From: Methanocorpusculum sp.
Lineage (GTDB): Archaea; Halobacteriota; Methanomicrobia; Methanomicrobiales; Methanocorpusculaceae
Length of the DNA stretch: 64,000 bases
Direction: 5' to 3'
Assembly (NCBI RefSeq): GCF_030655665.1
Contig: NZ_JAUSPQ010000008.1
Location: forward strand, 248,001-312,000
A model generated the notes under the pieces. The model saw nothing but the letters and a program-made list of their open reading frames with translations. It had not been told where the DNA came from and did not search any database. How positions within the stretch are numbered: position 1 is the first letter of the stretch; every line of letters begins with the position of its first letter. Shown here one piece after another: positions 1 through 64,000 of this stretch. Both the position numbers and the translations under genes were made by a program.

Positions 1-1163
1 GAGATGTCGATGACATTCTCTAGACCCATGGTAAAGAGCGAGACTTTTCCCTCTTTCAGGACCTCGAGTGTCGTCTCAGGTTTCTGACTGATGACGACCC
101 TCCCGGTCACATCCTTGTTGTCTGCCATCACTTTCAGTCCGCGTTTCTTTGCAAGACTGACTGCTTCTCCGAGAGGGAGGCCGCGCAGGTCAAGGAGTTC
201 CGGGACCGGTCTGACGGACAGAACTGTTTTTTCGGTTGAAAATTTGGCGAGCTCTATTCCCCGCGTGACCGCTCCGGTCCGCGTGTGATGCTGATTGCTT
301 TGGACGTCGCGTGTGTAAATATACAGGCCGCCCGAGCCTTTTCCGGCTGTTCGTACCGTAATCGTCCCTTCTCTTCTCGGTTTCTGGCGTTCCTGAAGAA
401 CGTAGAGTTTTCCTTCTGTATGGTCCCTGATGTAGGTGGACGCGGTCCGGTCGATCCGGAATGTGTTTTCCCGCAGGCAGAATAGCATATGCTCGACCGA
501 GTCTGTGCACGTACAGTCGATCTCGGCATGATTTTCCTGATATCCTTCTGCGGTGATGATCAGTTCGGAAAAGATCTGCATCCCCTCCTTCACCTCCGTC
601 GAGAGGTCCGAGGTCACCTTCGCATTGGTCGAATCCGTGCTGGAAAATACCTGTTCTATCCGGGTAATGGTGTCGCCGTGTTTCCAGCGGTTCATGATCC
701 CAAGACCGTAGATGACTTTCCCTAAAATCGCTCCGCCTTTTGCGGCTCCGTGATCGCCCATATGTTCCCTGCGGGAAAATGTGAGGTAGGCGTTCTTCGA
801 ATCATAGCCGCCGGAACCGAGACATACGACGCCTCTTTCATAACGGTATGGTGTTTTGTCGGGCGTGAACTCCTGAGGGAATGGTCCAAACGATACCGCA
901 TTTCTGTCTTCGAAGTGGACACGCAGATTCTGATCGACCTCTCCCGTAGGCAGAGGGAAGGGTGTTTTTTTCGCAAGTTCGATGACGATGTCCCCGGCGC
1001 TTGTGGTCAGGCGGAGATGCGGCGTCATTTCCCGGGAAACGCTTCCGGGTAAAAGAAGAACGACAGAGGTCCCTTCCGGCTGTTCCGGGAGGAGATCTTT
1101 GAGGGTTGTTGTTTCTGGAACGGTTTTCTGCTCGCCATTGAGAAAAATCCGGATGTCAGTCAT
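1..1163 (-). CDS. mmp3: Methanogenesis marker protein 3 (Mmp3), C-terminal part cut by window edge
   Basis: The reading frame opens with ATG at 1163 and runs 387 codons to the window start without a stop, so the C-terminus lies outside. I recognise the sequence as the methanogen marker Mmp3/UPF0288 family, once described as a predicted cyclophilin-like prolyl isomerase. The first ~70 residues look like a small beta-grasp (MoaD/ubiquitin-like) domain; a conserved stretch follows with SGGYDSKNAYLTFSRREHMG at about residues 117-136. In the family, Mmp3 belongs to the ATP-dependent complex that reductively activates methyl-coenzyme M reductase. It begins 9 bases after the stop of atwA, which encodes the ATPase of the same complex, so the two are probably co-transcribed and functionally paired. 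No odd truncation is visible within the part present. Confidence 0.85.
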   Translation of the reverse strand, partial: MTDIRIFLNGEQKTVPETTTLKDLLPEQPEGTSVVLLLPGSVSREMTPHLRLTTSAGDIVIELAKKTPFPLPTGEVDQNLRVHFEDRNAVSFGPFPQEFTPDKTPYRYERGVVCLGSGGYDSKNAYLTFSRREHMGDHGAAKGGAILGKVIYGLGIMNRWKHGDTITRIEQVFSSTDSTNAKVTSDLSTEVKEGMQIFSELIITAEGYQENHAEIDCTCTDSVEHMLFCLRENTFRIDRTASTYIRDHTEGKLYVLQERQKPRREGTITVRTAGKGSGGLYIYTRDVQSNQHHTRTGAVTRGIELAKFSTEKTVLSVRPVPELLDLRGLPLGEAVSLAKKRGLKVMADNKDVTGRVVISQKPETTLEVLKEGKVSLFTMGLENVIDI

Positions 1164-1172
1164 GATCCTGAC

Positions 1173-2942
1173 CTACATCTCGAACATTTCGTCGGTGGTT
1201 TCATGCAGGGCTCCCTCGGTCGCTTCTGCCTCAGGGGCTCCTCCTGCAAGGGTCACCTTTTTCGGGATCCCGGTTTCTGCCCGTGCCCGTTCCTTCTCGA
1301 CCGCATTTCTCATAACGATCTTTTCATCCTCGGAAAGGTTGTTCAGCACTTCGTGGGTCGGACCAATGGCGATGATCTTTCCGCCGCGCATGAACATGCA
1401 CCTGTCACAGACATCACGCACGAATTCCATGTCGTGGGAAACGATGACGAACGTTTCTTCCATCTCTTCTCTCGCATGCATGATGGAGTGCTTGACATCG
1501 ACTTTGGTGATGGGATCCATCGTTCCTGTTGGTTCGTCGAGGAGAATGATGCGCGGTTCACGGATAAGGATCTGTGCGAGAGCGACTCTGTGCTTCTCCC
1601 CTTCTGAAAGGCTTGCCGGCAGTCTGTGAAGAACATCTTTTGCCTTCTTATCGGTGAATCCTGCCATCCGAAGGGTGATGAGTGCTTTGCGGGTCGCAAG
1701 TTCTTTGGGGAACTCTAAGCCGATCGCGTCGGTCAGGTTGTCGATGATCGTTCTGTGGGGATAGAGATCGTATTCCTGGTGAAGGAGTCCGATGTATTGT
1801 TTTGCCCTTCCCCGGAAGAGATATCCGGGTTTTGACATATCGACCCATTCGTCGCCGACCCTGACTTCGAGTTTACCGGATGTCGGCTCGTAAAGACCGG
1901 CGATCATCTTTGAAAGGGTGGTTTTACCTCCGCCGGATACGCCGATGATGCCAAAGATCTCCCGTTCATTGATCTCGAAGGTGATATCGTTTACCGCGTT
2001 GATGACACCCCGGTCAACAGCGATGAATTTTTTGAGCAGATGTTCGGCACGGACGATCGGGTCGCCGAAAATCTGGTCGGTATATACGCGGTCGTCGTGA
2101 TATCCCTTCATGAACTCCTCGATGATCTCGTCAGGAGTGCCGATCTTGGTGATCTTTCCGTCATCCAGAAGAACAGCCCTGTCACAGACATCTTCAAGAA
2201 CCTGGGAAAAGTGGGAGGTGACGATCATTCCCATATTGTTTTCCTTGGCAGCTTTCTTTAACAGATCATGGACGATCCTCGCTGTTTTCGGATCAAGTGT
2301 TCCTGTCGGCTCGTCCGCACAAAGGAAGAGTGGTTCACGGGCAAGCTGACGGGCGAGGACTACTCTCTGTTTTTCACCGCCGGAGAGGTCACGTGAAATG
2401 TGCATCATTCTGTGGGAGAGTCTGACTTCGTCGAGTAAGTCGGCTGCCCGGCTGATGGCTTTTTCTGAAGGATAGTTTATGTCGTCAAGTGCACGAAGCA
2501 CGTTTTCAATGACACGATCGTCCCCGTAGAGCGCAAAGGTCCGCTGGAACATCAGCGAGGTCCTTGCCATTATTTGTGATTTGAGTTTCTCGTTTTTGGG
2601 TGCCCAGAAATCAACATCTTCTGCAATAAGTGTTTCGCCGCAGGCAGGACAGGGTTTTCCTGCATTGCTCTTGAACTCGATTTTGCCGCATTTTGGACAG
2701 CGGGAGATGTGATAGATGATTTTTCCGGAAGTTGGGGCCTGGTCGATTCCTCGGATCAGATGGATAAGTACGGTTTTGCCGCATCCGCTTCTGCCGATTA
2801 CACCAACGATCTCTCCTTCAGAGAGTTCCAGATTGATGTTATCCAGGACCCTGACCATTTCGGTTGATTTCTCGTCACAATCATCCGTAGAGACTGGAAA
2901 GTCCATGATGAGGTCCTTTATCGTGATAAACGGGGTTTTCAT
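1173..2942 (-). CDS. atwA: Methyl-coenzyme M reductase system component A2 (double ABC ATPase)
   Basis: This 589-residue soluble protein has two ABC ATPase domains and no membrane segments. Walker A motifs are GRSGCGKT (about 50-57) and GVSGGGKT (334-341); signature motifs are LSGGEKQR (186-193) and LSEGEKHR (445-452), each followed by a Walker B with DEPTGT. The first domain carries an inserted zinc-ribbon-like pair, CPKC (82-85) and CPAC (98-101). Length and arrangement fit AtwA (component A2), which binds ATP during reductive activation of MCR-bound F430. It precedes mmp3 by 9 bases on the same strand. The acidic, Glu-rich tail (last ~20 residues) is low complexity. A general ABC transporter ATPase is unlikely because no permease is nearby and the partner gene is mmp3. 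Confidence 0.93.
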   Translation of the reverse strand: MKTPFITIKDLIMDFPVSTDDCDEKSTEMVRVLDNINLELSEGEIVGVIGRSGCGKTVLIHLIRGIDQAPTSGKIIYHISRCPKCGKIEFKSNAGKPCPACGETLIAEDVDFWAPKNEKLKSQIMARTSLMFQRTFALYGDDRVIENVLRALDDINYPSEKAISRAADLLDEVRLSHRMMHISRDLSGGEKQRVVLARQLAREPLFLCADEPTGTLDPKTARIVHDLLKKAAKENNMGMIVTSHFSQVLEDVCDRAVLLDDGKITKIGTPDEIIEEFMKGYHDDRVYTDQIFGDPIVRAEHLLKKFIAVDRGVINAVNDITFEINEREIFGIIGVSGGGKTTLSKMIAGLYEPTSGKLEVRVGDEWVDMSKPGYLFRGRAKQYIGLLHQEYDLYPHRTIIDNLTDAIGLEFPKELATRKALITLRMAGFTDKKAKDVLHRLPASLSEGEKHRVALAQILIREPRIILLDEPTGTMDPITKVDVKHSIMHAREEMEETFVIVSHDMEFVRDVCDRCMFMRGGKIIAIGPTHEVLNNLSEDEKIVMRNAVEKERARAETGIPKKVTLAGGAPEAEATEGALHETTDEMFEM

Positions 2943-3123
2943 ATGTTCTTCCTTCTATAACGGTATGTGTTTGTTTTACGGAGTTATTAGTTTTTAGAAG
3001 CAGGTCGAGGTAGGGTGTGATGCATGACCGTTGACTGCCTCAAATATTCTTCAGAGGGTGTATGAATATGAAGATAGTATTGAAGTTATCATATTAGTGC
3101 AGGTTCGTGCTTCATTGCTGTTT

Positions 3124-3948
3124 TCACTCAACATCAGCGTTTAGCTTATCTATGATCGGAACCACATCACGTATGTCGTCAATGATGTATCCTGCCTGTT
3201 TGCAGAGTACGTCCGGACGTTCTCCCTTCTGCTGAACAGTCAGAATAGAAACATCGGCAGCCCGCATCGCCGAGAGGTCATTGATCCCATCACCGACCAT
3301 CACCACAACATCGTATTCTCCTTTGAGGCTCGTTATGATACGTGCTTTTGTTACCGGAGTCGCCACGCCGTGAATACGGTCTCGCGGGATCCCGATTTTA
3401 TCTGCGATCAGTTCAAGTTTTGAGGTTCGGTCCCCGGAAGCAATGTACACGGCGACTCCTTTCTGGTGCAGCGCCGAAATCATTTCCTTTACCCCGGGAA
3501 ATGGGTAGCCTGCTGCTGCTAGCGTAAATTCTATCTCTCTTGTCCGGAGGTTGATGATGACACCGGAATTCATGGCAAACGACTCAGCCTCTTTGGAAAC
3601 GATCTGCCAGCAGGCACGGATAACCTCCTGGAGGTCAATAACCCGGCAAACCGGGTCAGAGAAGAGAATAGTCCCCACATCAGCGGCATCAATGATTTTT
3701 CTCCCGCAGCTTATACCAAACACCACATCAGTCTCTTTCAGGTGTTCTGAGAGATTTTTTTCCGGCGGGACTTTCATCATCTCGGTAGAACTGACATTCA
3801 GAAGAATGAGGATCCGGTCTGGATCCTCAAACGTCAGCATCGTCGTTTCCGGACTGTCGTTCAGCAGTATCCCGCTCTTTATATTTTTCACGGCACGATT
3901 CGTTTTCAGAAGCGTTCCGGCACTGTCAAAAACAACACCAACCGACAT
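3124..3948 (-). CDS. HAD-superfamily hydrolase resembling the P-domain of P-type ATPases
   Basis: This 274-residue soluble protein has HAD motif I as DSAGTL (Asp8) and motif IV as GDGIND (219-224), followed by LSAMRAADVSI. That C-terminal signature matches the phosphorylation domain of P-type ATPases, but there are no membrane helices, so it belongs to the soluble P-type-ATPase-like HAD group found in methanogens. Motif I has Ser-Ala-Gly where many phosphatases have D-x-D, so the second catalytic Asp is absent, as in P-type ATPases. The substrate is unknown. A GGGAGAG ribosome-binding site lies upstream. It is divergent from the ribose-1,5-bisphosphate isomerase gene (73-base shared spacer), which might hint at sugar-phosphate chemistry, but that is only positional. 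Confidence 0.75.
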   Translation of the reverse strand: MSVGVVFDSAGTLLKTNRAVKNIKSGILLNDSPETTMLTFEDPDRILILLNVSSTEMMKVPPEKNLSEHLKETDVVFGISCGRKIIDAADVGTILFSDPVCRVIDLQEVIRACWQIVSKEAESFAMNSGVIINLRTREIEFTLAAAGYPFPGVKEMISALHQKGVAVYIASGDRTSKLELIADKIGIPRDRIHGVATPVTKARIITSLKGEYDVVVMVGDGINDLSAMRAADVSILTVQQKGERPDVLCKQAGYIIDDIRDVVPIIDKLNADVE

Positions 3949-4021
3949 TATTCTCTCCCTTTGAGATAAAACATGGCTTAACCCTCAGTTATTTAATCTT
4001 AGACTTCAATCAGTATTATAA

Positions 4022-4981
4022 ATGAGCATCAACGACACAGCCGAGAAAATCATCTCTATGGAGATACGCGGCGCCGGAAAGATTGCCCGGGAAGCAGTTT
4101 CTGCGCTTCGTGATCATGCCGAGACGCTTCCGCGGACAGGAGACGTTTCGATTTTTATCCGGGAAATGGATCAGGCGGCAGGTCTTCTTCTTGCGACCCG
4201 GCCAACAGCTGTCTCTCTCCCCAATGCAATACAGATCGTAATGCGTGATGTCCGCTCTTCCAAAAATGAAGAGGCAGCACGCCGGAATCTCCGGGAAAAA
4301 GCAAACGAGTTCATCTGGTCATCCAGGACCGCACTCGATCGGATCTCCGTAATGGGAGCAAATCATATCCAGGACGGCAGTGTGATCATGACGCACTGTA
4401 ATTCAAGTGCGGCTCTCGGGAGTATTATCGAGGCGAAGCGTCAGGGAAAAGATATCGAGGTCTATGCAACCGAGGTCCGACCGTGGAATCAGGGACGGAT
4501 CACCATCAAAACGCTCAATGACCATGAGATCCCTACGACCTATATCGTGGATTCTGCGGTAAGAACCATGATGAAAGAGGTCGATCTCGTTATTGTGGGT
4601 GCCGACGCAATAACAGTAAATGGGGCCGTTGTGAATAAGATCGGCACGTCGCAGATCGCTCTCTGCGCCCACGAGGCACGCAAAAATGTGATCGTGACCG
4701 CCGAGACATACAAGTTTGCCCCGAGAACGATCCTTGGCGAACGCATACAGATCGAGGAACGTCCGCAAAACGAAGTCCTTCCTGATGATATTGCCGCAGG
4801 GCTGCCGTTTGTCCGCGTCAAAAACCCGGTATTTGATGTTACCCCGGCTGAATATATTGATCTGATTATTACCGAAGCAGGAGCAATTCCGCCTCATCTT
4901 GCCTACACGATCATGCGGGAATATCTCGGATGGGGACTTGACGAGTTACAGAACCAGTTCTTAAGTTTGGAGAAGCACTAA
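4022..4981 (+). CDS. Ribose-1,5-bisphosphate isomerase (eIF2B-like)
   Basis: A 319-residue member of the archaeal eIF2B/MtnA-like isomerase family. It should convert ribose 1,5-bisphosphate into ribulose 1,5-bisphosphate, the RuBisCO substrate, in the archaeal AMP-degradation (pentose bisphosphate) pathway. Family features visible are the HCNSSAA motif near residue 122, ATEVRPWNQG near 150 and DAITVNGAVVNKIGT near 200. The stop is one base before the RuBisCO start, so the two are certainly one transcription unit and consecutive steps. The third enzyme of the pathway, AMP phosphorylase, is not in the window. The alternative of an eIF2B-alpha translation factor or 5-methylthioribose isomerase is less likely given the RuBisCO neighbour. 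Confidence 0.92.
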   Translation: MSINDTAEKIISMEIRGAGKIAREAVSALRDHAETLPRTGDVSIFIREMDQAAGLLLATRPTAVSLPNAIQIVMRDVRSSKNEEAARRNLREKANEFIWSSRTALDRISVMGANHIQDGSVIMTHCNSSAALGSIIEAKRQGKDIEVYATEVRPWNQGRITIKTLNDHEIPTTYIVDSAVRTMMKEVDLVIVGADAITVNGAVVNKIGTSQIALCAHEARKNVIVTAETYKFAPRTILGERIQIEERPQNEVLPDDIAAGLPFVRVKNPVFDVTPAEYIDLIITEAGAIPPHLAYTIMREYLGWGLDELQNQFLSLEKH

Positions 4982-4982
4982 C

Positions 4983-6194
4983 ATGAAAGATTTAATCGCA
5001 ACCTATTATTTCAAACCAAAATTCGGAGTGACGCCAGAATTTGCCGCTCAGGCGATCTGTGAGGAGCAGACAACCGGGACCTGGACCGATATTTCAACCG
5101 TGAACGAGAAAACTGCCTATGTTCATGCCTTCGACGGCGAGGTCGTTGAGATCGTACCGTCGGGAAACGGTTTCCAAACGAAACTTAGTTACCCATATGA
5201 GATATTTGAGCCGGGCAACATTCCTCAGTACCTATCCGTAATTGCTGGAAACCTGTTCGGTCTTGGAAAACTTGAGGCTGTCAGACTTCTTGACATTGAT
5301 ATTCCAAAGGGGCTTGACGGGACCGGACCCAAGTTCGGAATCGAGGGCGTCCGAAAACTCAGCGGCACTGACATCTCCCGTCGTCCGCATGTTGGAACGA
5401 TCATCAAACCGAAGGTTGGTTTGACGCCGAAAGATACTGCCGCCGTTGCTTACGAGGCTGCGATCGGTGGAGTCGATTTGATCAAAGACGATGAGACGCT
5501 GACCGATCAGAAGTTTTGTCCGCTGATGGCCAGACTGGAGATGGTCATGGAAGCACTCGACCGGGCTAAAGAGGAAACCGGGCGTCAGGTCCTGTATGCA
5601 CTGAACGTGACGACAGGTGGAGACCGGATCCTCGAGGTCGCTTCGAATGCCGTGAAAGCGGGAGCAAATATGCTGATGGTCGATGTTCTGACGGCAGGTT
5701 TTTCTGCGGTCCAGTGTCTTGCAGCTGCCCCCTCGATCAATGTCCCGATCCATGTCCACCGAACTATGCATGGGGCGCTGACGAGAAATCCTGAACATGG
5801 TATTGCGATGCGGCCTATTGCAAAACTGGTTCGGGTCTGTGGAGGAGATCAGCTCCACACAGGTACGGTTTCCGGAAAGATGGGGGGGAAAACCGCCGAG
5901 ATCCTCGGGGACAATGCAGCACTGACTCGCCCGGCAGGAAATCTTCTCCCGGTGTTCCCCGTAGCTTCAGGCGGTCTTCACCCGGGCAAAGTCAACGCTG
6001 AGATCACAACGCTTGGAAACGAAATCGTCCTGCAGGCGGGCGGAGGTATTCACGGACATCCAGATGGAACTGCGGCGGGTGCACGTGCGATGCGGCAGGC
6101 AGTGGATGCAGCACTTTTGGGCGTGAGTGCCAAAGAGTATGCAAAGACCCATGCCGAGCTCCGAAAAGCACTGGAAAAATGGGGCTCTGTGTGA
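4983..6194 (+). CDS. rbcL: Ribulose-1,5-bisphosphate carboxylase, form III (archaeal)
   Basis: A 403-residue RuBisCO large subunit. Catalytic features are intact: K142 in IKPKVGL, the carbamylated lysine and metal ligands K168-D169-D170-E171 in LIKDDE, His residues in HVHRTMHGA (257-263), the loop-6 lysine in TVSGKMGG (299), the phosphate-binding SGG (329-331) and GGGIHGH (353-359). No small-subunit gene is present, as expected for form III. It fixes CO2 onto RuBP made by the preceding isomerase, giving two 3-phosphoglycerates, so nucleoside ribose feeds central metabolism; a role in a reductive hexulose-phosphate cycle would need phosphoribulokinase, not seen here. The N-terminus is at ATG 4983, one base after the isomerase stop. 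Confidence 0.95.
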   Translation: MKDLIATYYFKPKFGVTPEFAAQAICEEQTTGTWTDISTVNEKTAYVHAFDGEVVEIVPSGNGFQTKLSYPYEIFEPGNIPQYLSVIAGNLFGLGKLEAVRLLDIDIPKGLDGTGPKFGIEGVRKLSGTDISRRPHVGTIIKPKVGLTPKDTAAVAYEAAIGGVDLIKDDETLTDQKFCPLMARLEMVMEALDRAKEETGRQVLYALNVTTGGDRILEVASNAVKAGANMLMVDVLTAGFSAVQCLAAAPSINVPIHVHRTMHGALTRNPEHGIAMRPIAKLVRVCGGDQLHTGTVSGKMGGKTAEILGDNAALTRPAGNLLPVFPVASGGLHPGKVNAEITTLGNEIVLQAGGGIHGHPDGTAAGARAMRQAVDAALLGVSAKEYAKTHAELRKALEKWGSV

Positions 6195-6337
6195 GCTGAA
6201 TTTGTTCTGCCCAAAGATGGGTAGAGCATTATCCTGTTTTTATCATCTTCTTTATGTCTAAGGAGAGTAATGAGTATTAAATCTCGGAACTCCTATAATA
6301 TATTATTATGACCATCAAGCTCCCGAAACATGATGTT

Positions 6338-7132
6338 ATGTCAATCCCGTTTATGAAACTCCACGGGAACGGAAATGATTTCATTCTCATTGATGAGATG
6401 AATGGAATACTCATTCCTGATGAAATGAAGGCGCAGTTTGCTGTTGTGTACTGCGACCGGAGATTCGGTATCGGGGGAGACGGCGTCCTCTTTATCTCCA
6501 AATCCGAAAAGGCAGATATTCGTATGAGACTTTTCCAGCCGGATGCAAGTGAGGCTGAGATGTGCGGCAATGGGATCCGCTGTATTGCAAAATATGCATT
6601 TGATAAAGAGTATGCAAAGAAGAAAGCATTCTCTGTTGAGACTCTCGCAGGAGTCATGCAGGTCCGTGTAGGGTATGATTCCGAAGGGGATTTCATGGCC
6701 ACCATTGACATGGGAGCTGCAGTTTATGATGAGAGTCGCGAGATCGACGGCATGACCGTTTATTCGGTGAACACCGGTGTCCCCCATGCGGTCATATTCG
6801 TTGGCGATGTTGATGGTATCGTTATCGAGGAAGTCGCACCCAAAATTCGTCATCACCCATCCTTCCCCAAGGGAACCAACGTCAACTTTGTTCAGATCAC
6901 AGGTTCGTCTGAGATTGTCATCCGGACTTTTGAGCGCGGCGTTGAGGGAGAAACTCTCTCGTGTGGTACTGGTTCTACGGCCTCGGCACTTATTGCAGCA
7001 AAATCTGGCAAGGTACATGGGAACACCGTTCACGTGAAGACCGTCGGCGGTCCGCTTGATATCATTGTAGGGGATATCCCCCAGATGAAAGGACCTGCAG
7101 AAACGGTCTTTGTCGGAGAAATCCGGTATTAA
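6338..7132 (+). CDS. dapF: Diaminopimelate epimerase
   Basis: The enzyme interconverts LL- and meso-diaminopimelate in lysine synthesis. Two catalytic cysteines are seen in MCGNGIRC and SCGTGSTA, and the N-terminal FMKLHGNGNDF is typical. The open frame can be extended to ATG 6308, but I place the start at ATG 6338 because family members begin only a few residues before the HGNGNDF motif and because an AT-rich TATA-like stretch (6293-6303) would leave 6308 untranscribed. A competing reading exists: a 13-codon upstream ORF with a good AAGGAGA ribosome site (ATG 6270) ends in TGA overlapping ATG 6308, which would favour the longer form by translational coupling. dapA and dapB are 25 kb away. 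The enzyme identity is secure; only the start is in doubt. Confidence 0.93.
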   Translation: MSIPFMKLHGNGNDFILIDEMNGILIPDEMKAQFAVVYCDRRFGIGGDGVLFISKSEKADIRMRLFQPDASEAEMCGNGIRCIAKYAFDKEYAKKKAFSVETLAGVMQVRVGYDSEGDFMATIDMGAAVYDESREIDGMTVYSVNTGVPHAVIFVGDVDGIVIEEVAPKIRHHPSFPKGTNVNFVQITGSSEIVIRTFERGVEGETLSCGTGSTASALIAAKSGKVHGNTVHVKTVGGPLDIIVGDIPQMKGPAETVFVGEIRY

Positions 7133-7136
7133 CTCC

Positions 7137-7142
7137 TTTTTT
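7137..7142 (+). terminator. Oligo-T after dapF
   Basis: Six consecutive T residues follow the dapF stop by a few bases, which is the usual archaeal intrinsic termination signal. There is no strong hairpin. It separates dapF from the Eha operon promoter. Confidence 0.4.
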
Positions 7143-7203
7143 GCTACGATTCACTCGTATCATCTCCTATGAAGGAGATATGCAGATGGCCAAATGCATC
7201 ACA

Positions 7204-7224
7204 TTTATTTAACCAAATGCCAAT
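7204..7224 (+). promoter_or_regulatory. Putative Eha-Fwd operon promoter with AACCAAATGCCAAT motif
   Basis: An AT-rich TATA-like element (TTTATTTAA, 7204-7212) lies about 70 bases before the first Eha gene and runs into the 14-base motif AACCAAATGCCAAT (7211-7224). The same motif with one change (AACCAAATGCTAAT) occurs at 32126-32139 just before dapA. Promoter function is inferred from position and composition only. Confidence 0.4.
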
Positions 7225-7277
7225 ACCTAATTAACTAGCACTTTCCCAATGCCTTTCAGAGGTTCGGATGAAACATT

Positions 7278-7766
7278 ATGATTGATCTAATCCCCGCTAT
7301 CCCCCTTGCTGCTGTGATCTGCCTTCTGCTTTTTACCGCACTTGATATCTTCTGGAAACTCCCACAGAAAGGCGGTGTTTCCGGAGCTGATGTGATCGGA
7401 AAAGAACTCGAGAACAGCGGCGGGGATCTGAACGGCGGTTGGATGATCGGCAATATCATATCATCGCCGGATGCGTCGGCAGGGACACTTCTTGCTGCCT
7501 GCGGGTATTATGCCTGGGGTATCTGGGGTGCGTTGATCTCGATCGTTCTTGTATATGTGGGAGCACGCATCTGTGCGGATAAAGGATTTGCGGGAACAAG
7601 CGGGGCAATTTGTGCCACGCTGATCATCTGGGCACTCACTTCATTTGCGGGATTTCCGCCGGAATCCTTCATTGCCGGCTGCGTTATAGCCATTTTCCTC
7701 GTTGAAGGCATCTCTCCGAAGCATGCAAGCCGCCTGCTTGGAAAAATATGGAGGAAGGTCTCATGA
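7278..7766 (+). CDS. ehaB: Energy-converting hydrogenase Eha, EhaB-like membrane subunit
   Basis: A 162-residue membrane protein with several hydrophobic helices and a cytosolic stretch rich in Gly around residues 35-55. It is the first gene of the Eha run. The letter is assigned from size and order (a ~160-residue membrane protein directly before EhaC), not from a catalytic motif. The usual ehaA is not seen upstream: the spacer after dapF is only 145 bases. The gene starts at ATG 7278; a weak AGAGG lies about 14 bases upstream. It should form part of the membrane arm that couples ion flow to ferredoxin reduction. Confidence 0.65.
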   Translation: MIDLIPAIPLAAVICLLLFTALDIFWKLPQKGGVSGADVIGKELENSGGDLNGGWMIGNIISSPDASAGTLLAACGYYAWGIWGALISIVLVYVGARICADKGFAGTSGAICATLIIWALTSFAGFPPESFIAGCVIAIFLVEGISPKHASRLLGKIWRKVS

Positions 7767-8002
7767 TCGTCGAGGGGATATGTGTGGTCATCGGAGTATA
7801 CTGTGCAATCCGTGCGGTATTTGAGCCGAAAACGCTGAAAAAACTGCCGTACCTCAACGTCATGAACTTTGCCGTCGCAGGATCAATCGTTCTTCTGATG
7901 CCATATCCCATAACGATCTGTGCGGCAATTGCCTATTTTATCGGCTCGACCCTTGAATCGAATGCCATCTCAAGCACCGTTGCCCAACTGGAGGAAAAAT
8001 GA
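7763..8002 (+). CDS. ehaC: Eha hydrogenase subunit EhaC-like
   Basis: A small hydrophobic protein of about 79 residues with two predicted helices. An in-frame ATG exists at 7748, but the GGAGG inside that extension (7750-7754) is correctly spaced as a ribosome site for ATG 7763, which overlaps the preceding stop as ATGA; I therefore take 7763. Assigned EhaC from order and size within the operon (small subunits C, D and E follow each other in Eha loci). Its exact role in the membrane arm is unknown. Confidence 0.6.
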   Translation: MIVEGICVVIGVYCAIRAVFEPKTLKKLPYLNVMNFAVAGSIVLLMPYPITICAAIAYFIGSTLESNAISSTVAQLEEK

Positions 8003-8238
8003 CCGACCTGATTTTGATTCTGGCAATCTTCCTCGCTCTCTTTGGAGGGGTAGCCACGCTGTTTGTGAGATCAGCCTTTGACAAACTGATTTGTCTTGGG
8101 ATCCTCACCGCAGGCGTAGTTCTCTTCCTTGTGGAGAAAGGATATCTTGATGTGGCGATCGTCGTCTCTCTTCTGATGCCTGTTGGCACGATTTTCATTC
8201 TGCTTCTTCTCGGCAAAAAACAGGAGGCGGCCAAATGA
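7999..8238 (+). CDS. ehaD: Eha hydrogenase subunit EhaD-like
   Basis: A 79-residue membrane protein with an N-terminal helix (LILILAIFLALFGGVATLFV) and a second and third hydrophobic segment. Size and placement between the EhaC-like and EhaE-like genes point to EhaD; such small subunits resemble MnhC/NuoK-type proteins. Start and stop overlap the neighbours by four bases on both sides, so translation is coupled. Confidence 0.6.
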   Translation: MTDLILILAIFLALFGGVATLFVRSAFDKLICLGILTAGVVLFLVEKGYLDVAIVVSLLMPVGTIFILLLLGKKQEAAK

Positions 8239-8477
8239 TCGTTCCTCCTGAGTTTATTGTTGGATGCATCCTCCTCCTGGTCGGTGTTATCTTCACAGCA
8301 TATCCGCGTGACAAAACCTACCTGACCCGGCTCATCAATATGGAAGTTGCGGAATTCGGTCTCGTGTTTATCATGCTTGGTTTCAACGAAACTCTCGCTC
8401 TTGTCACTTTCGTCGCCGTCAATGTCGTTACCACTCTGATCTTTGTCAGAGTGATCGAGAAAAAGGAGGGAGCATGA
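8235..8477 (+). CDS. ehaE: Eha hydrogenase subunit EhaE-like
   Basis: An 80-residue membrane protein with hydrophobic segments at about residues 4-22 and 40-70, and a conserved-looking EFGLVFIMLGFNETLALVTF stretch. Assigned EhaE by order and length. It overlaps both neighbours by four bases. No cofactor motif is present, so the role is structural or in ion translocation. Confidence 0.6.
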   Translation: MIVPPEFIVGCILLLVGVIFTAYPRDKTYLTRLINMEVAEFGLVFIMLGFNETLALVTFVAVNVVTTLIFVRVIEKKEGA

Positions 8478-8986
8478 AGGAAGGTCAGGATGCCAGAAAC
8501 TGTCCGGCGAAAAAGGCACGCGGAGTATTCGGTCCGTTCCAGAAACTTTCCTGTTACCTCTCGACGATCGAAAATCTGCCAAAACTTTACGCGATCTGCG
8601 TATGTCTGATCATCGTCTTTGGTCTCTGCTGTGTTCCGTTTATTGCTTATGAAGAGAATCAGCTTTATCCCAAGTCGCTTGATCCTTCCAGCTCTCTGAA
8701 TCCGTATGACCGCGGCGGGATCCCGTTCACGGAACCTGCCGACATAGTTTCCCAGTATCCGGAAAATGAGCCGATACTTGGCTACGTGACCGCGTATCTC
8801 ACTCCGATGAGTCAGCTCCTTGCAGACTACACGCTCCATCTCGGGACATCGATCGTTGCTCACCCCGGCGGTATTCTCGATGAGATCCTCTACTATACCC
8901 GGGGTTTTGATACCATCGTCGAAGCCAGCATCCTTTTCTGTGCATTCGCGATAGCAGCGTTTCTTTACCGGAGGTCAAAGGAATGA
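8474..8986 (+). CDS. ehaF: Eha hydrogenase subunit EhaF-like
   Basis: A 170-residue protein with a hydrophilic, Lys/Arg-rich N-terminus (about 35 residues), one helix near 38-56, a long extracytoplasmic loop and a C-terminal helix near 145-163. This two-helix layout with a large outer loop differs from its polytopic neighbours. Size and position fit EhaF. Coupled to both neighbours by four-base overlaps. Confidence 0.6.
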   Translation: MKEGQDARNCPAKKARGVFGPFQKLSCYLSTIENLPKLYAICVCLIIVFGLCCVPFIAYEENQLYPKSLDPSSSLNPYDRGGIPFTEPADIVSQYPENEPILGYVTAYLTPMSQLLADYTLHLGTSIVAHPGGILDEILYYTRGFDTIVEASILFCAFAIAAFLYRRSKE

Positions 8987-9603
8987 TCGAATTTTTTGCT
9001 GAAATGGATATTATCTATAAAATAGGGCTTGCCGTTGCCTTTATCGCGATCATCGTTGCTTTTTCGGCGATCGTCAGACAAAAAGATGAGATCCACCTGC
9101 TTATCATTGTTGACCTGATAGAGATAACCGGGCTTGTGGTGATCGCACTTCTCGCGACCGATCTTGCCGAAGCACTCATTCTTCCCGGACTCGTAGTGGG
9201 GGTTGCCGAAATAATGGCGGTCTCAGAATTATGGCTCGTCAAAGAAGGACTCCAGAATGTCCGCCCAATCCGCCGTCTCGACATCGAAGTCCTGCATACG
9301 GCCCCCCCGATCATCGGCGCTGTTCTCACCGCATATGGTATTTTCCTCACAGGATTTACCGGCGGTCTTATTGCGGGCCTCGGTCTTGCCTTGTTCTTCC
9401 TTGGGAAATCGACGACGGAAAATTTCCTCTCATCAGAGAACGCATCCGGATATGCCTGGGTCCTCTGGGTTCTGGCATTTCTGATCTTTATCCTCTTCCC
9501 GAGTCAATGGTTCCTTGCTCTCATGGCCGCAGCAGTTGGAATCATGATCAAGGTGATGGCAAAGATTGCTCTTGTGGGTACCATGCGGGGTGACGGATCA
9601 TGA
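8983..9603 (+). CDS. ehaG: Eha hydrogenase subunit EhaG-like
   Basis: A 206-residue polytopic membrane protein with about six hydrophobic segments. Helix 3 contains LATDLAEALILPGLVVGVAE, with acidic residues inside the membrane span; buried charges of this kind are typical of ion-translocating subunits. Assigned EhaG from length and order. It overlaps the neighbouring frames by four bases on each side. Confidence 0.63.
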   Translation: MIEFFAEMDIIYKIGLAVAFIAIIVAFSAIVRQKDEIHLLIIVDLIEITGLVVIALLATDLAEALILPGLVVGVAEIMAVSELWLVKEGLQNVRPIRRLDIEVLHTAPPIIGAVLTAYGIFLTGFTGGLIAGLGLALFFLGKSTTENFLSSENASGYAWVLWVLAFLIFILFPSQWFLALMAAAVGIMIKVMAKIALVGTMRGDGS

Positions 9604-10241
9604 TGGAGTCGATTTTGGTCACGATACCGTTTGGTGATATGATCCATTATCTTTCAGGATATACCGTGGTCCTGTTTGGATTTGCCGCGATCTTTGTTAT
9701 CCTTGCGGTGATTTCCCTGCCGGAAAAACCGGTCGAGATCGTATTCGGGACCGACGGCTACTCCCTGAAAGAAACACCCGTGGATCTTCTCAGATTCCAG
9801 AGATTTATGGCTATTGCCTGCGGGATCGCGACGATCGGTGCAATCGTAACCGGAGATATCTTCAACTTCACGCTGTTTGCCGCTTTCATCGGTGTCCTGA
9901 ATATCGGAATCGTTGCCGCAGTGAAAAACAAACATGTTCTTTCGGCCGCGTTCTCCTACGGACTGGTTGTCATGATGGGGACGGTCCCCTTGTTTGCCGG
10001 AGCTGCAATAATTGCCGCTACGACCGGGACGCTTTCCATCTGGGAACTTGCGGCAGTTGGCGGCGTGCCCATCGTCGCTAAATTACTCCTGATGATAGGG
10101 GTTCTTGGCGAAGGAATGGCTCCCTTCTATATTGGTAAAGCCGAGATAACGCGGGCTTCCGGAGCTCCGTATATCCTGATGATCCACGTAAGTTCTCTCC
10201 TGCTCTTTCTGCGGGTCGTGGAGATCCTCTTGACGGTGTGA
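9600..10241 (+). CDS. ehaH: Eha hydrogenase subunit EhaH-like (antiporter-type membrane subunit)
   Basis: A 213-residue membrane protein. The central part (TGDIFNFTLFAAFIGVLNIG, then AAFSYGLVVMMGTVPLFAGA) resembles a piece of the NuoL/M/N antiporter-type subunits of complex I but is far shorter than the 450-500 residues of a full one, as is usual for EhaH. A Lys in VAKLLLMIGVLGEGMAPFYIG (near 160-180) lies in a helix and is a candidate for ion translocation. Order and size support EhaH; the antiporter relationship is my inference from the pattern of residues. Confidence 0.65.
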   Translation: MMESILVTIPFGDMIHYLSGYTVVLFGFAAIFVILAVISLPEKPVEIVFGTDGYSLKETPVDLLRFQRFMAIACGIATIGAIVTGDIFNFTLFAAFIGVLNIGIVAAVKNKHVLSAAFSYGLVVMMGTVPLFAGAAIIAATTGTLSIWELAAVGGVPIVAKLLLMIGVLGEGMAPFYIGKAEITRASGAPYILMIHVSSLLLFLRVVEILLTV

Positions 10242-10435
10242 TTATGAAAAAAACAGCATATATTTTACTTGCAGTTCTCTTTGCCTGCGCTGCAGTCATT
10301 TCGGCCGTGCTTGTAGACGGAAATCCGTACTGGATCCTTATCCTGATCATATCGGTACCGGGTTTTTTCGTCTCCGTGGTCCTCGCAGCCTGTGCTGGTT
10401 CAAAAGACGGAGATATTCCGTTTGTGGGGTACTGA
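10238..10435 (+). CDS. ehaI: Eha hydrogenase subunit EhaI-like
   Basis: A 65-residue membrane protein with two helices (about 5-23 and 28-52). Its location between EhaH and EhaJ and its size suggest EhaI. It starts in a four-base overlap with ehaH and ends one base before the ehaJ ATG. Confidence 0.55.
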   Translation: MIMKKTAYILLAVLFACAAVISAVLVDGNPYWILILIISVPGFFVSVVLAACAGSKDGDIPFVGY

Positions 10436-10436
10436 C

Positions 10437-11294
10437 ATGATCGAGTTCCTTCTTCTCCTGATATTTGCGATCTTTTTTGGTCTTCTCCTGCACGGGATCC
10501 ACCGGAAAGTCATTGCAAGGATCCAGAAACGTCCGGGTCCGCCAATCTGGCAGGAGATACTGCATACCCTGAAGTTCGCCTTCAAACAGACCTGGATCCC
10601 GAGAACCGCGAGTCAGGTCATGTATGTTGCGATCGTTCTGATCGCGATCGGGATATGGACCGCAGCACTGTATGTTTTCTGGATCGGCGGAAGTCTCCTT
10701 CTCATCTTTGCCTTTTACATGCTCCATAAGATCGTGGAGCACGGGACCGGTCTTTCCTCAGGATCCCCGTATACCAAGTTCGGGGCGATCAGATCGGTCA
10801 TGTCTGCCGCAGCAGAACTGCCCCTTCTCGTGACCGTGTCAGTTGTCTATCTCTTCACGGGCACACTGTCTATCTCGGGAATTTCTTCATGGGAAGCCGC
10901 AAATGTTCCGCTTATCGGCATCGCTTTGCCTGCGGCGATATCGCTTTACCTCATCATTCTCTCGAAGGCGCACTACGGGCCGTTCTCCGTGATCGAGGCA
11001 AAGGAACTCGTCTCCGGTTACTGGACAGAACATTTCGGCGGTTGGAGGGCTCTTCTGAATATCGCTCTTTCCCTGAAAACATTCGTTCTGATTTCCGTCT
11101 TCATCGTTGTGTTCCTCGGGATCATGCCCTGGTGGCTTTTCCTTCCGGTCATGGTCCTCGTGATGGTCTCCATCTCGTTTATCTGCGCAACGACCCCTAT
11201 GCTTACACCGTATAACACTGTCCTCATCCAGACGATCTGGACGGTTGTTGTCTGCGTTTATGGACTGATCGTCTGGCTGGTGATGATATCATGA
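10437..11294 (+). CDS. ehaJ: Eha hydrogenase subunit EhaJ, NuoH/HycD-like membrane anchor
   Basis: A 285-residue polytopic protein related to the NuoH/EchB/HycD anchor that links the hydrogenase module to the membrane. Telling stretches are IQKRPGPPIWQ near residue 25, SPYTKFGAIRSVMSAAAELP near 110 and VIEAKELVSGYWTEHFGG near 190, all at the positions of the conserved loops in the family. An in-frame ATG exists at 10392, but ATG 10437, one base after ehaI, is preferred because it begins at the first helix. The acidic residues EAKEL and E in AELP match those implicated in ion coupling. Confidence 0.8.
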   Translation: MIEFLLLLIFAIFFGLLLHGIHRKVIARIQKRPGPPIWQEILHTLKFAFKQTWIPRTASQVMYVAIVLIAIGIWTAALYVFWIGGSLLLIFAFYMLHKIVEHGTGLSSGSPYTKFGAIRSVMSAAAELPLLVTVSVVYLFTGTLSISGISSWEAANVPLIGIALPAAISLYLIILSKAHYGPFSVIEAKELVSGYWTEHFGGWRALLNIALSLKTFVLISVFIVVFLGIMPWWLFLPVMVLVMVSISFICATTPMLTPYNTVLIQTIWTVVVCVYGLIVWLVMIS

Positions 11295-11539
11295 ATTACA
11301 TTCCATTAGCTGCAGTCATAGGGTCGGCATTCTATGTCATCCTGATGCTGCTCGAATCATCTCTCCATCCGGTGGTTTTGCCGGGTGCGATTCTGGGAGC
11401 GGTCCTTATCGGGATCCTCGCCGGGATGTTTGTCTGGAAGAGTGATCATACAAAACATATCGGTGAGATGATCCTTATCTGGGTCATGATCCTCGGATTT
11501 GTTATCTACGGGCTTCTTCGCTTTGGGGGTATATTATGA
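11291..11539 (+). CDS. ehaL: Eha hydrogenase small membrane subunit, EhaL- or EhaK-like
   Basis: An 82-residue protein with three hydrophobic helices. Eha loci usually hold two genes (K and L) between J and M; only one is present here. I lean to EhaL because of its size and its place directly before EhaM, but cannot exclude EhaK. It overlaps both neighbours by four bases. Confidence 0.5.
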   Translation: MNYIPLAAVIGSAFYVILMLLESSLHPVVLPGAILGAVLIGILAGMFVWKSDHTKHIGEMILIWVMILGFVIYGLLRFGGIL

Positions 11540-11895
11540 AGCTCATCTACGAAAGGGATCTCACTCCCATGAAACTCACGTCACTCAGTGGAGTCAGGCA
11601 GAATGATGCGACCGTTGCGCTTGCAAAGCGGCTTGGGATATCCCGCCAGCGTATGCGGAAGATACTTATCGAAAAGTGCGATCTGATGACACTGGAAAAT
11701 CTCGGACCGCGCTATGATGCGGCCGAAATACAGGCACGGTCCGACGAGATCGGAGACGCTTTGTCCCTGCATCATCTTTCAACCGCCGCTGGGATCCTTT
11801 CAAAAGAACGGGCCGATCATTACCGTGCTTTGGCCGGAGAGAAGGACGTCGAGATATCTGATATACTGCAGGCGATCCTGGAGGAGATATCATGA
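11536..11895 (+). CDS. ehaM: Eha hydrogenase subunit EhaM (DUF1959)
   Basis: A 119-residue soluble, mostly helical protein without membrane segments. Short conserved-looking stretches include [20 protein letters not shown] near residue 32. It matches the DUF1959/EhaM type: a small soluble subunit placed just before the hydrogenase small subunit. Its function is unknown; a role in assembly or in bridging the soluble and membrane arms is plausible. It overlaps both neighbours. Confidence 0.7.
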
Positions 11896-12371
11896 CCATT
11901 CTGCAGCAGCTCAAAAATGCCGTTCGGCAGCGTTCGATCCATGTCTGTTATGTGAACACCGGGTCCTGTAATGGCTGCGATATTGAGATCCTTGCCTGTC
12001 TTGCCCCGAGGTATGACATAGAACAATACGGTATCTATGTTCACAACAATCCAAGAGAAGCCGATGTGATCCTTGTGACAGGGGGAATGTCTCCTCAGTG
12101 GATCGATAAATTACCCGATTTGTGGGACCGTGTTCCCGAGCCAAAAGCGGTCGTGACGATAGGCAACTGCCCTATCTCGGGATGTGTGTTCAACCGGCCG
12201 GGAAAACTGATCGATCCGCCGGTGAGTAAATATATCCCGGTCACGGCGGCGGTACCCGGATGTCCGCCGCGTCCGTCTGAGATCATTTCAGCAATTCTCG
12301 GAGCTGCTGATATTCTCTTCAAAGACTATGAAGTTCATCAGAAAGAGAAGGAAGGGGGTTTGAAGAAATGA
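11892..12371 (+). CDS. ehaN: Eha [NiFe] hydrogenase small subunit (NuoB-like)
   Basis: This 159-residue NuoB/HycG-type subunit carries the proximal [4Fe-4S] cluster. Ligands are visible as CNGC (31-34 region, [11 protein letters not shown]), a third Cys in TIGNCPISG and a fourth in PGCPPRP. No twin-arginine signal is present, so the enzyme faces the cytoplasm. It sits next to the large subunit, with a four-base overlap. It passes electrons between the NiFe site and the ferredoxin-like subunits. Confidence 0.9.
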
Positions 12372-13453
12372 AAAAAGTCGTTGATGTATCCCTGCCGATC
12401 GGGCCGATCCACCCCTGTTTCAAGGAACCCTGCAGGATCAAATGTGAAACGCAGGGAGAACGGGTCGTGACCACCGAAGTAGAACTCGGCTACGTGAAGA
12501 AAGGGATCGAAAAAATTATGATCGGGCGACCCTGGCAGGAGACGATCTTTCTTGCAGAACGCGTCTGCGGGATCTGTTCTGTTGTCCACAACACGGTGAT
12601 CGTTGAAGCTCTGGAAAAGATCAGCGGGATCACGGTTCCAAGAAGGGCCGAACTCCTTCGTCTTATCCTGAACGAACTTGACCGTATTCAGAGTCATCTT
12701 CTTGCAAACTATTCGTACTGCTACACGATCGAGCATGAAACCCTCGGAATGTATCTGCTGAATCTTCGTGAGATCGCGATGGATTCGATCGAAATGATGA
12801 CCGGGACCCGGGTCATGTCGGCATATGTTGTTCCCGGCGGTGTCCGTGAAGATCTATCAACGGAAAATGCCGCAAACATTCTTGCCGGAACCTATCATAT
12901 CGAAACCGAACTGAAACGCTTTGTAAAAATGTTCGAGACCGGGTCGATGATCGGTCTTCGGTCAAAAGGGATCGGCATCCTTTCCATGGAAGATGCTCTC
13001 GCGTCAGGCGTGGTAGGTCCTACTGCCCGTGCTACCGGTCTTCCCCGCGATGCCCGAAAGGACGATCCTCTCTATATGGAGATGGGCTGGCATATGATTA
13101 CCCGGAATCATGGCGACAATTTTGACCGGATCATGCTCAGGTTCGACGAACTCTTCCAGTCTCTGACCCTGATCAGAAATGGCATTGCGGCTCTTGAGCC
13201 GGGAAAGATCCGTAACGGCGGAGAAATGAAAGCAGGCCATATCAAACACACGATAGAAGCGCCGAGGGGGGATCTCACCTATGATATTGAGATCGACTCG
13301 GTCGGTCAGGTGGTGTTTGTTTCGATCCAGACCCCATCTATCCCTAATATTGAGGTCGCGACCCATGCGATGATGAAAAATCTTGCGTCGGCGGCTGATG
13401 TGACATCCACGTTCATTAGTGCCGATCCCTGTATTGCCTGTGCGGAGCGGTAA
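12368..13453 (+). CDS. ehaO: Eha [NiFe] hydrogenase large (catalytic) subunit
   Basis: A 361-residue group 4 [NiFe] hydrogenase large subunit related to NuoD/HycE. Both NiFe-binding pairs are intact: RVCGIC (C67, C70) and DPCIAC (C355, C358). The protein ends only three residues after the last cysteine (AER), so there is little or no C-terminal extension to be removed during maturation, whereas many [NiFe] hydrogenases have a cleaved tail. The stop lies one base before the next gene. The enzyme should oxidise H2 and reduce ferredoxin at the cost of the ion gradient. Confidence 0.92.
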
Positions 13454-13454
13454 C

Positions 13455-14051
13455 ATGACTGTGTTCACCTATCTCAGAGAGTTCTTCAGACTATCCTGGA
13501 TAAAAGCGTTTTTCACCGTAAAGACCCCTCCTCTGACAAAACCGGCCTACTTCCGGGACTTTCCCGAGCTGACCGGAAAGACATGCACGCACTGTCTTGC
13601 CTGCAAAATGATATGTCCCTGCCCCGGGGCGATCGATGTTGTCCAGACGGGAGGTGTCTGGAATCCTCAGATCACGCAGGGTCACTGCGTTCGATGCGGA
13701 TATTGTGTGGAAGCCTGTCCCGAGGGAGTCCTTACGAGCGGAGATCTCCTTGCACGTAAGAAAGAGCAGGGACTTGTATTCACCCATGAATACATCATCA
13801 AAATCGACATCGAAAAATGCATGGGTTGTGGGAACTGCACTACGGCATGTCCGGTAAACCGGGAAATCGATCCGTATATCGGGGCAGGCGGGACCTCGCT
13901 TTCGAGTGATGTCCTCATACGTGTCGAGCACGGGAAAAACACGGTCAAACACAATGAACACTGCAAAGGATGTAAAGTGTGTATGGACACCTGCCCGAAC
14001 GGAGCTATTCATGTGATCCGGAATGTAATCGCTTTGCAGGAGGAAACATAA
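13455..14051 (+). CDS. Eha-associated ferredoxin with four [4Fe-4S] motifs
   Basis: A 198-residue protein. After a ~35-residue lead come four cysteine motifs of the [4Fe-4S] kind: CTHCLACKMICPCP, CVRCGYCVEACP, CMGCGNCTTACP and CKGCKVCMDTCP. It is the likely electron outlet of Eha, standing in the place of the EhaP/EhaQ polyferredoxins but shorter than those. The stop is immediately followed by fwdA, so it may hand electrons directly to formylmethanofuran dehydrogenase. An in-frame ATG inside ehaO (13419) is less likely than ATG 13455, one base after the ehaO stop. Confidence 0.8.
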   Translation: MTVFTYLREFFRLSWIKAFFTVKTPPLTKPAYFRDFPELTGKTCTHCLACKMICPCPGAIDVVQTGGVWNPQITQGHCVRCGYCVEACPEGVLTSGDLLARKKEQGLVFTHEYIIKIDIEKCMGCGNCTTACPVNREIDPYIGAGGTSLSSDVLIRVEHGKNTVKHNEHCKGCKVCMDTCPNGAIHVIRNVIALQEET

Positions 14052-15752
14052 ATGGATTATATCATCAATAACGCCTATGTGGTCGATCCGATCAATAAAA
14101 TATCCGGAGAGATCCGGGACATCTTTGTCTCAAACGGCAGGATCACCGATGAGGAGCCAAAAGGAGCAGAGGTCATTGATGCAGGGGGATGTCTGACTCT
14201 TCCGGGGGGTATTGATTCCCATACGCATATCTGCGGAACGAAGGTGAACTTCGGCAGGTACATGAGCCCCGAGGATATGCGTGCAGGCAGGGCTCCCAGG
14301 AGAAAAGGGATGCGTGCCGTGTCCGGATACAGTATTCCGACAACGTATGGAAACAGTTATCGGTATGCGCTTATGGGGTATACAACGCTCACTGAAGGAG
14401 CAATGGCTCCGCTTGAAGCCCGGCATACCCATGAGGAGTTCAAACACACGCCTCTGCAGGACGGTCTCATTCTCACGCTCTTCGACGGCGACTGGGGATT
14501 AATGCGGGCCGTCGCCTCCGGGGACATCAAGCGGGCCGCCGCGCTTATCGCATGGCGGCTTGATGCCGTAAAAGGGTATGGGGTAAAACTGACCAATCCG
14601 CTTGGTGCCGAGATGTGGAGCTGGGGAAAGAATGTGGAATGCATTCGAAAACCCATCCCTGATTTTGATCTAAGTCCTGCTGAGTATATCAAAGGAGTGA
14701 TCGAAGCGAACGAGATGCTTGGTCTTCCGCATTCCGTACATCTTCACTGTAATAATCTGGGAAAGCCGGGTAATTATACCTGCACGATCGGGACGATGGG
14801 TCTTGTTCCCGATCTGAATGAGAAACGGCAGACCTGCTATCTCACGCATGTCCAGTTCCATTCATACGGTGGGACCGGCTGGAACGATTTCTGTTCAAAG
14901 TCGGAACCGGTCGCGAACACGGTGAATCTGCGCCCCCAGATCACCATTGATATGGGACAGGTGATGTTTGGACGGACCACGACCATGACGGCCGACGGTC
15001 CAATGGAGTTCAACCTGTATCGCCTTCATCAGGACAAATGGAGTAATCATGATGTTGAACTGGAGACCGCATCCGGTGTTATTCCGGTGATCTACCGGCG
15101 CAAGAATCTGGTGAACAGCATCATGTGGGCAATCGGGCTTGAACTGGCTCTGCAGGTGAAAAATCCCTGGCAGTGTCTATTGACAACGGATAATCCTAAC
15201 GGTGCGCCGTTTGTCAAGTATCCGGAGATCATTGGACTTCTGATGAGCAAGGAATACCGTGACCGTGAGTTTGCCACCGTCCACCCGAAAACCGGCACCC
15301 GTGTTATTCTTCCATCACTTGACCGGGAGATGACCTTTGAAGAGATCGCGGTAATGACGCGTGCGGGTCAGGCACGGGCTCTTGGTCTCATCGACAGAGG
15401 GAAAGGTCATCTTGGACTGGGTGCAGAAGGAGATATAGCGATATATCCGATAAAACCTGATAAGATCGACCCCTCCAAGCAGTATGCCGAGATCATCAGG
15501 GGTTTTGCCCAGACAAAGTACACGATGAAACTTGGCGTGATGATCTCTAAAGAGGACGAAATCGTGGCAGATAATCAGAACCGTACGTTCTGGTGCAGTC
15601 CGAAAGTACCTGAGGCGTATGATATGTCCAAAGATCCTGATCTGATCCGGACCTTTGACCGGTATTACTCGATACGCATGGAGAATTATGCCGTGGATGA
15701 GGATTATTACCTCACGAAGAGTATGAAAATCGAAACGGAGACGACGTTATGA
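14052..15752 (+). CDS. fwdA: Formylmethanofuran dehydrogenase subunit A (amidohydrolase)
   Basis: FwdA transfers formate, made by the FwdB site, onto methanofuran. This 566-residue copy has the binuclear amidohydrolase ligands: H57 and H59 in SHTHICG, a candidate carboxylated lysine K179 in GYGVKLTNP, H230/H232 in SVHLHCNNLGK, further His near 266-270 and D380 in TTDNPNGAP. It starts with no gap after the Eha ferredoxin and overlaps fwdC by four bases, so it is part of the Eha transcription unit. FwdB/D are fused and lie 7 kb away on the other strand; FwdF, FwdG and FwdE are not in the window. Confidence 0.95.
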   Translation: MDYIINNAYVVDPINKISGEIRDIFVSNGRITDEEPKGAEVIDAGGCLTLPGGIDSHTHICGTKVNFGRYMSPEDMRAGRAPRRKGMRAVSGYSIPTTYGNSYRYALMGYTTLTEGAMAPLEARHTHEEFKHTPLQDGLILTLFDGDWGLMRAVASGDIKRAAALIAWRLDAVKGYGVKLTNPLGAEMWSWGKNVECIRKPIPDFDLSPAEYIKGVIEANEMLGLPHSVHLHCNNLGKPGNYTCTIGTMGLVPDLNEKRQTCYLTHVQFHSYGGTGWNDFCSKSEPVANTVNLRPQITIDMGQVMFGRTTTMTADGPMEFNLYRLHQDKWSNHDVELETASGVIPVIYRRKNLVNSIMWAIGLELALQVKNPWQCLLTTDNPNGAPFVKYPEIIGLLMSKEYRDREFATVHPKTGTRVILPSLDREMTFEEIAVMTRAGQARALGLIDRGKGHLGLGAEGDIAIYPIKPDKIDPSKQYAEIIRGFAQTKYTMKLGVMISKEDEIVADNQNRTFWCSPKVPEAYDMSKDPDLIRTFDRYYSIRMENYAVDEDYYLTKSMKIETETTL

Positions 15753-16519
15753 GACGAATCACGCTCATCTTACGTGAAGAGGTTGATCCTTATCTTCCTA
15801 TCGAAGCAGAGTCTATCTGTCCCGAGACCCTTTCAAAGAGAGTGGATGTCACGGTGTTTGTGGGTAACGAGGAGAAAAAACTCAAAGATGTGTTTGATAT
15901 CCGTGTTGACGGCGAGGCTGCAGGTCCCGCAGCGACGGAGATCATCCTCGTTGGTGACTGTCATCAGGTAAAACGTGTGGGTGAGTACATGACTGATGGA
16001 AAAATCATCGTCGATGGGGATGTAGGGATGCACTGCGGGGATTTCATGAACGGCGGAACGATCGAGATCCTGGGAAATGCCGGAGACTGGCTCGGGCGTG
16101 AGATGCTGGACGGAAAAATCATCTGTCATGGAAATGCCGGGAACTACTGTGGTTCAGGATACCGTGGAGGGAGAAAAGGTGTTCGCGGCGGCGAGATTTT
16201 TGTAGCAGGAAATGTTGGGGATTACTGTGCCGAATGTCTTTTTGGCGGAGTGATCCACGTGAAAGGAGATGCCGGAATTCATGCGGGCAGTAATATGAAG
16301 GGGGGAAAACTTCTCATCGAGGGTGACTGTCTGATGCCCTGCGGGGATATGTTTGCCGGGGAAGCTACGGTGTACGGGCATGTTACCGATTTCCTGCCGA
16401 CCTTTAAGGAGACTGGAACGATTATCGAAGATGGGCATCATCTCACGGTTTTTCAGGGAGATGTTGCCCACAGAAATGCAAAAGGCACGCTTCGTGTCGG
16501 GTCATTTGACCGGATCTAA
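15749..16519 (+). CDS. fwdC: Formylmethanofuran dehydrogenase subunit C
   Basis: A 256-residue protein whose second half is a right-handed beta-helix of Gly-rich repeats (GDVGMHCGDFMNGG, GNAGDWLGREMLDG, GNAGNYCGSGYRGG, GNVGDYCAECLFGG and so on), the pattern shared with the C-terminal domain of glutamate synthase. FwdC is a scaffold that binds FwdA and FwdB/D. It is the last gene of the Eha-Fwd run; the converging modC ends 15 bases beyond. Confidence 0.95.
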   Translation: MRRITLILREEVDPYLPIEAESICPETLSKRVDVTVFVGNEEKKLKDVFDIRVDGEAAGPAATEIILVGDCHQVKRVGEYMTDGKIIVDGDVGMHCGDFMNGGTIEILGNAGDWLGREMLDGKIICHGNAGNYCGSGYRGGRKGVRGGEIFVAGNVGDYCAECLFGGVIHVKGDAGIHAGSNMKGGKLLIEGDCLMPCGDMFAGEATVYGHVTDFLPTFKETGTIIEDGHHLTVFQGDVAHRNAKGTLRVGSFDRI

Positions 16520-16534
16520 GCGTTTCCTCTTTTT

Positions 16535-17590
16535 TCACGCAAATATATGAACTGCGGTTGCTTTGAATGTTACAACAACCGGATCGCCCTTTTTCAGAGA
16601 AAGCCTTTCGATCGACTGAGGGGTGAGCGCTGCAGCAAGCGGAATTCCGATATCTACATAGACCAGCGTCTCAAGACCGCTCTGACGTATTTCGGTGATT
16701 TTTCCCTGAAACGAATTGATAGCGGACGATGCTAATTTCTCCCGCGAGATGATCAGTTCCTCGGGACGGATCTCCACATTCACCACGCCGGATAATGTCG
16801 TCACTGCTCTGACGTAGATCTCGCCGATTTTCACACAGACTTTCCCTGTTTTTCCACTATGGATATCACCGCGATACAGATTTGGATTTTCCGATACAGA
16901 AAAGCCGTATGTCGGATCATGGATAATATCCTCGGGAGTTCCTGTGGCGACGATCGTTCCCCGTTTGATCACCGATACACAATCCGCTATTGAAAGGGCA
17001 TCTATGATTGAGTGGGTCACGAGAATACAGGGGATGTTTTCTGCCCGGATCACTGAAGCAAGTTCACGACGCATGTTCTCCTGTGTCTTCACATCAAGAG
17101 CAGCGAGGGGTTCATCAAGGAGGAGAAGCGCTGGTCTTGGAGCGAGTGAGCGTGCCAGTGCCGTTCTCTGGCGTTGCCCTCCTGATAACCGTGTCACCGG
17201 TTCGTCAGCGATCTGGTCAAGTCCCATCCGAACGATGAGTTCATCGGTTCGTGCTCTGATCTCCTCTATCGGCCTCTTTCTTACCGTAAGACCGTATGCA
17301 ATGTTCTCCCTCACCGTCATGTGCGGGAAAAGAGCATAATTCTGGAACATGTAGCTGATATTCCGCATTTCCGGGTCGATATGTCTGCGGGTCCTGGAAT
17401 CATAGAGGACTTGATTGTTCAGGGTTATTTTACCAGATTCCGGCTTCATAAGGCCGGAGAGGATCTTCAGAGTAGTTGATTTCCCTGATCCGTTTTCTCC
17501 GATAAGGGCAAGTGTTTCCCCAGATTGAACGGTCAGATCAACATCCATAGTAAAATCTCGGAGCTGCCGGGTAAATGTTGCTTCAAGCAT
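16535..17590 (-). CDS. modC: Molybdate ABC transporter ATP-binding protein
   Basis: The ATPase of a molybdate importer, about 351 residues. Walker A GENGSGKST, signature LSGGQRQR and Walker B LLLLDEPLAALD are present, followed by a C-terminal TOBE-like domain of about 110 residues that usually binds oxyanion. The frame extends to 17611, but ATG 17590 (MLEATFTRQ) overlaps the end of modB by eight bases and fits the family start better. It is the last gene of modABC. Substrate could be tungstate; the binding protein looks like ModA rather than WtpA. Confidence 0.9.
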   Translation of the reverse strand: MLEATFTRQLRDFTMDVDLTVQSGETLALIGENGSGKSTTLKILSGLMKPESGKITLNNQVLYDSRTRRHIDPEMRNISYMFQNYALFPHMTVRENIAYGLTVRKRPIEEIRARTDELIVRMGLDQIADEPVTRLSGGQRQRTALARSLAPRPALLLLDEPLAALDVKTQENMRRELASVIRAENIPCILVTHSIIDALSIADCVSVIKRGTIVATGTPEDIIHDPTYGFSVSENPNLYRGDIHSGKTGKVCVKIGEIYVRAVTTLSGVVNVEIRPEELIISREKLASSAINSFQGKITEIRQSGLETLVYVDIGIPLAAALTPQSIERLSLKKGDPVVVTFKATAVHIFA

Positions 17591-18404
17591 ATTTTTTCTT
17601 CTCCCGTGCACCCAGATATTTTACGATCAGTATGATGCCGAACGAAAAAATCACGAGTAAGATAGCAAGAGCTACCGAAATCGAGAGATCGCTTTGCAGT
17701 TCGCTGTAAATCGCGAGCGGCATGGTCTGGGTTTTTCCCGGCAGATTTCCAGCAAACATCATGGTGGCACCAAATTCACCGAGTGCCCGTGCGAAAGTCA
17801 TGATGATTCCTGACAATAGTGAACCGAGGGCCAGGGGCAGGGTGACTTTGAACAGCGTTTTCAAAGGGCCTGCCCCGAGTGTTCTGGATGCATATTCATA
17901 TTCAACATCGATCGCTTCGAAACTGGAGCGTGCCTGCCGAAGATAAAACGGCGAGGCAACAAAGATCTGGGCAAGGACAACTGCAGTTGTTGTGAATGCG
18001 ATCTTTATTCCAAATATCGAGAAATACTGCCCTAACAGACCGTTCGCTCCGAATGCCATAAGAAGGGCGAGACCTGCGACCGTCGGCGGAAGAACGATCG
18101 GGAGATCGGTCAGGGTATCAACAATGTTTCTTCCTTTGTAGGGGACCCTTGCATTGATATAGGCGAGTGGGGTGCCAACGATTATGACGATGATCGTTGA
18201 GATCACAGCGGTGATGGCACTTAATGTCAGGGCATTGATCGCAGCCTCACTGGTGATCGCATAAAGCAAATCCCCAACGCTGACTCGTGTGAAAAGAGAT
18301 ACAAGCGGTACGGAAATAAATACGAGAAAAAGGAGTATGAGTCCTCCTGTCAGAATTTGAGTCGCGATGCGACTCAATGTGTGAGATCTGGCAGTTGGAT
18401 TCAT
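17583..18404 (-). CDS. modB: Molybdate ABC transporter permease
   Basis: A 273-residue permease with about six membrane helices. The EAA loop that docks the ATPase is visible as YASRTLGAGPLKTLFKVTLP near residue 175. It lies nine bases after modA and overlaps modC, so the three genes form one operon. Supplies molybdenum (or tungsten), needed here for Fwd. Confidence 0.92.
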   Translation of the reverse strand: MNPTARSHTLSRIATQILTGGLILLFLVFISVPLVSLFTRVSVGDLLYAITSEAAINALTLSAITAVISTIIVIIVGTPLAYINARVPYKGRNIVDTLTDLPIVLPPTVAGLALLMAFGANGLLGQYFSIFGIKIAFTTTAVVLAQIFVASPFYLRQARSSFEAIDVEYEYASRTLGAGPLKTLFKVTLPLALGSLLSGIIMTFARALGEFGATMMFAGNLPGKTQTMPLAIYSELQSDLSISVALAILLVIFSFGIILIVKYLGAREKKKYA

Positions 18405-18413
18405 AGTGTGGTC

Positions 18414-19214
18414 TTATGCCACCGGTACAAATCCGTAATCTGTAAGGACCGCACTGCCGGCACTGCCGGTAAGATATGATTCAAACTTCTGGACTGCGGA
18501 GAGTTTGGTGGTTGCTTTGAGAATTCCATACGGATAGCTGGCGACTACATTATATTTGTCCGGAATCTCAATTAATGTTATGTCATTTCTATCGTCTTTA
18601 GAGATATCAGACATGTAAACGATTGAGGCGTCTGCTTCACCGAGGGTGAGGTATGATTTGATTTTTGTTACTGCATCAACTTGGGTAACAACGTTTGCCA
18701 TGAATGCATCAACATAACCTGAGTGGGAATCGTTTTGGTACTTCTGGATGATGGTCCTTGTGTACTGACCAAATGGTACCGCGTCATCTCCGATAACGAG
18801 TTTCACACCTGAGTTTGTCAGGCTGCCGAGATCAGTGATTCCTGCCGGGTTTGTTTTCGGGACTGCAATGCCGAGTTTGTTTTCAAGAAGAACTTTCTTA
18901 TCGGTAATAAGTCCTGCTTCAACGACCGGGTCGAAATTCTTGTCGTTTGCCGAGATATACATATCGGCCTCTGCTCCCTCGAGGATCTGGGTTTTTAATG
19001 TAGAACTGCCTGCAAAGTTCAGATTAACTTTGATGTTCGGGTTCTCAGTCATAAACTGGTCTGCAATTTCCGTCATAGCGCCGGTCAGCGATGCTGCGAC
19101 GAACACGTTGATCTCAGTTTGCTCCACTGGTCCACTGACACACCCTGCGATTCCAACTGTGAGAAGAACACAGAGAATGATCGAAATACCTAACCAAATG
19201 TTGTTATGCTTCAT
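18414..19214 (-). CDS. modA: Molybdate-binding lipoprotein
   Basis: A 266-residue solute-binding protein. An N-terminal hydrophobic segment ends in a lipobox (VGIAGC, about residues 20-25), so it is membrane-tethered outside the cell. Family motifs FVAASLTGAMTEIA and NFAGSSTLKTQILEGAEAD place it with ModA. A strong ribosome site (AAGGAGGAG) precedes the ATG, and the first gene position suggests regulation at the promoter upstream. The fwd and mobB genes nearby are the likely reason for its location. Confidence 0.93.
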   Translation of the reverse strand: MKHNNIWLGISIILCVLLTVGIAGCVSGPVEQTEINVFVAASLTGAMTEIADQFMTENPNIKVNLNFAGSSTLKTQILEGAEADMYISANDKNFDPVVEAGLITDKKVLLENKLGIAVPKTNPAGITDLGSLTNSGVKLVIGDDAVPFGQYTRTIIQKYQNDSHSGYVDAFMANVVTQVDAVTKIKSYLTLGEADASIVYMSDISKDDRNDITLIEIPDKYNVVASYPYGILKATTKLSAVQKFESYLTGSAGSAVLTDYGFVPVA

Positions 19215-19300
19215 GAATAACTCCTCCTTATCGTTTGCATGGAAGTGTATTAAACATTAGTCAAACATATTAAATTGGTTAATTAAACTATGTTAACAAA
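19215..19300 (-). promoter_or_regulatory. modABC promoter region
   Basis: Reading towards modA, this stretch holds an AT-rich block with a TTAATTAA palindrome, a TATA-like TTTAATATG and, close to the start codon, AAGGAGGAG. It is divergent from the LOG-like gene at 19353. The palindrome could bind a metal-responsive repressor, but it differs from the palindrome found between fwdDB and mobB. Confidence 0.4.
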
Positions 19301-19352
19301 AATTATGGAGGTGTAAATCTTCATCTTACTGGACGACTTATGATATACTATA

Positions 19353-19949
19353 ATGAGAAGACCGGTTATTTCAGTTATTGGAGATGCTGCCCTGAAACCC
19401 GGGTGTGCTAAAGAACAATTTGCATTTTCGCTCGGGAATGCACTGGTTTCAAACGGATACCGGGTATTGTCCGGCGGGCTTGGCGGCGTCATGGAAGCCG
19501 TGTCCCGGGGCGCACATGCTTCTCCCGCCTATAGAGAAGGGGATGTTATCGCAGTCCTGCCGGGCAATGATCCGGCTCAGGCAAATCAATATACGGATAT
19601 TGTGATCGCGACCGGACTGGATCATGCACGAAACTTCATCGTGGCAAACACGGACGCCGTAGTCGCGGTTGGCGGGGGGTCGGGAACACTCTCCGAACTC
19701 TCGTATGCATGGGTGATGCACCGGCTCATCATGGCGTACCGTGTCCCGGATGTCGTGAAAAGAAAAGGAGTGTTCTCCGACTGGGGCGCTTTGATCGCGG
19801 ACAATAAGATCGATGACAAGCCGCGGTATCCTGATATCCCCGACGACTGTGTGTTCGGGGTGGACACATCAGATGATGTCATCAGGATCCTTGCAGAGCG
19901 GCTGCCGAAATATACGAGCCGCCCCCTTCTTGCAGGAAAACGAAATTAA
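19353..19949 (+). CDS. LOG-family (TIGR00725-type) Rossmann-fold protein
   Basis: A 198-residue protein of the lysine-decarboxylase-like/LOG family, TIGR00725 branch. It shows an N-terminal VISVIGDA, the GGLGGVMEA loop and the VGGGSGTLSELSYAW motif that corresponds to PGGxGTxxE in cytokinin-activating LOG phosphoribohydrolases. The first Pro-Gly-Gly is Val-Gly-Gly here, as usual in this branch. The substrate is unknown; the fold suggests a nucleotide or nucleoside 5'-monophosphate. The gene is alone, divergent from modA and converging on the ThrRS editing-domain gene. Confidence 0.75.
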   Translation: MRRPVISVIGDAALKPGCAKEQFAFSLGNALVSNGYRVLSGGLGGVMEAVSRGAHASPAYREGDVIAVLPGNDPAQANQYTDIVIATGLDHARNFIVANTDAVVAVGGGSGTLSELSYAWVMHRLIMAYRVPDVVKRKGVFSDWGALIADNKIDDKPRYPDIPDDCVFGVDTSDDVIRILAERLPKYTSRPLLAGKRN

Positions 19950-19950
19950 C

Positions 19951-20427
19951 TCAGCAGTTCTTTGATTCACTTTGGCAGCATTTACTGCTGCTCTCGCATT
20001 CCCCTCCGGCAAACGGGCAGATCGTCATCGAAAAATCTGCCATCGGATGCCCTTTGCTTTTTATTTCAAACTCCTTATACCACCCGAATGCCGCCCGTTT
20101 CGTCTCGATCCCCTCTTCAATGAGTCTGCTCTGGATCGTTTTCAAGATCCACTGGGATACGCCCGGACATCCGAGATCGCTTGCAAGATGGGCATAGGGA
20201 AAGAGCATCACCCGGGTTGCCCCGAGGCGGGAAAGACGCAGTTTGATACTATCCACCGTCGCAGAGACCGTAAGTTCGGGTGAGAGTTCATCTGACTTTT
20301 CCACGCTCGCAAACAGGAGAACACAGTTCTCCATCTCATCCTCCCTCACCGGATCCGGCTCGGCGATTTTTGTTTTTTTGGTGACTTTATACCATACGCG
20401 GTCCGTGTGGATCCCAAGAATTTTCAT
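19951..20427 (-). CDS. Stand-alone archaeal ThrRS editing domain with Cys-rich tail
   Basis: Residues 1-135 match the N-terminal editing domain of archaeal threonyl-tRNA synthetase: MKILGIHTDRVWYKV, VMLFPYAHLASDL, AAFGWYKEFEIKSKGHP. In the family this domain removes serine mischarged onto tRNA-Thr and resembles D-aminoacyl-tRNA deacylase. No catalytic or anticodon domain follows: after ADFSMTI the protein ends with a short tail containing five cysteines (from about 137 to the last residue), which could bind a metal. Split ThrRS systems with trans-editing proteins are known in some Crenarchaeota. The ATG overlaps the metX stop as ATGA, so it is translated with the methionine genes. No ThrRS is in the window. 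Confidence 0.85.
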   Translation of the reverse strand: MKILGIHTDRVWYKVTKKTKIAEPDPVREDEMENCVLLFASVEKSDELSPELTVSATVDSIKLRLSRLGATRVMLFPYAHLASDLGCPGVSQWILKTIQSRLIEEGIETKRAAFGWYKEFEIKSKGHPMADFSMTICPFAGGECESSSKCCQSESKNC

Positions 20428-21887
20428 TGGAGCACCTCGGAAAGAGAGAGCGTTTCGCTGGTCAGCATCCCGAGAACACGGCCGGCATCATCAACGACCG
20501 GCAGAGCGGAGATAGCGTGCTTTTCCATAAGCGAAGCTGCAAGACGAAGCGAGTCTGAGCGGTGAATCGTGATCACATCTTTAGTCATGATCTCAGCAAG
20601 GCTCTGAAACTCGCCGGCGACCGACTTCGCAATATCCCACGACGTTACGATACCAGAGAGCGTCCCGTCCGCCAAAACCACCGGCAGATGATTGATCTCA
20701 TGCCCGATCATCAGTTCGGCCGCCTCGCGGATCGAGGAGGTTTCCCGAATAGACGGGGGATTATTCGTCATCAGATCTTCTACGGTGACCGGGGTCAGAA
20801 ATTGACCGACCATATAGTTCAGCTGGGCATTTTCCAGAAGGAAACCGTCATGCCCGTGGGGAGAAACGATCTCCGCATACCTGGCTTCTCTGCCGTTTGC
20901 CGTGAGGGCAAGCATGATCTCCTGCGAGAGATACGACGGATACAGCCAGTCGGACGAGACGGATATGATCAGAAACTTTGCCTGGGTCGCGACCAGGCCC
21001 TCGGTCAGACTGCCGTTTTTGGTAAGATCATAGTAGTCAACAGCCCGGGTGATGTACAGATAGGAGTTTGGATCGAAGCGTTCCACAAACATCTCCCCCT
21101 GATGCTGAAGATAACTTTCAACAGAAAATTCGGTATCAAATCCATACTCGAAGGCCTCTGATTTCTGAAGTCTTCTCCCGAATTTGGTGTGCATGGACTC
21201 ATCCGAAAGATACGTGATGTGGGCCATCATTCGTGCAAGGGAAAGGCCGTGGACCGGTTTTTTCCCGGCAGAATAGTTCCCGCCGTTCCAGTCCGGGTCG
21301 CTCATGATCGCGGCTCTCCCAACTGCCCCGAATGCGATGTGCATCGGGGTCGTGTAGCCGGCAGAGGCGATACAGATAACGCGGCGGACGAACGACGGAA
21401 ACTCAACGCTCCACTGCATGGCCTGCATCCCTCCCATCGAACCCCCGATAACGGCATAGAGTTCTTCAATGCCCAGCTCTTCGAGCAGCTGATGTTCGGC
21501 ATGGACCATGTCGCGGATCGTAATCACCGGGAATGTGGTCCCGTAGGGTTTTCCTGTGACCGGATCCTCTGACGAAGGACCGGTCGAGCCTTTACACCCG
21601 CCGAGAACATTGGCCGCGATCACACAGTATCGGTTTGTATCTAGTGCTTTGCCGGGACCAATGATCCCGTTCCACCATCCGGGTTTTGTGTCGCCTTTAT
21701 GAAAACCTGCCGCATGTGCATCTCCGGTGAGAGCATGACAGACAAGAATGATGTTTTTGTTATCCTTTCTTCCGTACCGTTCATAGGCGATGATCACATC
21801 TGAAAGAGATGCTCCGCTCTCCAGATCCACCGGGCGGGTTAGGGTGTGATAGTGTGTGGTGACTTCACCAAGTGAATCCTGTAACAT
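20424..21887 (-). CDS. metX: Homoserine O-acetyltransferase fused to CBS-domain pair
   Basis: This 487-residue protein has an alpha/beta-hydrolase part (about 1-370) with the nucleophile in GGSMGGMQA, an Asp near VSSDWLYPS and the catalytic His in HGHDGF. A tail of about 115 residues contains two CBS motifs (MTNNPPSIRETSSIREAAEL; IMTKDVITIHRSDSLRLAAS), which commonly bind adenosyl ligands, so feedback by S-adenosylmethionine or ATP is plausible. It activates homoserine for methionine synthesis (acetyl or succinyl donor cannot be told by eye). metY lies eight bases upstream on the same strand. Confidence 0.92.
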   Translation of the reverse strand: MLQDSLGEVTTHYHTLTRPVDLESGASLSDVIIAYERYGRKDNKNIILVCHALTGDAHAAGFHKGDTKPGWWNGIIGPGKALDTNRYCVIAANVLGGCKGSTGPSSEDPVTGKPYGTTFPVITIRDMVHAEHQLLEELGIEELYAVIGGSMGGMQAMQWSVEFPSFVRRVICIASAGYTTPMHIAFGAVGRAAIMSDPDWNGGNYSAGKKPVHGLSLARMMAHITYLSDESMHTKFGRRLQKSEAFEYGFDTEFSVESYLQHQGEMFVERFDPNSYLYITRAVDYYDLTKNGSLTEGLVATQAKFLIISVSSDWLYPSYLSQEIMLALTANGREARYAEIVSPHGHDGFLLENAQLNYMVGQFLTPVTVEDLMTNNPPSIRETSSIREAAELMIGHEINHLPVVLADGTLSGIVTSWDIAKSVAGEFQSLAEIMTKDVITIHRSDSLRLAASLMEKHAISALPVVDDAGRVLGMLTSETLSLSEVLQ

Positions 21888-21895
21888 GGGTGTAT

Positions 21896-23170
21896 TTAGA
21901 TGAGGGAGAGGGCATGGTCCAGATCGGCGATGATATCAATCGGATTCTCAAGACCGACCGAGAGGCGGATCGTATCAGGCGTGACCCCGGTTGAACGCTG
22001 TTCTTCTTCGCTAAGCTGCTGATGGGTCGTCGATGCCGGATGAATGATGAGTGTTTTTGCATCGCCGATGTTCGCCAGAAGCGAGATGAGCTGTACATTA
22101 TTCTGAACGGTGATCGCCGCATCATATCCTCCTTTTACGCCGAAGGTAAGAAGCGGACCGCCTGATGTGCCGAAGTATTTTTCGCGGTTCTTTTCCGACG
22201 GGTGTCCGGGAAGGCCGGGATAGTTGACCCATGCGACTTTTTCATGAGATGCGAGATGCTTCGCGACAATCAATGCATTCTCTGCGTGTTTGGGGACCCG
22301 AAGATAGAGGGTCTCGAGGCCAATCGAGGTGAGCCAGGCATTGAACGGCGAAAGAGCCGCACCGAGGTCGCGCATCAGGGAGATTCGAATACTGGTCGAT
22401 ACAGTCGACGGACCGAATGCTTTGTAGTGCACGAGTCCTTTGTATGCCGGATCCGGCTCGGTGAACTTGGGGAATTTACCGTTGTCCCAGGGGAATTTCC
22501 CATTTTCAACGATCACGCCCGCAAGGGAGTTTCCATGTCCGTTGGCATATTTCGTTGCCGACATGACGACCAGATCCGCTCCATGCTCAAGTGGACGGAC
22601 CGTGCCTATCCCTACGGTGTTGTCCACGATGAACGGGACGCCGGCTTCATGGGCGATTTTTGCGATCTCTGCAAAGTCCGGGATGTCAAGTTTCGGGTTT
22701 CCGAGGGATTCAAAGTAGACGGCCCGGGTCTTTTCATTGATTGCAGCTTTCAAAGCTGTCAGATCATTCGAGGGGACGAACCGGACGGTCCGCCCAAAGT
22801 TCGGCAGGGTCAGACTGAATAACTCGAATGTTCCTCCATACAGATTATCGGCCGAGACGATCTCGTCACCCGGATTGGTGAGTGCAAGGATCAGGGTGCT
22901 TATTGCTGCCATTCCGGAGGCTGTACTTATTGCTGCAGTTCCGCCTTCGATCGCGGCAATGCGTTTTTCGAATGAGGTATTGTTCGGATTCGTGAGCCGG
23001 GTGTAGATATTTCCCTCCACGGAGAGATCAAATCGTGCCGCAGCTTCCTTTGCGTCTTTGAAAACATACGCAGTGGTCATGTAGATCGGTTCGGTCCGTG
23101 CCCCGGTCGTTTCGTCCGGTTTTTGTCCAGCATGGATACTGAGTGTTTCTTTTTGGTATTTTGGGGTCAT
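21896..23170 (-). CDS. metY: O-acetylhomoserine aminocarboxypropyltransferase (homocysteine synthase)
   Basis: A 424-residue PLP enzyme of the Cys/Met metabolism family. The Schiff-base lysine is in SATKYANGHG; the PLP-phosphate loop is TASGMAAIS; the C-terminal ST(T)HQQLS..E motif is typical of O-acetylhomoserine sulfhydrylases. It makes homocysteine from O-acetylhomoserine and sulfide. It heads a three-gene unit metY-metX-ThrRS editing domain. A perfect 6-base palindrome sits directly before the start codon and may be the operator. Confidence 0.92.
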   Translation of the reverse strand: MTPKYQKETLSIHAGQKPDETTGARTEPIYMTTAYVFKDAKEAAARFDLSVEGNIYTRLTNPNNTSFEKRIAAIEGGTAAISTASGMAAISTLILALTNPGDEIVSADNLYGGTFELFSLTLPNFGRTVRFVPSNDLTALKAAINEKTRAVYFESLGNPKLDIPDFAEIAKIAHEAGVPFIVDNTVGIGTVRPLEHGADLVVMSATKYANGHGNSLAGVIVENGKFPWDNGKFPKFTEPDPAYKGLVHYKAFGPSTVSTSIRISLMRDLGAALSPFNAWLTSIGLETLYLRVPKHAENALIVAKHLASHEKVAWVNYPGLPGHPSEKNREKYFGTSGGPLLTFGVKGGYDAAITVQNNVQLISLLANIGDAKTLIIHPASTTHQQLSEEEQRSTGVTPDTIRLSVGLENPIDIIADLDHALSLI

Positions 23171-23175
23171 GATAG

Positions 23176-23188
23176 TTCACACTGTGAA
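23176..23188. promoter_or_regulatory. Palindrome TTCACA-C-TGTGAA before metY
   Basis: A perfect inverted repeat of six bases with a one-base centre lies five bases before the metY ATG. A TATA-like CTATATAT is at about 23208-23215, so the palindrome would cover the transcription start. This is the classic position of an archaeal repressor site. The regulator is not identified. Confidence 0.5.
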
Positions 23189-23240
23189 TTCTTATTGGAG
23201 GGCATATGATATATAGATTCGGGTACTTCTATAAAAAAGA

Positions 23241-24965
23241 TTATGCTGACTCTTCAGCTTTGATTTTTCTGACTTCTTCGAGAATTTTCCCGAGAATCAC
23301 TTCATCTGACGGCATATCCGAGTGGAACGCCTTTTTCACATGGATCGGGACACCGTCAAGGCGATAGGCAGTTCCTTCCGCATCGATGCCCACCGAGGCT
23401 ACGGGAATATGGAGTTTTGCAATAGCGGTAGAAAGGGAGATGAACGGATCGATAACGACGGTATTGATACGTGCGAGATGGGCCACCGTCTCTCTTGGGA
23501 AATGCGCCCCGAGATCCGTTCCGATGATCAAAACTGCGTCACTTTCTTTTTTGGCGAGGATATCCACCCCGCTTGTCTCTCCCGGATTGTAATGGACGAT
23601 CCCCCGCGAATAATCAACGGCGTACGGATATCCGGCTACAAGAGAGAACATCTGGTTTGTTCCGTCAACATTCCAGTGACCGCGGAGCGGCGTTAAGGTG
23701 TACTTCGTGTGCCGGTTGAGTTCGTCCACCAGCTCGATCCCTGCCCGGACATTTTTGTATTTGCCGCGGGACTGGGTGAGACCAATACCGGTAAAGAAAG
23801 AACCGAATTTTGCGGAAAGCAAAACGTCTGCTATTTTGAAGATCACATTCCGCTCAACACCGGCCACGGTGTCGGGAATAACATCACGCTCGCCGCGAAC
23901 GACTGCCCGCAGAGCGTTGAAGAGCGCAAAATCCCCTCCCGGATTTACCTGCACGAAGATATCGGCGAGTTTTGCCGTGTCGGTTTCCCGGATATCGACC
24001 ACGATCACGGTCCGATCTCCCCTCCCCTCTTTACGGTATGCGCCTGTTGCATACGTCGAGTATCTGGACTCGTGACGGGGATGGGCCGCAATCGGATTAC
24101 AGCCCCAGTAAACGATAACGTCTGCACGATTTTTGATCTGACCAAGCGTGCATCCGGGATGACCTACCTCCTGGACCGCCATAATGGTCGGACCGTGGCA
24201 TTCTGATGAACAGTTATCCATGACGGCCCCGATCTCTTCGGCGATTTCAAGACCTATATGCATCGCCTCGGTCGAGGTGCCGGACCATCCGTACAACAGC
24301 GGACGTTTCGCATGGACAAACATATTGGCAGCTTTTTTGATTGCCGAATCAAAATCCGTTTCGCGCCAGACATCTCCGTCCCGTTCGATTGGAGTAATCA
24401 TTCTGCCGGTTGCGCAAAACTTTCCTGCAGACAGTCCGCATCCGTTCACCACTTCGGTAATGACCCCGTCTTTGACGTGGAGTTCGATATCATCGCAGAG
24501 ACAGCCGCACAGAGGACACGCCGCATTTTTGATGATCTTTTCTCCTTTTTCCACACCCGGCAGAATGATGCCCGGCGGGACCTCGTATCTGAGTCCGCCC
24601 AACTCCTCCATCAAATCCCATGCGGTCGCGAGAGGCAGATCGGTCGGTTCGACCTCGACCGGGATACTTTTGAAATCAGGTGCTCCGGTAGAATGGGTCT
24701 TTGAAGGCAGAATAAAATTAGCAAACGGTCCGCAGGCAATGAAAACAACACCTGCAGGTGTTTCCGGAGATTCCCGGACGGAAAAAACCGCTTTACCTGC
24801 CTCACTCGTAATGAGGACGTGCTCTCCCTCCTCGACTCCGATCTTCATGGCATCCATAGGGTGTAAAAAGCAGTAGGACGTTTCTATCGAATATTTTGCT
24901 CCGTCCTTATAATACAGCTGCGCACCCTGTTCCGCTGTACGCCCGCTGCTCATCATCAATTTCAT
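23241..24965 (-). CDS. fwdDB: Fused formylmethanofuran dehydrogenase subunits D and B
   Basis: One 574-residue frame joins two subunits that are normally separate. Residues 1-125 match FwdD (SSGRTAEQGAQ, CFLHPMDAMKIGVEEGEHV, GPFANFILPSKTHSTG, VEVEPTD). Residues ~145-574 match FwdB: CPLCGCLCDDIEL supplies Cys for a [4Fe-4S] cluster (C150, C153, with C184 further on), and C256 in SSECHGP is the expected Mo/W ligand, a cysteine and not selenocysteine. The B part reduces CO2 to formate at the molybdopterin site. There is no stop or frameshift at the junction (about 125-145, Pro-rich). It is apart from fwdA/fwdC and divergent from mobB. Confidence 0.93.
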   Translation of the reverse strand: MKLMMSSGRTAEQGAQLYYKDGAKYSIETSYCFLHPMDAMKIGVEEGEHVLITSEAGKAVFSVRESPETPAGVVFIACGPFANFILPSKTHSTGAPDFKSIPVEVEPTDLPLATAWDLMEELGGLRYEVPPGIILPGVEKGEKIIKNAACPLCGCLCDDIELHVKDGVITEVVNGCGLSAGKFCATGRMITPIERDGDVWRETDFDSAIKKAANMFVHAKRPLLYGWSGTSTEAMHIGLEIAEEIGAVMDNCSSECHGPTIMAVQEVGHPGCTLGQIKNRADVIVYWGCNPIAAHPRHESRYSTYATGAYRKEGRGDRTVIVVDIRETDTAKLADIFVQVNPGGDFALFNALRAVVRGERDVIPDTVAGVERNVIFKIADVLLSAKFGSFFTGIGLTQSRGKYKNVRAGIELVDELNRHTKYTLTPLRGHWNVDGTNQMFSLVAGYPYAVDYSRGIVHYNPGETSGVDILAKKESDAVLIIGTDLGAHFPRETVAHLARINTVVIDPFISLSTAIAKLHIPVASVGIDAEGTAYRLDGVPIHVKKAFHSDMPSDEVILGKILEEVRKIKAEESA

Positions 24966-25026
24966 GTTTATCTATCACCATTATCCAAATGTAAGTGTAT
25001 GTTTCTGGTACAAAGTAATAAATCCA

Positions 25027-25038
25027 TCTTACGTAAGA
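25027..25038. promoter_or_regulatory. 12-base perfect palindrome TCTTACGTAAGA between fwdDB and mobB
   Basis: This perfect palindrome lies 14 bases before mobB and about 60 bases before fwdDB, in the shared divergent promoter region. An AT-rich AGTAATAAAT just upstream could be the mobB TATA box, which would put the palindrome between TATA and transcript start. A shared Mo/W-responsive regulator is a reasonable guess, since both genes serve molybdopterin enzymes. Confidence 0.45.
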
Positions 25039-25052
25039 CAATATAGATACAA

Positions 25053-25475
25053 ATGCGGGTCATCAATATCATAGGTCATTCGAATTCTGGAAAAACCACC
25101 CTCGTTACGAAACTCGTTCCGCTTCTCGTGGACGTGGGCACGGTCTGTACTATAAAACATATGGGCCATCACATCTGGGAACTGCCGCCGGGAAAAGATA
25201 CGACGGTGCATTTTGAGGCGGGAGCAAGCTGCGGTGCGGGCATCGATGCGGAAAAAACCGTGCTGACCCTGCGGGGTACTGATGTCTATCTTGTTCTTGA
25301 TTTTTATGCATGGATGGGGTATGATTATGCCGTTGTTGAGGGTTTCAAGGAGGAAGGATTCTCCTGTGCAGTTCTTGGCGATCTGTCTGCTGAAAATTGT
25401 ATCCTGACCGATCCTACCCTTGAAGAACTGTTTGCTGCACGCGATTTGTTTGATGAATATGTGCCAAAACGTTAA
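25053..25475 (+). CDS. mobB: Molybdopterin-guanine dinucleotide biosynthesis protein MobB
   Basis: A 140-residue P-loop GTP-binding protein with Walker A GHSNSGKTTL at residues 7-16 and the family stretch TIKHMGHH. MobB assists MobA in attaching GMP to molybdopterin, giving the bis-MGD cofactor used by FwdB. No ribosome site is visible before ATG 25053, which suggests a leaderless or short-leader message. It is followed six bases later by taw1, so it heads a mixed operon mobB-taw1-sepS. Confidence 0.88.
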   Translation: MRVINIIGHSNSGKTTLVTKLVPLLVDVGTVCTIKHMGHHIWELPPGKDTTVHFEAGASCGAGIDAEKTVLTLRGTDVYLVLDFYAWMGYDYAVVEGFKEEGFSCAVLGDLSAENCILTDPTLEELFAARDLFDEYVPKR

Positions 25476-25480
25476 TTGGC

Positions 25481-26416
25481 ATGCCGAGAAAACGCTCCCC
25501 GTCAACAACCCCGAAAACATCTCTTCATAGGCAGGGATATAACTTCATAGCCGAAGGCGCGTCAGCCGCCGTAAAACCGTGCATGTGGTGCAAACGTGCT
25601 CTTCGGGGCGGAGAATCCTGCTATAAACACCAGTTCTACGGGATCGACACCTGGAAATGCGTCCAGATGACTCCGACGCTCCGCTGCAATCAGCGCTGTC
25701 TTTTCTGCTGGCGGTCCATGGAACACGAGATCCTGTCCGAGAGAGAACTTTCCCCGGAAGAGATCGTTTCGGCCCTTCCTAAGATGCAGAAGAAGGGACT
25801 CTCCGGCGACAAACCGTACACCGATCCGGCAAGGTGGGAGGAAGCCACAGAACACCCGACCCAGTATGCGCTCTCCCTCTCGGGCGAGCCTACCCTTTAC
25901 TCAAAATTACCTGAGTTGATCGATCTTCTTCGGGAAGACAAAAAGAACAGCGTGTTTGTTGTTTCGAACGGAACTATGCCTTCAGTGATCGAACGGATCC
26001 GACCGACACAACTGTATCTTTCGCTGGATGCAATGGATCTGCCATCTTATGAAAAGATTTGTCGTCCGATGGGTGATCCAGCAGTCATGTGGGAGAATAT
26101 CCAAAAGTCCCTCTCCCTTCTCCGAAAAAAAGAGGAGGAAGGTATCAGAACGGCGGTCCGCATCACCCTCGTTAAGGGGTACAATGACACAGATGAGGAA
26201 GGTTTTGCCAAGATCATTGAAGATGCAGAGCCCCTCTTCGTTGAAATAAAGGGATACATGTATTTGGGATACAGTCGAATGAGATTAACAGAAATGCATG
26301 TCCCCGACATGGAAACCATTCGCCGTTTCGCCGCAGAAGTTGCCCAACTCTGCAATTATGACATCATGGATGAAAATGCGCCGAGCCGCGTTGTTTGTCT
26401 GAAGAGAAAATCATGA
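25481..26416 (+). CDS. taw1: tRNA 4-demethylwyosine synthase (Taw1/TYW1)
   Basis: A 311-residue radical-SAM enzyme. The SAM cluster motif is CNQRCLFCW (C69, C73, C76), and extra cysteines at about C34, C37, C47 and C60 fit the second cluster of TYW1. It condenses pyruvate with N1-methylguanosine-37 of tRNA-Phe to make the tricyclic wyosine base. The stop overlaps the sepS start as ATGA, so both tRNA-related genes are co-translated. Confidence 0.93.
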
Positions 26417-27993
26417 AATTCAATATTGAGGAATTCAAGGAACGCAGAAAAACCGATTTCGAGGGAGCCTGGCATGCCGGACCTTCAGTCATAACCCCGC
26501 CGGAATCATCAAAGATCTATCCGCGTTATGCGTATCGCCGAGCAAAAGTCCACCCGATCTTCGACACGATCGCCCGTCTTCGGGCCGCCTATATGTCGAT
26601 GGGCTTTGACGAAGCAATGGTCCCCGTGTTCATCGATGAACAGGACGTCTATCGTCAGTTCGGTCCGGAAGCGGCCGCGGTTTTGGATCGCGTCTACTAT
26701 GTCGGCGGTCTCCCCCGTCCGAATGTAGGGATCTCCAAAGAACGTCTGGACGCGATCGCCCAGATCATCGAAAAACCTCTTGCCGAAGGCACGGAAGAGA
26801 AGCTGATGAAGTGTCTGCACGCCTACAAAAAAGGTAAGTTCGACGGCGATGATCTCACGCACGAAATGTCGGTCGCGTTAGGCGTGGACGACGGTGTGGT
26901 CGTTCACATTCTCGACACGGTCTTCCCCGAGTTTAAGGAACTCGCTCCCGAATCATCCAGAACAACGCTTCGTTCCCATATGACCAGCGGCTGGTTCCTC
27001 TCGCTTGCCCAAATGTGGGACAAAAAGCCGATGCCGATCAGAATGTTCTCGGTCGACAGATGTTTCCGCCGTGAGCAGGAGGAGGATGCGACCCATCTTC
27101 GGACATATCACTCGGCATCCTGTATCGTCGCTGGCGAGCATGTCACGATCGAGGAGGGAAAAGCCGTCGCCGAAGGTCTTCTTTCGGCATTCGGTTTTAC
27201 CGAGTTCAGATTCCAACCGGATGAGAAGCGCTCGAAGTACTACATGCCTGAAACCCAGACTGAAGTGTACGGGAAACATCCGGTCCACGGCTGGGTCGAA
27301 GTCGCAACGTTCGGCATCTACTCACCCGCAGCTCTCGCTGAATACGGGGTCGGTGTCCCGGTCATGAATCTCGGGATGGGTGTCGAGCGTCTCGCGATGG
27401 TTTTGACAGAGGCAGAAGATGTGCGAAAACTCTCCTTCGCCCAGCTGTATCCTCCGGTGTATTCGGACACGGAACTGACGAAAGGCATCGGATTAAAAGA
27501 GGAGCCGCAGACGGCGGAGGCACGCCGGGCAGTACGGGCAGTTATGGAAACGGCCGCAGCCCATGCGGCTGAAAAATCGCCCTGTTCATTCTCTGCATGG
27601 AAAGGAGAACTCTTCGGTCATCAGGTGGAGATCTCTGTCGAAGAGCCGGAAGAGAACACGAGTCTTCTCGGCCCTGCTGCTTTGAATGAGGTCTATGTCA
27701 GAAAAGGAGCAGTGCTCGGGGTTCCTGACACCGAAAAGTTTGCCGACGTCAAAGCCGAAGGATCGCCGGTCGGCATCTCCTTCCTTTATTCGGTGGCAAA
27801 TCTGGCGCTCGCCCGCATTGAAGAGGCGGCAAGAGTCGGCGAAGGGACAAGCGTTCAGGTGAAGATGTCGAAACACCCAAGCGATGTGAATCTGAAAATC
27901 GAGGAATATGTCATGCGGTATATCACCGACAATAAAAAGAAACTCGATCTTCGCGGTCCGATCTTTATGACGATCACGTCAAAGATCCTGTAA
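26413..27993 (+). CDS. sepS: O-phosphoseryl-tRNA(Cys) synthetase (SepRS)
   Basis: A 526-residue class II synthetase that charges tRNA-Cys with phosphoserine, the first step of the tRNA-dependent cysteine route of methanogens; SepCysS, the second enzyme, is not in the window. Class II features include the motif-2 region [20 protein letters not shown] and motif 3 [14 protein letters not shown]. The start at ATG 26413 ([12 protein letters not shown]) is chosen over the 18-base longer frame because of the ATGA coupling to taw1 and family length. Confidence 0.95.
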
Positions 27994-28018
27994 AATAATT
28001 CCATCCATTTTTTGTTTA

Positions 28019-28180
28019 TTTTTTTTTTGGTTGTACTTCGATTTCGTGTAAGGGACGCTTTGGCTGAGGAGATTTGAATTTACGTATCCTCACTCGAATA
28101 TATCTTATCGAAAAGCCCACGATTTTTTATCGGGGTGCGGGGCCGCGACTTCGGCGCGGAGCGGCCCGCGGTGGGGAATC
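28019..28180 (+). repeat. Intergenic repeat family A, copy 1
   Basis: The 303-base spacer between sepS and fumarase holds no convincing gene. It contains an oligo-T run leading into TTGGTTGTACTTCG and, about 100 bases on, a GC-rich hairpin block (28132-28174: GCGGGGCCGC, loop with GACTTCGGCGCGGA, GCGGCCCGC). Both blocks recur in copy 2 at 33816-33958 in the same order. A 60-codon frame across it (28074-28256) has Arg/Gly-rich low-complexity translation from the hairpin and is rejected as a gene. The T-run likely ends sepS transcription. Confidence 0.75.
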
Positions 28181-28296
28181 TTGTTTTTGCATTCAGGAGA
28201 AGTTGTTTTCTTTTTGGTTTTCATTTTCGTGCATAAACCCCACCATCTTTTTTTAATGAAAAACATTAATCCTTATCTCATCTAAACAGATATACC

Positions 28297-29118
28297 ATGG
28301 ACCCCCTCTACAACCGTCTTGCATCCGCCGTGGAACAGGCCATCCGCCAGGCCGAGACGATCCTTCCGCCCGATGTGGAGGAAGCACTGCATATTGCATA
28401 CAATAAAGAAACAAACCCGACCGCACGCGGGGAGATGGAGAATATCTTTGCGAATCTCCAGATCGCCCGGGAGAAAAACGTCCCCATCTGTCAGGACACC
28501 GGGATCCTCGTCATCTACCTGACCATTCCTGAAACGGTGCCTTTTACCACGAAACTCTATGATGCCGTAAGCGAAGGGATCCGCCTTGCAACAAAATCCG
28601 TCCCTCTCCGGCCAAACGCGGTCCATCCCCTCACCCGGAAAAATTCAGGCGACAATACCGGGATCGGGATCCCGACAATACATATAATCCCGGGAGATAC
28701 ACTCCGGGTGACCGTACTTCCCAAGGGAGCAGGTTCGGAAAACATGTCCCAGATAAAAATGATGCTTCCCTCCGAAGTTGGAAAGATCCCGGAGTTTGTG
28801 AAATCGGTCGTCAGAGATGCAGGCTCCCGCCCGTGTCCGCCGGTGATCGTGGGGGTCGGGATCGGCGGGACCTTTGATTCGGCTGCATCCTTTGCAAAAG
28901 AGGCACTCCTCGCACCAATAAATAGCATGACCTCCTTCGAGCAGGAACTCTGCGATTCGATCAACCAGCTCGACATCGGTGTGATGGGACTTGGCGGCGA
29001 CACGACCTGTCTTGCAGTCAAAGTAAAAGAAGGGGCATGCCACACGGCATCTCTCCCCATCGCCGTGAATATCCAGTGCTGGTGTTCACGCCGCGGTGTT
29101 GTCGAGGTGGATGTATGA
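28297..29118 (+). CDS. Fumarate hydratase (class I), alpha subunit
   Basis: The 273-residue N-terminal subunit of the two-subunit, iron-sulfur class I fumarase (TtdA/FumA alpha type). Cluster cysteines are likely those in PICQDTG near residue 65, GGDTTCLAVKVK near 230 and QCWCSRRGV near 265. It interconverts fumarate and malate in the incomplete TCA cycle of methanogens. The beta subunit overlaps by four bases. Class I members also include tartrate dehydratase, so fumarase is the more likely but not the only reading. Confidence 0.9.
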   Translation: MDPLYNRLASAVEQAIRQAETILPPDVEEALHIAYNKETNPTARGEMENIFANLQIAREKNVPICQDTGILVIYLTIPETVPFTTKLYDAVSEGIRLATKSVPLRPNAVHPLTRKNSGDNTGIGIPTIHIIPGDTLRVTVLPKGAGSENMSQIKMMLPSEVGKIPEFVKSVVRDAGSRPCPPVIVGVGIGGTFDSAASFAKEALLAPINSMTSFEQELCDSINQLDIGVMGLGGDTTCLAVKVKEGACHTASLPIAVNIQCWCSRRGVVEVDV

Positions 29119-29618
29119 TCCGGCTCACGACCCCCCTCGGGGAAGAGGTGCTCGATCTTCACGCAGGTGACCGTGTTCTCCTTTCCGGGATCATCTACAC
29201 AGCACGCGACGAAGCCCACATGATGATCAGGGATGAAGGATTTCCCTTCGACCCGAAAGGGGCAGTGATCTATCACTGCGGACCGGTCATCGACGAGGCA
29301 CAGAAAAAGGTCGTCGCCGCGGGTCCTACAACATCCGCACGGATGAACGATCTCACGAAGCACATGCTCGACGCTGGTGTCCGTGGTCTGATCGGAAAAG
29401 GCGGAATGTCCGCTAAAGTCCGCGAGGAACTCCGCGGAAGGGCAGTTTATTTTGCCTTCACCGGCGGATGCGCCGCCCTAGCAGCTTCATGCATGGAGCT
29501 TGCCGGCTGTCATTATCCGGAACTCGGCATGGCGGAAGGGATCTGGGAGATCAAACTGACCGATCTGCCGGTAGTTGTCGGGATCGATGCACACGGCAAT
29601 GATCTGTTTGTGAGATAA
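29115..29618 (+). CDS. Fumarate hydratase (class I), beta subunit
   Basis: A 167-residue partner subunit starting at ATG 29115 (MIRLTTPLGEEV), inside the alpha stop. The frame extends upstream to 29037 but the ATGA overlap and family length favour the short start. Typical motifs are TTSARMNDLTKHML, GKGGMSAKVREEL and TGGCAALAA. It converges with the DUF92 gene with one base between the stops. Confidence 0.9.
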   Translation: MIRLTTPLGEEVLDLHAGDRVLLSGIIYTARDEAHMMIRDEGFPFDPKGAVIYHCGPVIDEAQKKVVAAGPTTSARMNDLTKHMLDAGVRGLIGKGGMSAKVREELRGRAVYFAFTGGCAALAASCMELAGCHYPELGMAEGIWEIKLTDLPVVVGIDAHGNDLFVR

Positions 29619-29619
29619 C

Positions 29620-30837
29620 TTATACGAGACCTGTCGAGACCAAAGCCAGGCAGACAAGCATGGCCAAAATCCCGCCTGAAAGCGTAGCAAGAAGGTTGGT
29701 TCCGGAGTTCCCGATAAAACCCTTATTTTCGATTACAGCACCGTAGAGACTGTCAAGATTCGTGCCGATAAACCCTGCAGCGACACCGATCAGACAAACA
29801 TACCAGGGAGCCACGCCGAGAAGGAATGCGAGGACACAGATAATTACTGCCCCAAACAGGCAGGCGAGTTCGCCTGTCAGGGTGACCCCGCCGTTTGTTC
29901 CGGGAGGGACAGGACGGAGTGTCGTTATCATTCGCGGAGTGCCCCCGGTCACACCGATCTCGCTTGCAAGCGTGTCGGCGGTCGCCGTAGCAATCGAACC
30001 AAGGAACAGGGCAATGAAGATAACGTCTCCGGTGATCCCGTAAAGCACGGCGCCGCAGACCCCGACGCCCGCGTTCGCAAATGCGTTCATATATCCGCGA
30101 CGGCCTTTTTTCCCCTCAGCAACGCCCAGGAACTCTTTTTCCGCATACCGGAACTTGGTGAAGAACGATCCGAGAATGAAAAACAGCATCACCACGAAGA
30201 ACCAGTTCACACCGGCGAAGGTAATGAGGATCACGCCGAACAGAACCGCCGTGAAGACCCCGCTCATATCGATCGTCTTTGCCCGGTAGGCAAAGTAGCC
30301 GAATGCCGCACACAGCACGACCGCGAAGGCGAGTGTCTGGTAATCGACGAAGAACTGCAGATCCTCAAAGAGCGTAATGGTCATCGCGACCCCGAGCAGT
30401 CCGATCATCGAACCGTCCTCGCGGTCTTTTAAGATGCTCCGAAGCATTAAAAGAACGATCACGGCGATGATGCCCACCAGCGGCTGAAATTCGTTTGTGT
30501 AAAGCATCGTCGCTAAAAGAGCCGCGGCCGAACCTATCATATAGAGAAATACCTGATGACTGACGTTTTTGAAGATCTTGAGCAGATATTCTCCCCAGAC
30601 GATCATCATCAGAGGGCCGATCAGTGCCGATACGGGAATGAGACTGGTCTGGTATAATATAGCGAGTACGCCGACGCCGATCGCAAAATACCGGCTTTTA
30701 TCCACAAAGTAGAAGACGGCGGCAAAGGCAAGCATCACCAGACCAAAATAAGGAATATAGGGGGATCCGAGCATCAATGCTGTCACGACAAGAGCAATAA
30801 TGAGACGACGGATCCGTATGTCCATAGGTGTCACCAT
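29620..30837 (-). CDS. DUF92/TMEM19-family integral membrane protein
   Basis: A 405-residue polytopic protein. The C-terminal ~230 residues carry the DUF92 signature: GSFFTKFRYAEKE, GRRGYMNAFANAGVG, TATADTLASEIGV, TGELACLFGA, GTNLDSLYGAVIENKG. Plant VTE6, a phytyl-phosphate kinase, belongs to this family, so a kinase acting on an isoprenoid phosphate is possible. The N-terminal ~170 residues are extra helices. ATG 30825 (MDIRIRR) is an alternative start. No operon partner. Confidence 0.75.
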   Translation of the reverse strand: MVTPMDIRIRRLIIALVVTALMLGSPYIPYFGLVMLAFAAVFYFVDKSRYFAIGVGVLAILYQTSLIPVSALIGPLMMIVWGEYLLKIFKNVSHQVFLYMIGSAAALLATMLYTNEFQPLVGIIAVIVLLMLRSILKDREDGSMIGLLGVAMTITLFEDLQFFVDYQTLAFAVVLCAAFGYFAYRAKTIDMSGVFTAVLFGVILITFAGVNWFFVVMLFFILGSFFTKFRYAEKEFLGVAEGKKGRRGYMNAFANAGVGVCGAVLYGITGDVIFIALFLGSIATATADTLASEIGVTGGTPRMITTLRPVPPGTNGGVTLTGELACLFGAVIICVLAFLLGVAPWYVCLIGVAAGFIGTNLDSLYGAVIENKGFIGNSGTNLLATLSGGILAMLVCLALVSTGLV

Positions 30838-30908
30838 ATTTTATTTTTGATACTGATAAGATTATGCGTTGATAATGACCCAAGTTAAATACTATTCTAA
30901 AAAAAGGG

Positions 30909-32012
30909 TCAGATCTCAATGAGACGGTATTCGCCACGTCCAAGACCCATCTCTTCGGCATACGAGATCTGCAGTTCCGGGTTGGTTCCCGGCCAGACCC
31001 GGGTGAACTTCTCCTCGCCCGGCTGATGATGATCCGGCAGAAGGCTGCCGAAAACACCCTCTTCGGCATTCACGAGATCGAAACAGGCTTTGTCCAAAGC
31101 GACCGGATCGGTCGAAGCAAGGATGCCGATGTCCGGAACGAACGGGATGTCGTTCCACGGCGTACAGTCGCAATGTGGGGTGATGTTCGTGAGGAAGTTG
31201 ACGTAAAACGTCTTCCCGGTTTTATTGCCGACCGCCCCGGACGCATACTCGATCATCCGTTCAACAAACACGACCCCGTCATCCTGCCAGTCGAGATCGA
31301 TCGCATGTTCCGGACAGGTGTTCATGCACATCAGACAGCCGATACAGTGCTCAAGATCTATCGAGACCGATTTGCCCGCAATGCTGATGCAGAATTCCGG
31401 ACAGGCATTCATACAGGCTCCGCAGGTTATGCACTTGTCTTCCAGGATCATCGGACGTGTTGTGTGCTGCTCCCGTTTTCCTTCATTGGATGCACAGCCC
31501 ATGCCGAGATTTTTCAGGGCTCCCCCGAACCCTGCGGCTTCATGCCCTTTGAAGTGGGACACGACAACCATACTGTCTGCAGAGACGATATCGGAGGCGA
31601 TCTTGACGGTTTCAAAATGTTTTCCGTACACATCTACTGGAGTGTAATTCTGACCGCGAAGTCCGTCGGCGATGATCACCGGGCAGCCAAAGACCGGATA
31701 GCAGAATCCATGCATCGCCGCGGTCTTTGCATGGTCAACAGAGTTTCTCCTGTCTCCGAGGTACAGGGTATTGGTATCGGTAAGAAAGGGGCTTGCTCCG
31801 ATCACTTCGATCTCTTTTACGACCGAAGCGACATGGAGCGGACTTACAAACGCGTCATTTCCCCGTTCGCCGAAGTGGACTTTGACCGCAGTCAGATCAC
31901 CCGGGTTCACCATGTTTTCAAGGCCTGCTGCCATACAGAGTGCCCGAATCTTGTTCCCGGTGTTCCGGTTTTGCGACTGTGCTCCGGCCCGGGCGATAAA
32001 GACTTCTTCCAT
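30909..32012 (-). CDS. DUF362-family iron-sulfur protein
   Basis: A 367-residue protein with a DUF362 body (AVKVHFGERGNDAFV, VVSHFKGHEAAGFGGALKNLG) into which two [4Fe-4S] motifs are set near residues 200-245: CITCGACMNACP and CIGCLMCMNTCP. Such proteins are widespread in anaerobes and their redox role is not established. It is monocistronic. A T-rich spacer of about 70 bases separates it from the DUF92 gene. Confidence 0.8.
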   Translation of the reverse strand: MEEVFIARAGAQSQNRNTGNKIRALCMAAGLENMVNPGDLTAVKVHFGERGNDAFVSPLHVASVVKEIEVIGASPFLTDTNTLYLGDRRNSVDHAKTAAMHGFCYPVFGCPVIIADGLRGQNYTPVDVYGKHFETVKIASDIVSADSMVVVSHFKGHEAAGFGGALKNLGMGCASNEGKREQHTTRPMILEDKCITCGACMNACPEFCISIAGKSVSIDLEHCIGCLMCMNTCPEHAIDLDWQDDGVVFVERMIEYASGAVGNKTGKTFYVNFLTNITPHCDCTPWNDIPFVPDIGILASTDPVALDKACFDLVNAEEGVFGSLLPDHHQPGEEKFTRVWPGTNPELQISYAEEMGLGRGEYRLIEI

Positions 32013-32125
32013 TCATGATAACTTTGACCGTGGAACAAGATATGTTTTCGTGCAGATGAAGGGGTGAAAGACACACTTCTCCCTGACCTGGGCACACGGA
32101 CTGCGCAAAATACATTATCTTGTTC

Positions 32126-32139
32126 AACCAAATGCTAAT
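32126..32139 (+). promoter_or_regulatory. AACCAAATGCTAAT motif before dapA
   Basis: This 14-base motif lies six bases before the dapA ATG and matches the one at 7211-7224 before the Eha operon with a single difference. Whether it is a regulator site or a chance promoter-proximal match cannot be told from two copies. Confidence 0.3.
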
Positions 32140-32144
32140 GTACT

Positions 32145-33038
32145 ATGTTTGAAGGTGTAATTCCTGCACTCATCACGCCGTTCAATGACGACAACCCCCA
32201 GTCGCTTGACATTGAAGGTTTGAGAAACTGCATCGAGCATGTTATCCGTGGAGGCGTTCACGGACTTCTCGCATGCGGTTCAACCGGCGAATCGGCTACA
32301 ATGACACATGCCGAGCATATCCGTGTCATTGAAGAGACCGTTTCTGCTGCGAGCAACCGTATCCCTGCCATCGCAGGAACGGGTTCGAACAACACGGAAG
32401 AAGCTCTTCTGATGACCCGCGCTGCAAAGATGTCCGGTGCAGACGGCGTTCTTCTGATCAGCCCGTACTACAACAAGCCGAACAGATCCGGTCTGCTGAA
32501 GCACTATCGAAAGGTCGCTGAGATCGGTCTTCCGGTTATCGTGTACAACATCCCCGGACGAACGGGTCAGAACCTGCCTGCAGATCTGATCATCGAGATG
32601 GTGGAGACCATCCCGAACTTAGTCGCAGTAAAGGAAGCAAGCGGAAACCTTGACCAGATGATGGCTATCATCCAGGCAACTCAGGATCTCGACCGCGATT
32701 ATCCGTTCATCCTCACATCAGGCGATGACTCCCTGACACTCCCGGTCCTTTCGGTCGGCGGTCACGGATGTATCTCGGTCACGGCAAACATCGAACCAAA
32801 GCGTATGGTCGAGATGTATGAGATGTTCAAGCGTTCCGATGTGAAGGCAGCAATGAAGATGCATTATGAGCTGATGGATCTTTCAAAGGCGCTCTTCATG
32901 GACGTGAACCCGGTACCGGTCAAGCGTGCCGCAGAGATCCGCGGTCTGATCAACTCAGGAAACGTCAGGCTCCCCTTAGACTCACTTAGTGAGGAGCACA
33001 CTGCAGTACTTCGCGAGGTGCTTTCCCGGTATGACTAA
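32145..33038 (+). CDS. dapA: 4-hydroxy-tetrahydrodipicolinate synthase
   Basis: A 297-residue class I aldolase-type enzyme. Schiff-base Lys is in [10 protein letters not shown], the proton-relay Tyr in [13 protein letters not shown], and the substrate loop is GSTGESATM. It condenses pyruvate with aspartate semialdehyde for lysine synthesis. dapB starts eight bases before its stop, so the pair is translationally coupled; dapF is separate at 6.3 kb. Confidence 0.95.
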
Positions 33039-33786
33039 GGTCATCATCTGCGGTGCATTCGGCAGAATGGGAACCATGATCGCAAACATGGTCATCGAAA
33101 ACCCTGAGCTGGATTTCGTCGGCGGCGTGGATATCCGGGAAGGTACGGTCCTGGGTAAACCGGTCGTTTCATCCGAAAATCTTGCCGCATTCATCGACGA
33201 GGTCAAACCCGATGTGATGATCGATTTCACGATCGCAGCGGCGACGATGATCAATGCAAAGATCGCCGCGAAAAAAGGCGTGGCATTAGTCATCGGCACG
33301 ACCGGTTTTACCCCGGAACAGGATGCAGAACTCCTTGACGCGATAAAGAACGTCCCGGTCGTTAAGACGACGAACTTCAGTGTCGGCGTGAACATTTTCT
33401 GGGAACTTGTTCGCGATGCGGCTTCCCGCCTCGGCGATTACGATATCGAAGTGATCGAGGCACACCACCGGCACAAAAAGGACGCTCCAAGTGGAACGGC
33501 GAAGACGATCCTGAAAGTGATCCAGGAAGAGGTCGGCAAACGTGAAGAGATGTACGGACGCGAGGGTATGACCGAGCGGAAAAACGAGATCGGCGTCCAT
33601 GTGATCCGCGGCGGCGATGTGGTTGGGGACCACACCGTCCAGTTCCACCAGAACTTTGAGACGATCGAGCTTACCCACCGGGCATATGACCGGGCGGTAT
33701 TCGCACGAGGGGCTATCCGTGCAGCAGGATGGGCACCTACGGCAGCGCCCGGTTTATACACTATGAAAGAAGTTCTCGGGTTATAA
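33031..33786 (+). CDS. dapB: 4-hydroxy-tetrahydrodipicolinate reductase
   Basis: A 251-residue NAD(P)H enzyme. The N-terminal nucleotide loop is GAFGRMGTM, and the catalytic region is [15 protein letters not shown]. The start at ATG 33031 ([11 protein letters not shown]) overlaps dapA by eight bases; a longer frame from 32989 only adds antisense-like residues from dapA. It is followed by a T-rich repeat copy that may end the transcript. Confidence 0.95.
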
Positions 33787-33815
33787 TCCGATCCTTCTTT
33801 TTTTCGATATTGATC

Positions 33816-33965
33816 TTTTTTTTGGTTGTACTTCGGTTTGCGAGAGCGTTCGGACAAATCCTATCGCCGCCCCAGGGGGATCCATGAGGAAAAATGGGTG
33901 TTTTTGGTTATGTTTGGGGTGCGGGGACGCGACTTCGGCGCGGAGCGTCCCGCGGTGGAGATATC
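33816..33965 (+). repeat. Intergenic repeat family A, copy 2
   Basis: The second copy follows dapB as the first follows sepS. It has T8 then GGTTGTACTTCG (33816-33835) and the hairpin block at 33916-33958 (GCGGGGACGC ... GCGTCCCGC). Relative to copy 1 the stem changes C to A on one arm and G to T on the other, a compensatory pair that keeps the stem. The middle 80-90 bases are not conserved between the two copies. Confidence 0.78.
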
Positions 33966-34098
33966 CTAATCCCCGGGATGTGTGACCTGTCTTGGCAGAT
34001 TAACGAGAGAGATTATTTTTTTCTTTATTTACTATATTTTACACTTGTTCCTGAGCCCCTTTATTCAAAGTGGTCGATATTCTTTGGAAATTATAATT

Positions 34099-34305
34099 CA
34101 TCACACTAAATTCACGAAAAAATCCACGAAAACACGAAAACCAATAAGATTGGATTATAAGTGATTCCTCATAGTACCCTCCCCCGTCCCCCACACAAAA
34201 CTCACAAATTCGCAAACCTTCGGTTTGCTCGGCTGAGGTCGTCGACTTCGTCGCCAACCCGCCAACGAAATTCACGAAAATGGGGACAGGGGTGGAAGGA
34301 TGGGG
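34099..34305 (+). repeat. Intergenic repeat family B, full copy 1
   Basis: Modules in order are CATCACACTAAATTCACG with repeated CACGAAAA, a CCCTCCCCCGTCCC block, the 17-base hairpin GCAAACCTTCGGTTTGC (34212-34228), then CTCGGCTGAGGTCGTCGACT, CCAACCCGCC, AACGAAATTCACGAAAA and GGGGACAGGGGTGGAA. A matching full copy lies at 48482-48685 on the opposite strand. No open frame of note and no terminal inverted repeats or target-site duplications are seen. Confidence 0.8.
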
Positions 34306-34340
34306 AGGTACGAAATGTGTTACACTCAATTGATATTTTT

Positions 34341-34440
34341 TTTGATTTTCGTGTTTTCGTTCTTTTTTCGTGGATTTCGTGTGATGGGCGGGTTGGACGC
34401 TGAAAGGGGACGAACTCAGCCGAGCGAGTCAATAGACTTG
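34341..34440 (-). repeat. Intergenic repeat family B, partial copy 2 (opposite orientation)
   Basis: Read on the minus strand this has CTCGGCTGAG, GCGTCCAACCCGCC, CATCACACGAAATCCACG, then CGAAAACACGAAAA. The GCAAA hairpin is replaced by unrelated sequence. It lies 36 bases from copy 1 in inverted orientation, so the two could pair with each other. The rest of the 33.8-34.6 kb spacer shows no gene that I can support. Confidence 0.65.
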
Positions 34441-34581
34441 AGAAGATGGTACCACCCAAATCTAAACATACTCTGACCTGTAAATCGGAGCGTTGATTTG
34501 ACAGACACCTCTCTTCACCAACTCGAAATGTATTTCCCCTTCGGATAAGAAATATGGTAATTATACGAGGTAAATCCAAAA

Positions 34582-34755
34582 ATGCCAGCAGTAGTTAATA
34601 AAGAAAAATGTACCGGATGTGCGACCTGTGTGGACATCTGCCCGTCAGCTGCGATCGAACTTGTCGATGACAAAGCAGTCGTCAACGCCGATGAATGTGT
34701 TGACTGTGAAACCTGTGTGGATGAGTGCCCTGAAAGCGCACTCCACATGGAATAA
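34582..34755 (+). CDS. Small ferredoxin, 2x[4Fe-4S]
   Basis: A 57-residue protein (MPAVVNKEKCTGC...) with two perfect clostridial-type motifs, CTGCATCVDICP (10-21) and CVDCETCVDECP (39-50). It is the right length for a free electron carrier and could serve Eha, Fwd or other oxidoreductases. A GAGGTAA ribosome site lies about ten bases upstream. The gene stands alone between repeat-rich DNA and a T9 terminator. Clearly coding: the cysteine spacing and acidic composition leave little doubt. Confidence 0.93.
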   Translation: MPAVVNKEKCTGCATCVDICPSAAIELVDDKAVVNADECVDCETCVDECPESALHME

Positions 34756-34758
34756 ATC

Positions 34759-34767
34759 TTTTTTTTT
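34759..34767 (+). terminator. Oligo-T after the small ferredoxin
   Basis: Nine consecutive T residues begin four bases after the ferredoxin stop, a standard archaeal termination signal. Confidence 0.55.
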
Positions 34768-34894
34768 CTTTCAGATTGATACGCGAATCACGTTGGGACC
34801 CGTCTGCCGAAAAATAGAGTGAACGTGTCTTTTAATTTTCTTTATACAGCGCAATTGCACTGATCATTATATATTTCACTGCCTATACAAGGAC

Positions 34895-34902
34895 ATTTAT
34901 AT
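34895..34902 (+). promoter_or_regulatory. TATA box TTTATATA for the 49-residue membrane protein
   Basis: A good archaeal TATA element lies 24-31 bases before GTG 34926, which is the distance expected for a leaderless transcript starting at or next to the start codon. Confidence 0.45.
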
Positions 34903-34925
34903 ACTATTATCTTCATGTATCATTT

Positions 34926-35075
34926 GTGATTCTGAAACTTATACTTGCAATTTGTATCGTATTGTTGATATTAGGATTCCTTGGGGGGTTATACATTAAC
35001 ATGACAATATTTATTGTCTGTTTAGTGATAGCTGTTGTATTGATATTTGGTAATCGCCTTCTTAGTAAAAAGTAA
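34926..35075 (+). CDS. Hypothetical 49-residue membrane protein
   Basis: A GTG-started frame of 49 codons plus stop. The translation is VILKLILAICIVLLILGFLG at the start, then a short hinge around GLYINM, a second hydrophobic stretch (IFIVCLVIAVVLIF) and a basic end (GNRLLSKK). It is a plausible two-helix membrane peptide with the positive end inside. A TATA box at the right distance supports transcription without a leader. It has no ribosome site, and its base composition is much richer in A/T than the neighbouring operon. I do not recognise a family; the call rests on composition and promoter placement. Confidence 0.42.
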   Translation: MILKLILAICIVLLILGFLGGLYINMTIFIVCLVIAVVLIFGNRLLSKK

Positions 35076-35121
35076 TTGTAATTATATCTTTTATTTTTTT
35101 ATTTTCGGGTAAGTAACTGAT

Positions 35122-36753
35122 TTAGTGAGATTTATTATACAGCCCGACCACTTCACCGATCACGATGATCGCCGGAGGTTTCAGTCCCACCCGAGCTCCG
35201 ACCTCGCCGATATCCGCAAGCGTGGCACACGTGACCCGCTGATCTGGACGGAATCCACTCTCGATCACGGCGATCTTCGTTTTTGGATCCCTGCCGTTTT
35301 CGATCAAGAGTTCCGCGATCCTGCCGAGATTTTTCACGCCCATGTAAATGACGATCGTCCCGGGGCTTCCCGCAAGCCATTTCCAGTCGATCGAAGATAC
35401 TTCCTTTTCCGGATTCTCATGACCGGTGACAAAGGTCACCTGGCTTGCAAAATCCCTGTGGGTGACCGGGATGCCCACACATTCAGGGACCGCGATCCCG
35501 CTCGTGACCCCGGGAATTGCTTCGCAGGGGATGTTGTGCTCGCGCAGCACCTCCATCTCCTCGCCGCCGCGACCGAACAGGAACGGATCGCCGCCCTTCA
35601 GCCGGACGATGATCCCGCCTGCCTGCGCTTTTTCGACGAGCAGTTTCTCGATATCCTCCTGCTTCATCGTGTGATGACCGCCGTATTTTCCAACGTCGAT
35701 CTTCTCCGCACGTGCTGGAAGTGAGGCAATGATCTCGTCACCCGGCAGCTGATCATACATGATCACATCAGCCGAGTCGATCACCTCGCGGGCACGGAAC
35801 GTCAGAAGTCCAAGACCTCCCGGACCTGACCCAACGAGATACACCTTCCCGGGTTTTCCGGTAGGTTCGCCAAGGGCAAGTTTTGCCTCGGCGATCAGTT
35901 CGGCGGCAACGGTCCGGAGCTTGATCCCGGCAATTTTCGCTCCTTCCAGATCCACCACATCCGCGGTGATACGCTCGGCACGGGTCCCGTCGAGCGAAAG
36001 AACCTCGGCGATCAGGTGCTGATTTTCGCAGAAGATCCCCATCGGGGTAAAACATCCGCCGCCGACCTCTTCCATAACGATCCGCTCGATGGCGCAGTCC
36101 AGAGCCGACTGATCATCATTCAGCGGGGCAAATGCTGCCCGAAGTTCGGGGGTATCCCGGCTGACGACCGCGACCGTTCCCTGATTTGCCGCCGGAACGA
36201 ACATATCGACCGGCAGCCGGATCCCGTTTCGCCGGTAGTCGAGCCGTTTAAGGCCCGCCTCTGCGACCACGATCCCATCATACAGTCCGTCATCGAGTTT
36301 GGCAAGCCGCGTATCCAGATTCCCGCGGAGCATCTCGACCCGGGCCCCGGAACAATTCTGATAATATCTGAGCAGCTGGGCCTTTCTTCGCAGACTCGAG
36401 GTCCCGATCACCATCAGATCCTCCATGGTCCCGTCCATCACCAGATAATCATACGGGGGATCCCGTTTCAAAACGGCAACGGTGAGAAGACCTTTGGGCC
36501 GTTCGGCGGGGATGTCCTTCATACTGTGAACAGCGCAGTCGATCTCGCCCCGGAGGATCGCATTATCGAGTTCCCGGACAAACATCCCAAAGCCGCCGAT
36601 CTGATGAAGACCGCGGTCCGTGATGTTGTCGCCGGTCGTTTTGATGATAACATACTCTGCTTCGATGCCGTTCTCTGCAAGAAGACCGATGACCTTCTCT
36701 GTCTGGGCAAGAGCAAGTTTACTGCCGCGTGTGCCGATCCGAATTTTAGACAT
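35122..36753 (-). CDS. hemC-cobA: Fused hydroxymethylbilane synthase and uroporphyrinogen-III C-methyltransferase
   Basis: A single 543-residue protein. Residues 1-300 are Hem[37 protein letters not shown], and C234 in GGGCFTPMG, which holds the dipyrromethane cofactor. Residues 303-543 are [44 protein letters not shown]. It polymerises four porphobilinogens and later methylates uroporphyrinogen III to precorrin-2; HemD, which acts between the two, is not in this operon. The frame extends to 36909 but ATG 36753 overlaps hemL by eight bases and starts at the HemC N-terminus. Last gene of the operon. Confidence 0.93.
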
Positions 36754-37984
36754 GCTGATATACCGAAATGATTTTTTCCATCGAGGAGGAGTCGTGGGCG
36801 GTCGAGAGGAAGTTGGTCTCAAACTGCGAAGGCGGGATGAACACGCCGTCTTTGAGCGCTTTCTCGAAGAAGACGCGGAACGCGGCGGTGTCCGATCCCT
36901 TTGCCTCAAGATAATTCTGCGGAGCAGTGCTTCTGAAGAAGTACTTGAAGAGCGAGCCGAGTCTCACAAACGAGCCGGAAGCCTTCGCGGGCAGCGATTC
37001 TTCGATCGCCCGGGTCTTTTCATCGAGCTTTGCATACAGACCCTCATTTTCGTGGAGGTAGGCGTTTGTCGCGATACCCGCGGCCATGGTGAGGGGGTTT
37101 CCGTTGAACGTTCCGGCGTTGTAGACGCCGCCCGACGGGGAAATGAGTTCCATGATGTCCCGCCTGCCGCCGAACACACCGATCGGCAGACCGCCGCCGG
37201 TGATCTTGCCGAGCGTGGTGAGGTCGGGTTTTATGCCGTATTTTTTCTGTGCTCCGCCGATTCCGAGCCGATATCCGGTGATGACCTCGTCGAAGATGAG
37301 GAGAACGTCATGGGCCGCGGTGATCTCGCGGACCGCGGACAGATAGCCGTCGTCCGGGAGGACCGGGCCGACATTTCCCATCACCGGTTCGATGATGAAT
37401 GCGGCGATGTCCTTGTCCTTTGAAAGCAGCTCTTCAAGTGCCTCCGGATCGTTATACCGGACCTGACGGGTGTGAGCTGCAAACGACGGAGGGACGCCGA
37501 GCGAGTCCGGCGTTCCGTGCGTGGTCGCCCCGCTTCCTGCGGCGATCAAAACGGCGTCATGGGCTCCGTGGAACCCGCCTTCGATCTTGACGATCCCGCA
37601 TTTTTTCGTGAAACCCCGTGCAAGCCGGATAGCGGCAAGTGTGGCCTCAAGACCGGTCGAAACGCATCTGAGCATCTCAATCGATGAATGATCGCGGATG
37701 ATCCTTTGCGCAAGATCGATCTCGAGTTTCGTCGGTGTTCCGTAGAGCCAGCCGTCGTCAAGCTGGGCCTCGATCGCCTTTCTGATCACCGGGTTTGCGT
37801 GACCGAGAAGCAGGGGGCCGTATCCCATGCAGCAGTCGACGAGTGATTCCCCGTCTTCTGTCTCGAGCGTTGCGCCTTTGGCGGATTTTACATAAAACGG
37901 ATACGGTTTGATTGCACGCACCGGACTTGAGACTCCGCCCGGAAGGCAGGTCTTTGCTGTGGTAAATAACTCTTCACTTTTCAT
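36746..37984 (-). CDS. hemL: Glutamate-1-semialdehyde 2,1-aminomutase
   Basis: A 412-residue PLP aminomutase with the catalytic lysine in [15 protein letters not shown] and the typical [10 protein letters not shown] start. It converts glutamate-1-semialdehyde into 5-aminolevulinate. Overlaps hemB by four bases and the hemC-cobA fusion by eight. Confidence 0.95.
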
Positions 37985-38946
37985 GGCAGCATCTCCGCGG
38001 CCTCTTTTGCAAAATAGGTGATGATCAAGTCGGCCCCTGCCCGCTTGACTGCGAGAAGCGACTCCATCATGATCTTCTTTTCATCGATCCAGCCGTTCAT
38101 ACCGGCGGCTTTGATCATCGAATACTCGCCCGAGACCTGATAGGCCGCGACCGGCAGATCCGTGGATTCCCGCACATCGCGGAGGATGTCGAGATAGAAT
38201 CCTGCGGGTTTCACCATCAGGATATCCGCTCCCTCCACCTCATCCAGATAGGATTCGCGGATCGCTTCCCTGCGGTTTGCCGGACTCATCTGATAACTTG
38301 TCCGGTCTCCAAACGAAAATCCCGAGTCGGCCGCTTCACGGAACGGACCATAGAGGGCGGACGCAAATTTGGTCGAGTAGGACATGATTGGGGTGTTCGA
38401 AAAACCCGCCTCGTCCAGTGCTTCGCGGATCGCCAGTACCTGTCCGTCCAGCATGCAGGAAGGAGCGACCATATCTGCTCCGGCTGCCGCCTGACTGACC
38501 GCGATCTTCTCCATTAAGAGAAGCGAGGCGTCGTTGTCGAGCTCTTTTCCGCAGAGGATCCCGCAGTGTCCGTGCGAGGTATATTCGCATGCACAGGTGT
38601 CGGTGATGATGACCAAATCGGGCACGGCGGCTTTGATACGTTTGGTCGCTTCCTGGACGACCCCGTTTTCGGCAAATGCGCCTGAAGCCTCCGTGTCCTT
38701 CGCTTTCGGGATCCCGAACAGAAGAACGGCGCGAATACCTGCGGCCTTCATCTCCTCTGCGACCTCTTCGGCAGAAGAGAGCGGGTATCGGAACTGGCCG
38801 GGCATGGACGCGATCGGAACCGGTTTTACCGCCTTCTCATCGAAAAAGAGCGGCATGATCAGTTCATCTTTTACAAGTCTTGTTTCCTTAAACATCGGCT
38901 GAAGGATATTCTGCCTGAGTCTTCTCATTCGGATCTGCGGATACAT
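37981..38946 (-). CDS. hemB: 5-Aminolevulinate dehydratase (porphobilinogen synthase)
   Basis: A 321-residue enzyme joining two aminolevulinates. Catalytic lysines lie in [16 protein letters not shown] and [12 protein letters not shown]. The metal region [12 protein letters not shown] keeps three cysteines, so the enzyme is of the zinc-dependent kind. Overlaps hemA and hemL. Confidence 0.95.
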
Positions 38947-40199
38947 GATACTTCACCTGAAATTATTGCTTTGAGGAGGATTTCTGCGGTCTGTGTGTCG
39001 GTACATTCTGCGCTCGCCCGGATGCTTTTTGCCGCATCCTCGAGCAGTTTTTTCGTGAGTGCGCTCGTCAGGTCGTCGATCACGGACTCTGTGTAAGGAT
39101 CGGCGTCCCGGAGACGGGAAAGCGCTTTGTTCTTTTCACGCTGACGGATCTCCTCCGCCCATGTGTAAAGGGTCTTCGTCAGATCGCCGGAAGCCGCACG
39201 ATTGAAGGCCTTGATGAACTCGGGGAGAGCGGCACGGACGAGAACGTCCGCATGCTCGCACTCGGTTTTTCGGGCGGCAAGATTCTTTTCGGAGATGCTT
39301 TTCAGATCGTCGAGCGTTTTCAAAGAAACGCCGGCGATATCCCGGCAGGCGTCATCGATGTCACGCGGCTGGGCGATGTCGATCAAAAGAAGATGCCTGG
39401 GTTCCGAATCGAGCGGCCAGAACCTCTCGTTCATCGTCTCGGCAAGCTCTTCTCCGTGGATGATCAGGTGCGGCGCTCCCGTGCAGGAGATCACGACATC
39501 CGACAAGGCAATGCACGGATACAGCTGATCGAGCCGCATCGCCCGGCCTTTGATCTCCTGTGCGAGAAGGACAGCCCGGTCAAACGAACGGTTCGTGACA
39601 TAGATCGCCCGGAGATTCTTTTCGCAGAGAGCACGGGCGACGAGCGTCCCCATCTCTCCGCCGCCGACGACAAGGATGTTTTTCCCGTCAAGATTGCCCA
39701 TAAGCTCCTCGGCGAGAAGAACCGCGGCCGATCCTATGGATACCGCACCTTTGTTGATACAGGTCTTCTGCCTGATGGACACGCCTTCCCGGATCGCGGT
39801 GTTCAGACACACATCGGTGATGACGTCATTCGTATTGTGCGACTCGGCAAGAAGAAGCGAGCGGCGCATCTGTCCGAGGATCTGATCCTCGCCGATGATC
39901 ATCGACTTCGTTCCGGCGGCAAGTTCCAGAAGATGCATGAGGGCGGCTTCGCCTTCGAGGATCTCGAACCCGAACCGGTTTTCTCCGTGCAGGAAATCTC
40001 TCAGTTGCTTGCCGCTGCCGTGAACAAGGATCTCGACTCGGTTGCAGGTTTCAAGAAGGACCACGCCGGAAAAGATCTTGGAGGCTTTTTCAAAAAAGGC
40101 GGTCTCGTCCTTAAACCTAAAAAGGCCGAGGACCTCCTCGCCGTATTTGCTGTGGTCTGCGGTCGCCACCGAAATTTCAGTAAGAAGTGTCCGGGTCAT
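38925..40199 (-). CDS. hemA: Glutamyl-tRNA reductase
   Basis: A 424-residue NADPH enzyme with the active-site Cys52 in LLETCNRVEI, the GAGTKSMIIGEDQILGQ-like stretch AAGTKSMIIGEDQILGQMR and the nucleotide loop VGGGEMGTLVARAL. It starts the C5 route to tetrapyrroles. The start overlaps the siroheme-type dehydrogenase stop by four bases. Confidence 0.95.
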   Translation of the reverse strand: MTRTLLTEISVATADHSKYGEEVLGLFRFKDETAFFEKASKIFSGVVLLETCNRVEILVHGSGKQLRDFLHGENRFGFEILEGEAALMHLLELAAGTKSMIIGEDQILGQMRRSLLLAESHNTNDVITDVCLNTAIREGVSIRQKTCINKGAVSIGSAAVLLAEELMGNLDGKNILVVGGGEMGTLVARALCEKNLRAIYVTNRSFDRAVLLAQEIKGRAMRLDQLYPCIALSDVVISCTGAPHLIIHGEELAETMNERFWPLDSEPRHLLLIDIAQPRDIDDACRDIAGVSLKTLDDLKSISEKNLAARKTECEHADVLVRAALPEFIKAFNRAASGDLTKTLYTWAEEIRQREKNKALSRLRDADPYTESVIDDLTSALTKKLLEDAAKSIRASAECTDTQTAEILLKAIISGEVSCIRRSE

Positions 40200-40810
40200 A
40201 GATATTTTTTGCAGATTTCGGTCGGCGGAACACCTGATGCACAGGCATTCTGTATTCCAGCGTCATTGATCACGGCGCGAAGGATCTCCGCCCGGCGTGC
40301 CTGATCAGGGACGATCGTTTTCAGCTCCTCACGCAGAGTATTCTGCAGAAGGATCATATTGTCCAGCCAGGGAAGCTGTTTTTCCAGATATGACCGGATA
40401 AAGGCCGGGACGACCGGAGCCGATTTTTCGGTCGTGACGGCGATCTGATACTCAGCCCCGGAGACGACGGACGGGATCCGGATGTTTCCGTCGCCTGTCG
40501 CATTGTTGTATAACTTTCCGGCGGATTTTGCAAGACGGCAAAGCCGCTCGTTCTCCTTTTCATCAGAAAGGGCGGCGATGACGATATCGTGGCGGTCGAT
40601 CAGCTTCTCCAGATCCTCAGTCTCCATATCCGAAATCGCCATCTGCTTGATGGATACATTCGAAAAGGAGAAGATCTCGGGCGAAATATCTTCGGCAACG
40701 ATGGTCATCCGTGCAGCTGACGTGAAATGGCGGGCTTTCCGGACTCCCACCTCACCCGCGCCGAACACGAGGACACGGGATTCTGACAGGTCGAGGAACA
40801 GCGGGATCAT
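40196..40810 (-). CDS. Precorrin-2 dehydrogenase (siroheme synthase N-terminal type)
   Basis: A 204-residue Rossmann protein: MIPLFLDLSESRVLVFGAGE at the N-terminus, GVRKARHF, then SGAEYQIAVTTEKSAPVVPA. This is the Met8/CysG-A fold, which oxidises precorrin-2 to sirohydrochlorin with NAD. The frame continues to 40930 but ATG 40810 fits the family start and is one base from the cfbB stop. Ferrochelatase activity is possible but CfbA next door is the likely nickel chelatase. Confidence 0.9.
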   Translation of the reverse strand: MIPLFLDLSESRVLVFGAGEVGVRKARHFTSAARMTIVAEDISPEIFSFSNVSIKQMAISDMETEDLEKLIDRHDIVIAALSDEKENERLCRLAKSAGKLYNNATGDGNIRIPSVVSGAEYQIAVTTEKSAPVVPAFIRSYLEKQLPWLDNMILLQNTLREELKTIVPDQARRAEILRAVINDAGIQNACASGVPPTEICKKYL

Positions 40811-40811
40811 A

Positions 40812-42218
40812 CTATAACGTCTGCGGGGAATCCGCTTTAATGTACTGTTTTCCACGCTCTTCTCCAAAGATCTCCCGGAGGATTCCTTCTGCCGAGACAG
40901 GCATAAGATGGGTGTAGGTACCAAGAGCATTGTTGAAAACGACCCCGTCCTTTCCGTCGATTATCCCGGTCCCCCGCGAGAGCGAGTAGGTGAATCGTGT
41001 GTCCGGATCCATAACGACGCCGCTGTAATGAAACTCATGACCCTTGAACGGATATGAGTTCCCGGAAAGGACCGCGGTCCCTTCCACATATCTGAGCGTT
41101 TTTCCGGCAGGCATCACGGTGTCGCCGGCAAAAACCCCGCACATTGGGTACGTCGCGTCCTCGCTTTTCCCCATCCAGCCTTTTTTCAGAGTGATCGACC
41201 GAGTGAGGTACATCAGGCCGCCGCATTCCGCATAGATCGGGACCCCCGCCTTTGCTTTCGCAAGGATCGCCTCCCGCATCAAAACGTTGTTTGAAAGTTC
41301 CTCCGCGAACATTTCGGGGTACCCTCCGCCGAAAATATAACCGTCGGCCTCCGGGAGAGTGTCGTGGAGCGGACTGAACTTTGTGACTTCAGAGCCCTGA
41401 CTGCGCAAAACAGATTCCAGCTCACCGTAGTAGAAAGTGAACGCCTCGTCGAATGCGACCGCTATTTTTCGGGTCGGTTTCGGGCGTGAGGCGAGGGACT
41501 CGGTGACCCGGTTTGGTTCCGGGGTCACATCTTCTGCGAGGGCTTTGATCGCGTCAAGATCCACATGTGCGCCGACATGCCGGATGATCGCTCCGATGGT
41601 TTTGGCAAATCCCGGGTCCCGCATGCCTTCTACAAACGGAACAAGACCGAGATGCCGCATGGAAAGATCCATCTCCGGGCTTCGGGGAACGGCACCGAGA
41701 ACGGGGATCCCGCAGTAATATTCTATTGCCTCGGTCGCTTTCTGCACATGGTGTCCTCCGCCGGTATTGTTGAGGATCACGCCTTTGATCCGAACTTCCG
41801 GGTCGAATGCCTGGAATCCCTTTACGAGAGCGGCCGCGGACCGGGTGATGCTCCGTGCATCGATCACGAGGATCGTCGGGAGGGAGAAGCGTTTCGCGAT
41901 GGAGGCGGTACTGCCGACATCGGTGAACGAGTCGCGCCCCTCGTAAAGTCCACGGACCCCTTCGACGATCCCGATGTCCGCACCTTTTGCCCCGTAGGAG
42001 AAAAGACCGGAGAGTTCCTCGTCGGTCTGGACGAAGGTGTCCAGATTATAGGACGGACGGCCCGTGACGCCAGAAAGATAGGAGGTGTCGATGTAGTCCA
42101 TCGCGACCTTGTAGGTCTGGACGACCGAATTCTCTGAAAGAAGACCGGCGAGGCCTAGGGTGATGCTGGTTTTTCCGGCGCCCGAACGATCTCCCGAGAT
42201 CAGAAGCGACTTCATCAC
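40812..42218 (-). CDS. cfbB: Ni-sirohydrochlorin a,c-diamide synthase (CbiA family)
   Basis: A 468-residue amidotransferase: N-terminal ATP-binding domain (SGDRSGAGKTSITLGLAG) and a C-terminal glutamine amidotransferase domain with the nucleophile in YAECGGLMYL and a His in GHEFHYSGV. The CbiA family also makes cobyrinate a,c-diamide, but placement between cfbD and the siroheme gene supports the F430 role; one enzyme may do both. Confidence 0.92.
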   Translation of the reverse strand: MMKSLLISGDRSGAGKTSITLGLAGLLSENSVVQTYKVAMDYIDTSYLSGVTGRPSYNLDTFVQTDEELSGLFSYGAKGADIGIVEGVRGLYEGRDSFTDVGSTASIAKRFSLPTILVIDARSITRSAAALVKGFQAFDPEVRIKGVILNNTGGGHHVQKATEAIEYYCGIPVLGAVPRSPEMDLSMRHLGLVPFVEGMRDPGFAKTIGAIIRHVGAHVDLDAIKALAEDVTPEPNRVTESLASRPKPTRKIAVAFDEAFTFYYGELESVLRSQGSEVTKFSPLHDTLPEADGYIFGGGYPEMFAEELSNNVLMREAILAKAKAGVPIYAECGGLMYLTRSITLKKGWMGKSEDATYPMCGVFAGDTVMPAGKTLRYVEGTAVLSGNSYPFKGHEFHYSGVVMDPDTRFTYSLSRGTGIIDGKDGVVFNNALGTYTHLMPVSAEGILREIFGEERGKQYIKADSPQTL

Positions 42219-43276
42219 ATGCTCCTTAAGACGGCTCCGAACTCGCTTTCAACGATATTGTGGACGCCCAGCGTCTTTGGATGGAGATCCACCTCGACCA
42301 TGACATGGGCATGTCCCTGCTCTTTGAGGGGGAGGACCTGACGAGGGCCGTTTGTCACGGAAAATACCGTGATGCCTGCGAGGGCGGCGGGCGAAACTGC
42401 GTGCGGGACCCCGACGAGAAGAATGAACTCGGGTTTCACCTCAGCGATCCGGTCCGCGATCCGCGATCCGTTTCCGCCGTACTCGTCCAGTGCCCCGATA
42501 AGCTCGGGATGGAGGCCGCGTTCGTTCAGCTCCGCAAGAATCATCGCGGCATCTCCTCTGACTTTTGGCAGACCGCGGGCTTCGAGGTTTGCGACATAGG
42601 TCACGTTCGCTTCCGGTACGCATTCGTGCACTGCGCAGAGATGGTCGGCGAACATGTATGCCGTTTCCTTCTTTGCATTCATTATCGCCATGCCTTTTTT
42701 GCCGGAACGCAGCAGTGCAGCGAGTTCGGCAGCGGCAATATGTTTCAGATCGCCGCGGGACGGGGCAATGTAGGTCTTGCAGGCCGCTCCCCGTTCCCGT
42801 TCGGTTAGGTTCGCAGAGGCAAGGACGCCTCTCTGCCGTTCGAGTTCCTCTTCGGAGATCCAGCCGACTTTTTCCGCCGGTTCAAGTGCGGCAATGACCC
42901 CAGCAATGTTCTCGCGGAATCCTGCATGGATCGAGACCCCGATCGCCGGGGTCGTGATGCCGGACGCTTCGATGCCGGCTTCGAGATCCTCGCCGATGAT
43001 CATCGAGACACAGGTCCCGACAACGGCGATGCGGCGTGGGGAGAACTCCTTTTCCGCATACCTGAGAACATCTTCCAGGATATTCTGCCCGCCGAAGATG
43101 AACTCCTCGTCACCGAGCGAGGTCGTCAGAACACGGATCCCGTCCTCTTCCAAGAGTCTGGCGTGCTTGAATGAACAGCCTGACGGGCCGTGAAGGATCG
43201 CGAGATCGACGTTAAGATCCCGAAGGGTGTAGAGGGCTGCAACAATGGAGCTTGGACGCGGTTGAACGTAACGCAT
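42215..43276 (-). CDS. cfbD: Ni-sirohydrochlorin a,c-diamide reductive cyclase, catalytic subunit
   Basis: A 353-residue NifD-like protein. Cys in HGPSGCSFKHARLLEE and VVGTCVSMIIGEDLEA are the likely [4Fe-4S] ligands shared with the reductase partner-facing dimer. CfbD with the NifH-like CfbC carries out six-electron reduction and lactam ring closure in F430 synthesis; cfbC is not in the window. Overlaps cfbB by four bases and follows cfbE by two. Confidence 0.93.
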   Translation of the reverse strand: MRYVQPRPSSIVAALYTLRDLNVDLAILHGPSGCSFKHARLLEEDGIRVLTTSLGDEEFIFGGQNILEDVLRYAEKEFSPRRIAVVGTCVSMIIGEDLEAGIEASGITTPAIGVSIHAGFRENIAGVIAALEPAEKVGWISEEELERQRGVLASANLTERERGAACKTYIAPSRGDLKHIAAAELAALLRSGKKGMAIMNAKKETAYMFADHLCAVHECVPEANVTYVANLEARGLPKVRGDAAMILAELNERGLHPELIGALDEYGGNGSRIADRIAEVKPEFILLVGVPHAVSPAALAGITVFSVTNGPRQVLPLKEQGHAHVMVEVDLHPKTLGVHNIVESEFGAVLRSM

Positions 43277-43278
43277 TT

Positions 43279-44424
43279 TTACCTCCAGGTTTTTACGGCG
43301 AGAAGAACTGCCGCGTTGTGTTCTTTTGCTGCGGAAAGCGCCTGTGACTTTGATGCGGCAAAGTTCAGGCCTCCTGACTTGCTCACGGATATTGTATGGA
43401 TCGGGGAGATATCGGCGATCGTTTGACGGATCGCGTCATCCTGAAATCCCTCACAGACGGCCTTATGTTCCTCGCCGATCACGAGAACGATCTCCTTCTC
43501 GGGGACCAGCCGACGGAGATAGGCGGCCGCGGCGAGCGTGGTCTCCCGGGTCGTTCCGCTGTTTGCGTTGTCGAGGAACGGCACGCCGTCTTCAATATAA
43601 TACTGCATCCTTCCTTCGATCGCAGTGAACTCTGCAAGCCTGCCCGGATCCAGTCCGAGCAGAAGACCGGCGGCCGCGGCGCATTTGAGCGGTTCGCGGT
43701 ATCCGGCAAGGGTAAGGAGCGGATTTTTGAACGATCCGCCGTCCCAGGAAAGCACGTCGCCTTCCACGGATACGAGATCGTCGATGACATGCCAGCCGGC
43801 TTTCAGCGGAATACCTTTCGGGACGAGAACGGTCTTGCATTTTGCAAGGGATTCGAGTTTTGCGGCAAGGGCACTCTTCTTTCCGGCGGCGATCAGGTAA
43901 TCGTCCGGGGAGGTCAGAACACCAAGGGTCCCGATCCCGGTGACTCCTGCGGAGACTTCTGCAACGAGCCATTCAGCACGCTGCGTCTTTGCCCCGCCTG
44001 CGGCGAGAAGGACGGAGGCCGGCGTGATGCTCTTTTTCCAGAGAAAGGTCCCTTCCGGATAAACATAGGTCCCTCTGCTGGTGTGAAGCACGCCTTTTGT
44101 TTCAAAAAGGGACGCGATCGCAAAAGAAGTAGTCGTTTTTCCCCGTGCACCGGTCACTTCAATGACCGTCGGCGGAAGTTCGCCGGCGAGCCGGCGGGTC
44201 ATTTCATGATGGGAGATGACCGGGGTTTTTGTATCGAGGAGGGGATATGCCGGATCGAGATGGACCGGGGAGGTGATCAGATCATATTTCCGGGATGCCG
44301 CCTCTTCGGGCGTGAGACCGACGCCGCGGTAGACATCCAAAGCGTCCACATCATCGCCGTTTCGAAGAAGGGCTTCTGCAAGGATCGTTCCGCCGTGGAT
44401 CGTATCGAGAACGAGGACTTTCAT
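43279..44424 (-). CDS. cfbE: Coenzyme F430 synthetase (Mur-ligase family)
   Basis: A 381-residue Mur-ligase-like protein with the P-loop VTGARGKTTTSFAI near residue 92 and DNANSGTTRETTLAAAAY in the C-terminal half. It closes the carbocyclic ring in the last step of F430 synthesis, using ATP. Overlaps cfbA by four bases. Confidence 0.92.
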   Translation of the reverse strand: MKVLVLDTIHGGTILAEALLRNGDDVDALDVYRGVGLTPEEAASRKYDLITSPVHLDPAYPLLDTKTPVISHHEMTRRLAGELPPTVIEVTGARGKTTTSFAIASLFETKGVLHTSRGTYVYPEGTFLWKKSITPASVLLAAGGAKTQRAEWLVAEVSAGVTGIGTLGVLTSPDDYLIAAGKKSALAAKLESLAKCKTVLVPKGIPLKAGWHVIDDLVSVEGDVLSWDGGSFKNPLLTLAGYREPLKCAAAAGLLLGLDPGRLAEFTAIEGRMQYYIEDGVPFLDNANSGTTRETTLAAAAYLRRLVPEKEIVLVIGEEHKAVCEGFQDDAIRQTIADISPIHTISVSKSGGLNFAASKSQALSAAKEHNAAVLLAVKTWR

Positions 44425-44834
44425 GCATCCTCCGGAAGTTTTTGGGCGTTCGCGGCATTTTTCAGCATAAGCTCGGCTAAAAGCGGGTCGATTCCGATCG
44501 GTTCGGCATAGACGAGAGGGATCACGCGGCCGTCAGCAAGCGTGAACGTCCCGCGTTTTTTCCCGGCTTCAAGTCCGAGGATCTTTGGAATGTCACGCAG
44601 GATATGGATCCCTTTTGCAAGGAAAAGCGGGACAACGATGAGGATCTCCAGATCCTCGCTTCGCATAAGATCAAGACCTTCGGCAACGGTCGGATTACTG
44701 TATTCAAGAAAACACGACTTGATCAGATAATCACCACCGCTATCTTCCATCATCTTTGCGGTGGTCGTGATCAACTCCTTATTATACTGAAGTCGGCTCC
44801 CATGACCGACCAACAGGAGACCTTTCGCACTCAT
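44421..44834 (-). CDS. cfbA: Sirohydrochlorin nickelochelatase (CbiX-S type)
   Basis: A 137-residue short chelatase with the metal His in LLVGHGSR near residue 9 and a second candidate region at LFLAKGIHILRDIP. It inserts Ni into sirohydrochlorin. The frame runs to 44861, but ATG 44834 (MSAKGLLLVGHG) is nearer to the family start. First gene of the nine-gene minus-strand operon. Confidence 0.92.
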   Translation of the reverse strand: MSAKGLLLVGHGSRLQYNKELITTTAKMMEDSGGDYLIKSCFLEYSNPTVAEGLDLMRSEDLEILIVVPLFLAKGIHILRDIPKILGLEAGKKRGTFTLADGRVIPLVYAEPIGIDPLLAELMLKNAANAQKLPEDA

Positions 44835-44974
44835 ACGTTTTGATAGGTTATTCACACACATAAATTAGTATGACTAACTATCCTTAATCGTAATATTTAG
44901 TGAGGTGGTTTACCCTAACTTCGTATGATAAAAATCGAAAGTATGAAATATGATATGATTAGTACAATCTATGT

Positions 44975-45349
44975 ATGACATCTGCACTACCGGAGTATCT
45001 TGCCCTTCTCCATTCACAAAAGAAGGAGGACCGGCATCTTGCCGCAGAAAAACTCGGCACGATGGGGACGGCCGGGATCGACGCGGTCCGTCCTCTCTTG
45101 ACCGATCCCGAGTGGAGGCTTCGGTACCGTGCGGCCGAGATCATCGGATTTACTGCAGATCCGACAGGCGTCCCGCTTCTCACCCCACTTCTTGCCGACG
45201 AAAAGGATCATGTCCGCTATATGGCAGTTAAGTCTCTCGGACGCTGCGGAACACAAGAACTCGCGCCGGTCATCTCGCCGATGCTCAATGATGAAAATCC
45301 GTTTGTCCGGCGGATCACGGTCGGGGTCCTGTCCGGCTGGAAGATATGA
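44975..45349 (+). CDS. HEAT-repeat (PBS-lyase type) protein
   Basis: A 124-residue protein built of about three HEAT repeats (AAEKLGTMGTAGIDAVRPLL, YRAAEIIGFTADPTGVPLLT, YMAVKSLGRCGTQELAPVIS). Such short repeat proteins scaffold other proteins; no function can be assigned. Overlaps the TPR gene by four bases. Confidence 0.75.
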   Translation: MTSALPEYLALLHSQKKEDRHLAAEKLGTMGTAGIDAVRPLLTDPEWRLRYRAAEIIGFTADPTGVPLLTPLLADEKDHVRYMAVKSLGRCGTQELAPVISPMLNDENPFVRRITVGVLSGWKI

Positions 45350-45834
45350 ATAGTGATACAGACGTGTTCAGACAGGGACTTCTTCTGTTTGCGGCCAGGA
45401 ATTTTAGAGAAGCAGCAGGATGTTTCACGGATGCACTGCGGAAAAATCCGGAGAACGTGAACTATTATTACTATCGGGGGGTCTGTTTTCAGGAGACCGG
45501 CGCCGCAAACGAGGCGATCTCGGATTACACGAATGCTCTCGTCCGCCAGCCGACCGCGTTCCCTATCAGATACAACAGAGCCGACCTTTTCCTGCAGTCC
45601 GGCGATTTGCAAAAGGCACGGGAGGATTTTGAAGAGATCCTCAATTCCGCAGAACCGGAAGAACCCCACTGGTCGGCACTGGCATACCTTGGACGTGGTC
45701 TGATCCGGCTCGAAGAGGGGGAGATCGAGGGGGCGATAATGGATCTCACGACCGCAGAAGATCTCGCAAAAAAGGATGGGGACAAACTGCTTCTCGCGAG
45801 GATCGGGGACGAACTCGAGAGAAGCGGGTTTTAG
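45346..45834 (+). CDS. TPR-repeat protein
   Basis: A 162-residue helical protein with about three tetratricopeptide repeats (LLLFAARNFREAAGCFTDAL, YYYRGVCFQETGAANEAISD, RADLFLQSGDLQKAREDFEE). Co-translated with the HEAT protein, so the two may act together. It converges on rfcS with seven bases between them. Confidence 0.75.
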   Translation: MNSDTDVFRQGLLLFAARNFREAAGCFTDALRKNPENVNYYYYRGVCFQETGAANEAISDYTNALVRQPTAFPIRYNRADLFLQSGDLQKAREDFEEILNSAEPEEPHWSALAYLGRGLIRLEEGEIEGAIMDLTTAEDLAKKDGDKLLLARIGDELERSGF

Positions 45835-45841
45835 ATTTTTT

Positions 45842-46807
45842 TTAGTTCATTCCTGAACGGACGATTCGTGCAAGCAGGGCGTCCATCTGGATATCGGCGT
45901 CGGCCCCTTCACTCATGCGGAAGTCGGTTTCGCCGAGGTGATCGATGAGATCGACTTTGAGCCGGCGGTCAAGGCTTTCGGAACGCGATATCTCCCGGTA
46001 GAGCTGATTCACGAGTTCGTTGGGGGCAATGCCTTTGTCATACATCAGCGCATGGAGCATGCGTTCGGCTGTTTCGAAGTCGCCTTCGAGACAGCGTGAA
46101 AGGAGCGACGTGATCTCTTCGGGTTTTGCATTCGAGGTGATGGCGTAGATGTTTTCGGCGGTGACATGATCTGAGACGATGGCGGCACCCTGGAGGGCAT
46201 TGATTGCTTTTCGCATATCCCCTAAGGACACATAAGCAATGGCGAGAAATGCCCCTTCGTCGATCGTTATTCCCTCTTTTTTTGCGATCCTTGCCATTTC
46301 CTCACTGATGGCTTCATCGGTGAGGGGCCGGAACCTGTAGATCGCACACCGGGACTGGATCGGGTCGATGATCTTCGATGAGTAGTTGCATGAGAGAACA
46401 AAACGGCAGGTTTCGGCGTAGTTTTCCATGGTCCGGCGAAGAGCGGCCTGGGCGTCCTGGGTCAGGGCGTCCGCTTCATCGAGAAACAGGATCTTGAACG
46501 TTGAATCGCCCAGGGGGGCTGTTCGTGCAAACTGTTTGATCTGGTTTCTGACGACATCGATCCCGCGTTCGTCCGAGGCGTTGAGTTCGCGGAAGTTCAT
46601 ATTCCAGGTATCGCCGAACATCTCGCGGGCCAAAGCAACGGCACAGGTGGTCTTCCCGACGCCGGCAGAGCCGGTGAACAGGAGATGCGGAAGGGCCCGG
46701 GTCGTTACGTAGGAGCGGAGCCGTTCGACGACGTCCTGCTGACCGACGACCTCGGAAAGATTTTTGGGCCGGTATTTTTCTATCCAGATTTCGGGGGACA
46801 CATCCAT
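45842..46807 (-). CDS. rfcS: Replication factor C small subunit
   Basis: The 321-residue archaeal clamp-loader subunit with Walker [10 protein letters not shown], Walker [11 protein letters not shown] and the arginine-finger motif QSRCAIYRF. No intein is present. It loads PCNA with RfcL, which is not in the window. Confidence 0.95.
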
Positions 46808-46873
46808 AATGAATGATTGTTGGATGTTAGAACCAATTAATCATTCGACAGGGGGATAAATCGGAAGCGGGGT

Positions 46874-46990
46874 GAGCCAACCCGCGATCGCAAATCAAAG
46901 ATTTGCTCAGCTGAGGTCGGCCGCTTCGCGTCCAACCCGCCATCACACGAAATCCACGAAGAAGTGATGAAAACACGAATATCAATAATG
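46874..46990 (+). repeat. Intergenic repeat family B, copy 3
   Basis: The 352-base spacer upstream of rfcS contains the hairpin GCAAATCAAAGATTTGC (46890-46906), then CTCAGCTGAGGTCGG, CGTCCAACCCGCC, CATCACACGAAATCCACG and AAAACACGAA. Compared with copy 1, the stem pair C-G has become T-A on both arms. The remaining bases up to 47130 are AT-rich with one more AAACACGAAAA and no supported gene. Confidence 0.75.
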
Positions 46991-47159
46991 TTTGATTTTT
47001 GGCTCATTTGTGCGGCACTTCCCCCATTTAACTTCACTAAATTATCTAAAATCAATGAAAAACACGAAAATGTTCGGTGTTAAACACTTTGAAATAGAAT
47101 AAGATACATATCAATGACTTGTCACAAGACAACCAGATTTTAAATGGAGGTACATAATT

Positions 47160-47525
47160 ATGAGTGAATTGATTTATGAAATTGATGGAAACATGGGCAA
47201 AATCCTAAAAGTTTATGAAGATAGATGTGTGATCTCAATAAAACCGAGAGTTGATGGTGCATTGTTTGGAAGGTTGATCACTGAGGATAAAGAATATTAC
47301 TATTCTGATATTACGTCGGTGCAATTCAATATTCTTGGAGATGACAAAGGAATATTACAATTCGAGTATACTGGTCCTCATAGCGCAAACAAGACCAACT
47401 ATGAGAAAGGTTTCATATTTGCTGCAACGGGAACAGATCAAAATAAGCAATTAAAAGAACAGATGCCCCTTATACAGGAATATATTCTGGACAGAGTGAA
47501 AGCGTATAAAGAGGGGAGAGAATAA
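47160..47525 (+). CDS. Hypothetical protein, possible PH-like (DUF4429-type) domain
   Basis: A 121-residue soluble protein. The pattern YEIDGNMGKILKVYEDRCVI, then YYYSDITSVQFN and GILQFEY, is that of small bacterial PH-like/DUF4429 domains, in which this region forms a beta barrel. A GGAGG ribosome site lies nine bases before the ATG. Codon use is AT-rich (many AAA, ATA, AGA), unlike the flanking housekeeping genes, which suggests recent acquisition. It is alone within repeat-rich DNA. Confidence 0.6.
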   Translation: MSELIYEIDGNMGKILKVYEDRCVISIKPRVDGALFGRLITEDKEYYYSDITSVQFNILGDDKGILQFEYTGPHSANKTNYEKGFIFAATGTDQNKQLKEQMPLIQEYILDRVKAYKEGRE

Positions 47526-47785
47526 TCCCGTTATTGAGACAATAATTGACACATTACATAGAATTAATGCCCCTATTTTATAATATTTTAATTATGTGGA
47601 GATATTCAACATGCAGATCAATATCTATGTCTACACATAGATCCATTTTTCACTCAGCTATTCTCGATCCGTGTGTTTGACGTTATCTTCATAATTGTGC
47701 TGTATTTACGCCAAACACTTTGATAATAATGACATACACGTTCCCTTTAGATACTGGCTCGGGGACGAAGCGTCCACACCGCATA

Positions 47786-47965
47786 GTCGCAAGGCAAAGC
47801 TTTGGTCGCAAGTTTCCTTCGAAAACTTGGTCGCAAACCTTCGGTTTGCTCGGCTAAGGTTGTCGACTACGTCTCCAACCCGCCTCAGCTAAGGGCGAGC
47901 CTGTTCACAAACCTTCGGTTTGCTCTCCGACTCGGGTCTACGACCCTCGCTTGACGGCTCACCCC
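47786..47965 (+). repeat. Intergenic repeat family B, hairpin cluster (copy 4)
   Basis: The 47526-48092 spacer has no supported gene but carries a row of short hairpins: CAAAGCTTTG (47795-47804), CAAGTTT/AAACTTG around CCTTCGA (47809-47829), GCAAACCTTCGGTTTGC (47833-47849) and CAAACCTTCGGTTTG (47908-47922). The first three are each preceded by GTCG. CTCGGCTAAGG and CTCCAACCCGCC link it to family B. The rest of the spacer is AT-rich and featureless to my reading. Confidence 0.7.
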
Positions 47966-48072
47966 GCCCCCACAAATTGCCCGTTTTTCTGCATTTTTCG
48001 TAACCTATCTCTCTGAGTGAGAGCGGCATTTTTGCCCTATTCTGAGGCATTATCGCACCGCGCGGTTAGGGG

Positions 48073-48080
48073 TTTATATT
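48073..48080 (+). promoter_or_regulatory. TATA-like TTTATATT before the 48.1-kb orphan gene
   Basis: The element lies 22-29 bases before ATG 48102, the distance expected for a leaderless archaeal transcript, and supports ATG 48102 over the upstream TTG 48093. Confidence 0.45.
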
Positions 48081-48101
48081 CCTGTATGCTGATTGAGTAT
48101 T

Positions 48102-48431
48102 ATGTCAGAAAAAGACAATGTATCTGGGAATGATTTCCTGTTTAGCGATGACGAACCTCTGTATTTTTCAGGAATTGCGTACATTTTTGATGATGAACAA
48201 GTCTCTCACATTGAGGGATCGGAAGAAGCGTTTCCCCATGGCTGCGGGGCATCTGAGCTGCCTGACTATCGAAGGGACGAGATAGAGTATGTAAATATCT
48301 GTATTACACAAAAGCAGCTGAATATCATTGAAACACAGCGTAAAGAGCTCGGTATCGAGTGGGATGCCTGTATTGCCCGAATCATTGCCCGGGGATTTGC
48401 TGCAGTGGTTGCCGATGGACTGAGTACGTAA
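48102..48431 (+). CDS. Hypothetical protein
   Basis: A 109-residue acidic protein that I do not recognise. The first ~60 residues are Asp/Glu-rich; the C-terminal half, VNICITQKQLNIIETQRKEL then WDACIARIIARGFAAVV, predicts a strand followed by two helices, which is reminiscent of ribbon-helix-helix DNA-binding proteins, but this is only a pattern impression. ATG 48102 is chosen because of the TATA box spacing; a TTG 9 bases upstream would add three residues. It is flanked on both sides by family B repeats. Confidence 0.6.
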   Translation: MSEKDNVSGNDFLFSDDEPLYFSGIAYIFDDEQVSHIEGSEEAFPHGCGASELPDYRRDEIEYVNICITQKQLNIIETQRKELGIEWDACIARIIARGFAAVVADGLST

Positions 48432-48481
48432 CCAGAAATGCGGGGATCGGATCCCGGAGAGAATGCAGCTCTCCGGATCTT

Positions 48482-48685
48482 TTCCGCCCCTGTCCCCCTT
48501 TTCGTGAATTTCGTTGATTTTTGTGAGTTTCGTGTGGGGGACGGGTTGGACACTGAAAGCGGCCGACCTCAGTCGAGCAAATCTGTGATTTGCGAGTGGG
48601 ACGGGGAGGGAACCTCATGTATCCCACCCAACCAATCTAATTCATTTTCGTGTTTTCGTATTTTTTTCGTGCATTTCGTGTGATG
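48482..48685 (-). repeat. Intergenic repeat family B, full copy 5 (minus orientation)
   Basis: Read on the minus strand this runs CATCACACGAAATGCACG, CGAAAACACGAAAA, TTAGATTGG, TCCCTCCCCGTCCC, the hairpin GCAAATCACAGATTTGC (48577-48593), CTCGACTGAGGTCGGCCGC, TCCAACCCGTCCC, AACGAAATTCACGAAAA and GGGGACAGGGGCGGAA, matching copy 1 module by module over about 200 bases. It fills most of the 374-base spacer before the RPA-associated gene. Confidence 0.8.
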
Positions 48686-48805
48686 AGTGGTACCATCCAA
48701 ATAATCCCTTACACCAACCCTACCCGAAGCGGCTCTCCATCTCATGAGTGGAAAATATCCCCGTCCGGTCGATTTAATGCTCCCTCACACTAAATAATAG
48801 AAGGA

Positions 48806-49504
48806 ATGGACACACCCAATAACGGACTTCTCCCGGCATCCTGTATATTCGCCGGCGAACTCATGCATGCAGCGGAAGCGGAAATCGGATTTACGACCCC
48901 GTTCGGCATATTCTCCCCCAAAATATTTCTCATAGGCACCCTCACCGAAAAGATCCAGAGAGACGGCAAGGTCTCCTCGCTTCGCATCAGCGATCCGACC
49001 GGGGTCTTCTCCTGCTCCATGAGCTGGCAGAACACCCCTCTTCTCAAAACCGCAGACGAGATCGAGGCCCCCTCATTCGTCGCCGTATTTGGCACCGTCA
49101 GGTTCCGCAAATACGCCGGCAGAACGTTTCTCGAGATCGTTCCGGAAACCATCACGCCTTCGACCCGCGAGGCACGGGACGCCTGGATCCTGAGCACTGC
49201 CGAGTCCGCGATCTCCCGACTGGAAAAATCCCCGGCGTCCGATCTCAGGAAAGAACTTGCCGGACGGATCAATGCGGCGCTCTCCTCAGTCAGACCGGCA
49301 GGTCCAAAAGAGGAGATCACCAACGAAAAAATACTTGAAATCATCTCCGTTCTCTCCGAAAAGAAGGGAGCAAGAATACTCGACGTCATCTCCCGCCTGA
49401 AAAGCCTCGGACTCGACGATCCGTCAGCGAAGATGCGTCTTAGCATGCTGATGGAAGAAGGGGAATGCTACACCCCTACGACCGAGTTCATCAAAATCGC
49501 CTGA
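48806..49504 (+). CDS. RPA-associated protein (COG3390 type)
   Basis: A 232-residue protein with an OB-fold-like N-terminal half (IFLIGTLTEKIQRDGKVSSL, SDPTGVFSCSM, AVFGTVRFRKYAGRTFLEIV) and a helical C-terminal half resembling a winged helix. This matches the RPA-associated family; in halophilic archaea the homologous rpap genes sit with rpa and a phosphoesterase gene. Here the phosphoesterase follows within two bases, but no rpa gene adjoins. Confidence 0.72.
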   Translation: MDTPNNGLLPASCIFAGELMHAAEAEIGFTTPFGIFSPKIFLIGTLTEKIQRDGKVSSLRISDPTGVFSCSMSWQNTPLLKTADEIEAPSFVAVFGTVRFRKYAGRTFLEIVPETITPSTREARDAWILSTAESAISRLEKSPASDLRKELAGRINAALSSVRPAGPKEEITNEKILEIISVLSEKKGARILDVISRLKSLGLDDPSAKMRLSMLMEEGECYTPTTEFIKIA

Positions 49505-49506
49505 TC

Positions 49507-50262
49507 ATGCAGCCGGAATTTTATGCAGACGGTCCCGCGGTCCTCATTGAAAGGCAGGAGCGTTCTCTTGTGATCGCCGACCCACATTTCGGCGTCGAAG
49601 CGGACCTCCACCGGCATGGTCTGCATTTTCAGAGCGGAACCAATTCGCGTCTCGCGAGACTGCTTGCCGTCATCGAACAGGCCGATCCCGACTACCTCAT
49701 CGTGCTCGGCGACCTCAAGCACATGATCCCGTATGTCACCTACCAGGAACGGATCGAAATGCCCGAGGTCCTCAGAAAGATCCGGAGAGAGACCTCATTC
49801 CGGCTCGCTCCCGGAAATCACGACACCGGTCTTGAACATTATCTCGAAAAGGGAGAACTCCTCCCGATGAACGGGGCACTCATCGACGGGACAGGCTATT
49901 TCCACGGCCATACGATCCCTGATCCATCTCTTCTGGGTCACCTGATCTTGTGCGGCCACCACCACCCGGTCGTGAACATCTACGACGCCGTCGGCTGTTC
50001 ACTTCGCGGAACGCCCGGGTATCTGCTTGCCGAGATCGACCCTTCGGTCTGGGGACCGGCGCCTCTCGACCCGACCCGGGTCCTGCTCGTTCCGGCGTTC
50101 TATGAACTTGCCGGCGGGATGGACATCCGGCTGATCCCGGGCGGCAGGATCTCTCCTATAGCAAAGGCGATCTTGACCGAAACGGCCGAGGTGTTCCTGA
50201 AAGACGGAACATATGTCGCTCCGTTTGCGGAACTCCGCCCCGATCCTCTGGAGCGAGTATGA
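49507..50262 (+). CDS. Metallophosphoesterase (COG1407 type, Rpe-like)
   Basis: A 251-residue calcineurin-type phosphoesterase: VIADPHFGVEADLHRHG, VLGDLKHM, APGNHDTG and LCGHHHPV supply the metal ligands. The D-x-H, GD, GNHD and GHHHP motifs are complete. ATG 49507 (MQPEFYADG) follows the RPA-associated gene by two bases. It overlaps the helicase by four bases. Homologues next to RPA genes are thought to act in DNA repair, but the substrate is unknown. Confidence 0.85.
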   Translation: MQPEFYADGPAVLIERQERSLVIADPHFGVEADLHRHGLHFQSGTNSRLARLLAVIEQADPDYLIVLGDLKHMIPYVTYQERIEMPEVLRKIRRETSFRLAPGNHDTGLEHYLEKGELLPMNGALIDGTGYFHGHTIPDPSLLGHLILCGHHHPVVNIYDAVGCSLRGTPGYLLAEIDPSVWGPAPLDPTRVLLVPAFYELAGGMDIRLIPGGRISPIAKAILTETAEVFLKDGTYVAPFAELRPDPLERV

Positions 50263-52970
50263 CATCCGCGATACAGGAGCTCAAAGACTCGCTCCACCCA
50301 AAACTCCGGGCGGTCCTGGAAAAGCGGGGATTCGACGAATTCTCCGAGATCCAGATGAGGGCGGTCCCAGAACTCATCACCGGGATCAACGCGATTTTGA
50401 TCGCCCCGACCGGAACGGGAAAAACCGAGAGTGCGATGCTGCCGGTTTTCCATCACATGCTCACGGATCCCATGCCCGAAGGATTCTCGGCTCTCTACAT
50501 CACGCCGCTTCGGTCCCTCAACCGGGACATGATGAACCGGCTGGAGTGGTGGGGGGCAGAGCTTGGTCTGAAGATCTCGGTCAGGCACGGAGACACGAGT
50601 CAGACCGACCGGCGAAAACATGCGACCCATCCACCGGATCTGTTGATCACGACGCCTGAGAGCCTGCAGGCGATGATGATGGGGAAAGTGCTCCGCAAAC
50701 ATCTCGCGGCAGTCCGCTACGTCATCGTCGATGAAATTCACGAGCTTGCCGACGGAAAACGCGGCGCCCAGCTCTCAGTTGCGCTCGAACGGGTCGCCGA
50801 ACTCGCCGGCGAGTTTCAGCGGATCGGGATCTCGGCAACCGTCGGAAACCCCGATGTCGTCGGCAGGTTCCTCTGCGGAAAACGTCCATGCACGATCGTG
50901 CAGGTCCCAGTCGCCAAAACCCTCGACCTTTCCGTAAAGTTTGCCGGCGAGTCGTTCGGGGATCAGACGAAGATGATCGACAAATGCATCGACGCCCACA
51001 CCTCGACCCTCGTCTTTACGAACACCCGGAGCGTCGCCGAGGCGATAGGCCATGCTCTTCTCCCCCGCGGGGACACGGACGTTCATCACGGGTCCCTCTC
51101 ACGGGAGGTCAGGGTCGATGCCGAGGATAAATTCCGTGCCGGAATGACGCGAGGCATGATCTGTACATCGTCGATGGAGCTCGGTATCGATATCGGGCAG
51201 ATCGATCATGTCATCCAGTTCAACTCGCCGCGTGAGGTCGCCCGCCTCATGCAGAGGACGGGAAGGGCAGGCCATCAGATCCATGCCACCTCGAAAGGCA
51301 TGATCCTTGCGACCGGGTTCGACGATATCCTGGAGTCGATGGTGATCGTCAACAAGGCGATGAGCAATCAGCCGGAGAACATCCGCCCGCACATTAATGC
51401 CGCGGATGTGATCGCGAACCAGATCGCGGCCCTCGCAGTAGAACGCGGCGAGATCGCGATCGAAAAGATCGAGCAGATCTTTTCCCGGAGCTTCTGCTTT
51501 GAAAATGCCGGGCCGCTGATCCGCGAGGTGATCGCCGGCATGGAGAAACATTACCTGATCCGGACCGAAAACGGCATGGTGATCACGAAATCCCGGGCAC
51601 GGAAGTATCTCTCGCTGAATCTTTCGATGATCGCAGACGAGAAGAAGAGCATGATCTTCGATGTGGTTTCGAGAAAACCGGTCGGGACCCTGGATGAGTC
51701 CTTTGTGATCAGCTGGATCTCGTCCGGCGCCGTGTTTGTTGCGAGAGGGCGGATCTGGCGGGTCCTCGACATCGATGAGGACCGGATCATGGTCGAGCCG
51801 GCGAAGAATGCGAAAGGAGAACTCCCATCCTGGGAAGGCGAGCAGATCCCGGTTCCGTTCACGGTCGCGACCGAGGTCGGGAGACTGCGCCGTCTGCAGA
51901 ACTTCGACGAGTATCGTGCGGATGAGAAGTCCGTGCTGTTTGCAAAAAAGGTCCTTTCCGAGATGAAAAAGAACCGGTCTATCACGGCGACGGATCAGCT
52001 GATCGTTCTCGAAGACTCGGACGAGGGGGTCGTGGTGAATCTGTGCGGAGGGCACAAGGTAAACGAAACGATCGGACGTGTTCTTTCGATTTTGCTCTCC
52101 GCCCGGTACGGGACCACGGTCGGGATCGAGACGAATGCCTACCGGATCCTTCTCCGGCTCCCGAAGTTTCTGCGGGCCCCGGATGTTGAAGAGGTGCTGC
52201 TTTCTCTCGAGCCGGAACATCTGGAGGCGATCCTGATGCTTGCACTCAAAAAGACGGCGCTCTATAAATGGAAACTCGTGCAGATCGCGAAGAAGTTCGG
52301 GGCGATCGACGCGGATGCGGATTATGAAAAGATCAGTATGAACCGTCTTCTCGATCTGTTCGACGGAACGGTGATCGAGAAAGAGGCGTTCCGCGAACTG
52401 TTTTTTTCGAGTATGGATGTGGAGTCTGCGAAGAACGTTGTCGCGATGCTGAAGGACCACAAGATGGAGACGAAGACGAGCCGTCTGTCGATCATCGGAG
52501 CGGAGGGACTCTTTACCGGTCGTGATGTGGTCGTGCCCCCTGGCGAGGATCAGGCGATTATCGAGAGCGTGAAACACAGACTCGATGAGCAGGATGTGAT
52601 CCTTGCCTGTATGCACTGCAGGAAATGGAAGTCGAAGACGAAGGTCGCGAGAGTTCCCGATGAGCTGGTGTGTCCGGTTTGCGGTGCCCGGCTGATCGCG
52701 GCGCTGAAGCCTTACGAGGAGCCGATGTTTGCCGCTCTGAAAAAGAAGACCCTTTCAACTGAAGAGCGGGAGGCGGAGACCCGGATGATGCGGAACGCGA
52801 ACATGGTCCTTTCCAGCGGGAAAAAAGCGGTCGTGGCATTGGCGGGAAGAGGGGTCGGTCCGGAAGCGGCGGCCCGGATCCTGAACACGTTTGCGAGCGG
52901 GGATAACTTTTACCGGGAGATTCTGAAGGCTGAGCGGAAGTTCGTACAGACGCACAGATACTGGGGATAA
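50259..52970 (+). CDS. Lhr-type superfamily 2 helicase
   Basis: A 903-residue DEAD/DEAH helicase: Walker A APTGTGKTESA near 48, VDEIHELADG near 160, SATVGNP, TSSMELGIDIG and QRTGRAGH. The domain order (two RecA domains, then long beta-rich/helical Lhr core) fits the archaeal Lhr family, probably the aLhr2 branch. Near residue 785 CMHC and CPVCG form a zinc ribbon, and the end (GVGPEAAARIL) looks like a helix-hairpin-helix. It follows the RPA-associated and phosphoesterase genes, so a joint repair role is likely. Confidence 0.9.
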   Translation: MTSAIQELKDSLHPKLRAVLEKRGFDEFSEIQMRAVPELITGINAILIAPTGTGKTESAMLPVFHHMLTDPMPEGFSALYITPLRSLNRDMMNRLEWWGAELGLKISVRHGDTSQTDRRKHATHPPDLLITTPESLQAMMMGKVLRKHLAAVRYVIVDEIHELADGKRGAQLSVALERVAELAGEFQRIGISATVGNPDVVGRFLCGKRPCTIVQVPVAKTLDLSVKFAGESFGDQTKMIDKCIDAHTSTLVFTNTRSVAEAIGHALLPRGDTDVHHGSLSREVRVDAEDKFRAGMTRGMICTSSMELGIDIGQIDHVIQFNSPREVARLMQRTGRAGHQIHATSKGMILATGFDDILESMVIVNKAMSNQPENIRPHINAADVIANQIAALAVERGEIAIEKIEQIFSRSFCFENAGPLIREVIAGMEKHYLIRTENGMVITKSRARKYLSLNLSMIADEKKSMIFDVVSRKPVGTLDESFVISWISSGAVFVARGRIWRVLDIDEDRIMVEPAKNAKGELPSWEGEQIPVPFTVATEVGRLRRLQNFDEYRADEKSVLFAKKVLSEMKKNRSITATDQLIVLEDSDEGVVVNLCGGHKVNETIGRVLSILLSARYGTTVGIETNAYRILLRLPKFLRAPDVEEVLLSLEPEHLEAILMLALKKTALYKWKLVQIAKKFGAIDADADYEKISMNRLLDLFDGTVIEKEAFRELFFSSMDVESAKNVVAMLKDHKMETKTSRLSIIGAEGLFTGRDVVVPPGEDQAIIESVKHRLDEQDVILACMHCRKWKSKTKVARVPDELVCPVCGARLIAALKPYEEPMFAALKKKTLSTEEREAETRMMRNANMVLSSGKKAVVALAGRGVGPEAAARILNTFASGDNFYREILKAERKFVQTHRYWG

Positions 52971-52972
52971 AG

Positions 52973-53004
52973 AAAAAAAAGGGATGAAGAAGCTTGCGGG
53001 CTTC
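52973..53004 (-). terminator. Hairpin plus oligo-T between converging genes
   Basis: On the minus strand GAAGCCCGCAAGCTTC (5-base stem) is followed by TTCATCCC and then T8, which resembles a bacterial-style intrinsic terminator for the chagasin lipoprotein gene. The helicase stop is two bases beyond on the plus strand. Confidence 0.5.
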
Positions 53005-53016
53005 CTTCGTTTCCGG

Positions 53017-53757
53017 TCAGACGAACGTCAGATCAAAGAAGAACAGATTTGCCGGATCCTGCCCTGATCTCTGATTTGTTGCGCCAAACTGATAGGTTCC
53101 TGCTTTTTCCGCAGTAACATACCACACATATGTTCCGCCGGCGCCGACAAGGCCCGTGGTATTATCGGTGATGTAATCGTCCTTGAGAACGGTCAGTCCG
53201 GACTCAGGCGAGGCGGTCCAGTAATAGCCGGTTGTCGGGTTTCCGTCAGTGCAGATCTTCACGACCTCTCCGGCTTTCGGATTGACCACGCCGTTAAACA
53301 GTACGGTCAGCATTACGTCTCCTGCAGGGTCATCGCCCTCTGCCTCGGAAAACACCAAGGTCTGGGTCGTGGTGTAGATCGGGTCGACATCCGTTTCCCA
53401 GGGTCGTTCATATCCTGCTTTGAATGTATAGCTCCCGGCCTTTTCGGCAGTGATCGTATAATACTGGCAGCCTCCCCCGCCGGCCCATCCTTCGGGAACA
53501 GGCGTTGCCTTATACTCATCTTTGACGATCAATCCTTCACTTCCGAGAACGGTCCAGCCATATCCGGTGGTTGGATTTGACGGGAGAATATACGTCATCG
53601 ACGCATTTACCGGGATCATCATTCCTTCTTTTTGGACCGTTACGGTCAAAACAGGATCATCGATATTCACAGGAACTTCCGGAGATATGCAGCCTGCTGC
53701 AAAAATGCAGATGATAAGTGTACATGCTCCGATAATCAACAGTTTCATTCTGTTCAT
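53017..53757 (-). CDS. Lipoprotein with two chagasin-type (I42) cysteine protease inhibitor domains
   Basis: A 246-residue protein. The N-terminal hydrophobic segment ends in the lipobox FAAGC, so the protein is anchored outside. Two related domains follow: SNPTTGYGW, GWAGGGGCQYY and YERPW in the first (about 30-135), and GNPTTGYYW, GLVGAGGTYVWY and NQRSGQ in the second (about 145-246). NPTTGY, the Gly-rich loop and RxW are the three loops by which chagasin blocks papain-like proteases. The second domain lacks the RPW of the first (it has QRS). Most family members have one domain. Confidence 0.88.
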   Translation of the reverse strand: MNRMKLLIIGACTLIICIFAAGCISPEVPVNIDDPVLTVTVQKEGMMIPVNASMTYILPSNPTTGYGWTVLGSEGLIVKDEYKATPVPEGWAGGGGCQYYTITAEKAGSYTFKAGYERPWETDVDPIYTTTQTLVFSEAEGDDPAGDVMLTVLFNGVVNPKAGEVVKICTDGNPTTGYYWTASPESGLTVLKDDYITDNTTGLVGAGGTYVWYVTAEKAGTYQFGATNQRSGQDPANLFFFDLTFV

Positions 53758-53812
53758 GATGAATGATAGAACAGCCTGATATAAGTATTTTTTTAGAAAA
53801 AAGAGGGGGAGG

Positions 53813-54502
53813 TTACTCGTCGAGAACCTTGCTTGTCAGATCGAGCGGTAAAAGGTACTCGCCGTTTCTGTATGCACGCATGTTTCCACCGGAGATCTCA
53901 TCGATTAAAACGACCTGATTGCCGATCTTACCGAACTCGAACTTGATGTCGTAGAGTTCGATGTTCTTCTTTGCGAGCTCTTCTTTCATGATGGTACCGA
54001 TCTTCTGGGTGAGAACTTTAAGGCTCTCATAATCCTCGGGGGACATGATGCCCAGAATTTCAAGTGCATCTTTGGTTACTGGCGGGTCTTCGCGTGCATC
54101 ATCTTTGAATGTTGTCTCGACGAATGCCGGCAGAGGGGCTGCCTCTTCAATGTAGTCGCCATAGCGGCGGTAGAAGCTGCCTACTGCACGGAATCTGCAG
54201 ATGATCTCGAGTCCCTTGCCGAATGTCTTGGCAGGTTTTGCGGTCATCGTTACATTCTCGATGTCTGCACTGATGAAGTGGGTAGGGACCCCTTTTGCAT
54301 TCAGGATCTCCATGAAGTACTGAGTTAATCTAAGACCAGCACGTCCGGCACCTTCAATAGTCGGGCCAACTGTGTTCATCCCTGGATCGAATACCCCATC
54401 AGCACCAGTACAGTTATCCTTAAATTTCAGCAGATAGTTCCCATCTTCTTGTGAGAATACATCCTTTGTTTTGCCGGTGTATACCAATTTCATGGTACTC
54501 AT
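53813..54502 (-). CDS. purC: Phosphoribosylaminoimidazole-succinocarboxamide synthase
   Basis: About 229-232 residues. The N-terminus [29 protein letters not shown]-like [12 protein letters not shown], and [20 protein letters not shown] are typical of SAICAR synthetase in purine synthesis. ATG 54502 or 54493 are both possible; the longer frame from 54547 has no family support. It follows rlmH on the same strand. Confidence 0.93.
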
Positions 54503-54565
54503 ATGTTGTAACTGACCACGTATAATATTGATGCTACATGACAACAAGTAACACGCTGTCAGGGG

Positions 54566-55042
54566 TTATTTGTGGTACGGTTCGCCATGCAGGATACGAA
54601 ACGCGCGATAGATCTGTTCGAAGAGGATCAGCCTGCACATGGTATGAGTAAAGGTCATCTGTGATAGGGATACCTTTTTTTCAACCGATCTGAGCAATTC
54701 CGGCGACAGACCAAGGGGTCCGCCGATGATAAAACAGATATTCTTCCCGGATAATTTCGCCTCGCGAAAGATCCCGGAAAACGCTTCGCTCGAAAGAGAG
54801 AGCCCATACGGATCAAGAGCTAACGTGGAGAATCCCTCTTTCACATTTGCGAGGATAAGCTCCCCTTCTTTCTCTTTTACGCGGATCTCTTCCGATGCCG
54901 AGGCATTTTCCGGGATCTTCACCTCGGCAAGTTCCGTGATGAATATTTTCCCGTAGGGACGCAGACGTTTTTCAAACTCGGCAATGCCTGCGGAAATATA
55001 CGCGTCTTTGATCTTTCCGATGCAGAGGATCTGGACCTGCAT
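54566..55042 (-). CDS. rlmH: 23S rRNA pseudouridine-1915 N3-methyltransferase (RlmH)
   Basis: A 158-residue SPOUT methyltransferase with VQILCIGKIKD at the start, the knot motif FIIGGPLGLSPEL and the C-terminal EQIYRAFRILHGEPYHK. The start codon touches the stop of the TPR gene, so the two are co-translated. Confidence 0.95.
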   Translation of the reverse strand: MQVQILCIGKIKDAYISAGIAEFEKRLRPYGKIFITELAEVKIPENASASEEIRVKEKEGELILANVKEGFSTLALDPYGLSLSSEAFSGIFREAKLSGKNICFIIGGPLGLSPELLRSVEKKVSLSQMTFTHTMCRLILFEQIYRAFRILHGEPYHK

Positions 55043-58000
55043 CTACTCCTCTGCGGATATTTCGGGGTCCTGACTGATCTCCGAGAGCTGAATGATCCGG
55101 TCGTAGTAGGTCACTGCTTCTTTGAGTCTGCCGACAGACTCAAGCGACCGTGCTTTCAGATGCATGGCGGGCATGTGATCCTGATCGGTTTTCAGGATAT
55201 GATCAGCTGCTTTTTCCGCCATATCGAATCTGCTCTGCTGGAGATAGATGATCCCGCGGCAGAAGTTTACATCAGGATCTTTACATCCTGCTGCCTCTGC
55301 TTTGTCGAATGCTGCAAGTGCTTCGGTCGGATGGCCGGTGACCATCTGCATAAATCCAAGGCCGGAAAGCACATACGGATTTTTCGGATCTGCCTGTGCC
55401 GCAGTCGTCATGTCGCTCACGATATCCTTTGGCTCGCCGATCTTGATCGAGGCAAGGGCTTTTTCGATATGGAGCAGACTGTTTCTCGGGTATTTTCCAA
55501 TCAGTTTGTCATAGGATCTGATCGCTTCGGGATATTTTCCCATCCGTGAAAGCATCTCGGCATAGCCGAAAAGAGCGGCGACGTTTTCCGGGTCTTTGAG
55601 GGTCAGCTCGGCGTACTGTTTGAGTGCGTCTTCCGTTCTTCCAATGTTTGCAAGAGATGCCGCATACATGGATCTGATATTCTGGTCATGCGGACGAAGA
55701 GCCAGCATCCCGGCACAGGCTTCTGCGGCCTCTTCATCTCTTCCAAGGAATCTGAGAGCTTCTGCTCGCAGACGGCGGGTGACAATGTCATCCGTGTTTG
55801 ATTCGAGCAGAAGATCATACCCGGAGAGTGCCTCTTCGTATTCACCTCTCATACTATAGATCGAGGCAAGTTTCCTGACAACATCAGAATTTGGAACACC
55901 TGCATTGAGATATTTTGCATAGACCTCGAGGACCTCATCATACTTCTGCAGCTGCGCAAGGATATCTGCGAGTTCAAGCAGGGCTTTTGTGTTGGTTTCG
56001 TCGATATCGGTCAGATGCCGCAGGACTTTTGCCGCATCTTCGAGTCTGCCGAGGTTTACGTATGCCGCTCCTTTGTCGAACAAAGCCGGGGAATGTTCGG
56101 GTGCACGCTCGAGGCACTGGTCCATGTATTCGATACAGAGTTTGAACTCGCCTTTGAGCAGGTGAACATGTCCGATCGAGTAAAGATTATGGATGTTATC
56201 AGGGTCTGTTTTGAGGGCTGCAGTATAGCAGTCCTGTGCCTGATCGAGCCGGTCGACCGATCTGCAGAGGTCTCCGCCGAGTGTCAAAAGACCTATTCTT
56301 CCTTCTCCATTGGATAATGCAACTAAAGCCGCATCTGCCGCCTCTTCGTTTAGACCGAGATCGGCGCAGAGTGTTGTGACATGCGTTGCCGCTCCAGCAA
56401 TGTCGGGGTGGTCGGTCATGATCCTGATATAGGTCTCTGCAGCTGCCTGACTCTGTCCCGCTGCTGCCTGGACCCTTCCAAGATCAAGGAGGATCCCCGG
56501 GTGATCCGGCAGGATCTCGTCTGCAGAGGCAAACGCTTCCACGGCTTTTTCATACTCGCCAAGCATTTCATATGCGGATCCAAGACCGATGAATGCCGCC
56601 GGCGTATTGGCGGATAAGATCGCGGCGTTCTGATAATGGATGACTGCCTCCTCATAATTTCCGGCAGAGGCTGCTGCTTCTCCCGCGAGCAGGGTAATCG
56701 TGATGTCCCTGGGCTGATACTCTTCGCTTAACAGAAGTTCAGCAATTTCCTGTGCCTCGGCATATCTCCCGGTCCCGCTGCAGGCTTTAAGGAGACCGAT
56801 GTAGGCAAGCGTGTTTTCCGGAGATTCCTCGACGAGTTTTTTCCATGATCCGGCAGCTTCTCTGTATTTGCCGGCAAGCATCATGGACGCGGCATGCTGC
56901 TCCATGGCTGCGATATTTTCAGGGGATTTTGCAAGAACCCGTGCCGCTGCATCCCCGGAGTACTGATACCGCCCGAGTCCTGCAAGACATCTGCTGTGCA
57001 GAAGTTCCATGTCGAGCCTTGCTGGAGAATGGCTCAGCACAACGCCGGCGGCTTTGTCGGCTTCGCCATATCGACCGAGTGCTGCAAGGGCGTATCCCTG
57101 CATAGAGAGAAGCCCTTCGTTCACGACGCCGACCTCGACTTTGACCTGCTCTTTTTTAGAAGACGCACTGTCAAATAAGTCCAGTTCGCTGTCCTCGAAC
57201 CATTTCATTTTCGCAGGCGAGGGTCCGCTGGCGCCGAGTTTACTCATCTTCTCGAAACTTTCGAGCGCCTCTTTGTATTTCCCGGAAAGGTACTCGGCAC
57301 AGCCTTTCATGTACCAGACGGCATTATTTGTCTGATTCAGGTGGATGTATTCGACGAACGCCTGAACGGCACGCCTGAACTCACCGTTCAAAAACGAGAT
57401 GGTCCCAAGCAGATACCAAAGTTCGGCATTCGCATAGCCTTTTGCCAATACCTTTTCAAGCTGGATCGCGGCTTCTTTCCCGTTTCCGTCCCAGTAAAAT
57501 GACAATGCTCGACGAACTGTGATGGTGATGTCATCTCCTGATGTGTAATGCTGGATCATGCCGTAGGCAGCACTTGCGTTCTTAAAGTTTCCGAGGCTTT
57601 CTTCGAGTCGTGCCCGGCGGTACCAGCCGACCACATCATTCTCGGAAAGATTCGCATATCGTTTCAGCGCTCCCTCGACATCTCCCGTCATCTCGCAGCA
57701 GAACGCAGCATTGGAGGCCATCTCGGATCTTCCAAGAGAGGAGGAGAGATCGTCATATACTGAGCGTGCTTCGGCAAACATCCCGCTTCGCATCAAAAGA
57801 TCGGCATAACGGATCCGGTATTGTACATTTCCCGGAAAATGGGAGATCAGCTGTGAACAGACTGCAGCGGCTTCCCGGTATTTTCCTGAGTGCAGGAGCC
57901 ACTCGCATTTCTTATCTTTGAGGTATATCTCGCTTTCCGGGAGAACGACATGTCCCATGGCAGAGAGTGCCTCTTCGTATTTTCCTGCATCCCCGAGCAG

Positions 58001-58270
58001 AATGGCAAGTGATGTCCAGGCATGGAAATCATTCGGGTCGAGTTCCACCGTTTTGGCATATGATCGGGAGGCGGCATCGAATTTCTGGTTCAGGCGCTGA
58101 CAGGCCGCAAGTCTTTTCCAGAGATTTGCAGAACCAGGCTCTAATTCAAGTGCTTTTGTGAAATGCTGGGTCGCGTCGTCATACATTCCTTTTTCGTATG
58201 CCTGTTCTCCGCGTGCTATCCATGGGTTCTGTTTATCATTTTTGCCGAAAAGACCGCCAATATCTACCAT
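55043..58270 (-). CDS. Very large TPR-repeat protein
   Basis: A 1075-residue protein made almost entirely of tetratricopeptide repeats, roughly 25-30 units (for example YEKGMYDDATQHFTKALELE at the start, then many with the A-x(3)-YP spacing). No signal peptide or enzymatic domain is seen, so it is a cytoplasmic scaffold. It is in one strand run with rlmH and purC but its role is unknown. An alternative is a cell-surface or gas-transport scaffold, without support here. Confidence 0.8.
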   Translation of the reverse strand: MVDIGGLFGKNDKQNPWIARGEQAYEKGMYDDATQHFTKALELEPGSANLWKRLAACQRLNQKFDAASRSYAKTVELDPNDFHAWTSLAILLGDAGKYEEALSAMGHVVLPESEIYLKDKKCEWLLHSGKYREAAAVCSQLISHFPGNVQYRIRYADLLMRSGMFAEARSVYDDLSSSLGRSEMASNAAFCCEMTGDVEGALKRYANLSENDVVGWYRRARLEESLGNFKNASAAYGMIQHYTSGDDITITVRRALSFYWDGNGKEAAIQLEKVLAKGYANAELWYLLGTISFLNGEFRRAVQAFVEYIHLNQTNNAVWYMKGCAEYLSGKYKEALESFEKMSKLGASGPSPAKMKWFEDSELDLFDSASSKKEQVKVEVGVVNEGLLSMQGYALAALGRYGEADKAAGVVLSHSPARLDMELLHSRCLAGLGRYQYSGDAAARVLAKSPENIAAMEQHAASMMLAGKYREAAGSWKKLVEESPENTLAYIGLLKACSGTGRYAEAQEIAELLLSEEYQPRDITITLLAGEAAASAGNYEEAVIHYQNAAILSANTPAAFIGLGSAYEMLGEYEKAVEAFASADEILPDHPGILLDLGRVQAAAGQSQAAAETYIRIMTDHPDIAGAATHVTTLCADLGLNEEAADAALVALSNGEGRIGLLTLGGDLCRSVDRLDQAQDCYTAALKTDPDNIHNLYSIGHVHLLKGEFKLCIEYMDQCLERAPEHSPALFDKGAAYVNLGRLEDAAKVLRHLTDIDETNTKALLELADILAQLQKYDEVLEVYAKYLNAGVPNSDVVRKLASIYSMRGEYEEALSGYDLLLESNTDDIVTRRLRAEALRFLGRDEEAAEACAGMLALRPHDQNIRSMYAASLANIGRTEDALKQYAELTLKDPENVAALFGYAEMLSRMGKYPEAIRSYDKLIGKYPRNSLLHIEKALASIKIGEPKDIVSDMTTAAQADPKNPYVLSGLGFMQMVTGHPTEALAAFDKAEAAGCKDPDVNFCRGIIYLQQSRFDMAEKAADHILKTDQDHMPAMHLKARSLESVGRLKEAVTYYDRIIQLSEISQDPEISAEE

Positions 58271-58386
58271 TCCATCCTCCTGATACTCTGTTTAAACTAT
58301 TTCAACCCAGTGAATATAAAGCCTATCTGTGAAACATCGGTGCCAGAAACGTTTGGACTTTATAGAACAAGACACAATAGATTTAC

Positions 58387-59320
58387 TATGGATTCCCGTG
58401 AAACTGACAAAGATCTGCGTGATGCACAGAATTTGCCGTATGACCCGGACACACTCCGAAGAATCAATGAGCATCCCTGTTATAGTCAGGACGCCCGACA
58501 TGCGTTCGGCCGGTGTCATGTAGCCGTTGCGCCGAAATGCAATATCCAGTGTAATTACTGCGTCAGGGATTACGACTGCGTCAATGAGTCACGCCCGGGT
58601 GTTGCGAGCGAGATCCTCGCACCTGGGGACGCTTTGGAGCGGATCGATGAAGTCGTTGCCCGGATGAAACATATTAAAGTCGTGGGGATCGCAGGACCAG
58701 GAGATCCGCTTGCAAACGAGGAGACGTTTGAGACGCTTCACCTTGTCCACGAAAAGTATCCTGACGTGATCTTGTGCATCAGCACAAACGGTCTGCTTCT
58801 TCCGGAAAAGATCGATCTTCTGGAAAAGTATGGGGTCAGAAATATCACGGTCACCCTGAATGCGATCGACCCCTCAATAGGCGAGAAGATCTACTCGTTC
58901 GTTGAGTATCAGGGGAAAAAGTATCACGGGCGTGAAGCTGCTGAAATTCTGCTGAAAAACCAGCTCCTCGGTATCGAAGAGGCGGTAAAACGCAAGATGC
59001 TCGTGAAGATCAATACCGTGTACATTCCCGGCGTAAACGACGAGCATATCCCTGAGATCGCAAAAAAGGTCGGAGCCATGGGAGTGTTCAACTTCAATAT
59101 CATCCCGCTGATCCCCCAGTATAAATTCAAGGACGTTGTTCCGCCGACCAATGCAGACAAGACACGGATGCACGAGCTTTGTGCACCGTATGTTCGTCAG
59201 ATGCGTCATTGTCAGAGATGCAGGGCAGACGCGGTCGGAATTCTGGGCAAGGATGTCCAGAACGAATTCGGCTGCTGCGGTAAAGGCGACGGTTCCGGGA
59301 AAGGATGCAGCGGCGAGTGA
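58387..59320 (+). CDS. nifB: NifB-type radical SAM protein (Fe-S-C cluster assembly)
   Basis: A 311-residue radical-SAM enzyme. The SAM cluster motif is CNIQCNYC (C51, C55, C58), and the C-terminal HCQRCRADAVGILG is typical of NifB. There is no NifX extension. ATG 58387 is chosen because the 58163 extension adds about 75 residues of non-family sequence. NifB builds the carbide-centred [8Fe-9S-C] precursor of nitrogenase cofactor. No nifHDK genes are in the window. Confidence 0.92.
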
Positions 59321-59528
59321 TCCATTTTTCGGAAATGGCTCCCTGGCCCCTTTCTATTTTTCGGGCGTATTTGCTTTTTTTCTTCCGTTCGTTTCCTCTC
59401 TACCCCAACAATTAAAGCCTTTACCTACTAATAATAATGTACCTTACATACACCCGCCCCACGCTTCACAGGTTTGGCGGACAAAAACGGTTAGATGGGG
59501 AATCTGGAAATCTTCCCATTATATAACA

Positions 59529-60368
59529 ATGATATCAAAAATACCGGCAGAGCCCAAGGCTACGGAAAAGTCTGTGAGGCTCTCAACACTCTCGGGTATA
59601 TTCTATCCAAAAAATGAGCCTGAGCTGAAGGAGCTTTTATCTGCTCTTTTTGCATCTACGGTGACGTCTGTTTCGGATCCATACGGGATACTCGTCCCTC
59701 ATGCAGGGTATATTTATTCGGGACAGACGGCAGCATGCGGGTATGCAAAGATCTCTCCTGCATTTGCCGGGACCTTTGTTCTGATCGGTCCAAGCCACAC
59801 GGGAGTGGACACCTCCACCTCGGATATGATCTGGGAAACGCCGATTGGAAACGTCCTCCCGGATCTTGATTTCATCGAAGCCCTGAGTTCATCCGTACCG
59901 GTGGATAATGATCTGATCTCGATAAAGGAGAACTCTCTCGAAGTTCAGATACCCTTCATCCGGTATAGGTTCCCGAAGGCCAAAATCGTCCCGATCCTGA
60001 TGGGCGATCAGTCCCCACGCGGAGCAGAACGGGTCGCTCAGGCGGTTTTGTCTGCTGCCAAGACGACAGGGATCCGCCCGATCATCATCGCATCAGGCGA
60101 CGGTTCGCATTATGTTCAGGCAAAAATCGCCGAGCAGAATGACTTAACGGTCCTTGCAGCCATACGAAATCTAGACACGTCCGCCTTCTATGATGCACTG
60201 TCGAGACTTCGTCCCTCCATGTGCGGATTCGGCTGTATTGCCGCAATGGCAGAGATTTGTGCATCGTTCGGCGCAAAAGAAGCCCGTGTTATTTTATATC
60301 AGACATCCGGGGATGTCACTGGCGATTTGACCGAAGTCGTAGGATATGCTGCCATGGAAGTGGTCTGA
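59529..60368 (+). CDS. MEMO1-family protein (AmmeMemoRadiSam B)
   Basis: A 279-residue MEMO-like protein with VPHAGYIYSGQTAACGY near 60, GPSHTG near 90, EVQIPFIRYRFPKAKIVPIL and ASGDGSHYV; the His-rich non-haem-iron-type site is kept. Members are often next to radical-SAM and AMMECR1 genes; here nifB precedes it by about 200 bases. ATG 59529 is preferred to the very long 59136 frame, which overlaps nifB. Confidence 0.88.
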   Translation: MISKIPAEPKATEKSVRLSTLSGIFYPKNEPELKELLSALFASTVTSVSDPYGILVPHAGYIYSGQTAACGYAKISPAFAGTFVLIGPSHTGVDTSTSDMIWETPIGNVLPDLDFIEALSSSVPVDNDLISIKENSLEVQIPFIRYRFPKAKIVPILMGDQSPRGAERVAQAVLSAAKTTGIRPIIIASGDGSHYVQAKIAEQNDLTVLAAIRNLDTSAFYDALSRLRPSMCGFGCIAAMAEICASFGAKEARVILYQTSGDVTGDLTEVVGYAAMEVV

Positions 60369-60369
60369 A

Positions 60370-61242
60370 ATGGCAACATGGAGTGCTCCCGGCAAAGTCA
60401 TTCTCTTTGGAGAACATTCGGTTGTTTACGGAAAACCTGCCATCGCGATGGCGATTAAACCCCGCGTTCAGGTCACCGTCCGTCATTCAAAATATTATCA
60501 GAAACCAAACTCCCCGTACATCTCGGAATGCTTCCGGCTCACCGATGTGAAAGGCAGCGTGTATGTCAGATCCCAGCTGCCAAGCGCGTCCGGTCTCGGC
60601 TCTTCTGCGGCCGTTACGGTAGCAACGCTTTTTGCCATCAATGATGAATTCGAGCTTGGCTACACCCGCGAAGAAGTCGGCGATCTTGCCTTCGAGGTGG
60701 AAAAGGCGACCCAAGGAGGGCGTGCCAGTGCGACCGACACGTATGTTTCGACATTCGGCGGCCTGGTCTTTATCCGCGGTAGTGAAAAACGCCGTCTTCT
60801 TCCCCCGCAGAATCTCTCGATCGTGATCGGCAACTCGCTTATCTCGCACAACACCGCGGAGATGGTGGAAAAAGTTGCTGAGCTCAGACGGACCTCGCCC
60901 GTCATTGCAAACGGGATCATGGATGCTATCGGCGGCGTGACCATGGAAGCCATGCACAATCTTGAAAATCCTAAAGAGCTGGGGGTTCTGATGAACCGGA
61001 ACCATGCTCTTCTCGACGCACTAGGTGTGGGTCACCCGGTTTTATCCCAGCTTGTTCTTGCGGCCCGGAATGCCGGCGCATACGGAGCAAAACTTTCAGG
61101 AGCCGGCGGAGGAGGATGTATCTGGGCATTATGCTCAAAGGGTTCCCGCAATCGGGTGGCAGGGGCAATCGAAGACTGCGATGCCCGCCCGATAACCACT
61201 TCCATTGACACTGAAGGAGCACGGAGGGAAAAAGATGAGTGA
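60370..61242 (+). CDS. mvk: Mevalonate kinase
   Basis: A 290-residue GHMP kinase: PGKVILFGEHSVVYGKPAIA at residues 7-26, LPSASGLGSSAAV for ATP, and LSGAGGGGC at the end. It phosphorylates mevalonate in isoprenoid (lipid) synthesis. Begins one base after the MEMO gene and overlaps the IPK gene, so it forms an operon with the next genes. Confidence 0.95.
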   Translation: MATWSAPGKVILFGEHSVVYGKPAIAMAIKPRVQVTVRHSKYYQKPNSPYISECFRLTDVKGSVYVRSQLPSASGLGSSAAVTVATLFAINDEFELGYTREEVGDLAFEVEKATQGGRASATDTYVSTFGGLVFIRGSEKRRLLPPQNLSIVIGNSLISHNTAEMVEKVAELRRTSPVIANGIMDAIGGVTMEAMHNLENPKELGVLMNRNHALLDALGVGHPVLSQLVLAARNAGAYGAKLSGAGGGGCIWALCSKGSRNRVAGAIEDCDARPITTSIDTEGARREKDE

Positions 61243-61990
61243 ACCTGTCATCATCAAACTCGGCGGAAGCATCGTAACGAAAAAATCCGAAGACGGCATC
61301 GTCGATTCAGCAAAGATCAAACTCCTTGCTGAGCAGATCGCGCCGTTTGCCGGGAAATTCCCCCTCATCATCGTCCACGGGGCAGGTTCATGCGGCCATC
61401 CCGAGGCAAAAGCCTATGATATCCCGGGCGGGGTCACGAAAGCAAACGCCGCAGGTATTTTTGTTACGCACACGGCGGTTTCCAAGCTCAACCGCTCGGT
61501 CGTTGCCTCGCTTCGTGAAGCCGGCATGGAAGCCGTCTCTCTCCATCCGTTCGGCTGCTGTCTTGCAGAAGACGGACGACTCGTCTCTGCCGGCGTTTCG
61601 CAGATCAACGAAATGCTTGCACTCGGGCTCGTCCCGGTTCTGCACGGCGATGTGGTTATGGACACAAAACGCGGCGCCTGTATCATATCCGGCGATCAGA
61701 TCGTTCCCTACCTTGCCGTCAACCTCGGCGCAAAACGTGTCGGCATCGCGACCGATGTCGGCGGCGTTCTTTCGAACGGCGAGGTGATCCCGGAGATCAA
61801 CCGGACGAACGTCGGTAAAATCGATCTCGGCGGTTCGTCGAGCACCGACATAACCGGCGGCATGCGTGGAAAGATCAATGAACTTCTCCTTCTCGCCGAT
61901 GAAGGAATCGACTCGCACATTTTCGCCGCGAACCGTGTGGCGGATTTCCTCTTTGGAAAAAATTACGGCGGGACCCTGGTAAGAAAATGA
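61235..61990 (+). CDS. ipk: Isopentenyl phosphate kinase
   Basis: A 251-residue amino-acid-kinase-fold enzyme: IKLGGSIVTKK, the catalytic His region HGAGSCGHPEAK, SGDQIVPYLAV and DVGGVLSNG. It phosphorylates isopentenyl phosphate in the archaeal mevalonate pathway. ATG 61235 (MSEPVIIKLGG) is preferred to 61205 on family alignment. Confidence 0.93.
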   Translation: MSEPVIIKLGGSIVTKKSEDGIVDSAKIKLLAEQIAPFAGKFPLIIVHGAGSCGHPEAKAYDIPGGVTKANAAGIFVTHTAVSKLNRSVVASLREAGMEAVSLHPFGCCLAEDGRLVSAGVSQINEMLALGLVPVLHGDVVMDTKRGACIISGDQIVPYLAVNLGAKRVGIATDVGGVLSNGEVIPEINRTNVGKIDLGGSSSTDITGGMRGKINELLLLADEGIDSHIFAANRVADFLFGKNYGGTLVRK

Positions 61991-63054
61991 CCCCTGATAA
62001 ACGTACATCATCAAGAAAACTGGATCATCTGCGTCTCTGCAGTGAAACCGACGTAACCGCCGGCAGTGCTGGATTTGAAGACGTCATTCTTGTACACAAT
62101 GCATTACCCGAATGTGATCTTGACAGGATCGACCTCTCCGTCGATTTCCTTGGAAGAAAACTCTCCTCGCCCCTCTTCATCTCCGCAATGACCGGCGGTC
62201 ACCCTGACACCAAAGAAGTGAACCGGGTCTTAGGGTCTGCTGCGGAAAAATACGGTCTTGCGATGGGTGTAGGTTCCCAGCGTGCGGCTCTCGAAAATCC
62301 CGATCTTGCTGATAGTTTCAGTGTTGTGAGAGACGCCGCACCGCATGCATTTCTGTGTGGAAATCTTGGTGCGGTTCAGCTGGTCAACCATGGTATGGAA
62401 TGGGTCGATGCCGCGGTCGACATGATTGATGCCGATGCACTCTGTATTCACTTAAACTTTCTTCAGGAAGCCATCCAGCCGGAAGGCGACCACAATGCGA
62501 CCGCATGCCTTCGCGCCATCTCACAGGTCTGTAAAGAAGCAAATGTTCCTATAATCGTAAAAGAGACCGGATGCGGTATTTCGTCAGAAGTTGCCGCCCG
62601 GCTTTTCGATGTCGGTGTTTCAGCTGTAGACACCGGCGGATACGGCGGTACGTCGTGGGCAAAGATCGAGGGTGCCCGTGCACAGAAACGGGATGCTGCC
62701 GGTGATAAGACCCTGATCGGGTTGGGGGATTCTCTCATAACATGGGGAATACCTACCGCGGTCAGCGTTTTTGAGGTAGCGAAGGTGAGTAAAGGGCCGG
62801 TCATTGCTACAGGCGGGTTGAAGACCGGTCTCGATATTGCAAAAGGGATCGTGCTAGGTGCAACGCTTGGAGGGATGGCTTTATCCCTCCTTGACCCGGC
62901 TCTTGCCGGCGAAGAAGCCTTGGGATCTGCAATAGACACAATTCACACGGAACTCTCTGCTGCAATGTTCCTCTGCGGGGCAAAAGATATTTCCTCCCTT
63001 TCCAAGGTCAGGTATTACCTCTTAGGGGACATCAGGCAGATGATTCGGACATAA
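61987..63054 (+). CDS. fni: Isopentenyl-diphosphate delta-isomerase, type 2 (FMN)
   Basis: A 355-residue FMN enzyme with SAMTGG, GVGSQRAALE, VKETGCGISSEVA, VDTGGYGGTSW and ATGGLKTG. It converts IPP into DMAPP. The start overlaps the IPK stop by four bases. Third gene of the mevalonate operon. Confidence 0.95.
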   Translation: MTPDKRTSSRKLDHLRLCSETDVTAGSAGFEDVILVHNALPECDLDRIDLSVDFLGRKLSSPLFISAMTGGHPDTKEVNRVLGSAAEKYGLAMGVGSQRAALENPDLADSFSVVRDAAPHAFLCGNLGAVQLVNHGMEWVDAAVDMIDADALCIHLNFLQEAIQPEGDHNATACLRAISQVCKEANVPIIVKETGCGISSEVAARLFDVGVSAVDTGGYGGTSWAKIEGARAQKRDAAGDKTLIGLGDSLITWGIPTAVSVFEVAKVSKGPVIATGGLKTGLDIAKGIVLGATLGGMALSLLDPALAGEEALGSAIDTIHTELSAAMFLCGAKDISSLSKVRYYLLGDIRQMIRT

Positions 63055-63073
63055 AAAAATCAGGAAACATAAT

Positions 63074-64000
63074 ATGGTAGACATAGAAGTTATAGCCGTT
63101 GGCGGATACAACGAGGTCGGGAGAAACATGACCGCGGTCCGTGTCGGCAAAGAAATCGTCATTTTTGACATTGGATTATATCTGGACCCGATAACGGGCA
63201 GCAACAACGTGGATATGGAGAATATGCACTCTCTGGATCTTATCCAGATGGGCGCCATTCCCGATGACACGGTAATGAACTCGGTCGAAGGGACCGTAAA
63301 AGCGATCGTATGTACGCACGGTCACCTTGACCACATCGGTGCGATCCAGAAACTCGCTCACCGGTATAACTGCCCGATCATCTCGACACCCTACACGAAC
63401 GAGCTGATCAAACAGCAGATCGAAGGCGAACGCAAATTCACGGTGATGAACAAGACCTTTGCGCTCAAAGCAGGCGGAAAATATACCATTTCCCAGACCC
63501 TGACCTTAGAGTTCATCCGAGTTCAGCACAGTATCATCGATTCGGTAATGGCAGTTCTCCATACCCCGGTCGGCTGCGTCGTGTATGCAAACGATTTCAA
63601 GTTCGATATGACGCCGGTGATCGGCGAAGCTCCCGACCTCGCCCGTATGCGTGAGATCGGCAAACAAGGCGTCAAGGTCCTGATCGTTGAATCCCTGAAC
63701 CTTGATGACCGCGGATACTCTCCAAGCGAACAGGTTGCCCGTCTTCGGGTCCGTGACGCGATCATGCGGTGTGAGGACGATAAAAATGCCGTCATTGTCT
63801 CTACGTTCGCTTCGCAGATCGCGAGGATCAAGACCATCACCGAGTGTGCCCGTGAGATCGATCGGATCCCGGTCCTTCTCGGACGCAGTATGGAGAGGTA
63901 CAACACCACTGCCGAGGTCCTGAAGCAGGTCGCCTTCCCGCAGGGGACAAGTATCTACGGAAACAGAAAAACCACTGACCGTATGCTCCGCCGCGTTCTC
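63074..64000 (+). CDS. rnj: RNase J-type ribonuclease, cut by window edge
   Basis: The first 309 codons of a metallo-beta-lactamase/beta-CASP nuclease. The metal site THGHLDHIGA (near residue 77) and ANDFKFDM are present; STFASQIARI and MERYN fall in the beta-CASP part. Archaeal RNase J is a 5'-to-3' exoribonuclease. It follows fni by 19 bases, a common arrangement in euryarchaeal mevalonate operons. The C-terminus is outside the window. Confidence 0.92.
   Translation, partial: MVDIEVIAVGGYNEVGRNMTAVRVGKEIVIFDIGLYLDPITGSNNVDMENMHSLDLIQMGAIPDDTVMNSVEGTVKAIVCTHGHLDHIGAIQKLAHRYNCPIISTPYTNELIKQQIEGERKFTVMNKTFALKAGGKYTISQTLTLEFIRVQHSIIDSVMAVLHTPVGCVVYANDFKFDMTPVIGEAPDLARMREIGKQGVKVLIVESLNLDDRGYSPSEQVARLRVRDAIMRCEDDKNAVIVSTFASQIARIKTITECAREIDRIPVLLGRSMERYNTTAEVLKQVAFPQGTSIYGNRKTTDRMLRRVL

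Follow-up and report, generated by a model that had tools for sequence, protein, structure and literature searches.

The nifB gene of the Methanocorpusculum genome examined here probably has the supply of MCR activation, by way of McrC and Mmp7, as its conserved job, and probably serves nitrogenase in this organism as well. Across the phylum, the distribution of the gene supports the view that nifB tracks MCR rather than nitrogenase. The hypothesis is already published, NifB having been proposed in 2025 as the likely [8Fe-9S-C] source for the MCR activation complex (PMC12176620); added here are a large co-distribution test with a denominator, an mcr-nifB gene cluster (genome G019) and two kinds of exception. 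The co-distribution and neighbourhood data agree with the published hypothesis and support it, short of biochemical proof.

Cryo-EM of the Methanococcus maripaludis activation complex disclosed three [8Fe-9S-C]-like clusters held by McrC and Mmp7, the carbide of which awaits spectroscopic validation, and NifB was reported to be essential in methanogens without nitrogenase (PMC12176620). The preliminary description of this DNA had also said that the complex is reported to carry nitrogenase-like Fe-S-C clusters. An additional function of nifB had been considered possible by Lie et al., and a 2011 survey counted a NifB homologue among the methanogen-specific proteins (PMC3087415). For NifB homologues, the use of SAM and two [4Fe-4S] clusters to build [8Fe-9S-C] is established biochemically.

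The nifB gene and its surroundings

The window, which is the whole stretch of 64,000 nucleotides analysed, carries the following genes.

3..1163, minus strand: mmp3, MCR-associated protein, cut by the window edge (TIGR03268, 265.2 bits, cut-off 234.45)
1173..2942, minus strand: atwA, MCR activation component A2 (TIGR03269, 831.7 bits, cut-off 517.1)
40812..42218, minus strand: cfbB, F430 biosynthesis (NF033195, 599.4 bits, cut-off 560)
42215..43276, minus strand: cfbD, F430 biosynthesis, nitrogenase-like but not nitrogenase (TIGR03282, 472.1 bits, cut-off 268.4)
43279..44424, minus strand: cfbE, F430 synthase (NF033197, 290.4 bits, cut-off 250)
58388..59320, plus strand: nifB, 310 aa, radical SAM protein that builds the [8Fe-9S-C] cluster (TGA ending at 59320)
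59136..60368, plus strand: Memo-family protein, 3' of nifB (PF01875 and TIGR04336, match starting at residue 150)

An intact nifB had been placed at 58387-59320; the gene is indeed intact, and its ATG is at 58388, one base later. The protein scored 370.6 bits with TIGR01290 (NCBIfam equivalog, whole protein; cut-off 343.65), and its closest solved relatives are NifB structures, namely 6y1x (E 3e-126), a NifB-type radical SAM protein (PDB), 7bi7 and 7jma. In M. acetivorans NifB the ligands are nine Cys and one His, comprising a CxxxCxxC motif for the SAM cluster, three Cys and one His for K1, and three Cys for K2 (PMC7145814). Alignment with these positions recovered all ten ligands in the window protein (residues 31, 44, 51, 55, 58, 64, 130, 265, 275 and 278), the CxxxCxxC motif and the K1 and K2 sets each being complete. 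Judged from its sequence, the gene is a genuine, intact and ordinary nifB. It is present in single copy in the source genome, where a second, overlooked nifB was ruled out, none being found.

The neighbours of nifB are a gene for a TPR protein on one side and, on the other, the Memo gene, the true start of which is probably near 59530, past nifB, followed by genes read as those of the mevalonate pathway. Mmp3 and AtwA, previously put at 1-2.9 kb, and the F430 genes said to lie in the window, here cfbB, cfbD and cfbE at 40.8-44.4 kb, were all recovered as profile matches over cut-off. Closeness of nifB to the MCR genes was considered as evidence of a link and rejected: as nifB sits 55 kb from atwA and mmp3, the window offers no linkage evidence.

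Nitrogenase genes elsewhere in the source genome

A profile search of the source genome (1.81 Mb, 98% complete), of the kind advised in the preliminary description for nifHDK and nifEN, located a nifH-I1-I2-D-K-E-N operon on contig C4 at 139-149 kb, nifB being on contig C8. Four genes of the operon were over cut-off (nifH 444 bits, nifD 694, nifK 434 and nifE 613), the nifN-like gene scored 274 bits, under the cut-off of 327, and nifI1 and nifI2 were named by reading. The earlier statement that nifHDK are absent is correct for the window and incorrect for the genome. The locus also holds an AnfO-like gene, and a homocitrate-synthase-like gene adjoins nifH. The operon carries no nifB, and the window gene lies neither inside nor beside nifHDK; since the operon exists, the window nifB could serve nitrogenase. 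No NrpR-type operator (GGAAN6TTCC), taken as a mark of nitrogen control, was found near nifB, but the search is uninformative: its positive control failed also, the sole exact site in the nif locus being intragenic.

Two further NifH-like genes occur in the source genome, on contigs C6 and C4, each accompanied by two short nitrogenase-like genes of PF00148 (L025, 4021-6986, and L026, 4537-7676). The gene on C6 is CfbC (425 vs 402 bits), and the other set comes after an apparent ABC transporter, as named by reading.

Distribution of nifB, mcrC and nitrogenase genes

The search for nifB, mcrC and PF00148 covered 392 genomes of one phylum, all of them 90% complete or more; the methanogen phyla Methanobacteriota and Thermoplasmatota lay outside it. 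Matches to PF00148 were classed as NifD-level (E < 1e-100) or CfbD-only (about 1e-8 to 1e-26), and intermediate nitrogenase-like hits were kept separate. Two of the control genomes, presumably those of the two methanogens among them, also had nifB over cut-off.

Where CfbD only or no PF00148 match was present, nifB occurred in 65 of the 67 genomes with mcrC vs 6 of the 140 without it (Fisher's test, p = 6e-44, on genomes that are not independent and counts inflated by shared ancestry). Because of this dependence, contrasts within groups weigh more than the p value. Genus g38, in an Archaeoglobi-like family, counts six genomes: five have no nitrogenase and carry mcrC, CfbD and nifB, and in G013 (99% complete) all three genes are missing; in family f15 all three are found in G019 and none in G010. 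Within the genus of the source organism, nifB was present in all ten genomes and NifD-level hits in two. Retention of nifB without nitrogenase, which the preliminary description had suggested checking, was observed both in the 65 genomes above and in the eight members of the genus that have no NifD-level hit. Another 88 genomes with mcrC carry nifB together with intermediate nitrogenase-like hits.

Three genomes of the Archaeoglobi-like family f9 (G107, G097 and G126) gave strong PF00148 matches (to E 4e-120) and no nifB, and possibly encode nitrogenase-like enzymes without the cluster maker.

Genes adjoining nifB in other genomes

In G019, mcrB, mcrD, mcrG, mcrA, a DUF1638 gene, atwA, mcrC, a NarI-like gene, an HdrD/TfrB-like gene and nifB follow each other on one strand, with one small opposite-strand gene ahead of atwA; mcrD and mcrG were named by reading. 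The atwA and mcrC genes overlap, nifB starts 5 bases past the HdrD-like gene, and cfbA, cfbD and cfbC lie beyond nifB, after two opposite-strand genes. This genome has CfbD and is without nitrogenase. Its architecture, with a single mcrBDGA and mcrC with hdrDE, agrees with the published description of Methanonatronarchaeia, for which horizontal acquisition of mcr and hdrDE has been proposed, with Methanomassiliicoccales and Methanofastidiosales as the suggested sources of mcr, and suggests a Methanonatronarchaeia-like organism.

In the MCR-bearing, Archaeoglobi-like genome G052, nifB overlaps mmp14, and mmp8, an ATPase gene, cfbA and mtrH are within about 5 kb; the ATPase, with 290.8 bits vs a cut-off of 517.1, was rejected as a true A2 and is designated A2-like only. 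In two Methanosarcinaceae-like genomes (G050 and G011) nifB is 12-54 bases from mmp2, and in G023 an A2 paralogue just under the cut-off is 1.1 kb from nifB. Elsewhere nifB and A2 are tens to hundreds of kb apart, in the cases compared by eye, or on separate contigs. The picture is mixed: nifB adjoins mcr, atwA or mmp genes in G019, G052, G050 and G011, and not in the window.

Genomes that depart from the rule

Three genomes with mcrC were without a full nifB. One (G048) contains a nifB fragment, and another (G273), an assembly of 270 contigs, has nitrogenase with no nifB found. The third, G184, is a real exception to the mcrC-nifB rule. Together with G176 it makes up family f28, both members of which have an MCR-type reductase and neither nifB (L143-L145). 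Radical-SAM hits in this family were considered as divergent nifB and rejected, the best hit in G184 being MoaA and that in G176 reading alike. Because the MCR-alpha homologues score 537-587 bits (G184) and 518-579 bits (G176), below the MCR cut-off of 768, the MCR-type enzymes of f28 are probably alkyl-CoM reductases. Equivalents of McrC C12, H49, C55 and H118 and of Mmp7 C90, ligand positions taken from PMC12176620, are conserved in G184 as read from alignments; in G176 Mmp7 was found and McrC was not. The preliminary description had named two observations as telling jointly against its proposal: the nif operon elsewhere in the genome is real, and loss of nifB from non-diazotrophs that keep MCR-activation genes did not hold in the phylum, bar this one family.

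The opposite exception is provided by six genomes (families f11, f16 and f19) with a NifB-like protein, no mcrC and no PF00148 gene; mcrA was absent from all six, and A2 from the three that were tested. In a nifB scan of named genomes, this clade was represented by UBA148, Met33H and related Methanocellales MAGs, and the Met12 paper reports the loss of Mcr, Mtr and Cfb. Most ligand residues aligned in the Met12/UBA148-type NifB (L041, L061-L066, L106 and L160), the gene of which is often near apparent sufC/sufB and herA/nurA/rad50/mre11, as named by reading. Descent as a relic from a methanogen ancestor is not favoured for the UBA148 gene, which a quick tree places beside bacterial NifBs of the short type, together with an unplaced archaeal MAG, and apart from nifB of the Methanocella-like family f14.

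A haloarchaeon-like genome without mcrC or mcrA (G351; L157, C1:595000-614900, one contig, 67% GC over the stretch) has nifH-nifB-nifD-like-nifK-like genes and a homocitrate-synthase-like gene on the minus strand at about 9992-15820 of L157. They adjoin an apparent molybdate/tungstate transporter, named by reading, and nifE/nifN were not seen in the stretch.

Role of NifB

In the mechanism proposed, NifB would fuse two [4Fe-4S] clusters with a SAM-derived carbide, and the MCR activation complex would receive the resulting [8Fe-9S-C] on McrC and Mmp7; in the source organism the same pool would also reach nitrogenase via NifE and the NifN-like protein encoded on contig C4. We infer both NifB as maker of the McrC/Mmp7 clusters and the delivery route to them. 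That NifB builds clusters for MCR activation besides those of nitrogenase had been put forward on the premise that nitrogenase is missing; the premise holds for the window only, and the second role is supported by the contrast of 65/67 vs 6/140 and by the neighbourhoods. Against it count the nitrogenase operon of the source genome, another client of nifB, the lack of linkage between the window nifB and MCR genes, and the f28 genomes.

It is unlikely that nifB serves nitrogen fixation alone, from a place outside the nif operon, and has no part in MCR activation. The C4 operon, four genes of which are over cut-off, has no nifB of its own, and in M. maripaludis and other methanogens, too, nifB lies outside the nif operon, but nifB persists in the eight genomes of the genus without NifD-level hits and in 65 mcrC-bearing genomes with nothing nitrogenase-like beyond CfbD. 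Those 65 genomes also speak against a quite unlikely alternative, that in organisms without true nitrogenase NifB serves not MCR but nitrogenase-like proteins of PF00148, for instance the pairs next to CfbC and NifH-like genes; CfbD, moreover, is described as being without the cluster (PMC12176620). This alternative draws on the 88 genomes that combine nifB with intermediate hits and on methylthio-alkane reductase, a nitrogenase-like enzyme able to use a NifB-type cluster (PMC12552129). Very unlikely is a reading in which methanogens need NifB for a different client, a protein not yet described, and its link to MCR is indirect: both kinds of exception agree with it, NifB being kept by UBA148/Met12-type archaea without MCR or a nitrogenase-like gene and missing from f28 beside an MCR-type reductase, but McrC and Mmp7 structurally hold clusters matching the type of the NifB product, and G019 joins nifB to atwA and mcrC.

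Tentatively, the observations might be read jointly, with MCR activation as the ancestral and general client of NifB in the phylum, and nifB lying in the mcr cluster of G019 and perhaps moved along with it. In f28 the McrC/Mmp7 clusters would then be replaced, or made by a route independent of NifB, and UBA148/Met12 would have an [8Fe-9S-C] client yet to be described. Should NifB supply MCR activation, biological methane and biological nitrogen fixation would both depend on a single radical-SAM cluster maker; this would have a bearing on which of the two came first, and no engineered methane pathway could do without nifB. The two exceptions, f28 and UBA148/Met12, are concrete places for testing the nifB-MCR rule.

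Comparison with known systems

Like the solved methanogen NifB proteins (6y1x, 7bi7, 7jma and 7jmb), the window protein is a radical SAM protein of the stand-alone type, some 300 aa long, matching over its full length with identical ligand residues; no structural difference is apparent in the window copy, the activity of which is predicted only. The source genome encodes Mmp3, A2 and McrC, as does M. maripaludis, in which the MCR activation complex was described (PMC12176620), but here the system is known from gene content and neighbourhood alone. MarB of the methylthio-alkane reductase systems is also a NifB-type protein with a client other than nitrogenase, but that client is the nitrogenase-like MarDK and not McrC/Mmp7 (PMC12552129).
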